From: Cloeon dipterum
Taxonomy: Eukaryota; Arthropoda; Insecta; Ephemeroptera; Baetidae
DNA: 64,000 nt
Reading direction: 5' to 3'
Assembly (NCBI RefSeq): GCF_949628265.1
Contig: NC_088787.1
Location: 25,596,501-25,660,500 of the forward strand
Below the pieces are notes generated by a model, which made no database searches, had not been told where the DNA came from, and saw only the letters and a list, made by a program, of their open reading frames with translations. Every line of letters starts with the position of its first letter. The first letter of the stretch is position 1. This document shows positions 1-64,000 of the stretch, piece by piece. A program made the translations under genes and the position numbers.

Positions 1-39
1 GATCTTAAAGGGATTTCCATGTTATTTTTTATCCAATAT

Positions 40-600
40 TTGTTAAGCTTGGTATGCAGACTCTCCTTGACGAAACAAACCGATTGATTTGTTAATTCTG
101 ACTATGATATTTAAAAAAAAAAATGTAAATCCGGGAAAAAACCTGTCTTCTCAACGGTGTGATTAAAAAAGGGAAGTGATTTTTAAGAGGCAAGGTATAA
201 TTTGGCCAATAGGCAAAAATTATAAAGTTTTTTTTTAATTAAATATTTCACTTTAGCGGCTATTTATTGCATAACTGAACAAAGTATGTATGAAAAATAT
301 AGAAAATTTTATAAGTTTTTATAAAATAATATTTTTAACTTTCTGGTTTTCCAGAAAGTAAAAAAAAGACTGACCCATCAATGAGAATGTATAATTATAC
401 CAAACGTCATGGCGAATGAGCGAAAATTTGGAGTTGGATTTTTAAATCAATATTTTTTAAGCATTTTACAAAACTCTGCCAAAGTCCATCACTTGAAAGC
501 AAATTCTTGGTAGAAAAATTCATGTTTAAGTTTAAATCACAAAGGTGTACACGTTTGATGCAAAACAAATAAATATTAGGGGCGAAAGGACCGCGGGGTT
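40..600 (+). repeat. Dispersed repeat, copy A (degenerate)
   Basis: This AT-rich stretch shares an ordered series of matches with 17295-17870 in the same orientation. Both copies have GCAGACTCTC followed by TTGAC near their left end and a block ending in CGTTTGATGC about 490 bp further on, with weaker matches between. The equal spacing of the blocks suggests two diverged copies of one element rather than chance. No terminal repeats or coding potential were seen. It lies beside the left arm of the large inverted repeat. The family is unidentified. Confidence 0.45.
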
Positions 601-638
601 TCTTTGCAGTATAACCATTTGTAAATTTTTTCTCTAAA

Positions 639-1468
639 ATAGCTGAGCAGTTATTTGCGAGATTGGAGGTCGATTGGACGCGATTTTTCAGCGTTGAAAT
701 TTTTAGGTGGCAGTCATATTTGCTTAAAGTACTTGTTAATAGATGGTGAAATTCCAAATTTGAAGCTCGGGAATGGGGGCGTTCCCTATTTTTTCGGTAT
801 CTCAAAAATACCCAAAAAAGGAATTCTGTTAATGAACTCTAAACTGCAACTCTTGACTGCGTTGAGGCATCACGTTGAAATTTTCACTGCCCAACCTAGT
901 TTTTAATCCTGAACAACTTTTGCATTTACAAAAAATTCGCAGGTCGAAGGTCAAGGTCACCTTTTGCGACCTTTTTTTGAAAATTCAAAATTAAGGGATG
1001 ATAGCCCCCTACGATTTTTTTGGGGTTAAGGGCTGAAATGTAGCCCGTGAAATTATGCACAAGTACACCAAGTTTCATAGGTGCAATCGCGATACTTTTG
1101 CTGCAATTTGAATTTGAAGTTTGAAAACCTGCTCGAGGCCGCTTGACCGCGCATGCACTCAGAGCGGCGAGTTCGCCTCTCGTTCTTCAAGTTGAATTTT
1201 TTCGCATTTCACTTGCTTAGAAACACCAAGAGGGCCTAGGGTAGACCAAGGAAGGTCGAAATCGACCTTCAGGGTCTGTCCCTGACGTGACCCTGAGATA
1301 CAAAATTTCGAAAATTTCCAATTTCATCGAACTTGGTGTCTTTTCATAGGTTTTCACTACTGTACAGCTCAAATATAGAGCCAAAATTGCCGAATTACAA
1401 TCCTGAAACCGGTTCTTGAAGTAATTGTGGTAGCCATTCATCCAGACGTGATGTGCAAAATGGTCAAA
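639..1468 (+). repeat. Left arm of large near-perfect inverted repeat (830 bp)
   Basis: Positions 639-1468 are the reverse complement of 1780-2609; paired positions always sum to 3248. I found a single mismatch (T at 1358 against G at 1890) and no indels. The match stops abruptly outside the arms (638/2610) and turns into weak similarity inside them. The arm contains palindromic sub-motifs near 1251-1270 and one TCAAGGTCA nuclear-receptor-type half site at 951-959. Short open frames occur in both arms, but they are mirror copies of each other and resemble no family I know. Possible origins: a foldback element, a hairpin-RNA locus, or an assembly artefact. Confidence 0.9.
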
Positions 1469-1779
1469 TTTTGAAATCTTTAATTTATGATATGATTCTT
1501 CTGTTTTGTACACACAAAGTTCATATTGAGTGTTAAAAATTAACGATTGTTTTTTAAAAAAAGTTAAAAAAATTTATTTAGAGCAAATAACAATTAAATT
1601 ACATGTTTAATTTTTTTTATAAAAAGAAAGGAAACAAAAATATTTGGTTTTTAAAAGTAGCTTATTTGCCAGTGCATTTAATAACATTTTTTCATAAGTA
1701 TTAAGCATAAGATCCTTTATTATCAACACATATTATGAACTTCATGTGTGCAAAATAGATAGAATTAAGAATTTAAAAT
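1469..1779. other. Spacer/loop of the inverted repeat
   Basis: This is 311 bp of very AT-rich DNA between the two arms. Its two ends still show diverged inverted similarity: AAGTTCATATTGAGTG near 1518 matches the reverse complement of the stretch around 1720-1745. The original inverted repeat therefore probably reached further in, and the central part has decayed. No gene is visible. Confidence 0.7.
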
Positions 1780-2609
1780 TTTGACCATTTTGCACATCAC
1801 GTCTGGATGAATGGCTACCACAATTACTTCAAGAACCGGTTTCAGGATTGTAATTCGGCAATTTTGGCTCTATATTTGAGCTGTACAGTGGTGAAAACCT
1901 ATGAAAAGACACCAAGTTCGATGAAATTGGAAATTTTCGAAATTTTGTATCTCAGGGTCACGTCAGGGACAGACCCTGAAGGTCGATTTCGACCTTCCTT
2001 GGTCTACCCTAGGCCCTCTTGGTGTTTCTAAGCAAGTGAAATGCGAAAAAATTCAACTTGAAGAACGAGAGGCGAACTCGCCGCTCTGAGTGCATGCGCG
2101 GTCAAGCGGCCTCGAGCAGGTTTTCAAACTTCAAATTCAAATTGCAGCAAAAGTATCGCGATTGCACCTATGAAACTTGGTGTACTTGTGCATAATTTCA
2201 CGGGCTACATTTCAGCCCTTAACCCCAAAAAAATCGTAGGGGGCTATCATCCCTTAATTTTGAATTTTCAAAAAAAGGTCGCAAAAGGTGACCTTGACCT
2301 TTGACCTGCGAATTTTTTGTAAATGCAAAAGTTGTTCAGGATTAAAAACTAGGTTGGGCAGTGAAAATTTCAACGTGATGCCTCAACGCAGTCAAGAGTT
2401 GCAGTTTAGAGTTCATTAACAGAATTCCTTTTTTGGGTATTTTTGAGATACCGAAAAAATAGGGAACGCCCCCATTCCCGAGCTTCAAATTTGGAATTTC
2501 ACCATCTATTAACAAGTACTTTAAGCAAATATGACTGCCACCTAAAAATTTCAACGCTGAAAAATCGCGTCCAATCGACCTCCAATCTCGCAAATAACTG
2601 CTCAGCTAT
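1780..2609 (-). repeat. Right arm of large near-perfect inverted repeat (830 bp)
   Basis: This is the mirror copy of 639-1468 with one mismatch. It ends about 190 bp before the splice acceptor of the plus-strand exon at 2803. If that gene is transcribed through here, the repeat lies in its intron and the pre-mRNA could fold into a stem of about 830 bp with a loop of about 311 nt. Confidence 0.9.
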
Positions 2610-2802
2610 AATTCATCTCTGTAATTTTCTTAACTTACCAGGCTACTTTTGGCTGCTGCTGAAATTTCATTTTGAAAATTAAAAAAAAATGATAATAATT
2701 AGAATTGTTTCCGAGGCCCTTCTCTCATCTTTCTTCCGCTCATTCTTCACTGCCGATGGTTGCATCCAGTAAAACTAATTTTCACATCTGGTTCCTGCGC
2801 AG

Positions 2803-3200
2803 GAGTGGAGGAGGGTGGACATCCGCCGCTGGGCTACGGCGACTACTACTTCCGCGACTCATTTGAGATGAACGCGCCTGAGATGGAGGTGAAGAGCAGC
2901 CGCGGCGCCGGACTGGTGGCCAACCGCGAGGGCCTGGCGCTGCAGCCGCACCAGGGGGTGGTGCCGGCGGGGGAGACCGGCGTCACCTCAGGGGGCCGCC
3001 CCTTCAACCTGGTACGCGTGTTTGTGCCGTCGTTCTTGCTTGTGGCGCTCGCGCTGACTCTCGTGCTGGTGCTGGTGCTTGAGACGGACTCGGAGTTCTT
3101 CGGAGGTCTGCGCGGCCTCCCCGAGATCGTCATCTTGCGCCAGGAGTACTACGAGCCGGCCAAGCAGTACTTCCGCCAGAAGCTGGCCGCCGTCGTTTAA
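2803..3200 (+). CDS. 3'-terminal coding exon of a single-pass membrane protein (partial gene)
   Basis: An open frame enters after a good acceptor (TTCCTGCGCAG at 2792-2802, two bases completing the first codon) and ends at TAA 3198-3200, giving about 132 residues. The strongly coding-like GC-rich codon use stands out from the AT-rich flanks. The exon encodes a Gly-rich, hydrophilic stretch, then a hydrophobic helix of about 22 residues (VFVPSFLLVALALTLVLVLV) and a tail of about 40 residues with acidic and aromatic positions (DSEFFGGL, QEYYEPAKQYF). The protein therefore ends in a membrane anchor with a short conserved-looking tail. I do not recognise it with certainty; the tail faintly recalls FRMD3/FRMD5-type FERM proteins, from memory only. 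Upstream exons lie outside the window. Confidence 0.6.
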
Positions 3201-5557
3201 TGGCCGCCAACCGCAAAATGCAACGAACCAAAAAGCTGTTGGACAACCGAAACTGCTGCTTTTATTGTCAGTCAACATCCACGCCAGTGAACCCCTTTTT
3301 CAGAGCATTCCTAGCATCTTGAGAACTAGCTTGAAAACGCAGTTCAAGTTTTAAACTATAGATTTGTGCATTCCTCATGCCAGTTAAACTATGAGAAGGT
3401 AAAAAAATTTCTTTATTACAATTTGATGCTTTAATAGCTAATGAGTTGCTTGATAGACATTCGCGATTAGAAAATTATTCGTGATCATTCCAGTCAGGGC
3501 AAATTGAATTTAAAAATGTAATAGGTTGCATACATGTAGAAATCTTCCACTGAATCAAATAAGAAACATAGCCACGCAGTTCAATATTTTGCCAATTGTG
3601 AACCGCAAATACATTTGCAAGGAACGACCACTGTAAAAATTAAACCAGTTTATCTCATTTTTCTCCAACGAAATTACTGCGTTTGGTATATTATCAAAGC
3701 TAACGAGGTTTGATAATTTTTCAAGTGTGATGATTGAAAATCGCAGTTATTAAGGAAAAATCAAAGCGATTAATCAAATCTATTTAAATTCGAAAATTGC
3801 CAACCTACTTCTATCCTGATCATGAACAAAATCGTCTGCACAATAATATTTTTACTATTTGTACACTCCACTCAAATTTAAAACAAGACTTTGAATTGTG
3901 ACCATGCGTTGCCAGAAAACGTTATAATATATTTTGCTCTTTTGGTATTTTCAACACTTTCTGTTGAGCCAGCGCTTGTTGCATTTTGTGTGGCGACCAT
4001 TAAAAGTGCCTCCTTTCGCCGGGGTGTCAGCTGCTCTTAATTTTGTCTCCATCTCGCCAGTTGTGTACATAACTATCGTAAGTGCGTGCGCGTTTCTCCT
4101 TTGCTCTCTGAGTATAACATAATTTTTTCCCTATCTATTTTTCCATGCGCTAAAATTCAGACTTTTCGACTATTTTACGAGGGAGAAACAAAGCACCAGT
4201 GAGAGAAAATTCCGCATTATTTTTTAGTTTATTTTTACCTCTTAACTTAAGCACTCTGATCACTCGATTGATTTGACTTTGGGCAAGCTTTAATTAGTTT
4301 TAAATATTTTTACTTTCAACCTTTTGATAGATTTTTGTAAATAAAAACGAGGATCGGTTGCACGAAAATACACAATATTGTAGATTTTCACCAAGAGGCT
4401 GGTACGGTTGTTGAAGGCCAAAAATTGTATTCGAGCTCAGCCAGTGACATTTCTTGTACGAACATTCCGCTTTATTTATTGCTATCAAGTACCTGAAACG
4501 GGAAATAATATTTTTAAAGCTTGTGAAATTGTTTCGGCCCAGTTTTCATCCTCAGCATCACTAGATTCTAGTCTTCATCTTATTACCCATCCAAATTTCT
4601 ATTGTAAAATTGTATCTTCTGTTTCAATAATTTTTATCTTTTGTTTGTTTATTTTGTGAGTTTAGCGCTGTGACTGGTTTTGGAAAAGTTGAATTTATAT
4701 TCTAATAATTTTGTTTTTCAATGTGTTGCCTGTGTGAGTTGTGTGTAAACAAAATCACCATAAACGTGTATGGACTATGGAGCCTGTCTTTTGCGATTTG
4801 CTGAATTATTTTGACTGGAGCTCTCGGAAAACGCATTCGAATCAAATCTCTTGATGGACCAGAAACGATGTATCAAAAGTCAGGGGCTCTTCCCCCGCTG
4901 GAAATACTCTTTTCAAATTCTCTTTTGGTAGCCAGAGCTTATTATAGCAGCAGCAATATGAGATTTGTAGGTTAAATGAAAATATATGAAAAGAATGCGC
5001 GCAATAACGATTGGTTTTTACGTGCATTTCCTATGGAATACATAATTAAATGCATTTTTGATTGATTTTCTCTCCTACCACCTTATAATTAAGAAAATGG
5101 CGTTGTCAATTAAAATCCATCTTTTAGCAATACAGGCCAAATGTACGAATTAGGAAAGTCTTGTTTGAAAGAAGAGGTGCTTTTTAAAAGATGTGAGAGA
5201 ACATGACATCACTGGAAATAAAATTAACAAACTTTTACAGCTTATGAGTTGGTTTCAATTCTTCAGACCTTTCAATAAACAATTCATTGCTCATGCATGC
5301 ATTTCAAAGAGCCCAACATCTCAAAATTTAATTTAATTCTAGAATGATTGTGACAAGCATTCACGGATAGAAAATATTTGCTATAATTGGCAACAAACAA
5401 TACTGCTCTAAATGAGTTTTAAGAACGTTCGTCTGACAATGAGAGGTTAAATAAGAGGTTTGAGTAAGACACATTGATTTGATTGCTTACCAAGTAGAAG
5501 ATTTTATCCGCAGGAGCACGTACACAAATCAAGCTTAAAGTTCAAGTAAAATTAAGT
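3201..5557. other. 3'UTR / convergent intergenic region without genes
   Basis: AT-rich sequence between the stop codon at 3198-3200 (+) and the LSM6 stop at 5558 (-). It must hold both 3'UTRs. An AATAAA is present on the plus strand at 4340-4345 and may end the upstream transcript. Small open frames here (3934, 4408 and others) have no recognisable content. Confidence 0.5.
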
Positions 5558-6431
5558 CTAGACTTTCCGCTTCTGGGTGCTGATATAGAGAACATTGTTG
5601 CCTCTGATGAAGGCGTCGCCGTACTTGTTCTTCAGCTGTCCATTTACGTACTCCTCCGTCTGTTCCAAGGCGATGTTCAGGTAGCCATCCAAGCAAGCCA
5701 AAACTCCTAAAATAACACATTGAAAAATAATTTAGTTCAGTGTGATTTTGAGAGGATGCACAGTTCCCGCTCACTTATACACACTTCTCGTTTTATCTCC
5801 AGTTATTAGGAGAGCCTTCGGCCGAGATTTAAGAGTCTTTCATGAATATAATTATGATACATTAAGTTCTTACTCCAACGTTAAATGAAACGTGAATTAA
5901 AATAGTACATATGATGTTAAAGTATATGTATATAATATTAAAATACAATAATATTATCTATACATAAGAGCGTGCCTATATGGAAAAGCTACAGTTTTCG
6001 CCGCCGAGTTACAGTTTTCGCCACCCCTACTTTAACATGGGATTCTCATAAGAACTGGCGAGATGTGTAACGCGGCAGAAACTGTAACTTTACCATATAC
6101 AAAAATATTACATATCCTGGACCTGGAGTCTTAATAATGTGCCTCACCCCATAGATAATTACATACATACTCGCATGCAGGTCTTTTTGGAATGCATGAT
6201 ATGTATGTATTTAATAATTTCCCAAACGATTAAATTGGGAAGGGGTAATTTACAGGGTGATTGAACACTAACAAAAAATATGAATGTATAAGAAATTTTT
6301 AGAAAACATAAAATTTCCTTTAAATTTCACTATTTTTTACCTCGATAATCCACACCGCTGTTTAGCTTGACGACCACAGGTCTGCCATGAATCTGTTGGA
6401 TAAACTGAGCAAGAGCTTCTTTCCTATTCAT
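5558..6431 (-). CDS. LSM6: U6 snRNA-associated Sm-like protein LSm6
   Basis: Two exons: 6341-6431 (ATG at 6431-6429; donor GTAAAA after one base of a Gly codon) and 5558-5706 (acceptor ending TTTTAG). Together they encode 79 residues, the normal LSm6 length. The protein starts MNRKEALAQFIQQIHGRPVV, continues VKLNSGVDYRGVLACLDGY and ends GNNVLYISTQKRKV, with the Sm1 block (about 17-50) and the Sm2 block IRGNNVLYIS. LSm6 sits in the LSm1-7 ring (cytoplasmic decapping and decay) and the LSm2-8 ring (nuclear U6 snRNA binding). The start matches the short insect-type N-terminus. The 634 bp intron contains a MITE-like element. The gene is divergent from MIC60. Confidence 0.97.
5981..6095 (+). mobile_element. 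Short MITE-like element in LSM6 intron (copy 1)
   Basis: A 115 bp element with terminal inverted repeats: TGGAAAAGCTACAGTTTTCG at the left, and TGGTAAAGTTACAGTTTCTG as the reverse complement of the right end. It is flanked on both sides by TATA (5977-5980 and 6096-6099), compatible with a short TA-type target duplication. A second diverged copy in inverted orientation lies at about 6867-6984. Non-coding. Confidence 0.65.
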
Positions 6432-7234
6432 TTTTCAATTTGTTTTTATGAACAAGAAACTAATCTGCAGTTTGTAACAGAAGCGATATCAATCGAAACA
6501 CTAGGTCCAAAGATTTTCTACCGGCTCGAATGTTTTGATTGCTGTGCTGTTAGTGTTTGTTTTCCTGATGTTTTGACCATGTATATCCAGAGAGCGCGCA
6601 TGTCGCAGCCTGCTGTGGGGTAGAGAAAATTTTTAAAGCAAAGGGCGCGTGGGGATTTTCTTGCCACTTTCTATTTCCTACAATTTGATGGTTTGTGTGC
6701 TTACACCTAGTATTTTTTTTGTACATATTTTTACAATCATAGTTATAATGACGATATACCATCCCCATCATATTTGTTAATTTTAATTGGAAACCATAAT
6801 TAAAAATGGTTCTCACTAGAGTATAATGTGACTGTGTAATATTTCGCATTATAAATTATTTTGTTAGGAAAAATTACAGTTTCCACCGGGATACACTTCT
6901 CACCAGTTCTTATGAGAATTTACATTTTTATAAAAGAATAGGTGGCGAAAGCTTAAAGTCACGGCGAAAAGTGTTATTTTTCCCATAAATTATCTCAATT
7001 ATATAATCTAGCTCCGAAAATTAAAAAATATACCAGGTTAGGATAGAGGAGGTGACATAGATAGATCTTTAAACCTTTCCTTAAATCTCCTCTTATCCCA
7101 ATAATTATTATTAAATTGCCAACAAAGGGTCACAAGAATTGTGATCTATAATTGTCACAAACTTGATAATTTGTTTGTTTAGAGAATTTTTAAACATCTC
7201 ACGAAATCCATAGGAATTTCTGTTTCGCTCACTG
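6432..7234. promoter_or_regulatory. Divergent promoter region LSM6 / MIC60
   Basis: 803 bp separate the start codons of LSM6 (-) and MIC60 (+), so both promoters and 5'UTRs must lie here. No convincing TATA box was seen. The second MITE copy (about 6867-6984) occupies the centre-right of this interval. Confidence 0.55.
6867..6984 (-). mobile_element. Short MITE-like element (copy 2) between LSM6 and MIC60
   Basis: About 118 bp matching copy 1 (5981-6095) in inverted orientation. Shared blocks include AAATTACAGTTTC near the left end, CCAGTTCTTATGAGAAT in the middle, GGTGGCGAAA and GGCGAAAA. It is more diverged, and I could not define a clear target duplication. Confidence 0.55.
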
Positions 7235-10200
7235 ATGTTTTCGAATGCATCTAAAAACGTAAACCGTCTCTTAGCAGCACGGGGCTCGGTGAGACTTCAT
7301 TTTAAATCATTATTCTGCAAATTTATACTCTAAATTTTCTAGCTTCGATGCTCTCCAAGCCCAAGGTGGGTTAACAAAATCCACCGTGGACCCGAGTAGG
7401 ACAATTTAATATAGCTCATCGAATAGTTTTTCTAATTAAACACTTCCAGGCCGTCGAAAAAGTCCGTGTCTGGTGTAGGCTTTGCTCTGGCTGGAGCAAC
7501 CGTTGCCAGCGCCGCCCTTTACGCTCGCTCGGGCAAAACTCTATTCAGTCTGCCGTTCATCGGTATTTTGTTCGAGGAGAAGGAAAACCAAGACACGGAA
7601 GAATACGTCCACTTACCGGTGGAAGAGGTGAAAAAGTCAGTCGTGGAAGAGATTCTCGAGATGCGTCCGGTCGAGCGATTCGAAGCGGCCAACAAACTGC
7701 TCACAGAGTTGACCACCAACTTGGGTTTGAGTGTTTTTGCCGCTGTGTCGCTAAACAGTTTGGCCGCGAAGTCGATCAGAGGTAAAAACAGGCTTTACTG
7801 GCAGTTGTTAAAAAATATATTTCATCACCTGTGATTTTTCATAATTATTTTAGGTTTGGAATAATTTTTTTAATAATGGTTTCGCGGTCTCTGTTTTTTA
7901 CTGAACAAATTAAATATCCAGAAATAAGTACATAGTAAAAATGAAATCTTTCACCTGTAATAGAGATTAATAAATAATTTCTACATAAACAGCGTTGGAA
8001 GACGACATGTCAATTTTCGCCAAAGACCTCAGCAACAGCACCTCTCACGACTCTGGCAGTGACGAAGCTGTGCTACGCCTGCTCATAAGCGACAAGGAAC
8101 TGCAACTGACTCTGATCAAGGCTCAGAAAACCACGTTGGAGGCCAAGTAATGCTTAATATCAAACGAACCCTTTTTAGAGTGGATTTATTGAAATGCGCA
8201 GGGATCGTTTGGAGGCCCTGGAGGGCATTCTTCGCGAGCTGTGTTGCTCCAAGATCCCCCTGTCTGAGGAGGTAATCGAAAAGGCAGAAAACGGACTGAG
8301 CGAGGCGCGAACGGAGCTGAAGGAAGCTGAGGATTTCCTGGACCTTTCGATCAAAAGCACTGGCCCGCCAGAGGCACTGCTCAGCCGCGTCATCCGTTTG
8401 ACCACCGACATGGAGGCAATTAAACTGCAGATTCCCTCTACTTGTTATTATTATTTTTTTTTTTAATTTGCCACAGGAGGACCTGGGTTTCTCGTTATCC
8501 GGCCTGTGCAGCACCGAGACCAGGGAACTGTACAACCGCGCTTTGGCTCTGCATTTGGAACAGACGCGACGCAGCACCGAGAGGCAGATGGTGGGTTATG
8601 CAACCGGCCCGACTGGTGTGTTAATGGCGGCTGCATATGTTTCAGGATGAGTTGGGCAGACGATCAAGCGAGCTGAGACAATTTGTTGGCGAGGGAGGCG
8701 AGAGGCGCCGGTTGGACGCACTTCTCAACAGCAAAGAGGAAGAGTTGCGCCGGAGCGTCCAAGAGCAGAACCACTTCCAAGTATTCTATTAAAAATAAAA
8801 ATTGTTCAAAATTCAATTTGCTATCCTCGCAGTTAAACCAGCTGAAGAAAAAGCTGGAGCACCAGATCTTAGAGGAGAAGCAGGCCAGTATAAAGGGGGC
8901 CGCGCTGAAACATGAGTCCGTTCTCAGAGCCAGGAGTTTCACGTTTGACAGGGAGGTGAAGGATAAGGTGAAAAAAGCCAAGGAAGACCTTGATAAGTGG
9001 AAGCTGGAAATCAGTCAAGATCTCGCGGAGTTGGGTCCAAATATGAAAAGTATTGCAAACATTTTTAATCTAAAATTCAAAATTTGTATTTTTCACAAAA
9101 TCGTATTGAAATCAGGAAAATTTATCTGAATTGTAAAATGAGACAAATTTAATGTCTGTGGTTATCTCATCACTCCTGTAAATGGAAATCGAAGTGAAGC
9201 CTTTCGCGGTGTTTTTTAAATTCGAAAATTTAGATTCAATTTATTTTAAAGGTGTAATAGGAAAATAAAATCTATAAAGTAAATTAGATTTTTCCTGGAA
9301 AAAATCTCATTTTATCTTGAGATTTTAATTTCCTTTTAAATATTGTGAAACCAGCCTATTCTTATATTGCTATTATTCTATATGCTACCTGCCATCTCAT
9401 GTGGTAGAATCTGTCGCAAAATTTGTGTATGAATGTGAACCTATTTTTTTTAATTTTCCTTACGGAAATAACAACCGTTTAATATCAGTAATAATTTTAA
9501 ATTTAATTACTCGATTAAGTAGGATTTGTAAATTTAACCGGAAAAAATTAATCAGGGCACGAGTTGAACTTGAAGAAGCTGAGCGACGCATTCACCTTCG
9601 CCAACGCTTGCTTCCGACTTGAGTCGGCACTGACGAGCGACCCGTTCCCACAGCTCGACTGGAAGCACCAGGTCCAGCCCATCAAGCACCACTTACAGCA
9701 GATGAGCGACAACGCCGAGGGCAAACGCGACTTTGTGCGCGCCGTCATCGACAGTGTGCCAGTGGCGGCCATCAACCGCGGCGTGTACACGCAGAACGCG
9801 CTGCGGCAGCGCTTCTTTGAGATGGAGCCGACCGCGCGCAAGGTGTCGCTGCTCAAGAAGAGAGACCACAACTCAACCATCCTCTATCTCATGTCCTACT
9901 TGCGCTCAATTCTGCTCGTGCGGCCCGTCGGCTGCATTTCCAACCTCGAGAAGACCAACCAGCCAGTCCAGATCGGCGACCTGACCAACGAAGAACTGCT
10001 TGATAGGGCTAGGTAAGCTATGCAATATCTCCCGCCCAGAAATTTTTCGCCCAAGAATATTCCCGGAATATACCAACTTTTACCGGGAACATTCTGAAAG
10101 AATATTTTTGTCATATGAGAATGTCACGCCTTTATTTCGCCCTGGCACATTCCTGCGAATATTCCGTCAAGAATATTTTGGGAATATTTCTGGAATATTC

Positions 10201-11249
10201 TTGGTGGGATTTTCAACATATCATCAAGTTAATATATTTTCAATTGTTTTTATAATGGCTTTTCCCACTAGGAAAACAAAAGAGGAATGGGATGATTTAA
10301 AATTGTAAAATAATGATGACTATGATAATCAATCATTAATTTCTTGAACGCTATAAGCGTGCAACACAAATTCTATAATTTCCATTATGATTAAATAATT
10401 GATATTTTTATATTTTTAAGCCACTCTTTCCTCGTTTGTTCACCTGTGAGTATTCATTTGAAAATTTATACAATAAAATTGTACATACCTTCTCAATAGG
10501 TTTCTTCTGTTCATTTTTTCAGATAATATTATTGTCATTTGTAAGAAGTATATTGTTTTGAAAACTTCAAGCTTTGTAACTGCAAAAAAGTTTTTGGAAC
10601 CGAGCAAATTTAACATTTGGATTTTCAGGGTGGGCATAGTGGGAAACAGTGCCTGAAAAGTGAAAGGGCCCCCAGGTCCAACGGCTGTTGACCAATTATA
10701 GGTTAGTTATATCAACCAGTTGCACATAACTAAAAAGATCAGAATTCTCTCGGGACTTTCTGGCTATTCTAATCTCTTGTCTGAAGCTGCACTGGATGAG
10801 TTGACTTGGATAAATAGGCATAATTGCAAGTGATTGGGAAAGATCCAACCAAAAATTTTGCAATAATCAAATTGTCTATAATAAATAATAATTCTAAGCA
10901 AATCAAACGGTAGCGCGATTTTCTGTTCCTGGGTGCGTTCAAGTTAAATAAATTTATAATTTTAAATTTTAACTCAACATGCATGTTAAATTAATAGCTT
11001 ACGTGAGGAATTATTTATAATATTTGAAATCCAATATTGCCTGCCAGGTACTTCATGGAACTAGGCGACCTGAGGCAGGCTGCATCCTACGTCAACATGC
11101 TGCAAGGAGTGGCGCAGCACGTGAGCAGTGGCTGGGCTGAGGAAGTGGTTTTGCACCTGACAGTGTCGCAGGCGGCGCACGCCCTCTCAGCAATTGCAGC
11201 CACGATCATGAACCAGTACAACCAGGGGGTGAAAACTGACGTGGATTAA
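7235..11249 (+). CDS. IMMT: MICOS complex subunit MIC60 (mitofilin)
   Basis: Ten coding exons: 7235-7288, 7343-7365, 7450-7781, 7993-8146, 8202-8415, 8477-8590, 8646-8780, 8833-9049, 9556-10012, 11048-11249; phases all agree, giving 633 residues. The N-terminus (MFSNASKNVNRLLAARGS) is a basic amphipathic mitochondrial presequence. A small-residue membrane helix follows (about 33-51, FALAGATVASAALYA), then long charged coiled coils, then the conserved C-terminal mitofilin domain (ARYFMELGDLRQAASYVNML). MIC60 anchors in the mitochondrial inner membrane and shapes cristae junctions. At 633 residues it is shorter than the usual roughly 700-750. The 61 nt intron after 8415 appears to use a GC donor. 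Exon 2 is only 23 nt. Convergent with CSN2. Confidence 0.95.
10040..10215. repeat. Imperfect inverted repeat in last MIC60 intron
   Basis: The two ends of this stretch are inverted copies: CCAAGAATATTCCC near 10051 matches the reverse complement of the end around 10190-10207. Three GAATATTC palindromes occur (10055-10062, 10157-10164, 10193-10200), along with further half-matches. It could be a decayed MITE. It also mimics heat-shock-element half sites. No target duplication was identified. Confidence 0.4.
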
Positions 11250-11835
11250 ATGCAATCTGTTTGGACTGAAAGCGTGGCGGATTTTAATTAATATAAATTT
11301 ATTAATAGCCTATGCGGTATGACATCTGAAATCACCTCAAGTGCATTTGAATATTCCTCTCATGGATGTTAAAATTACAACTGATACCTGTACATTTAAC
11401 GCTTTGTCTTGATTTTTATTTTATAATGAAAAGGCTTTTAAGCGAAGGACAAGTCCATATCCTCCGACAGGATTTGCGACCGAAACAATGAAATTTAGCT
11501 TGAAAGAAATTAGCTTCGGAATCAGCGTTCAGAATATCAGAACGGCTGGAAGCGCGGAAAACATAATTCACTCCTAAAACATATCTTTTTTGTGTCATCT
11601 TCTCTCCGCTCAACCAAGGGTAAAAAGTAGCAGTAGCGATACAATAGCGGGTCATCATGTCATTCTCAATCACAAGAACAGGCTGCAGTGTTTTTTGTTT
11701 GTTTTGTAACGTATATCGATGGAGAAGATGGAGAAATGATTGAACGAACGACCACTGGCTCAGTCACGAATCGCAGTTAACTTAAATGTGTGTTTTGTGT
11801 CCGCATCACTGGCACAGCGGCCACGACCCTTGCGG
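11250..11835. terminator. Shared convergent 3' region of MIC60 and CSN2
   Basis: 586 bp separate the MIC60 stop (+) from the CSN2 stop (-). TTTATT at 11415-11420 is an AATAAA poly(A) signal on the minus strand for CSN2. For MIC60 only weak ATTAAA-like or TATAAA-like sequences around 11285-11300 were seen. Open frames here are UTR noise. Confidence 0.45.
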
Positions 11836-18385
<6,550 letters not shown>

Positions 18386-19192
18386 TCCCCCTCCTCTGCA
18401 CGGCCGGACGCTTTCTTATTTCCTCATGCTCCTTACCACCGCTCGGTCCAGCCCGCAAACTGACTTGGCCGGCTGCGTCTTTGCCACGTCGAAATCGGAC
18501 CTTAGACCCCACAAAACCCGCACCCACACCGCCTGCGGCGGCCAAAGCTGACGACTGGGGCAGCCTCTGGTCTTAGGGGGCTTTGGCCGCCGCTTTTAAC
18601 TTATTCTTTATTTTTTTTATATGATGAGAAGCAACCTGGTCCCTGTAAATTACAATCGTGCTCATGAAATCGCGGTCCGATTTCCATTTGCCAAGGACGG
18701 CCGGAGCCTGAGTTTTTTCGGTCCTGAGTTCGGTGTGTCTCGTTTTTCCTCCACCCAAAGGCGGCAAAAATGTAATACGGAAAATAAAAAAATCAGATCG
18801 GCCCTCGTCCGGTCATGAAGGCCTCATAATGAAAATTTAAATTTCACACAAACACCAGTCTTGATTTTGTGCATTTTAAGTCAAAATCCGATAAAAGAGA
18901 AAAACCTGAAATCTTAACTAGCCTTATTTCGTCTCTGATGCTAACAAACGCTTCCGCCTACAAACGACTTTTTCCAACTCCGCAATTTAAAATTATTAAG
19001 TTCAGCTTGCAAGAAAAATTCAACAAATACATCGTGAAACCAGAAACTTTGTGAAAAGCCTCACTTGTAGACATCAAGGAATTATGAATGAGGATGATTA
19101 AATAAATTTGAGTTTTAAGTTAAAATTTGGTTTATTATCATCGACCGTCCCTCTCTCCACACTTATGTTTAAGATTTTTTAAAGGTTTGGAA
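18386..19192. terminator. Convergent 3' region of effete and MED12
   Basis: 807 bp between stop codons. Plus-strand AATAAA at 18783-18788 and 19101-19106 can end effete transcripts. TTTATT at 19131-19136 is AATAAA on the minus strand, about 60 bp beyond the MED12 stop. No gene content otherwise. Confidence 0.6.
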
Positions 19193-20888
19193 TTAGTATG
19201 GTGGTGGCTGGTGGTAGGGATTGTGCGGCTGCTGCTGCTGCTGTCCCATCTGGCCCTGAGGCATCTGCCGCTGCAACTGCGCCATCAGTGTAGGATTTTG
19301 TTGTTGCTGCTGCTGCGCCTGGCCTTGGCCCTGCTGCAATTCGTGAACAAACATGAAATTTGCGAAACCAAAGCAGGCGTAGTCATGCGCTTACCATGGA
19401 CATCATTTGCTGGCGCATTCGCTGCTGCTGCTGTTGTTGCTGCTGCTGCTGCTGCTGGAACTGGTTTGGCATCTGCATGCCCCGATTGTATCCCTGCTGG
19501 GCCCCTTGGGCCTGCATTTGGGGCTGGGCCTGACCCATGGGGCCCATCGTGTTCATGGTCACGTTTGGGGCCTGCTGCTGCTTTGTAGAAGTAAGAGTTT
19601 AGATTTATATTGCTAACAAGGAAACTTAAGATTCGACGTTAAAGTTGTTGGCGAAACCATTGCATTCGTGAAGCCTCTCCTAATATGAAACTCTTACAGT
19701 GATGGAAAATTTTCTAGTCGACAATTTCAGCATTTTGGAGTTTAAAAAAAATTACCCAAGATTTCAAAATTGATTTAAAAATACAGTTAAGCTGAAATAA
19801 TATTTATGGTTTGTAAGACAATGTTCAATGAGACATATCGATCAGTGGGTCATATTTTAAATCTGGAAAAAATTAAGATTTCCCACAAGGGTTAGTTTCT
19901 GGCTATGTAAATTTTTTATGGTTATTTGTAGAGAAAAAAAACTTTACACTGAAAACTGAAATTTTCTATTTTTACATGCCAACAAATTTTCTTGCATCAT
20001 TTATATACCCTAAAAATGTGTTAATTTAAAATGTGACAGTTTATTGATTTGATTTTTTTTATAATTTTTAGATCGACAAAAATGGTGTTACATGACCTGG
20101 CGGTCAGCTCAGAAATTTTTGAAACATTATCTCAAACCCATAATGAGCCATTAGCCAATTTCCCGGCAAAAGTCTAAAATGTAGGGACTTCTCTGGAAAA
20201 TCGAAAATGAGCCATTGATGGATTTGTCTGGTCAAGTAGAATCTACCTAAAAATATCACGGTTGAATGAGAGCTGGTTTTACAATTTGATTTTTAATATA
20301 TCTGAGGTTAAATCCCAAAATAATTTTAAATCTTTGGAAAAACAAAAACTTGCAAACTGCAAACTCCGTCGAATAAGAAAATTTCCCCTGGTGAAACTTC
20401 TTCAATTATTTGGCCAAATAATACCAAAACGTCAAATCCTAACAATTTCCTTGTAAGATTATTTTCAATTTCAATTTTTTCAAACTCGAGGTAATTTTCA
20501 ACACGGAGCATGGATATTAATGTTGCGTTAAGTTGTTTTTATCTGATTATTTTTAATATAATTTCAAGGGCATTGCGAGAATTCTGGGAAATTTTTAAAA
20601 CTGCTTAACAGCTGTTCATAAGGTATGTTTTGTAATACATAGTTATCAATCTGGTCTTTATTTCAATCTAGTTTATTAAATTGAATTCATGTTTCTTGAG
20701 TGAAACATGACATTTTTGTAATAAATCGTTGCAATGAGTTAAAAATGAATTTACGAAATTTATCCAATGTAAAACTTTCACCAAAATGCTCGTATGACCT
20801 TTAAGGTCGTTTAATTTTTGCAGATCAAGTGTGCCATACCTGCATGTAGGGTTGCTGGGGTCTAACAGGGCCCATGGGCCGCTGCTGT

Positions 20889-20920
<32 letters not shown>

Positions 20921-22957
20921 CATGTACAGCTGCTCCTGCTGCTGCCGCGCCAACTGCTGTTGCTGTTGTTGCTGCTGTTGGTAGTTCTGGGGCTGCTGGG
21001 CTGCCTGGGGTCCAAAGCCCCCACCGCCCATCACTTGGCCCTGGCCCATGGCCTGCTGTTGGCCATAATAGGCACCCTGGGCCATACCTTGAAAAAGATC
21101 AGGTGTCAAGATATATTCTCACTAGGAATCGCCCCTGGGTTCATTTTTTTTGTGTGTTGGCAATTTCATGAGCGAAGGGGGCGAAGAAAGCCAAGCATAA
21201 CCCCTAAGACCTTTTCATTCTTGGTCAAGGCAGAATTTTTAGTGCAGTTTATTATGTTGCCATGCCAAGAGGCGGAATGATAGCAAAACAGGCGGGCTTG
21301 TCTCACCTTGTGGTGGCATGTTAGGAGGGTATCCCTGGTTCATGTTCTGAGGCTGTTGTTGCTGATTGGGAAACATGCCTGGCTGCTGGCCCTGCTGCAG
21401 GGGGCCTTGGGCCATGCCGGGCCCCTGGGGCCGCATTTGCTGCCTAGAACCACACGAAACGACATGCTGCTTCAAACCACTCGGGACGACATCACAATCA
21501 AGTCACATGGAGAAGTCACAAAAAATAATGATCGGGGAGAAATGCACATCATTGTCTCGTTCCGGAAAACAGGAACAAAAAGTATAAATCGTGCGTGAGT
21601 TGCTTCTCTCGTTAAATAAAATTTCTTGTTATCATTTCTCACACTGGTTGGTCATTTTGTCCTGATTTATCGCTTCCCGTTAATTTCTATCCTCTAGGAA
21701 TCTTATTTATTTTGGCATTTAATAGAAACTAAGATCATTAACAGGGAAAAAATTGATTCATGAAGGTGATTTTCTACCAAAAAATTTTTGATGACGTAAA
21801 ATATTAGTAGATTACCCATTTCAATAATGAATGTGGGTTTGGAAGTTTTTTTTAAGTCGGAATTAAAAAAATGGTTAACTTGGAATATGAATTCAGTAGC
21901 AGAGATGTTTTAACGATTAAGAATATGTGACCTGGTAAATATTCACGAAATCAGGAATGTTTAATGTAAATAAAATTTTCGTTTGGAGATTTTAGAAGGA
22001 AGGATCATCGACTTGATTCCTAAGTCTGATTATCAGAGTGTTATTTGAAAACAGAAGAGAGAAATAGTGTGTGAGCTGGACGTGTCTCATGTGTCCCTCA
22101 GGAAACATACCTGACCAACTGTTGGCGCTGGATGGCCTGGTAGTTAGTGTTCTGGCCCATGAACTGGTTCTGCGGCTGCCGCATGCGTAGCATGTTGGAC
22201 AACGCCTGCTTTGATGGCATGTTGGCGCGCTCAAAGTTGGCCCGCTGCGGCATCTGTTGTTGCTGCTGCTGGTTGAAATATTGCTGCTGCTGTTGCGACT
22301 GTTGTTGTTGTTGTTGCTGCTGCTGTTGACTGTACCACTGCTGCTGATGCTGCTGTTGCTGCACCTGCTGCTGCGGAGGAGGGTACATGCCACCCTGGTA
22401 ACCCATTTGCTGACCCATGTTACCCTGTTCCAAATTAATTAAAATATGAGTTACTAGGCAAAGTCGGAAAAATATTAAAATTCAAAATTTGATCAATTTT
22501 GCAGTTTGTTTGTTTAACTCAAATTGCTTGGATGTTGTTCCAAGTTCCAACTCAATTTTTTAATTTAAGCTGTATTTATAGCAGCTCAAAATAACAGAAG
22601 CGACTAAAATGAACAAATATGAGCGAGTCACGAATATTTTAAAAATTTCCAGTTTAATTAAATTATATTCATCGCTCTCTAAATACACCATTAAATTTTC
22701 ATTTTTGATCCTACCTGCATCTGGGGGATTCCCATCATGCCCTGTGTCTGCTGTTGGGGAACGCCGACTTGCTGAGCAGCCTGGGCTGCAACTTGTGCGG
22801 CAGCAGCTTGGGCGGCCATGGCTGGATGACCTGGTGGTGGCTTCTTATTTCTTCTTGGCCTCGCAGCCTTGCTCATACGCCGGCCCCTCGGCGATTGGTC
22901 CGTCGAGTTCGGTGTGTCCGCTTTCGTGTCTTTATTGCAGAGCACACATGGACAAAT
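19193..22957 (-). other. MED12: MED12 exons 26-31: Gln-rich C-terminus
   Basis: Exon coordinates: 22715-22957, 22111-22424, 21307-21443, 20840-21087, 19395-19580, 19193-19333. The roughly 420 residues are dominated by Gln, Met, Pro and Gly, with several CAG/CAA tracts (longest around 22290-22330 and 20885-20925). This is the OPA-like tail typical of MED12. The repeats are interrupted by CAA codons and unlikely to be pure microsatellites. The exon 30 acceptor reads AAAG followed by CAG repeats, an NAGNAG-type tandem acceptor. Confidence 0.85.
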
Positions 22958-25900
22958 CTAAAAAAAATATTAGTTTGTGGCATTCAATAAATCTGCATTG
23001 TGCATTGTGAAACGAGAATTTAAAGATTTCATGACAAAATGACACTGCGAGAACTACTGTAGTGTCTGCTCTGGTCGATTTTGGAAAACGACTGAGAGCA
23101 TTTTTAGTATGAATGCAATCAAAAAGGGCCCCAGGTTGCGAATTTCCTGAATCAAATAACGATACATAATTTCTAACTCTCTGAAATTAACGTTGACGAA
23201 GACTTAGTCTTCTTATTCGTTTTCCTGTCAAGGATATCAAACCCTCTCGGAGAAAAATCCATCACTCACAGAGATCCCATTCCACAAATTTATTAAAATA
23301 GAAACAAAAGTTTCATAAAAGGAGATTGTGTTACTTAAATAATGAGAGTTTTTGAGAAATTTATAATTTGCTGCGACGACATATACAATAATAAAATAAA
23401 TATAAACACGGCCTCCTAATTTTCTTCTGCTAAATCAAGACATAAACAAAAGTATCTGATTTTAATTACATTGAACATAAACCAAAGTATTCAATGAGTT
23501 GGAAAATATTTGTTCGAGTTTTGGAGCATTAAAATAGAAATTTTACAAACTTGTTTTTTCAGGATAACTCAGCCCTTTGCTTCTTACGTACATAGCGAGA
23601 AGAGACAAGACAAATTTGAGCCATGAATTGTTTGGAAATATAAGTTTCTTATTCCATGTCATATTTTATTTGACACGAGATTGTTACCTTCTTTTCAGCA
23701 GGCGGCTCATCGATGAGATCCTCTGGGGGCAGCGGGGGCGGCTCAAGGTAGTAGGATGCGGGTTTTTGCAGTGAGTGCGTGTGGAAACGCAGCAAGCGGT
23801 GCGTGTCCTCGAACCAAAGCGGCTTCCTCTCAACGCGAACGCCTACGTACCAGGCCCAAGAGAGCGGTGCCGAGTTCTTTTGGCCCTCGAGCAGGTCCCA
23901 CGGGCTGATGCGCTGCTTCTCCTGCACACGCATGCCCTGCTTCTTGTCTATTGAGTCAAAGCCCTGAATTTTGTTGCCCTTGGTGTCAGTGATGCAGCCG
24001 ACGGGCTCGCAAGTGATCACTTCGCACATCGGCTTGGCCAGAGGCAGCAGCTGGCGCGCCTGGGTGATCGACTGCGAGTGTCTATCCCCAAGCTCCTGCG
24101 CCACATGATCATATTTAACACATTAGCGGCTACTCATTTTAAAAGGATTGTTAATGAAGATTTTCCAATGAGAATATCAGCAATTATATAGTTTTAGAGT
24201 AATGTTCATAAAAAATTGATAAATTGGGTTTCATTCTTGTGTTTTGAATGAATTTAATTCATTATGCTGAGAGTTGCTATTTTGAAAAAGGTAACCAACA
24301 TTATTAATTTATTGGAAGTGAGATTTTATTGTGAGTTTTTAAGCCTCAGCTTTTTAGAAATTATGGGTACATGTAACATTACTAGTAAAAATTGTCATTG
24401 ACTGATAAGGATAATCAACTTTCCATAAAGCTGCAAAGAAAACGCCAAGTGTGTGTTGATCCCCTTATTTTCCCCCGTCTGTTGTACACTTCAAACGTTT
24501 TTAATAAAATATTCATCGTATAAATTATGAAAATACCTTTTTAAGTTTCTTCATTAAGTTCTGATAGTGCTTCCGGTTTTCTTCTCCTTTCTCAGATTGA
24601 GCATCAGTGAAAAGAGTTGAGTGGACCAAAGTTGCAAGCATGTCCAAAACTGTGGTGAACAGCTCACTGTAACAAATCACAGACGCATTTCAAGACATTG
24701 CTGATTAAATTTAAAATTGAAATATAAATTTTTGTGGATCTCCATAATCGATCTCATTTTAGAAGCAAATTCAATACCTGTTGTTGTGCAGGTCGATAAC
24801 TCCGTGAGCGATGAGCTGGAGCAGAAGCAGGGCCCAGTCAGTGGTGGAGCTGGTGCTGCGCTGGATGGTGTCGAACATGCCGCCAACCAGGCTGAACCTG
24901 AGCTGAAGGGCATCCTGCATGAGGGCCGCGTCGGCGCCCCTGGCGCCGCCCTCGCACCTGCTGCGGCCAGGCTCAGCATCACTGCTGGCTTGGCCACTCG
25001 TCTGACCGTCCTTGGAGGCAGCCCGCTCGTCCTTGGCGGCCATCAGGAACATGGTGAGCTGAGAGTGGAGCGATGCGAGAAGTCCCTCGCGCTGCTCGTC
25101 CTGTCCGTGAAGACATGTCAGCACAAGTGAGAGGAAGGGCTGGTGGCTCAGCAGGTGGCTGGCGCCAGACGGACGGCCGCGGCTGCGCGCCACGGCACTC
25201 CAGTTGATCTCCTCCAGCACAGCACCGGCTGCCTTCAGCACGCGTCCCTGCACCTGGCCCTGCAACTTCGACACCAAAGGCGCCACCAGCCAGATACTGC
25301 AGAGACAAAAGAAACAGAAATATTCATTTAATTTGAGGAATCTTAAAATCGTGTCTTCCGTTAATCAATTTTGAGAGTTCTTACTTGTTGCTGGGTTTTT
25401 CATGTCTGTGCTTGGACGGTTTTGCCTGGTGAGAAGACGTGCTGGACGATGATGACGAACTTGATGAGCAAGACGATGGGTGGTCGGTTGATTCTGGCCC
25501 GCCTGAAAGATGGAAAACTCCAATGGCTGCTTTGGCCACCGTGTCCAGCCAGGTGGACAATTCAGTGCTGTTGGACAGCTGTTTGTACATGAGCTCCAGG
25601 TCCAACCACGACATTCTCAAACGCCATTGATCCAAGTTCTAAACAAACATGTTCCAGTCAATAAATTATTGTATATTCCGCAAAGAGGCAGAAGGAAGAA
25701 AAGTGAAAAGAAGACAATCACCTCCAAGATTCTTGTGATGACCTGAGGCTGCTCTTGGTTGTCAGAGGCGGCAGCTGGGTTCTCAGGGTAGCAGATCATT
25801 CGCAGCAGTCTCTGCGCCTATTTGAAAGCAATATTCGAGAGAACTTTACGGCGACTTTATGCCAGAATAACCGACTTGTTTTGGAGTAAGCATGTTGTCA

Positions 25901-28900
25901 AGCAGCATCTCTGGGTTGCAGAGGTTTTCAGGATTTTGCAAACAGCGCACAAGCACCCACTCCTGGCTACAAATCTGTTGTAACACATGTTGTGCGTACT
26001 CTGAGAGACCGGCCTTCTCCAACCTTTGACCACTGAAATATGATGTATGAAAAAACAATTTACAAAGTAGACGTAGAATTTGTAATTGGATTTTGAAGGG
26101 TTTTTTCAGACTATAACTAATTGAAAATCTTGTTTAATATCTCTTAGTACATACCTAACGTCAAGTAGGGGATCGTCATTGGCACCAAGAAGGTCGCTGG
26201 TGCCCAAAATGTGACTGATGCTGAGTTCGCCAGAGCTGCCGACAGATACTGACTTGCTCACAGGGCCAACCGAGTCTTTCTTGCCCTTTGAATCCCTTGC
26301 AGTGGCGTCACCCATGACCAGAATGCCTTTGAGAACGGCTAACAGGGCTCCTATGTTGATGTTGTTGTGCGCAGCCGCCAGCAGGTGCCGGTCACAGCTC
26401 AGTCGAATGTTAAAATGCTGCAAAGTTGCAGCCATGGGATGAGGCGACGTACCTGATGAAGAATAAGGTTATTAGCAGAGTATGGGCTAGTTACAGAGAT
26501 TTTACCAACCAACTGAGTATAACGCAGGTTGCGGTGTTTCATTGGTTTTAAACAGTCTCAAGAGCAAATGACATGTCAGCCTCGCCCCAGCTTCTACTTT
26601 TGAGTCTACTTTTTCTTTTCCTGTAGAGTTGAGGTGTGAAAATTGCATACCATTTTATTTATAAGGTTTTCACCTTGGCTGGCTGTCAGCAAAGAGGGAA
26701 GCGCAACATTCACCACAAAATCCTCCAGCGAAAAGCAGTGCCTCGCTGAATTAATAAAGAGTTAAAGCGGACATGTTAATAGGATAATTTTAAACAATAC
26801 CAATTAAAATAGAGGTAAACACTGCCAGAGACGTGTGAATTGACAAGTCAGTAACATCCACCATCCTCTGCACATCTGGGTAGAAGGGAGTGTTGCTTGT
26901 CTCGTGAGGACAAAGCGATTTGAGCACACCTGTGATAGAATAAAACCATTCACCAATGGATTAAAAACAAATTGAACAGAAAACAACAAATCTTAAACAG
27001 CTTTAACTTTTCAAAGTCCAAATAAATCCCAAAAATATAATCAAATGCTAGGCAAGTAAATTTTATTTAATGAGAAAACACGAATTTACCCAGCCACTCA
27101 GGTCCAAGTGCATTGCAACAGGCAGTCAGTTCGGCACAGAGAACCGCCAGGTCGTTGAGTCTCTCGTTGTCCTTTTCCCTGCACGCAGCTATGACCGCGT
27201 TACACACAAAACTGTAGCGGTTAGCTGGACTTTCGGCCAACTGGCGCGCCCAGTGCGGTTCCAGGCGAACGGCGGGCGAGGCAGCAACTGAATTGGTCGC
27301 TCCGTTTTGGCTCGCGCGGCGTGGATTTGCGATGACATCACTCATGAATTGACTATTGAGAGGGTAGCTGGACGCGGCTGGGTTCAAGCGCACATACATG
27401 GCCTGCAAGAACATTTGACATTCAGACCTGGACTCTAATTTCTTTCAAGAATATGTTTAAAATGGTTCATCCAGTTAACTCATAACGAGCCTCAAGAAAA
27501 TAAATCTATACAAACAAAAATTTTGATTGAATTTTTGTATAAATAACGATATTGCAACTTGTTTTAACGGTTCTCGTAAATCAAATTGTTAAGCAAGATT
27601 GTAAGTTATATAAGGACAAAATTCTTTTTCAAGTTTAGGAGAAATGTTAATGAGATTAAGCTACCTGTCTTATTTTTGGGTAAGCATTGCTGAAGGGCTC
27701 ACAGTGCTTGGTTTTCAGGGGTGCGCAGCTTGAGTAGAGGTCAAATAAGTGTGCCAAAATGCACCTTTCAGCTGAGCTGCAGTCTCCAGGGTTGGAAACG
27801 TGCTTGACCACCTTGCACAAGCCCTCAAAAACTGATGAAACCTGCTCAGGGCTCACTAAAAACAGAAAATGTGAATGGCAATGATCTGCCATACAGGTCA
27901 CAACAGCGCCCTACAAAGTAAGCAACAGTGATAGCGTCTCAAGACGCCGACCACGTAGAGACTGAGAGAAGTGGTGTAGCTGCGGACGAGGGTGGGACCT
28001 CGTAACTGCAGTTGAGCCTCCACGTCAGGCAACTCTTTGATTATCTGCAAAGTTGGTTATAATACAATATACTAAGTTTTGAAAACTCCAACGCGAACCT
28101 GTATGCAGATATCTATGAGGCCGTAAATGTTGAGGGAGAGCTCCATCAAGTCAAAAAGAAAGGCAACATGCTCCTGCACTGGCAGATAATTCGAAGAGCC
28201 AGAGGCAAAAGAGCTCAACATTTCAAGTACAGTGGTTGCACACTGCATGCTGATCACATGCTGGTCAAAATACGAAAGACCCTGCATCTTTTGGGTGACC
28301 GCCTAGACAGTAAAAATGCATTTTTTGCCAACTATTTAATTTAAAATTGTAACCTCAAAGTTAAATTCTCCCCTAGAATGCTTTTTAATTCGTCCGCCTT
28401 CGCCGACATCAATGCTGAACTTTTTGCTGAACAGCCTAGAAATCTCCTTGGCAGTTTTTTTCACAACATGCCTGGCATCATCCCTCATTTTTCCAACACC
28501 AAAAAGCAAAACATGTCGTTGGTTTGAATCATGACTGCTTGAATCGTCCTAGAGATTAAATTACTTCAATTCCATGAGCTGTTAAATGCACATACATATT
28601 TAAACCATTCTAACAAGAATTAGAAAAATTGCAGAATTATTAATAAAAAACGAACCGGAGGAAGTGGAAAGTGCGTAGTGTAAATCAAATGTCTGGACTG
28701 GCGACGTCCCTCCCTTCCATCGACCGTATCGTCCAGACCTCCAATTCCGCCAACAGTGGACAAAGACGGAGCAGGAACGTCATCCTTTGGAGAGTCAGGT
28801 GCGTCCTGAAAAGCAGCAACTGATGAGGACATTGCGGTTTGCATCGCGTGATAGACAAACAACAAAAATAGCAGCACTAGAGCCCAAGCGGATTCAAAAT

Positions 28901-31900
28901 GAGCGAATAATAAAAATTTCAGGAGGAAAGAGTAGCGATAAAAATAAAACTCGGACTGGCAAAAGAAGGAGGTTTCTTTTCATTTTTTGTATCTTTTCGT
29001 TTTACCAGGCTGTTCTGCTGTTCCTCCTTGATGTGCTGCAGCAGCTTGTCAAGGTCGTCGTCGATCTTGGAGTCATCGTAGTCAGGAAGCGGGCCGCGCA
29101 CCTGCACCAACAGACAGAACACACCACAAAAATCTAGCAGCTCTCGACAGTTTAGCCCAACACAATAAGCTAGCCTCTCAGTCATTAGCATACATCTAGC
29201 CAACTAGAGACACAGTCTTATTCTCGATTTCAAATTCATTTGAAACGCATGCTGTTTATTCCAAGTAGGTCGCAACTCTCAGCTTTATTAGTTAAATAAT
29301 GTTCAGTGGTGGTGTAATTTCATCTTCAATATGATTTATTTTTTCCGTAAAACTGAGTAAAATTAATTATTTGCCAGAGTTACGATCTACTTCATGTAAA
29401 ATTCCATTGAAACCACGATGAAAAAATGACAGAAACGCCTTGGGGGATAGGTGACGTAGCGCGATTTCCAAATGGACTAGGAGCTGACCTGAGCAGGCTT
29501 TATGTCTATGCCCGCAAACAGCGACGAGTCTTCATCTTCGCCGATGCCTTGGTTTTTGTTCTGGGCTGGTTGTTGGCCTGTCTGTGCCGCAGGTGGGCCT
29601 GTCAGCAGGTCACCGCGCGATATGAGCGTGCAGAGGTAAGCATCATGAGAAAATACATCATTGCGGATCAACTCGTAGAAAAGGTGAACCAGGTTGCCAA
29701 ACATCACTTTGTTGGCTGCATTAGGATTATCTTCTGTGAACAAGGAATGTGTACTTAGCCTGAATGGCTTTTTATAGAAATTCTTTTAATAACATTTCAC
29801 ATTTAAAAATTACTACCCTTCTCAATAAGTATTAAAAAGGCAGTTAAACAAAAAAATAAGGGATAGTTGATTTTTTCTACGTCCTAGTTTTAATTAACTT
29901 CTTTTTCTATCTAGTAAGTTAGGTTAAAGATATTTTAGTCCTAAGTTTCACCAAGTAAATTCTGGCTGGTTTTGATTTTCTTTAGTAGACAATATTGAAC
30001 AGTAGTGTGAAAAAAGGTAAAGAAGTTTGAAAAATTACCTAAAACTGGTGCTTCTGTGTCTAAAAAGTGCATCAGGAGGCCCTGGAAGATGGGTAAACCC
30101 TGTGGCGGGCCACCATTACTTGAGTCAACTGAGTCTTTCTCGTCAGGTACGTCTGCAGGCTCAGAGGCCTGAGCTAAGTCAGCTTGGCGCCTCTCTAAAA
30201 GCTTGGCCACAGCCATGGCACGGTGTTCACCCCACCGACATGTCGATACCGCCCATTCACACAAGAGCTGAACTATTGGTGCGTCCTGATTGACCGGCTG
30301 GATAGAATAAAATTGATTACTTATTTATTCCCAACAAGGATTGAGCTTATAAAAGCTATCCACTTGTTCGTTTATAAAAAAATCAAATTATCACAATAAT
30401 AAAGTTTCAAATTGTCAAAGAATTTTGTTTTACACAAAATTAACAAGTGGAAAAATTATGTTAGCATGATAAGCTCAAATGGCAACTTTATCAAACGTGT
30501 ATTTAAATGAAATTTCAACTCCTCTGAAAGATGAATTTTTTTCATGCACACCTGATAAAGCAAGTACATAACATGATGCTGAAAGAAACTAAAACTCACG
30601 TTTTCCTGCCTCTCTTTTTGCTCAGTCACAGACTGAGGCGCAACATTTGGAAAAACTTTAACGTAAAGGCTATCCAAGTTGCTTGTTTCCATTCGGTCAA
30701 AACTATACCGGTCCAGAGCATCCAAGGCCGCTAGAACCTTACTCATTGTGGTCCCTTGAGGTGATTGCATCGTAGAGTTCAACTCTTTAGTGCAAATACT
30801 GGCTTCACTACCTGCTTTGCTCTGTTGCCATTTGTCACATGACCATCGGCCTTCTGCCGCTCGGCTTCGGTTTCTTATAAAACCTTCGGCAACCTTAAGC
30901 TGGTTCCTGTGAAAGAGACAGAATTAAATTAGCAACTTTTCATGCATTCTATCCAAAGGTCAAACCTGATCGTAGGGTTATCTGGCCGAGGTGGCATTGG
31001 CAACAGAAAAAGTGGACAAGGCAGTAAGTCCAAAGGGGAGCCATTCAGGGCTGGTGGACACTTGTGCTCACCCAAATTGTTCCACACCAGAGCTGTGGGA
31101 CACTCCAGGGCGACGGTCTAAACATGAGAGTAGAAAATCCAATTCATGTATAAAATGTATTTTAAATAAATAGCATTAACACACCTGTAGAATGGTAGAG
31201 AAGGTGAGGACTACACTGCGGTGGTGTTTACAACTGATATAATCCTTGAAGGCTGCATTGATCTGGCTGAGGGAGGGCTGCATGGAATTGGTCTGAGGGC
31301 TCGCTGGTCCCGTGGCTTCAGCCACCATTTGGCTCAATCGGCGGCACGCCAAATAACTCAATTTCCTGCGATGAATATTTTTTTTTTAATTTGATAGGTT
31401 GAAATTTTGAAAATTATTAGGACAAAATATTATACTGCCAATACTTCTACCTCCTGGTTTATTTATTTTGCTGAGTTAACCAAACAATATTTTACTCAAG
31501 GACTCAAATCAAATGATGCTTTAAATAGATAAATATAAATTAAATTGATTGAATGAGAATATAGGTGGGAAAAATTAAATTGCAGGTCTCAATGAGCAAA
31601 ATTATAACGATTCAATTTAATTGTACATCAAAATGAACCTGTTTAATTCCCTATATACATATAGCATGTTTGTGTGGTGATTGCCACAAATTACTTGATT
31701 ACATGGTGCTATAAACTTCCAGACGTTTCCCAATTAAGTTCCAGAATCTCAAGTTCAAGAACATACGATTCCAATATACTATTTCCAAATTTACTTTAAT
31801 TAATTATTCTAAACAAGTGATAAATTACTTTTATAATTATTTGATGGAAATACACAGTAAATTCAGAAAAAAAGATAAACCCAATTTCATTCCTATTAAT

Positions 31901-33206
31901 AGTACACAGCAATAAAACTAATTAAAAAAACTAAATTGCGACACAAAGTTCAAACGACAGATTTCAGGACTCCTTGTTGATTTTGTGAAATAAAATTTAG
32001 TTACTCGTCATATTTAGTTCATTCGAGACCTACTCCTACAAATTCTTTTCAGCACAAAAACACAGCGATGCAATTAAATTAAAGTAATACTTATAAAACT
32101 GGAGCTACATTCTTAAAAATGGGATCTTCAACTTTGAAGTTAGCTGCTTGATCTACTGACCTTGCGAGCAGCTCAGACTGGGCGAATTCGTTCAGATACT
32201 GCAGCGTGAGTGGCAGGACAAACTTGAGCATTCCTGCCTCGTGCGTGCCAGACTTCTCAACCGTCTCCAGCACCCAGGTGAGGAACTCTTGCCGCTCAAG
32301 CAGGCCTTCTTCGTACATGTGCTTGCACAGGTTGACGCAGTAGGCCCACTGTTTCTGTACTGCATTCTGATCGTCCAGCATCAATGGTAAGCTGGACGGT
32401 GAAGGGACGACGGCGGTGGTGCCGGAGGGCGTGTTTAGAGGGCCGTAAAGGTCGTGCAATTTGGTAAGTTGATCGCGCATGAATTTGGTCAAAATCTGAG
32501 TCCATTCTGAGGGAAGCGGAATAAATCAGTCAGTTATTTAAGACTAACCGTTATCAAACAACCTTGAGCTGGATCCGGGACCTGCCGCTTCTTCATCTTA
32601 GCCTCGGTGACTGCCACAGCATATGCAGAACTGAGCTTGATGAACCAGGTAGCTCGCACCAACGGAACTTTGAACTCGCACAGCAACCCGAAAATTTCTT
32701 CCCGCTTATTGAAATTTGGCGCCTGCAAGACAGAATTAAAGCAAGAAACCAGAATGAGACAGTAACCTGACCTTTTTTGAGAGATTGGACAAGGGTTTGC
32801 TGCCCGCCAGGTCTTTGAACCACGAATCAACCTGGGGCTTCACCCTCGGCGTGGCAGGCCAGAACGAGTCCTTGGTGTTCACTTGCGGCCGTCTCTTGGC
32901 TGTGTCAGGCAGTGTGTTCAGCTCTTCTTTCTTCGCTTGGATGCTGTTTAAGTAGGTGCCTATCTTAGAGGCACTTACAGTGCAGTTGCGCGCTGATCCA
33001 AACTCCTCGGTTAGCGTCAAAGACAGGCTGAAGCCATGTTTAACGTTGACTGCTGTCAACTCATCCTGAGAAGGCAAGGTTTTTACTAGTGAACAAGGGC
33101 TTTTTTAAGTTTTAACCTCTTTTTGTTTAGGATCCTGCGGGTACACGTCAGGTGGACCCAATCTGGGTCTTTTCAGAGACCGCTTTTCGAGAGAAAAGCT
33201 CAGCAT
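19193..33206 (-). CDS. MED12: Mediator of RNA polymerase II subunit 12 (MED12 / kohtalo)
   Basis: I traced 31 coding exons on the minus strand from ATG 33206-33204 to TAA 19195-19193, encoding about 2214 residues (human is about 2177). The N-terminus [20 protein letters not shown] is the family signature. NVKHGF follows, the segment known to activate CDK8/Cyclin C. Next come the LCEWAV domain (LLCEWAVS, about residue 520), [30 protein letters not shown], the PQL region ([39 protein letters not shown]), and a Gln-rich C-terminus. MED12 is the scaffold of the Mediator kinase module. Exon 6 carries one surplus nucleotide that breaks the frame. Divergent from CCAR1. Confidence 0.96.
23688..30297 (-). 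other. MED12: MED12 exons 8-25: LCEWAV and PQL regions
   Basis: Exon coordinates: 30039-30297, 29489-29733, 29006-29101, 28656-28805, 28354-28548, 28099-28302, 27915-28044, 27665-27855, 27090-27402, 26801-26929, 26674-26745, 26155-26452, 25876-26032, 25722-25817, 25385-25638, 24778-25296, 24537-24666, 23688-24095. Every junction keeps phase and reproduces conserved MED12 blocks such as [48 protein letters not shown] and [15 protein letters not shown] serine-rich insert occurs in exon 22. Confidence 0.92.
30600..33206 (-). other. MED12: MED12 exons 1-7: N-terminal kinase-activating part
   Basis: Exon coordinates: 33117-33206, 32772-33065, 32563-32722, 32161-32506, 31185-31365, 30966-31118 and 30600-30906. 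Exon 1 holds the basic LKRPRL block, exon 2 the CDK8-activating helix, and exon 4 [20 protein letters not shown]. Exons 1-5 total 1071 nt (exactly 357 codons) and exon 7 needs one base to complete an Arg codon, so exon 6 should be 152 nt. It is 153 nt. Confidence 0.9.
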
Positions 33207-35266
33207 TATGACGACTGTAAATCTGACGAAATTTCTGAAATATCAGCTATTGAATCAAAACGGACTAAATTATACTCAAAATATAATTAAATATGATACA
33301 TAAAGCAAGCGTCAAACTTTTCAATTTAAATTTTTATACTCACTTCAGCTATACGCAGCTATTTGTAGCAAAATCTAATGAATAACTCTACTTAATCTTC
33401 ATAGTCTTACAAAATAAAATTAAAACTGAGTCAAGAAAATCTTAAAATACATAAAATATTAAAAAGTGCATCGTCGAAGTCGGAGCGACTCACTCAAACG
33501 ACTTTACTATACAGTAGACATGGCCAAATAAAAATCGATTTTTAATATCGATATTTTTTCTGACGATATTTATCGATTTTTATCGATGTTTTTTTGTGGC
33601 TTAACATAGGTTATATAGGACGATATTTTAACGTCGATATTTTTTCAGACGATATATATCGATTTATATCGATAGTCAAAAACATTTGGTGATGTCTACT
33701 ATACAGCTGCGGCTGCTCGCTCGGGTCTGGGTCTCATTTTCATAGTAGGCGTGGCGAGTGACGTCGAATAAACAATGCAGTCAAAGCGCCCCAGCCCTTT
33801 CGTAGAGCGGGAAATATCCGCGAGATTTTCGCATTGCTCGCAAGCATATAATTATACTTTTTCCTGCACCTTTTTTTAACAATATTAACGGCACTGTTGG
33901 CATTTAATTCATTATTTACTCCACCTTTAAAAATCTATTTTAGATTTATTTGTAACATTTATCATTTTTTTAATTTTTCACAATACATGTACATAATCCC
34001 ATTTATTTATTTTTTATTAAAAGAGCCATGATGATTCTTTTGATAATGGTTTGAATTGATTGGAATTAATGTTTATTCATTCTATAACGTTGTATTGATT
34101 AATTGGCATTTGACGAAATCAACACGTAAATTATTCAAACAGACGAGTGATTTATTTTAATTTTTGTAATTTTCTTTCTCTCTTACTATCTCCCTTTTTC
34201 TCAAATTGCGCCTGTCTTAATTTTATGTGAGTCGAACGACGATTTTCAAGTGATAAAAAAATCATTATCCGTATATTATGCTGAGGACCCCAAATAATTA
34301 TTGCGATATTTTTGGGATACCTCGCAGGCGCATGAGGGGAGTGCAATATAATGCGTTGCACTCACGGTGATTTAATAGTCAGAATCCCGAAAACCACCAA
34401 CAGGCATAGCACGCAAGCTGGTGTGCTATATTATGCCAACCAACGATCTTTGTTCGATCGGATTTTCTAACTTATTTTTTAATTATCAAACGTAAGCGAG
34501 TTTTTATTTGGGCTTCTACCTTTATGTGACTTATATGCGATATAATATTATAATTTTCATTAAATAAACGCGCGCGGGTGTTATTAATAAAACAAATTCA
34601 ACACGCCGAACACGCGCGATTAGAAAAATCACAGTCTTGATGGAACCATAATCCGACTATCGCATTTTTCTTGCATAATATATGTTAAAATAAATTTATA
34701 TTCATTTTGTTACATCAGCAGGTTTTTATTCATGAAATAAATGTATTTTTCCCATTGCAACCCATATTAGCTTTAGATTTTTTTAAGGAAAATTTGAAAA
34801 GCAATATTTTTTATGATTCTATTTAAATTCTAAAGCTTTTCTTGTAAATTACCTGACATTGAAGCATTTAGCATTTAGAAACAAAAAGTTAAGTCAAGTC
34901 GTACGCCAGAGGTTTTCCTTTAATTTGAGGTACTTTGAAAGCTCCTTTCCTAGCAACCCTTAGAAAGTGAAGTTCAGAGCCATCTCTCGAGGAAGGACGC
35001 ACAATGAAAGATTAATCGCCCATTTCAGATCCGGCCAAAACAAAGAGTCGCTGGGGGATCGCCTGCATACATAGTTCTACATTTATATTAGTACATTCAT
35101 TCCTTTCCTTCATTCAGCCCTCACTTTGTTTTACTTCGCCAGAGAACAATTCAGACGAGTAACTTTTTTTCATTTCGCGCAAATTGAATTAGCCCGTTCG
35201 GGTTTACTAGATACCTCCTTTTCGCGGTGGCTGCGATCTCGGTCTTTTTGTCACACCTCTGCAGCC
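33207..35266. promoter_or_regulatory. Divergent promoter region MED12 / CCAR1
   Basis: About 2.06 kb between the two start codons. It holds a 184 bp hAT-type MITE (33515-33698) close to MED12, hairpin-prone sequences at 34339-34437, and otherwise AT-rich DNA. A weak acceptor-like CCTCTGCAG at 35256-35264, directly before the CCAR1 ATG, could end a 5'UTR intron. No open frame here resembles a gene. Confidence 0.5.
33515..33698. mobile_element. hAT-type MITE with 8 bp target duplication and ATCGAT motifs
   Basis: The 184 bp element begins TAGACATGGCCAAAT and ends in the inverted counterpart TAGACATCACCAAAT (13 of 15 match). It is flanked on both sides by the identical 8-mer CTATACAG (33507-33514 and 33699-33706), the target-duplication length of hAT transposons. 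The interior contains two diverged tandem halves rich in ATCGAT and TATCGAT words. It lies about 310 bp upstream of the MED12 start codon. Non-coding, so non-autonomous. Confidence 0.85.
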
Positions 35267-38200
35267 ATGTCCCAATTCGGCACCCAGGGCAACAACCCCC
35301 CATGGGCCCGGACGAACGGTTTGTTATACAGAATCCCACCAGTCGTCAAGTTGTAACAAGGAATAGTTTCTTTCTCAGGACAAAGTCTCCCGCCGCCGCT
35401 CGGACAGCCCGGACAGATGCAGGCGCCGCCAATCATGCAGCACACGCTGCTCAGTCCGCAGGTCAGCTTCCAGCAGCAACAGCAGCAGGTTTACCAGCAA
35501 TCCATTCAGAACATGCAGCAGCAACAGCAACAGCAGCAGCAGCAGGTATACACTACTTTTTAAATTAGTTAAACACAAATTATGGAAGAAATTTTTACAC
35601 CACAAAACATTAGATTATAAGTGATGCTTGGATCGTCTTATTTTAACCATTGTAGCCTGCGCCTGGACTTATTGGACAGCAGATCCAACTGAATGCCGAT
35701 AAGTCCAAAGGCTATGCTCCACCTGGAATTCAGTGCTACCCCTTCCAGACGCCTCAGCTGGGAGGTTTGGGTGCAGCAGGCGGCCTCCAGCCCCTTCACT
35801 CTTTACAGGGCACAATCCCTTCAACGCCTCAGGTATGTAGTATTTTAATCGAGTTTAATGCAACTATACCCTACAAATTTTGACAATTTTATCATACTCC
35901 AGCAAGGGCCAATATCATATCCAGCGCCAAGAAGTATTCGAAACTTCACCAATCAGCCACCTCCCTTGACCAATGTCATCAATTCAACTCCACAACCAGT
36001 GCCCCAGCAAAATCAGATTACCCCAAAGAACAGGGTGTTCAATGGCGTGATAACCAAACTGCATGAAAACTTTGGCTTCATAGATGAAGAAGTCTTTTTC
36101 AACTTGAGGTGCTCTATTTTCCTAATTTAGATTCGCATGGAGGCTAATTTATTGTGCATTGCAGCGTCGTGGCCAAAGGGCATCCTCCGGTTGTGGGTGA
36201 GCGTGCTCTGGTCGAGGCATCTTTCAACCCAAGCATGCCCTTCAAGTGGAATGCGACCAAGGTGCAGGTTTTGCCCTCAGACAGGCAAAACTCTAATGGC
36301 AACGTGGGAGGCTTTGGCGGTGTGCCTCCGCCACAGTTTGGCGGTGTGGCTACAGGTGAATATCGAGCTTGGGCAGGGTTCGGAATTTACCAGACTTTCA
36401 TTTTTTTACCAGCAGTATTTACCAGCTATTTTTTGCTGCGGGGGCACACTTTCTACTACTTCTTATTGTACTATGATAAAAATTTTCAGTCTGTGATTAT
36501 AAGCGATTTTTTACATTTTTTCGGAGCTTAAAATGGATAAAAATTCAATGCAAAACGCATTGTACGTCTTCATGTGTATTTTTTAACATGATATTCATAA
36601 CTTTTCTGGGAAATACCTTGTATAAACTTGGTGGTTATTGCCGTTAAATACTATGCTAGTAAAAAAATACCACTTGGTAAATACTTGCAAACCCTGGCTT
36701 GGGTTACATGTGCGGCAAATAAAGCTAATTTTTTATGTTGCAGGTGGGTCTTCTGGAGGAGGCAATGATACTTATGGGTCAAACGAACAAACGCGAAATA
36801 GACCTGCCGAGAGGCGCAGGGAGGTACTGCGAAGAGGAAGCAGAGAACGTGACAGGGATGCCGAGCGAGAGCGGGAGCGGGAAAGACGCAGGGACGACCG
36901 CCAAAAGTGAGTTTATCATTTTTATAATGATTTCAAGTACGTCATATATCACAAGTATTTTTCCAATCAGTCGTTAAAAATCCACTAGGCATTAACAGTT
37001 TTTATTTAAAAAAATATTTGTTCTTAAAATTTGAGCTTAAGAGTTTAATAAAAAAATATAAATTGGTCCAATTGAATCATATTTGAAACTGCGATGTGAA
37101 TTATTCGGATTTTTAATTAGAGGTCTGAGCCACTTGTGCTACGCTGCGCCAGCACGATAATTTTTAGTCTCGTCACCAGCCGCAAGCCTCTGTGAATTTT
37201 GTCAATCAGTGCCAGCCTCGCCAGCTGCCTGTCTAAAAGCCTTTGGGCCGTTAAGCACTGTAAAACTTAGCTTTAAAATTTTGTCAGCCGCGCCAGCCAC
37301 TGGGAAAAATATTAGGCTGCAGCCGGTTCAGCCACCCACCCGCCGCCTAAAATTACGTGGCTTAGATCTCCACGATTAATACACTACCACTAATTTAACA
37401 GAAATCTCTGAAAATTAATATCTCAAGTTACAAAATGATTGTTTTATAAATTAAATTGGTTTGGAAAATTCAATGAAACTTAGTTACAGAGAACCGTGGA
37501 GGGAAAGGATTGAAGAATTAATTTATAAAAATTTCTTATCTAGGGAACGAGAGAAAGAGAGAGAGAAAGAAAAGCGTTCTCGACTCAGCCGAAGTCCCTC
37601 GGAACCGTCAAGGAGGCGCAGCAGGAGCCCCAGGGCAACCCGCGTCGCCAGCCGCTCCCCACCGAGACGCAGGGCACGTGTCATGCCGCGATATGTTGTT
37701 CAGATACCAAAGATATCCTTAGAAATGTAAGTGAACCTAACAATATAACAAATATCCGTGAATCATGGCTTAACTGCAGCACTGAGGCCAACATGCCAGA
37801 GCTTAAGCGGCGGTACACGAATTTGTACCTGCCGTCCGACTTCTTTGTGTCCAATTTCCGCTGGGTCGACGCTTTTCCTGCCCATCGGCCTTTTGGCCTC
37901 AATAAATCTTGCGCGTTCCACGTCATGCACAAGGATGTGAACGAGATCATCACAAACGACGCAGTGTTGGAGCCGCAAGACGCGGACTACTCCTTCTCGG
38001 CAAAGGTACAGACATTCTGGCAATGAAAATTTTGGACTGAAAATATTTACGCCCCCACAGGTGATGTTAATCAGCATCCCAGTGCTGGAGGAGCTGTACA
38101 GAAAGTCCTGTGCCTTGGCTGAGGATGTTAAGGTATTTAAAAAAATTTAATTATATTTGTAGAACTATTCGAATTATTTGATCAAACCATGATGCAAATT

Positions 38201-41200
38201 CTAATTCACCTGTGACGCAAAATCTCACTTGAACATATATCCTCCCAATAATGATATCACTTACAAAGCAAAATGACATTAATTGAGGTGATTGATAATG
38301 TGTTTACAGGATGGTGAAGAGCGTGATGGCTATGTGCACCCGACACGGTTGATCAACTTCTTGGTTGGTGTGCGTGGCAAGACCAAAGAAACGATGGCCA
38401 TTGGTGGCCCCTGGAGTCAGTCTCTGGACGGGCCAAATCCTGACAAGGACCCGTCGGTGCTGATCAAGACGGCGATCCGAACGTGCAAAGCGCTGACTGG
38501 GGTTGATCTCAGTCCGTGCACCCAGTGGTACGTTAGCAGCTCCTTTTTCACTCGCTGTTCTCTTCTAACTGCTCCTTCGGAGAATTGGTTTTCAAGGGTC
38601 ACTTTTGTTGGAGTTTAAATCACGACTAATTAATTTGGGTGAAGGAAGAATTCGAAAGATTGGTTTTTTTAAAGAATGAAATTTGTTTCTTTGGAAATTA
38701 TTGAGTTTTTAACTTGAAACACTTGTGACTCTGACTCTCTGGTAACTGGTTGGGTTTGTGTTTTCTTGCCTAAGGCCGCAGCCAATGGAAGAGACATACT
38801 GTTTATTTCGTAAATAATGCGCACAGACTCTTTTTTCCCCAACTTGCAGAAGCGGTTCTTTTGTTGGTTGTAACGAGATTTTGTGTAGTCGGAAAGCCTC
38901 CTCAAAGGCAATTTCAGTGCATGCGCGGTTGCAGGACGGCCGGCCGAGCTGATCCCAGGGCCAAACGAAAGAACGAACCGACCGACCAACCCACAGACAC
39001 GCACATAAGAGCACAATCAATGAACTTTTGATTTATCCACCGCAGGTATCGGTTTGTGGAGATTTACTATCATCGCAGCGAGACCACACACAAGGGCAAG
39101 GTGATCCCGCCGCGTGTTGAAACTGTTGTCCTATTCCTACCAGATGTTTGGAGCTGTTTGCCCACGCGGCTCGAATGGGAGTCGATGCAGCTTGCCTACA
39201 AGAAGCAACTCTGCCGCAAACTCAAGGCCGACGAGGCGCCCGACGCCGCGGCGGCCGCAGAGCCAGCAGCAGCAGTGGCGGCGGCTACGCTCGCGGCTGA
39301 AGAGGCGCCGGAAAACCAAAAGGCATCTCCAAAGCAGATTTTAGTTTTATTTCCACACTTGTTTCTCTCTCTTTCTCTTTCCGTCTCTTTTTCTCTTTCT
39401 ATCTCTCTTTCTCCGTTCTATATTTCTCTTGGTTTGCCCCAACACCAAAATCAGGCTGCGAGTGATGAGACACGCGCGTTGGCCGGCTCAGCTTCTCACT
39501 CTCTCAAAATCGCCGTCGGCTGCAGTGCTGAGCTGGCATTTTGAATCAAAATTCCTTATTATCTCTTATTTCATTCGATGAGTTTTGTTACACACCTGGA
39601 GTACATATTATATTATACCACCATATAATATTTAATTAATTCATTTGGGTTGAATGAGTAGCTTACTTTAGCTTGAGACCCAGTTTTGTTCCCAATGTGA
39701 GAGCAGCTTTCAGACAAAGACTTGCTTAGTCTCGTCAGAAATTTCAATCCAGACTCGAGAAGTGTGTTAGTTGAATGTTTTCCGCTCCATCATTCCATGC
39801 CCGTGGCTAATGCGTGTCGTCTGCTCCCCGCAGGAAGAAGAGAAAATGGAAACGGACAGCGAGAAGAAGCCGGAGCCGACCCACTTCTCTGAGCTTGACG
39901 TCAAAGTCATGAAGGTTGGCAGCCTTTTCACCTAAATTTTGACTTAATTTACATGTCGACTTGTAGCTTTTGTTTCAGGGTTTGATTTACAGAACGTTTG
40001 GTTTTTAAGCTAGATTTCTGTCTCATCAAACCTCAGATATTCATGTTTTATGGTTGGAAACCAATTTCACAACACAATAGTATTCCAGTATTATTTGTTG
40101 CATGAACTCACATTATTTCTCTTGTTTTAAGGAGAGATTTTTTTATGAAGAATGTTTGGTAATTTCTTTAATTTGTGCTACTTTTGAATTCAGGTTAATC
40201 TTTATACTATCCATCTTTTGTATTTAAATTTTTTGTCTCTGGTCTTTCCGTGAAAAAAAAACAGATGCTTTACAAAAAGCCTTGTTGTTTTTTAGCCTTA
40301 ATTAATGTTGGGTGATGTTTAAATGCATGTCTGTGATCAGGTGTCGGAAATGAGGCTTGAGCTGGAGGCGCGAACTCTGAACTCGAAAGGACTTAAATCC
40401 CAGCTGGTGGCACGGCTGACTAAAGCCTTGAAAACCGAGCAAGAGCTGGAAGAAGCCGGCGCCAAGGCTGCTGAGCAGGCGGCTGTGGATAAGGCTGCTG
40501 AATCGGAAGAGACCTCAATGGACCTTCCGACAGAGTCAAGCTCCGAAAAAAAGGTTTTCGGAATTATTACACAAATAGAATTTGAGATGAGACGAGCTAT
40601 TTATATCTTATTAAAAATTCTGCAGGGCTAAGTAATTTTAACTAACCCGGTTTTTATTTTGTCATTTGGTTAAGTGAAAATTCGAATTGGAAGTATTTAA
40701 TTAAAATTAGTGGAATTAACAAATTATAGGCAATATATTCAGTTTGAATTTGTAATCACTTTGAAAAAAATCAAGGAGGACGGCGAAAGGAGCAAGAGCC
40801 ATGAGGACAAGGAAAAGCAGGCGAGATATGAGAGGCGCTTTGTACTGCCTGAAAACTCCCACATCATTGTGCATCCCTCAAAAACAGCCAAGTCTGGCAA
40901 GTTTGACTGCACTTTGATGTCACTGTCGCTCCTTCTGGACTACAGACAAGAGGACACCAAGGTACTTGGGACTTCAATACTTAACCATCCAGATAAAGAC
41001 GTTTTAATTTTGCTTTAGGAACATTCCTTTGAAGTGTCGCTCTTTGCAGAGCTCTTTAATGAAATGCTCAGAAGAGACTTTGGTTTCCGCATATACAAAG
41101 CGTTTGTGGACTTTCCTGAAAAGCCGAAAATTGAAGAGAAGGTGAGGGTGTTACTATTTAACTCCCATGAAAAAGTCCAAGCATTGTTTGATTAGGAAAA

Positions 41201-42560
41201 ATCTTCTCTAAAGCATGAGAAGAAAGAGGACGAGGCCGAGAACCAAGACGGGAAATCTGAGGAAAAAGACGCTGCCGAAGAAGATGATGATGAAAAAGAG
41301 GTAATTTCAAACTGATTTTTTCAACTTCCTTCTAAACCTATGCAGCAGGATGGACAGAGCTGCTCAAGTTTTGGCAGCAAGAAAAAAGACGCTAAAGACT
41401 CAAAAGAAAAGGAGAGCAAAGAAAAGCCTGTGAAGAAGGTCAAGATGGTCACCATCGACCCTGGGCTTCTGCTTGCGTTTGTTTATTTCGACCAGTCGCA
41501 CTGTGGCTATATACTGAACAAAGATTTAGAAGAAATCATTCACACACTTGGTCTCAATTTGTCTCGAGCTCAGGTTAGTGACACATGATTTGCCCACGAC
41601 TTATAATACCCAATTGCTCTTTGCCAGGTAAAACGCCTCCTTTTGAGAGTAGTTACTAGAGACACTTTCAACTATCGCAAGTTGACCGACCGAAGCGAAG
41701 CAGAGCTGAGTATGGAAGCGGAGATAGTGGAAGATGACGATAAAACTAAACAATTGGCCCATGGAAATCATCGGTTGCTTCCGATTTTTGCATCAGAGGA
41801 CCGCTTAAGGCAACAGGACGAAACAAGCGATAAGTCAGCTGCCAGTTCTGGTAAGTTAGCTAAGTAGCTAAAAGGGAGAGTGAAAATTTAAAATATTTGG
41901 CTACATACCTTCTATAGAAACTTAATAATACAATTCTATAATAATTCGTTTATTTTTGTATCAATTCTGAGACAGTTGGAGCCACTCAAAATTTCTATAT
42001 TGCGGCCAAAATGGTTCTTTGAGAATGATTCGATGTTTTTTTTTTGTCAGTTGGTCACTGTCGATTGCACACCATAATTAATATTATAAAATCTTATTCC
42101 TCATTTTAACCATGATTAATTGTTTCAGGCGTCATTATTTACAACGGCTGCGCTGTGGATGTTGGGAAGCTTCTCCACCAGCTAGAAAGAAGTGAAAAAT
42201 CGCGTGTTGACACTGAAGAGAAGATGGTGCAACTTGAGAAGCAATTGGGTAAGACAACATAGTCTATGTTTGGGCAATTTTTGAGTTCTCTCTTCCATCA
42301 GTTCAAGCAAAGGACACCTCCAAAGCGTCCTCAGAGAATGCTTCCAAGCTAGCTGATCAGTTGAAAGACTGCAAATCACGCTTGAGTGAAACTGAGGAGG
42401 GACTCAAAAAAGAGAAGGTATAGTAGTTATTCCTCTCTTTAAAGAGATAAATACTGATGAAATTTATCCTCAGGAAAACAACACCAGGTACCTGACAGCC
42501 ATAAATAAAGTAAATGAAATCGTTTGCCCCCTGGTCATCACGAAGGAAGTGAAAAACTAA
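35267..42560 (+). CDS. CCAR1: Cell division cycle and apoptosis regulator 1 (CCAR1)
   Basis: Twenty-one exons: 35267-35318, 35379-35545, 35656-35832, 35903-36108, 36165-36355, 36744-36906, 37544-37726, 37780-38005, 38061-38132, 38310-38527, 39046-39322 (donor uncertain), 39834-39914, 40341-40553, 40776-40961, 41019-41141, 41196-41300, 41346-41573, 41628-41850, 42129-42248, 42302-42417, 42474-42560; about 1137 residues. Domains in order: Gln-rich N-terminus, S1-like (VITKLHENFGFIDEEVFFNL), RE/RS-rich segment, DBC1 inactive-Nudix region (NLYLPSDFF; VETVVLFLPDVWSCLPTR), SAP (LEARTLNSKGLKSQLVARL), LAIKA (KSGKFDCTLMSLSLLLDYR), EF-hand-like (FVYFDQSHCGYILNKDLEEI), coiled coil. It is a nuclear co-activator and splicing cofactor known to contact Mediator. 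AATAAA at 42689-42694. Confidence 0.94.
36374..36696. mobile_element. MITE-like element in CCAR1 intron 5
   Basis: A 323 bp element begins CAGGGTTCGGAATTTACC and ends in the inverted form of CAGGGTTTGCAAGTATTTAC. Inverted similarity extends about 55 bp, including a shared ATTTTTTTAC block. The flanks repeat GCTTGGG (36367-36373 and 36697-36703), a 7 bp duplication, possibly 8 bp with one change. The ends and duplication size suggest a hAT-derived MITE. Confidence 0.7.
37120..37371. repeat. GC-rich insert with short terminal inverted repeats in CCAR1 intron 6
   Basis: A GC-rich patch in an AT-rich intron starts near GAGGTCTGAGCCAC and ends in the inverted form of GAGATCTAAGCCAC (12 of 14 match). 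The interior repeats CGCCAGC/CAGCCGC words many times. Probably a small non-autonomous element. No target duplication was identified. Confidence 0.4.
39354..39420 (+). repeat. CT-rich low-complexity tract
   Basis: A nearly uninterrupted pyrimidine run of CTCTCT and TTTCTCT units, following CCAR1 exon 11. It lies in the intron if the donor at 39322 or 39343 is used. Confidence 0.8.
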
Positions 42561-42688
42561 CTGGCATTGTGTAAGTTTCTTGATATTTTATTCACAATCT
42601 TTGGTTGGAAAATTATCAGACGTCTTGCGCTGTATTTAAATTTACTTAATCAACTAAAAATGCTTCCTTGAAAAAACTTTGTAACTTG

Positions 42689-42694
42689 AATAAA
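42689..42694 (+). terminator. CCAR1 poly(A) signal
   Basis: AATAAA 129 bp after the CCAR1 stop codon and 74 bp before the SLC46 stop codon, which lies on the other strand. The two 3'UTRs therefore very likely overlap. Confidence 0.7.
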
Positions 42695-42767
42695 CCCTGT
42701 TGGTGTCAATTTAGAAGTTAAAATTGCTTATCATTTGAATGACATGTTGTGAGACATGATAAAATGG

Positions 42768-45700
42768 CTAGGATTTCTGCTCTTCATTGTCAGTGGATGA
42801 CCTCTGTTCTCCTTTAGCAATCCAATTTTTTCCGCTGCCCCATTGCAGCCAGCTTTAATTTTAACAAAATCAGGGAATGGTTAAATATCTACCTACATTA
42901 CTCACATGAAAAGAAAGGTCGGGGGAAGAGTGAAAATGGCCGAGAGCCAGAAGACCAGCTGCGGCACTGTGTCCAAAGTGGCTGCGTACACACTGTTGTA
43001 GAGCGGCTCGAAAACCAGCGGCACCACTGCCTCCACACAGCCAAACAAAGCGTGCACCTTTCCTTAAATGTTAAATATTCGGATTGTTGTAAATTAGGGA
43101 ATTTTTTCATCATAACTCTAAATTATTTGATGGCTTTATCCAGATTTCTAAAATAATTGATCTCGTCCACTTTTCTCTAATAGTTGCAAGAAACGGGCAT
43201 TTACATAATGAGAAAATAAATTCAGTACTAGCTTTGAGATTGAGATAATTCGTTAAAAAATCAATATAACTTCGTAATTGGTTCTTGATGTTATATCAGG
43301 GGAAAATACAAATTTATGTGCCTTGAGAAAATTACAAACATCTGATCGAATAATATAGAGGATTTGGACGAGCTGACACTAATTTCTGACTGGCCGTACA
43401 TCCTCTTTCAATCGGAGCAAAAACTACCTTGTTCGTTGGACCCGGTCAACTTTGTCACCATTGCCCTGGGTATCACGACAACTTGTCCGTTTGCAATCTC
43501 GACCAGGGGAGCTGAAATTGAGTTATAACGCGTAATCCGCCTATACCACACTGCGAAAACTTACCGATGTACATACCCAAAGTTGACTTGGCAAAAGTGT
43601 AAAAGGTGCTCGAAAGAACTTGGCTAACGCACGACATGAGGCCAACCACTGCGTCCGAAAGTTTGAGTTTGTGGCTGAATATGGACATTGCTATCACGCT
43701 TCCTAATGCATTATAAATGTGTTTAATTTTATTGCGACACACGTCGCCAACGGACCTATCACTTCCATGAGCATCAGGAAAGTTCCGTAAAATCCATACT
43801 CTACTTCATCCCATTGAAACCGCAGCCGCGTGTACAGAAACATAATAGCTTGACGCCCTGCGTTGGGAAAATAAATGCGAAAATTAAGACGGAAGCCAAA
43901 AATATCCCTTGTGGCTAAAAAATTTAAAGTAAGGAGCTATTTTATGTTTTGTTTTCATTGGCAATGCTGCGTTTGCTCAACGGCAGGGGAGAGCATTAGA
44001 AAAGCGATGCTGTACCGCAACTGGCTCCAAAGGCGAGGAACATATTGAACAGCATGAGGAGAATTAGAATTCTGCCTTTGCCCGGTCGTTTCGCCACTGC
44101 CACTGAAATCGGCTCCAGAATTAGACCGCAATGAGTGGTCTGCTTTTTTTCTTGCATGTCGCCTTCCTCTTCAACTTCGGAAGACATCTCATTTTCTTCA
44201 CTCAATTTTTTCATCTAAATGCGAAAAAGGAATTCTCTTCTTAAAAATTGTTATATAGGAACAATAAAACTTATGTTTCTTTGGAGAGGGGTTACAAAAA
44301 TATCAAATACTCGCCACACGCTGACAAGGCAGGCAAGAATCTGCAATCCAAGCGCGGTGGTAAAAGCCAGCAGCTCTCCGCCCAGGCGGAGCAACAGCCC
44401 TGACATGAGAAGACCGAGGACGCTGCCCAGACACCAGCAGGCGTTCGCCAAGCCCAGCCGCACGGTCCTAATCTACAAGATTATTAAAATCAAATAATTG
44501 CAATTAGTTCTTTTGTCCATCAATAAAAAAAACCTTTTTGGCTGTCGTATCAGAAATGTAGCTGTATGCGGCCATGTCGACGGTCATGCTGGAGGCCGTG
44601 ACGGCCACAGGAACGGCCAAACACAGGCCAGCCACCAGCAGTGACGGGGCAGAAGGCAAAAGGAGAAGTAAGATCACTAGAAGTAGCTGCGCGATTCTGT
44701 AATATATTTAATTTTAATATTTTGGGAAAGAATAATGGAAAGTCGGAATTCTGAGTTGTATTAATGCAATGAATTTTGAATTGTGAAAACAAATACAAAT
44801 TTTCTTCTTTGGTTTCTGAAATCATTTGATTGCTACGAAGTAAAGCTGTAATGCAATTTTATTTCTCAATTGAATTTCATTTTTCTTTATGTATCTACAT
44901 TCTTTTTTTAATTTGCAAATGCTGGTGGTTGGGAAAATGGATAGCGTGTGCATCAAGTATTGAGCCTTTTTTAAACGAATTACCTTCCAACGAGCGCGTA
45001 GAGAATGACAGGCAGGCGTCTGTTCTTTTCCGCATCACTCCAGGCGCCCAAGAAGGGCACGAGTACGAGCGGCAGCGAGAACTCAATGGCAGACCGCCAG
45101 GCCTGCCAAACAGAGAATCGCACACGAGAGCCCTCACTTTTGACACTCGTCATGCCTCACACCTCTTGTTCATTTCGTGCCGCGCATTCAACAGGCATTT
45201 TACTAACTGGGTACCACCGTCAAAGTCCAAACGGCTTTGAAAAAGCCGCTCTGTGTTCTGTGTTTGACCCCAATAATTCTTTATTCTTTTCTCGTGCGCC
45301 TTGTGTAGCCGGCAATACTGCACTGCGAGGCACCCGTGCAGAGCGGGTGGCATATTTATCGCTCTAGCGCTGACGCAAGATCGTAAAGAATGCCAAGTGA
45401 GAAGACTGATTATTTTACCAAAATTGGTTTCTAGACAATTTTGAATCACTATAATAATATGTGAAGTTAAATGTCATTAATATGAGTAGAGGGTGGGCGA
45501 GAAAAATTGCTATAAATTTCTAGACTATATCGGACTTTTTAAATTGAAACTAAATAGCTCATATTATGTCCTACATAATACCGTTTTTCCGGTTAAGATA
45601 ATCATTTTAAAATATATTTAAAAATTGTTTTTATGGATTTTTGCAGACTTTAATTTCTTTAATTTCAAAAATAAACTTAGTTTTTAAATATATAAGGTGT

Positions 45701-46604
45701 CATTGTATTTTACTGACTGTTCCTCCAGATAACGTATTTATTGCTTTAAGAAATATTAATGTTTTTGCCGACGAAGAAATAAACGGACTTGTCCTCGTTA
45801 GTTTCTGTCGAAACTTTCATTGTTCTTAAAATGTTTCGGCGCCCTATTCGTGAGATTGTAATTTTCTATTAGAAAACATTGTCATAAAATATAGTCGAGG
45901 ACAATTTTGTTTTTTCTTCATCGTCAGCATTACCTGAACTTCAGCCACCTTCCTCTGCAGTTCGACCTGCGTTTCTTGGAGGTTGCAGTTGACGGTGCAG
46001 GATTCGGGATGCGTCGCATTGCACTCGCTAGCCGTTAATTCCTCGCACGCCAGGCGCAGCAGCCAGCTTTGCGAGATTACCTTTTGAGGCAATCACAACA
46101 CAAATAATAAGATTTGCGATGGCACTGTTGCGACACACACACCCACGAGATTGGAATGGAGAAAAACCCATCATCTCCCACGAGGATGTGAAGCGATAAG
46201 AAACGCAATACTCGCATGGATAATATAATATTGTTAATACATATATAACAAAGAAATTTATTTCATCCCTTGCGGATGCGAGACAAGACAAAGTTAACGC
46301 CGCAAAAAACAAGGTTGTGTAGGATCTAGAGTCTAGTAGTTATCACGCTGTTTTATCTATTTGCTTCGTCTTTAATTTGTTTCTGCGTCAGAAAAAGGAA
46401 AAGGCGTACCTGGACAATAGCGACCGTCATCATGCTGAGGACCAGAACCGGCTCTACGCTTGTAGATTTGACGATCCGCAGAGAGTTTTCATAAAAATTG
46501 TGCGGCTTTTGTTGCTCATCCTTCACTCCAGATTCAACGGCGATAAACGCGACGCTCGACTCGTCCTTTGGAGTGATTTCGTCTGGGTTGTCAAGAGATG
46601 CCAT
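42768..46604 (-). CDS. SLC46-family major facilitator transporter (proton-coupled folate transporter-like)
   Basis: Eleven exons on the minus strand: 46410-46604, 45934-46080, 44984-45102, 44534-44696, 44311-44472, 44016-44214, 43756-43857, 43565-43702, 43428-43511, 42906-43062, 42768-42852. Phases agree and give 516 residues. Features: cytosolic acidic N-terminus; TM1 (about 50-68); an extracellular loop with several cysteines and an NAT glycosylation site; the MFS motif FLGAWSDAEKNRRLPVIL after TM2; YSYISDTTAKKIRTVRLGL, characteristic of SLC46; a charged central loop (EENEMSSEVEEEGDMQEKK); and the second-half motif MFLYTRLRFQWDEVEYGFYG. The family moves folates, heme or small glycan metabolites with protons; the substrate here cannot be told. 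Tail-to-tail with CCAR1. Confidence 0.88.
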
Positions 46605-49600
46605 TTCTTTTATCCTTCGGAAGTTAAAATAATCTTATGATTCATATCTGAAAAAAGCCCACAGTATTTCACACACTTTATTCATCAAGTTGCCCTCTTA
46701 AAAGGATATTTATAATATGTACTCAGCAGAGATTTCGTAAGTGTCTACATTTTTTTTTCTTTAGGATTCAGGAACATTTGTTATTATCAGAGCTGTGCAA
46801 TTTGGACGATCAAATATTTTTCTGAGCTGCCAATCGTTCCAGACCCATCAACTGAGCACGAATTACACGATTTTAAGCCATTTGAGTCATAATTAAAGTC
46901 GTCAAACCCGAATAAAATTCATCTAAAACAGTCTAAATCGATTATTATTCCATTAAAAATGCAAAATTTTGCTTCAAGCCATGACCTTTTTATCACAGTT
47001 TTTTTATTGGAAATTTTTAGAGAGAAAATAATTTTTTAAATAGGAAAACAATAAAATTTGAATTATTCTAGATATCCCGTACTTTTACTTTGGACTTGTT
47101 TCTTATTAAAATATTAGTTTACTCTGTCTTATCTAGTTAAGAGAGTAAATTTCAACCAAGTTGAAATTAAGTAACCAATTTAATTCAAAATATTTGCACA
47201 AATCTGTTTTTTTTGCTAAACAGATTTTTAACGCGCAAAAGAAATTAGGTTTCCGTTGCTTTTTAAATGTTATTTAAAAAAAATCAGTTACACCTGTTTA
47301 ATTTCCATTTGGCTTAAAATCCCAGTGATGAACATTTTGTTGTTTTTGAATATTTTCAAATAATTATCACATGTTTCCAACACATTAAAAATTTCATTCA
47401 TTGAAGTCCATTGATCGTTTTCGTGGTAGTGCTAGAAGTATCAATAATAAGGCATTGTTTTTAGTGGCCTTTACGATAAAAAATTGATCAAATCCAACTC
47501 ACAAAGAAAGGGAAATCGTACCAATTTACCTTTGATTAAATTTTTAAGTTAAGTTGAAAAAATAATTATAATGTTTAATACATTAATGCAGATATTTAAT
47601 TGGCTTTTAAAAATCGATTGATTGTATAGTGAGTAACTGAGGGCACATTTAGCTGAAAGGAAAATTCTGTCGTGTAAATTTGACACCTGCTTACTCAAAA
47701 TTCCCAGCTAATCTTAGAGCGTTTTATGAACAAATTAAAATATTTCAAGTCCTTTTGCTAGCTTGAAATATCTTCCGACCATATGTCGAACGTAAACATT
47801 GCGATTCAATATCAATATCAGGTGTCAGTAGCAATCCACTTAAGCATTTGGCGTGGATAAATCTATTTTGGCATTTATTTGACATCCTCTTGGTCGTCAA
47901 CAGAATGTGACGGGAAACAATAAAGCGATACGGGAACGAAGTAATCTGGCTGCTCAGTGGCGCCTGTCAAGCATGGAAACGAGTATCAAAACGTGTGTGC
48001 AGAGAGTGAATATATAGGTATGCGCGCATTGGGCGATGATAACAAGCATAGCAAGTGTTTGCACTAGATAAGCGCCGGCTAAATGAGCGAGCAGGGCGAG
48101 GCTGGCTTTTCACGATAATTCGATTAGTCTGATTACGACCCTTCGCCCGACCATGTGAAATATACCAGTCGCTTTATATCAGCTCCTAAATTCTCGTTTT
48201 CGGACCTGTTGAGATCAAGCAAGAAATAACTAATTAACGCTAAAATAAGTTTGCAAAAAATAACATATTTCTGTTGATCGATAGTTATTTAATTTCAAAT
48301 TTAATTAAAATTCCCTAGACGCTAAATGCCTTATAGTTATTATATTTTAAAATCTGACCATCCAGTACGAAATTAATCTGTAGGATTTAATTAAATTACT
48401 TTAGGGTTTATAGTAAAAGATTAAACTGTATATTTCTTTCCATTTTCTTGACCGAAATTATATCTTAAGGACGCTCAAAAGTGAAATTTAAAATATGTTT
48501 TAACAAAATAAATTTGTAATTTGAAATGGATATAATCCACTTAAAGGCCTATGCGTGGGATCAAAGAAGAGACAGCCTATAATGATTTCCCCGTAATATT
48601 GAAATGCAAATCAGGCTGCGGTGTTTGATAATGGATTGATAAGTCACGTAAAAAGCAGCTCAATTGGCCTCTTACATCCTGCACACGTTGCGCTGCACCG
48701 AGCGCTGCTGACCAAGCCTTTTCTCGCGGACCGGCGCTGACAAAGATCGATCTGGTCGCCGCGCTACTTGCTTGCTTCTGGCCCGAGATGCACGTGACCG
48801 GCGGGTACAGCACTAATGAGCAGCTTCTTTCGTTCGCGGGCACAAAAGAAGGGGAATGAATGGGCCTCGTCCAACACGACACCCAATATCAAAGAGAAAC
48901 TCGAAACCAATAGGGCGAATTCCGCGCTAATGCGAACCGCGAGTATTTCGTGTTCACTGCCAGCTTCTTATCTTTTATTTCAATAAAAAAGTATGTATTT
49001 GAGGGGAAAATTGGACAGAAATCCGATTCTGATTCGCATTGCATCACTACCATCCGCTAAAATATTCCAAAGTTGATAAAGAACAGATTAGCCATCTTTC
49101 TTGAGAGTTGCACTGATAGGAAATATAAACAATGACGGGATATTGCATATTTTATAAATATAGAACGTTAATGGTAACTCTTGTTACGATTTAACCAATT
49201 GATCCGTAGCGAAATTGGGAAAACACAATGACAGTTCGGAAAAGGATGTCAAGGCAACGTTATGGCTTTCCCTCCCCTCATAATCACACTGGAGGAAATT
49301 CCGATCAATGATTAAATTTTAGCCTAATTTTTGAAGCATTGATAATTACAGCAAACAATTGTGAGTGCGATCCTAGAAGTATGAAGGCCACTTTGCTCGC
49401 TAAAATAGGCAGACCAATGTTTCAGCTACAGATTCTCGTTTTCCTTAAATTAAACCTATGATCTGCTTTTTACTTAAATTATTTCAGTGCCAATCAGGTA
49501 AAATTCACGCTGGATACGTTGGATGCCAACAATCCCATGGTGAAAAATTAACTACCCACAAAATGGCACATGGCGGAACACCACCGCAACTCGAGCAATT

Positions 49601-51000
49601 TAATTTAATTATAAATGGATTTCCTAATTAGTCCTGCTGATTCCACAGGTGTTTGTTGTCGTGACACAACGAGTATGGCATGTAATAAGACATAAAGTTA
49701 ATTACATTTTAAGTTTTGATGCCACACTTTCTCCGACTTTTCATGTATTATGTTCACCCATTCCTTTAAGGCCACGCTCCCTTTCTATTAATTTAATTTA
49801 ATAAAAGAGAAGTCTTAAAACATAATTTTAAAATACTTCTTTCCAGTTCACAAAACCGATAAAAGAGAGCAAAGGTCAGAGACGGTGGCATTTTCATATT
49901 TTGAATAAACCCAACTACGGTGGTTGTCATAGTAAAATTGTAATTAAAATGTAGGTGCTTAGACACCGTTAAATACAGCATTTTTTTAGAATAAACCACA
50001 TGGATCTTTTATGCGAGGAAATATGGAGGATATGGGCAACTGAATGTTTTTTCTTTCTTTCTTTCTTATATTTGTATCGATTTTCTGTGCGAGAACTTTC
50101 CTAATTTTATATCATTCAGGAAATTCAGATTGCTATATGTATTTAATTATTATAACTGCAACCTGCAAAGAAAAACGCAAAAATTGCTTTCTTCCTTGAA
50201 GTCACAAAAATTTAAGTACAGACAGTATGATTTTGAGCCAACATGATGAGTGAAATATTTGGTGATTTTTGCTCACTCGGCTCACTCAAACACATTACAG
50301 TAAAAAGTGCCGAACAAAGCCTTCAGAGAGGAGTAATTTATTAAAAAAAATTATTTTCTGTGGTAGTGATTTATAATTAAATTTTCCGGTAAGTTCATTT
50401 ATATTTTTTAAATAGAATATGTTAGACTTTGGTGGATCTGACTGACAGTTCAATAACTAAACTCTCTCAAAAACTGTTTAAAGCCGCCAACCGATTACAC
50501 ACTGCTCGAGGGGATCAATAATTTCTGCTTATAAGTAGAGTCCCTAAATATAGGCCTCTATAACATAGCTCTTTTTCCAGCTAAAAATCAATCGAATTGA
50601 AAAAAGAATTGATGATAAAAACGAGAAAAAGGTGCCCTATTTTCGTTATGTCTCATGAATTTAAAAAAAACTTTTTCCCGTGTATTACTTTCAAGTTTCA
50701 CAACAGCCACCATCTGAAATGATATGTAGAAAATGTTGGTAAAAAATTGTATTTGCAATGATCAAATGATTTTTTTGCTTTAAAGGCTTCACGGACACTT
50801 TAGATGGTTTAGATTGAACATGGTGGCATGGTTTTGGAATTTTTGATGGTTGATATAGTTTAAAGTTTGATTAGGAGAAGGATAAAAATTTGTACTCATT
50901 GAGTGCTAACAATAAGAAGTTAATCAAACGCACAGAAAAAAGCCGATCGTCTTAAGTTTCCAATCTCACTTGTTGGAGCCGGCATACGTGCGAATAATTA
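46605..51000. other. Gene-poor intergenic region upstream of the SLC46 gene
   Basis: About 4.4 kb with no supported coding sequence. The open frames at 48577 (-) and 49793 (-) show no family features. Two less AT-rich islands stand out, about 47880-48190 and 48650-48960. The second contains the E-box CACGTG at 48791-48796. The first has GATA-like words (GATGATAAC, AGATAAGC). They may be regulatory or unannotated non-coding exons. A short TTTC repeat occurs near 50050. Confidence 0.4.
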
Positions 51001-51169
51001 CTGCGTGCATTTCTTGCAGCGATGGGTCATGTTTTTTAACATACCAATCAGACCAAACAAAAACGTCAAAAGGAAAAACAATGCTCCCGCCAGTTATCTA
51101 TCTCGAATTGAAACGTAAACAGGCTCGTGTTTCAAAACGAGATTCCTTTCGGTTGGAGATATTGAAGCG

Positions 51170-51534
51170 GTCTCGACGCGAGCCAGCATCTTTTCGCGCC
51201 TCTGAAAGTGGACAGCGCGCCGCGCCGCGCGGGGCCGCGATGCATGACAACTTGAGCTTAAGGAGCGAGTGGTTGCCGCAAATCGAGACCGACAACACAG
51301 CACAACACTAAAAGGCTGCACACGCGGCCGGCGCGCAGCCCGAGAGTTAGTTGTTAGTTGTAGTGAATCGCGGAGCCTGCGCTTTGTCATTCGCGCCGTA
51401 TTAATAGTGGAGTGGCCGCGGCAGTGGCAGTCGGCGGTGCAGCGCCAGCCAAGTAGCATTGTGCACCGACAAACCACGCGCGACAGTGTGCCTGCCTTCC
51501 CGGCCACTCGCGCGCACCTGACTGGACACTCAAG
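51170..51534 (+). promoter_or_regulatory. GC-rich promoter and putative 5' non-coding exon of the receptor guanylate cyclase gene
   Basis: This strongly GC- and CpG-rich block sits in AT-rich DNA and ends at a good donor (ACTCAAG, then GTACC at 51535). The coding start at 55618 lies in an exon opened by an acceptor at 55565-55566 with 51 bp of leader, so a first non-coding exon upstream is expected and this is the best candidate. Transcription start and linkage are inferred. The left boundary is approximate. Confidence 0.4.
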
Positions 51535-54500
51535 GTACCACCGGCGCTGAATGACTCCTGCTCTCCTCTCTTTCTTTCCTCCGAACCGGCGTCTGTCTGT
51601 ACTTTCAACCTATTCTAATTTATTCTTCATTTCCGCGGTACATTCTATTACTATTATTATCATTATTTTATTATTCTTTTACTTTAAATCAAGACAAATA
51701 TCTCAATTTCTGTAAGCAAATCAGTTGAGTTTATGACTGAAATCTGGTTAGAATAATAGCTATTGAAATTTAAGAAAAATCTGCAACGTTGTTAAAAGGG
51801 TGATTGAATTCGCTAATTTTGATCGCAGAAAAATATCTAAATCGCGCCAAAAAGAGAACTACGTGCTTTATGAAAAAAGTTCGCGTTTAAAAATTGATTA
51901 TCAAACGCAATGAGTAGCAGATAACACGAAAAATGAAGTCAAACAAAATTTGTAAGGCGATTTAGTAATTTTCCTGTGCTCAAAATTAGCAAAATCAAAT
52001 CACACTTTTTGAACGTGACAGCTAGATGATCTATAAGGATACCAATTTTGGTATATTGTCAATTTTGAAGTTTCTGTTTCAAAAAGCGAGTGGTTGGGGT
52101 ACAGACAGAAGATAATGTCGTTTTCCCTCTTGAGTTTATTTTAAAAAATCTCTTACGAGGAAACTCTTAAGATTCTACGTCTTGACAAGAAGCAATCTTA
52201 TTTATATTATATTACCTTTTGTGATGCGCAGCAAAAATTGTTTGATTCAACAGTTTTAGCGATTTAGAGAGCTCTAAAAAATTACCAAGTATTTAGTACA
52301 TGATTTTAAAAACATTGTTAAATCTTTGTGAAATTCGATTTGTAGACGTTTTAGGAGAGTAAAAATGGGTCATTTTTAGCAAGAACTGCGTTCATTGTTG
52401 CATAACGAAAGTAGAAAGAATTTTCAAGTTTTTTTTTCATGCCAATCACAAATTTCGTGCGGGCTATTTGGAAAGAAAATGATTGAAAACTAAAATTTAT
52501 AGGCAATTTCAAAATATATAATATTTTACGTTAACTTAGTTTTCTGCTAGGAGTTTTCTACATTTTTTTTGGAATTATCTTACAAACTGTTTGTAATTTT
52601 CCCAAATAAAATTCTAAAATCTACGGAATTTTCCTATTCAACAGCAAATATCTCATAGCAGAACACCACAGTTAGCGAGCACCAATGTGATCAGTGCGAA
52701 GTGCAATAAATTCATCAATCCAATGAGTCCTTGATAAAATGTTAATTTTGTGTCTGTTGTACGAAAACTTCAGTTAAAGCTTGAACAAATTGAAGTTACG
52801 TCTGATTTTAGACGAATTAGATTAAATCGAGGAAAAACATTGAAATATAGATGGGTTGATTAAGCTATGCAATTGTCCTCATTGTCAATTTATCGAGCAT
52901 TAAGATCGTTTTGTTTGCCTGGAGTTTCTTTAACAAATTATTTTTATTTTAACTTCGAACGAAATGTGTGAGTGGCAAAACAGTCGACTGTCAACCTTGG
53001 GGCTCAATGGTCAATGTGTGCACCTGACGAGTTTTTCATTTTTTATCTCAATCTGTACCACAAGATTTATGGTACACCAATGAAGTGGGGTCGCACGAAG
53101 ACATGCGTCCTAGACGTGTTAAATCGGAACTACACGCGAAAAGAAAAGACTGTGTTGAAACTTAAAAATAATCAACATATCAATTTTTGAAACGCGGCCG
53201 CTGACTTTTGCTAGAAAAATATTAAGGACAAACAGCTGGTGGGTTCCTGTGTGCATATTCTACACGGAAGCGAACCCCAGACAGAGCGCAGCTTACTATG
53301 AAGTAATTCGTTTTCTATCTTATCACATTTTTATTTACATTTGGTTTTGACGGTCCCATTTTATTGAACTCTTCGAGACTGTAGATTTACTCGTCAGACT
53401 AACTCAGATTAGCGGTTTGTAATGGTACAGGAGTAATACTTGTAATGGAATTAATGAGATTCTGTTGAAAATTAATTAATCTAAACGCGAGCTTCGCTTC
53501 TATTGCCAGCCAAAGAGGATGACAGCGTGTTTGAGTGTGTGCAGAACACTCGATCCGAGCGAGAGCATTATTTGTCACGTTTCTTTCCACTCTCTCCGAT
53601 CTGCCGTTTAGCAGATGTAATTACGCCCTGTTTGTCAATCGAACAATCGCGGCCATGGTAATTAATCGTCACGGAGAAATTGCAAAAATCATCCATCACA
53701 CTTCTCATGTGGCCAGAAAGCGAGTAGACGCAGCCAAGAGCCACTTTTCATGCAGTGATGCAAATATTCGCGGCACGTGGAGACTTCTGATGTGACGATG
53801 CGAATGGCCTCAACATTTGGCTTAATGAAAGTACTCGTTATCCTCGCAGAGTTGGAATTCGCATCCTTTATTACACTCCGCCGCATTCTCTTATCCTCAT
53901 GATCTGGATGACCGGGTCATGAAAAAGCCCAGCTTATTTGACAATTAATTTGATGCACGAAGAGAAAATATTAATACCGGATTATTTTTTCCTAAAAACC
54001 GCATACCTGAGAAGAGGGGCGACAAAAGATGAGATTTTTCAAAGACAAGAGCGCTCACGCATAAATCTTGCTTGCGAATGTAAGTTTCGAGTAAACAATG
54101 ACTTTCAAAAGCTGAAGCATGCTCAAGGTATAAAGAGATGGTTTTAATGAAATTCTTTTTCCTTGTCATCCTCCAAGTAAACATACGCATTATTACATAA
54201 AAAGACCTCTGCCAAAATACATCTTACCTACTATGTATGGCTATTGTACTGAGAAAATAATTCAAAACCCTTTTTCACAAAGTGCCAATAAAGGACCATG
54301 CAAGCAATTCGACGCGAGGCGCGTTTTTTTACTAATTATTCCAAATTAACTTCATTCTTGAACTAATTTCCTGCTTATAAAACGAATTTACAATATGAAT
54401 CTGAAGTTTTTAAAAACTGCATGTCTTAAAATTCAGGTATGGACTTGTTTTTGGTCAAAATCGCTAGCAAGATTATTGAACCAAAAAAAAAATTTGAATT

Positions 54501-55566
54501 TTTTGCCGATGAGTGAATGCCAGAAAAATTTGAGTGGTTTAGCCCCCAAACAATCCAAATCCATATGACCAGCTGATATGTTTATAGGGTTTTTTGATTT
54601 CCTCATGGCTATCCACCTGGTACATTTCACTCATAAATTCTCATTCAACTCGTACAGCAAACAACCCAAATATTTGGTTACCGGGTGTCTGCACACACAC
54701 ACACACACAACTTGATTCCCCATGACCGTTCTCACCCAGTTCAGAATTCTGTGTAAGTTGTGTGCCAAGTTAGCTACAATCAAACTTGTTCGTCTGCTTT
54801 TAACTTCTTTCACTGTCAAAAGAGATTAATTTTTTTGTTATCCTTTTCAATTTTATTTAAATGAACCATTTCAGGCTATTTTTCATTTTCTTTTTAAATA
54901 TTTCAAATGAATTGTTAGTTGATGCAAATCAAGGCAGCAGCACTCAATGAGAATCATAATGTTTCAGTTGAAATTAAATTTCCCGTATCTTTACAGTCAA
55001 ATAAATAGCTTGCTATACAATAGGATCCGTTTTCTTGAGTACGTTTGAAAGTTCGAACGAAAACTTGTGTCATTTCAAAAATACAATTTACTGTCTATGG
55101 TAATTTTGGAATTTACATTTTTAATAGTTTATCACAGTTCAAAAATTCATCAATGATTGATTTACTCAATTTTTATTTTTCTGAAAATTAGGCATGACCT
55201 TAACTTAGATGCTTGATGGTTGTTGCTGCTAAAATCTTCAAATTTGATTAAAAGAAATAGTCAATTCTGCGTAAGGTAAGATGAATAATGAATAATTTCC
55301 CTCTTATTCCAAACTGGAAGCTGAAATTCAGCTCCTCATGAATCATTTTAAACTCCATTTTAAACGCTCACCCCTTAGAAAATATTCACGGTCAGATGTG
55401 CCGGGCAATGAGACCCAAATGTGTGAATTTTATCGTTTCTAGATGGAGAGTAAATTAAAATAGGTGCAAGCAAAGTGCTAATAATATAGCAGTCGATCAT
55501 TCTTCCAAAACACCTGTCCTCTTGATTTTACGAGATAATCAGCATTTTGTGACGACTGTTATGCAG
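51535..55566 (+). other. Putative 5'UTR intron without genes
   Basis: AT-rich DNA between the candidate leader exon and the first coding exon. It includes a (CA)9 microsatellite at 54692-54709. A 72-residue open frame at 52972-53190 (+) has no recognisable features and was not called as a gene. Confidence 0.35.
54692..54709 (+). repeat. (CA)9 microsatellite
   Basis: Nine uninterrupted CA units in intronic sequence. Confidence 0.95.
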
Positions 55567-55617
55567 TGAGGCGAGCACGAGCGACGAGATGGATTGAAGC
55601 GCGAGCCCAGCGCGAGA

Positions 55618-58600
55618 ATGCGGCCCGTGCCGGTGTGCGTGCTGCTGGTGTGCGCGGCGGTGTGCGGGCCGGTGGCGCTGGGGCGCGGCGTCGGCGTCAA
55701 CGCTTCCGTGGCGTTCAGTTCGATGCAGTGCTCGAACGTGGAGCCGCAGTGCGCACGCCTCTGCAGCCGAAGCGACGGCCACCAGCGTCAGCTGCGCATC
55801 GGACTCGCCCTGCCCAAGGACAGCGACTCCTTCATGCCGGCCCTCAGCAGGTACGTCGCGATCTTTTGAAGTGAAATTTAACCGTGGAGTCAAAAATGTT
55901 GTGTTTTATAAAACTAGCAAAGTCTAAACTTCACCCAGATTATTAATATCAATTATCTGTTTATTTTTGTAAATGTTCTGAAGTTTTTAAATTATAATTT
56001 TTACTTTTATTGCGATCAACATGGTAACTTGACCCTATACATCCCACCTAAAAAAATACTAAAATAACGCAAATATCGTTTGGTATTTGAATGCACTAGC
56101 GTCCTCGTCCATACACAGATTTGGCGATCGATTGTCCTACAGACGCGGTATCACGTTTAGAAAATTTTAACCATTTAGGATTCGCCCTTTATCACATGCT
56201 TTAATTTTGACCTGAGATATATACTATACTATTGAGAAGATAAACATAACAAAATAACTCAAATCATCAACGACGTTTGGGGAAAATTGAATTGGGTGCG
56301 CGTCCCTGTCAATCCTTATCAATGACGTCATTGCCTGTGTTTTACGTCATAAAAAAACAAGATCTTCAACTTCGTGATAAACCTCAATTTTAATCAAATC
56401 ACCCAGAAGGCAATTTTGTGAAATGTTTAGCATTAAATCTTAATCCTTTCTAGGATAAAAATCACCCAATAGTTAGCATAATTATAATAAATACTAAAAT
56501 TCAATGACGCTGCTGTTGTTCTAGTGAACTGAAAAAAGGCGACAGTTTTACATAGATTGAATTATTGGCTTTAAAAAACGGTCTTCTGTCATGAGTGATG
56601 TTTGAACAGGTCAATTTCAAATTCTCTATATGCAGAGGTTTTATAATATTATGCACGAGATTAGTCCTCGTTAACAATAATTAAAAAAATCAAATTTTGG
56701 GAAGCAAAAGAGAACCTTTTCAGTCTCTTCGCAAAATATTCCTAGCGCTGCCTGGTTAAATTTTGGCATAAAATCGGTTCTTGTCCTCAAGGATTAGTTT
56801 GTGCTAAGGCAGCAATAATATTTCGGGGTTTATCTGTATACTCTTTAGTAACACGAGCTAGGATTAAAAATTTCAATGAAATATCCAAGGATTGTTATAA
56901 TTTTTCGCAGATATTGAAAAGATTCTTTTAGCCAATCGCGCACACTGGCCTCAATATCAAGCTAAATCACAGAACAGTGGAATTCCCTCTCATTTGCGAT
57001 TGATTTGTGGCGGTGTCCAAATTCCCAGTTTCCGGAATATTGTTATATTTTTATGACGTTTTATGTTGTGTTATATATGGACTGTTAGTGTGCCGTAATT
57101 CTAATTTTGTTTTACTCTTGATTTTCAGTGAGTTTTTCTTTTATGTATCATAATTTCATTCAAGGTACTATTTTTTTTATTTATGGTTACTTGTTTTGGA
57201 GTTGAATAAAGTGAATTGAGTAGAGGTGTATACAAATCCACTATTTAATGTTTCGTATCATTATTTGTCCATTTTAACGTGTCCAAACTAACAATCTGAA
57301 TGGTTTAAATAGCCAATACGTATTAATCAATTTCAAAAGGATAACTTTATATGAAAAGCAAAAAAAAAATAAAATAGAAATAATGATTTAAAAAGACGTG
57401 TCTATCACGTTGTAGTTATACCTTCTTTTTCCTCTTAATATTCGTTTTTAGTCATGTCGTTATAGCACTTCATTCCTTTAAAAAAAATCGAGATTTACTT
57501 GAAACATCTTCTATAACCTATAGAGGACTGACTATGAATTTCCATAAACTTCGCTTGAACTTAAAAATGACAAACTTTATCTTTGTTTGCTCAGGGTGCG
57601 TCCTTGGGTTGAAAAAGCGTTGGAGGTGGCGCACCTGAAGAACTTGATCCCGCGCAGCGAGTTTGATGTGTGTGTGATCGAGGGCGACACGCGCTGCAGC
57701 ATGGAGCACGGCCTCATCACCGCCGTCGACCTCATGGGCAGGTGCTGTCCACACGTCTTCGTCGGACCCACCTGCGAACTCAGTCTCTGTAAGTACACGA
57801 TCACTTCCTATGTTCATATTTTAAAATCTAAATTAATACGTGCGGAATGGACTTGTTCCTGACATAAATTTATTTTTAAAATTAAAATTAAAAATTAAAA
57901 TTAATGAAGTTTAAATTGTTTATCCATTAATCGAGGAATTGCAAATACTTTTGGTCTCAATCCCAAGCTAGACTTTCCACGGAAATGTCCAGTTGGAAAA
58001 ATTCTACATCTTCATGCGCGATCCATCTAATTTTAATTAATCAAGCTACTGCAATAAAAAACACATAAATGACCACATATTTTAAAGATTTAGTGCTTAA
58101 CTAGGAATATGCGAACCGGCGAAGTCTAAAAGCTGTTATTTTCAATGAATACTTTATGGACCAAATTATCGCAAGCAGCTCTTTACCTTTACATATGAAT
58201 GGTCGGGCACTTTCGTTCCGCTCCAGTGAGTACTTGACTCGCATAAAACACAAAAGCATTTAGTCGCCTCATTATTCCACTCAACAGATTAGTGAAAAAT
58301 GTAATTGAAAATCAATGGTCGTTTTTACGAGAAATCGTTGAAAAAGCAGTTTTTAAGCAAACTCAATTACTTATTAAAACACCAAAACAGCAACGGAAGT
58401 ATAATAAAATCACATTCAAAGATTAGATAAGTAATCCAGAGGATAAATTAAATATGACAAAATACGTTTTGTTTATTCTTGCTCAAAGTCAATTGAGTGC
58501 AAAACAATGAAAAAATCTAGAAAATGTAGCAAAAAACTACAAAACCGATCAAAATAAGAACGAGAAATAATCTTGCCACGATTGTGCGTCTTAGGGAGTT

Positions 58601-61600
58601 GAGAAATATTGATATTTGTTTTTTCAATTTTCATGTAATATCAAGTGTGGTCGCGGTTTCACTCGAAATTAACTGCAAAATGAAATAGCAGGTACTTTGT
58701 GGTTTTTAATTTGCAGTTGTTCGTTGAAACAAATTTCAAAATAAGCATTAAATTGAGATGAAACAAAGAGTGAGCGGTCATAAGAAGTCGACGGGAGATT
58801 TTCGGAGTTGTGAAATAAAATTTTTGAAAGAGATATCTTTCAAAAATTTTAATTAAGTTATCGATAAATCTATTTAAGAAATATGGCCCTCTATCTCACT
58901 GCAGTTTGGTTGTTGATTCCACGCGGTTATGGAAAAATAACATTGCGGAGGGCTCAAGCTAAAAGAAAAACGTTATTTCTTATGAGTAAATTTTCATGGC
59001 GAAGCGCATTATTTTCTTGTTAAGTCAAGTTTGTGAATATGATATTGCTTTTGCAACAGTGGCATCGAAAATTATTTTGAAGCGAGTTAGGCAACTTCGC
59101 ATCGTTCACGTTGAACAGGTTGCATACCGAAGCCATCGCTGTTTAAGTGGAGCACACGCGTTAATAATATAATCTGTAAAAAAATTTCTCGTTAAAAGGA
59201 CAACTTTGCAAGCATGAAGGAGGAAAATTGCGTTTTAATCGAGCAGCTGGATGACGCCGCAGCCGCACATGCAAATAAAGCAATAATGATCGCTCACGCA
59301 GACAATCAATTTCAAACTGATCACCGTATTAGGTTAAAATGAGCGATTTACGGGCGTAATTGTTGCTCCATAAAATGATCACGATCGCTCGGCACGGCGG
59401 AAAAACTCATGCGGCGCGTAATTAGCGCCCTAGAGCAATCGGATTTTGCCGCACGCGAGCTCCCTTCGATGTTCTGAGCAGAAAATCGCGTTAGCTTCTT
59501 TTCCACGGCGATTTTTTTTATCCACCTGAATATATGGCGAGCCGCGTGCAGCCAGCCGTGTGTGCATGCGCTCGCTCACTCGCATGCAAATGGGCATCTA
59601 GTGTTTCCTGGCGGCCGAGGTCTGCTGCATTGTGCATGGCTCGCATATTATGCACTACATGCACCGTCGCCAGAGTGACTCACTCACGCTCCTCTGCTTG
59701 CCACTTTCTCTCTCTGGAGCAACGCAATACTGAGTGCATATGCCTCGCGGCTCTACAAACGCACTCACATGTGTGTTTTGCCATTTTTCCCACTACACTG
59801 CACTACGCTCGCTATAACGCAATTGATCTCGTGCATCAAAACCTGGCTAGAAGGATCAAATCAGTCTTGCGAATGGATTATATATTTTTGGACTGCTGCA
59901 AATAGGGCGCTTATTGCACTGAGATGGACAACTATAATCAAAGATGGGGAGTAAAAATATCAAATGATTATATTTTTCAGCGCATGACATTAATATTTAT
60001 CATTTGTAAAAATGTGAGAGACGGAGTTAAATTTGTAACAACGCAGAATTTGTCCTTTACCCCAGATAATGGCTAGAGCGCTTTTAGATTCCAAATAAGA
60101 AACTAAATGCCAAAAATTGTATTATTCAATCTGTGAGTGAGATGTTATTAAAAGGAAAAATGTGTTCAAGCGAATTTGACGGTCAGAAAGGCAAAAAAGA
60201 AAATGAATTACCGGAACCCAGGCCAGAACTTTGTTGCTTTCAGAAATTTTAGCTCTTGCATAATGCATATGACGATAGACGGTGGTAATGCAGGATATAA
60301 ATTCATTATTAATGCATGAGCATGAAATTGGAACAATCTTTAGCTTTGGTATGCTGAATAATACTTTTTTATTATTTCTTAAGAGTTAATAAGAATAAAA
60401 AAGATAGTAAAACATACAGCAAAAGAGATGAACAGAACTGCTGGAACAATAATTAATAATGCAAAAAAGCAATAAAAAATAATAAAGTCTGGATGTGACA
60501 ATATCAAAGAGGCTATGAATGTAAAATTACAAATCGCTGCTTTGACTGAAAAATTGTATCAGCATACATAATTAAAAACTTACCGTATATTTTATATGAA
60601 ACCAAATCATTTGGAACTCTCTCATGTACACTAATTTTGTGAAAAATTGACGACGAAATTTGTATCATTATTTTTGCTATGCTATACAGGAAATTTTGGT
60701 TTCAAATAATATTACATAAAACTACTCAGGCATTTTTGCTTTCTTACAAAAATATAAGTAAATAATCTTACAATTTTTCCACCTGGCACCTTTCCTTCTT
60801 CCTTTTTTCGCTTGTTTAAGGTTAGCTAACCCTTGATAACCTAACTACTATCAAATAGCAAAAACAATTTCCGCTTTTCCCTTTAAACTATCACATAGGT
60901 ATTGATGTAAACAGATGGGCGAGCGAGATATCATATATTATATATATGACTTGAAACATCTCTAAAAGAAGGAAAAAGACTGTTTCCAATCAAATCGGCT
61001 CGTAATCTACACCATTATAAAGTACAGAAATATCTAAAAAAATGATAACAGCGAGCACAAGTGTCAAGCAATTAAATGTTAAAGTTATTTTGGTATTGTT
61101 CGTCTCAAGCTAATCTGTGTTCGATACGAACCAAAATACAAGCTATCAACAAGTTTGCTTGATTATCTGTGAACTGAAACTTCACGCACAAATATAATTT
61201 CGAAGAACTGGTATTATTTGCACGATTGACGAGTGACATGCGGCAAAGGAAATCTTTTGTGAAAGAAGAACAATATGACACTAAGTCATTGTATAATCGT
61301 GGCTACAACCAGAAAGGAATTTACGACTTTTCAGCCAATAATCTGCTCTTTTTTATCGGCAAAGAGGCCACAGCGCTTGTGTGGCATAAAAAAGTTTCAA
61401 AAGCAGAGGAGGCTCCGCTGTAAATATTTAAACCAAAAGTTTATTTTCACAAACGACTGGATGCAGCAGAGCCGCTTCATATCTGTTTGTAGAGCTTTCC
61501 ACTCTGTAGCATATTTTTTTGAAACCAGAGAATATATTTGTCGAGTGGCGTAAACAATCGCACGCGTGTTTTGCCTTTTTAAAAGCGATGCAGCAGCGCG

Positions 61601-62964
61601 GCTTGTGGGTTTACAGGTTTTCGTTTTAATGGTGCATTCAATATGACGTTGAATACATTTTTGTGCCATTGAAGGCAGCGGTTGGAATTTGTGCGGCTTT
61701 TTATGCAGACATTGCACATATTGGTTGCAACGAGAGCACTTGTGCGAGCTCGCCGACAGCAAAACACCGAGTTCGTATTTTGATGCATCCATGAAGTAAA
61801 ATAAAATGTTTTTAATTTAAAATTATTTTATAAAAACGATAAAAACTATTATAAATTATTCAACTAAAATTCTCTGGCAGTATTAATGGAAAATTTTACA
61901 AATTTCGCAAATTGATTTATGATTTATCAAAAAATCTCCAAATCGCAGAAAGATTTTGGTTAAAAAACATCTCAGCCCAGGAGAGGTATATAGGATTGAT
62001 TGCAAGAGAATTCAAGATTTGGTTAGTTTTAACGTTTAAAACTTTAAATATTTAAACAGCCTTCGTCCCTGAACCAATTGTTGGTATTAATTTCCCATTA
62101 AAATAAATGTTTAATCGCATCTCGTTCAAAACGCTTTTAGGTTTTATAAAATGGGTTTTAGATTTGCCATCTGCCAAGGACATGCCCAGAATAATTTCTT
62201 TAAAGAAAACAAGGAAATGACTTAATAAATGTTGGCTTTGTTCCAGCCAGTGTGGCCAGGCTAGTCAAGCTGTGGCAGACACCGCTGATCACAGCTGGCG
62301 GGTTGGCGTCTGACTATACCGTGGACAGGACTAGCCCCGAGTCAGAGTACTTCCTCCTCGTCAGAGTTGGCTGGTCCTTCAGGGACATTGCCGCCGCCCT
62401 CGTTGCATTTATGGACAAGTAAGAAAGACAATTCGTTTTTGCAGTCTCAGTAGCTTTTAAAAAATTATCTGCCTATGATGACCTTGGAAATTTTGAAAAT
62501 CGAATTTGCATAATTCATAACTCACACGACCGAAAATTTAATATTTTGGTTCAAAATTTATATAATTCTTATGGCCCTGAAAAATTTACTGAAATAATGT
62601 TAGCTAAAAATAAAGCTTTCAGTGAATAAAAATCAATTTTAAGTTATTGGTTTCTGTTTGAAATAGAGTTGAGGGTTTGGTGAAAATGTTGTCTTCCATG
62701 CTGGGTATATCTCTCGCAAATATTTTACTGTTTAATTTTATTAATATTGTTTTTGTAGACACAACTGGCGCAAAATCATGCTCATATACGACACGTTTGG
62801 GTACGCAACAGTGTCAGGCTTTCAAACGTGCTACCTGATGATGACGTCGCTGGTGAGCCTTCTGAAACAGAAGAACATAACCTACTCTGCTTACGACACT
62901 GACAAGAACAAGCAGAATTCCATCAAAGAGAATCTCATGCGCGAAATGGGAGTCACCTACAGCA
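55618..62964 (+). CDS. Receptor guanylate cyclase, natriuretic-peptide-receptor-like (5' part; partial)
   Basis: Four coding exons seen: 55618-55850, 57595-57788, 62247-62418, 62759-62964 (phases agree; about 268 residues), and the gene continues beyond the window. The start MRPVPVCVLLVCAAVCGPVA is a signal peptide. The remainder is the N-terminal half of an ANF-receptor-type ligand-binding domain: QLRIGLALPKDSDSFMPALS, VFVGPTCELSLSSVARLVKL, WQTPLITAGGLASDYTVDR and HNWRKIMLIYDTFG, with paired cysteines. This order matches atrial natriuretic peptide receptor cyclases; the closest fly genes from memory are CG31183 and Gyc32E. The kinase-like and cyclase domains would lie downstream, so a cyclase-less NPR-C-type receptor is not excluded. 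The ATG is preceded by a two-codon upstream frame. Confidence 0.8.
57789..62246 (+). other. Large intron of the receptor guanylate cyclase gene
   Basis: 4.46 kb with no supported gene inside. The patch 59230-59720 is less AT-rich and holds two octamer motifs. The 131-residue minus-strand frame at 61397-61792 is unrecognised. Confidence 0.6.
59230..59720. promoter_or_regulatory. Candidate intronic enhancer or alternative promoter with POU octamers
   Basis: A GC-richer island inside the AT-rich intron. It contains two perfect ATGCAAAT octamers (59269-59276, 59584-59591), TAATTA-type homeodomain cores near 59418, and many GCATGC/TGCAT words. Function is inferred from composition and motif content only. 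Confidence 0.3.
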
Positions 62965-64000
62965 GTGAGTACAGACAGCTTCCGTTTTGCAATATTTTTT
63001 TTAACTTTTCCTGCTCCTTCTCCACTTATCTCCCGCTTTTGTGTCTCCGTCGACAGCCTGATTGTGAGTAGAAAAGGTGAAGACTGGTACTGACAGTATT
63101 GTAGGTGATTTTTTCCTGAGCGAGACGATTTACATTCGTTTCCCTTATTGAATCTCTTTTTAGGTTAAACGAACAAAATTCTTATATCATGACATTCAGA
63201 TGTCAAGGAAACATTTAAAACAAAAATATTCTAAGGTAGATCGACAATGATCAAAATCCACATTTGAAGGGGTTTCAATGATAATTACACCAATTATAAA
63301 AAAATACAAATTTCCAAAAAAAGTAGTATTTTATCTAAATTAAAGTTAAGGTGTAAAAATAAATTATTAGCGGATGATTTTCACGCATTATAAATCCTTA
63401 AAAATATACTGAAGGAGTTTTGGAAAACACAGAAAAAGTTTTTAAATTAATAAATGCAACTCTTTGCAGCTATAGATTTACAATTTAGGAAAGTTAAATT
63501 TTTTTATTTTACTTTCATAAATCAAAAGGATATCTATTATTACACTTTTTATTTTGGTTAATATTTCATTAAGATTCGGCACGTGACAACGTCGTTACAA
63601 TTTTTTGGTTTCGGTCGGCTATGCAGTTCCTGCCTGTCACTTTTTGCCATTGCTCATGTACCTTTTAATTTAATCTGACCTCTGTAATGTACATGAATAA
63701 ATAAATAGAGATGATAAGTCTCCTTTTTAATATGATTATCCCCGCGAGCTTTAACATCTTAGAGAATAGAGAGAACTTAAGCTTTTTCATTTCGATGCTG
63801 CCTGCAATAATTGGCGGAGGCGGAGGAGGCAAGATCAAAGAAGCGACGTGCGTAATTAATTATTGATGCGGTGCGGAATGCAAAAAGGCGTTCAGCAGAC
63901 AGAATCTCATTAAGCAGTTTTTTGCGTCAAAAGCAAAGTCGATAATCCGCACTCGAGAAAGGCAGGCTTTTGTATCCATATCGTCAACGAATGAAAGAAA
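62965..64000 (+). other. Intron of the receptor guanylate cyclase gene (window end)
   Basis: The donor GTGAGT at 62965 opens an intron after one base of a Ser codon. No following exon of the receptor was found before the window ends. The sequence is AT-rich with no other gene. Confidence 0.55.

Follow-up and report, generated by a model that had tools for sequence, protein, structure and literature searches.

The long inverted repeat in a 64-kb window of Cloeon dipterum DNA is very probably a copy of a recently active, non-autonomous transposon family

Structure and boundaries of the inverted repeat

The hairpin near the start of the analysed window, a 64,000-nucleotide stretch of the Cloeon dipterum genome (contig NC_088787.1), is in all probability a member of a family of non-autonomous cut-and-paste DNA transposons that was active recently. 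A long inverted repeat had been proposed here by a sequence-only reading, and it is real: the arms, at 639-1485 and 1763-2609 of the window, are each 847 nt in length, are separated by 277 nt and differ at six of the 847 positions (946/2302, 1358/1890, 1469/1779, 1473/1775, 1478/1770 and 1479/1769). A single difference had been claimed in the first 830 nt, at 1358/1890, and this one was confirmed; however, a second, 946 G against 2302 T, had been overlooked. The window was scanned for inverted repeats of at least 35 nt, no more than 6 kb apart, from a 14-nt seed. The only others found were one of 65 nt at 80% and one of 36 nt at 75%, and the 847-nt repeat exceeds chance expectation by far.

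Homology among the other copies starts at GAGCAG (window 645) and stops at CTGCTC (2603). The complete element, a near-full palindrome of 1959 bp at 645..2603, has the ends GAGCAGTTAT...ATAACTGCTC in common with these copies. Alignment of the arms placed the left terminal inverted repeat (TIR) at 645..1485 on the plus strand and the right one at 1763..2603 on the minus strand, each about 841 bp, on either side of a 277-bp spacer, the hairpin loop (1486..1762, plus strand), which is shared with other copies. Comparison of the flanks, in which the window copy is locus L022, identified the target-site duplication (TSD) AGCT at 641..644 on the left and at 2604..2607 on the right. Positions 639-644 and 2604-2609 are host DNA and lie outside the element. 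AGCT reads the same on both strands and the outermost AT/AT match as well, which makes the repeat seem to extend 6 nt past each end of the element.

The spacer search retrieved 30 loci, 23 with both ends present and 7 without. Exact 4-bp duplications flanked 20 of the 23 two-ended copies, as against 7 of 506 mispaired flanks in which different copies were paired as a control. The exact duplication was absent from the other three and also from L082, L086 and L087; the last two were among five shorter copies, the remainder of which (L083, L084 and L085) had a duplication. Furthermore, both copies within L081 carry a duplication of their own, TGAT and CGAG, read by eye.

Dispersed copies and recent activity

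A search of the genome for further copies of the arm, which had been suggested as a check, was carried out on 190 Mb in 10 contigs and many dispersed copies were found. There were at least 41 matches to the left arm (best 40 of 524 candidates scored), at least 40 to the spacer at 84-100% identity (best 40 of 96 candidates scored, the window's own included) and at least 40 to the outer 82 bp (best 40 of 208 candidates scored). The terminal 25-mer, which lies at 645..669 on the plus strand and at 2579..2603 on the minus strand, gave 86 forward and 83 reverse matches with no more than three mismatches, 169 altogether, and the reversed pattern used as a control gave none. The termini were located for 146 of the 169 (96 exact, 50 variant at base 12), and these formed 63 facing pairs within 8 kb and left 20 termini unpaired. 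The paired ends enclosed 1955-1985 bp in 52 of the 63 pairs, less in nine and more in two. Further end searches added a terminus at C3:16217403 and two old ends. The viral contigs contained no exact match to the terminal 25-mer. Empty sites were sought by comparing 23 joined flanks with 90 loci and the window; none of the 102 matches covered more than 20 bases on each side of the junction, and four junction overlaps of 9-13 bases were the copies' own loci (L024, L031, L040, overlapping L020). A keyword search of the literature did not find the family, which may nevertheless have been published.

An assembly fold-back, or a chimeric read that duplicated one arm, had also been raised and would produce near-identical arms such as these. 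However, the palindrome halts at the ends of the family, the flanks differ, the 4-bp duplication is present and fits the family, the great majority of paired copies (the 52 of 63) are nearly equal in length and the spacer is common to many copies. These observations contradict an artefact, the probability of which is close to negligible.

The family was active recently, because two copies on contig C2, L031 and L032, show no difference along 1973 bp. Two further copies, in inverse order and 441 bp apart within L081:241-4615, have no differences in 1967 positions, which looks like the outcome of a local jump in the very recent past. Between the window copy and a sister on contig C3 (L021), 9 of 1959 positions differ. 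The mean pairwise difference was 4.6% among 25 copies compared after orientation by the spacer; these are the 23 two-ended copies, taken from the best matches to the spacer, and the two of L081, so that the sample is non-random and leans young.

No Pfam family scored above the cut-off in the seven open reading frames (ORFs) of the region, one of which is the downstream exon described below. Below it were two weak matches with E 0.15, both regarded as chance; one of them, at 12.3 bits against a cut-off of 27, involved the C-terminal portion of a retrotransposon polyprotein. Among the termini listed, no longer relative with the family ends and a recognisable coding region was found. The outer ends of L081 lie 4.37 kb apart, and this locus was rejected as an autonomous copy on the grounds that it consists of two complete inverse copies, each with its own duplication. 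A 3.8-kb copy on C3, which comprises L012 and L068 (C3:15006093-15009912), was rejected as it is split by an insert of about 1.86 kb of other DNA, with what appears to be a 9-bp duplication. The 2.7-kb copy in L082 contains another palindromic element, and L075 is broken off and adjoins a palindromic repeat. The latter, about 435 bp at approximately L075:2473-2907, had 2319 candidates in the genome (40 scored).

Similarity of the two arms within copies

Over about 825 sites, the difference between the arms of a copy was compared with the distance to the nearest arm of another copy. The within-copy value was the smaller in 8 of the 25 copies: 1 vs 26 in L037, 3 vs 19 in L041, 3 vs 12 in L025, 8 vs 20 in L023, 12 vs 20 in L040, 24 vs 39 in L046, 14 vs 22 in L039 and 4 vs 5 in L024. 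In the remaining 17, another copy, mostly a young sister, was equally close or closer. When the young sister was left out, the values were 4 vs 39 for L081 and 3 vs 12 for the window copy. Plain exceptions were L026 (7 vs 5) and L027 (10 vs 8). Of the private variants across the 25 copies, 34 were present in both arms of a copy and 53 in a single arm.

A tree of the arms was constructed from 15 representative copies, chosen to avoid near-identical ones. In 12 of the 15, the arms came out as sisters, with support of 0.97-1.0 in 11 and 0.535 in L024; L027 grouped with L024, and the true exceptions were L031 and L034. A tree with one clade of left arms and one of right arms was rejected (delta logL 531, AU p about 1e-44). 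Since the arms are sisters in 12 of 15 copies and the left/right tree is rejected, the near identity is ascribed to arm-to-arm copying and not to a recent origin of the palindrome. The latter was among three reasons that the sequence-only reading had put forward, and it is disfavoured by the tree. Gene conversion, another of the three, is supported as a pattern by the sister arms and by a mosaic arm in L033. In this arm, the left one when the copy is oriented by its spacer, every distinguishing site between 413 and 767, and site 91 as well, matches the opposite arm of L031, a relative; site 637 carries a private change, and elsewhere the arm keeps its own type. In L039, the arms differ only at sites 644-806. 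From these comparisons, the arms appear to have been homogenised by inter-arm copying in many lineages.

Palindromes formed many times independently from one-armed ancestors, with no copying between arms, would likewise make the arms of one lineage sisters. However, different lineages share one spacer, which points to a single origin, and the mosaic arm of L033 and the confinement of the L039 differences to 644-806 are what partial copying predicts; repeated independent formation is consequently considered unlikely. The shared spacer is most simply explained by a single origin of the palindrome, with homogenisation of the arms afterwards.

Copying between arms is not universal, as shown by the lineage of L031 and L034, whose arms have about 29 differences in 811-820 sites and are placed in different parts of the tree. 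This lineage suggests an exchange between subfamilies. Moreover, the arms of L031, L032, L035 and L038 differ at 28-30 of about 820 sites and the copies differ mutually by 0-5, so that near-identical arms are not needed for spread. In 14 oriented pairs, all of them L028 or L030 against L031-L036 or L038, the crossed arm distances were 10-12 sites below the direct ones. This is read as mixed ancestry of the arms concerned, a true flip of the spacer between these lineages being the alternative.

Seven of the eight shortened copies examined, from nine shortened pairs, have lost the centre of the palindrome, a pattern that was noticed after the fact. The loss of the centre was certain from the length of the deletion alone in L083 and L087 and nearly so in L084 (0.92); the deletion in L085 misses the centre. 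All four deletions in copies under 400 bp (L055, L056, L072 and L086) take the centre, for which the chance was 0.24, 0.12, 0.21 and 0.14, respectively.

A composite was found at L082:1178-3923 (C4:21872107-21874852), where a second palindromic element, complete and about 1680 bp long, is enclosed by 536 bp of each arm. The two junctions are exact mirror images without duplication, which fits one arm with its insertion having been copied to the other side; the outer ends also lack a duplication. It is possible that L082 arose in this way, although it is a single case and other histories are possible. The second element was seen separately at L088:643-2321, with relatives in L089 and L090. It is about 1680 bp long, has the ends GTGTGTG...CACACAC, arms of about 814 bp and a loop of 52-53 bp, and had 1631 candidates in the genome (40 scored). 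The three copies that were read carry 4-bp duplications, ATTT, AAAT and AAAA, by eye.

Comparison with known transposons

The window element is classified with high confidence as a non-autonomous DNA transposon with TIRs of about 841 bp. The family has TIRs with fixed ends across copies and a TSD with a fixed length of 4 bp, it is dispersed and multicopy, and the Pfam scan of the seven ORFs revealed no transposase of its own. As for the superfamily, Sola1/Sola2 is the best guess by elimination, and it is held with no more than even confidence. A GAG terminus may be typical of Sola. CMC/Chapaev transposons have a 4-bp TSD and CAC-type termini. Against this definition, the TSD length would fit and the GAG terminus would not, and the group was set aside provisionally.

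Sola elements have 4-bp target duplications and TIRs of 11-1124 bp (PMC10741241). The duplications of the window family, of 4 bp, varied in sequence and not restricted to TTAA, agree with those of Sola1/Sola2, and the TIR of about 841 bp falls inside the Sola range; the window element differs in that it is without a transposase.

Galileo of Drosophila, from the P superfamily, also has long TIRs that are near-identical within a copy; one copy is described with 959-bp TIRs that are 99.9% identical, and no functional copy was found (PMC4168063). However, Galileo is classed by its transposase and duplicates 7-8 bp (PMC4168063) as against 4 bp in the window family, and none of the 23 two-ended copies showed a matching 7- or 8-bp duplication. 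The Tetris foldback element is similarly made up mostly of inverted repeat, no transposase was found for it, and homogenisation is suggested for sub-repeats inside two copies (PMC4079207). Tetris has tandem sub-repeats in its arms and 8-10-bp duplications (PMC4079207), whereas the duplications of the window family are of 4 bp and the arms of the window element showed no tandem repeats. The insect MITEs of iMITEdb are likewise non-autonomous and multicopy with TIR and TSD, but the 1959-bp window element exceeds the 800-bp length limit applied there (PMC5199201).

Several other groups have different duplications: TA for Tc1/mariner (PMC10741241), TTAA for Kolobok and piggyBac (PMC9587614) and 3 bp for Academ (PMC5199201). 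Ginger has duplications of 4-6 bp but TG...CA ends (PMC10741241), in contrast to GAGCAG...CTGCTC. Galileo, Tetris, Tc1/mariner, Kolobok, piggyBac and Academ are all disfavoured because the duplication is 4 bp and varied in sequence.

Hairpin RNA and host context

The capacity for pairing in a plus-strand RNA that had been claimed for the repeat was borne out. The region 900-2348, folded as plus-strand RNA, is predicted to form a single long stem with an MFE of -1167.5 kcal/mol, a value that has no shuffle control. Both differing pairs within the first 830 nt, 946/2302 and 1358/1890, become G-U pairs in this RNA; in a transcript of the minus strand they would be C-A mismatches. The plus-strand exon that had been proposed at 2803 is plausible: a putative last exon of a host gene at 2803..3200 has an open frame to a stop codon (ORF 2703-3197), a GC content of 0.62 and an acceptor-like CAG at 2800-2802. 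The putative exon had no Pfam match. Insertion into an intron, with read-through, is possible given this downstream exon; no upstream exon was located.

The window is an animal gene region. A Pfam scan of 20 of its ORFs of at least 100 aa identified exons matching Mitofilin (9552-10013, plus strand), Mediator 12 (30459-30923, minus strand) and DBC1 (39032-39541, plus strand). GCT/TGC triplet tracts are present at 19421-19457, 20881-20980 and 22255-22374 and possibly code for runs of glutamine or similar.

The single predicted stem, the G-U pairs and a plausible exon downstream on the same strand are also what would be expected of a dedicated hairpin-RNA locus, that is, an intronic transcript processed by Dicer-2 to siRNAs with a selected regulatory role. 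However, the unit is a mobile repeat, dispersed and flanked by target duplications, and the window copy is one of many. With a sister as close as the one on C3, another large contig, nothing special to the window locus was seen. A dedicated locus, as the sequence-only reading had it, is therefore highly improbable. The window copy may yield siRNA as a by-product. Drosophila hpRNA loci are defined transcribed loci. The window copy could work alike if transcribed, but differs from them in being a dispersed transposon. A 2025 study of Aedes aegypti states that siRNAs from long hairpins may escape antisense-read analyses (PMC12076837).

Discussion

The transposon reading suggests the following sequence of events. 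A transposase acting in trans would recognise the GAGCAG...CTGCTC ends, and the unit would be pasted at cuts staggered by 4 bp, as the duplications indicate. One arm, or part of it, would be copied onto the other and render the arms alike, the pattern that is seen in many lineages; the molecular route may be, for example, repair of a hairpin or cruciform, or gap repair after excision. Transcription of a gene carrying a copy would give a long dsRNA that Dicer-2 could cut. Any dsRNA from the copies would be a by-product of the family as a whole and not a property of the window locus.

A broader proposal, which is put forward tentatively and is more doubtful than the classification above, is that of a self-renewing palindrome. 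It would have originated once, one arm would have been repeatedly rewritten from the other, whole or in tracts of hundreds of base pairs, and the long, almost perfect hairpins renewed in this way could go on supplying the host siRNA pathway with long dsRNA. The proposal perhaps extends to the mirror-image copying of the junction in L082.

A suspected one-off hairpin gene or assembly error is replaced by a young transposon family. The element is largely ordinary, and copying between its arms is its interesting aspect. Caution is called for elsewhere, in that near identity between inverted arms says nothing of when a palindrome originated once its arms have been homogenised. With many copies of one palindrome of common origin, the family is a natural experiment in arm-to-arm copying, in deletion of the centre and, possibly, in the production of dsRNA.
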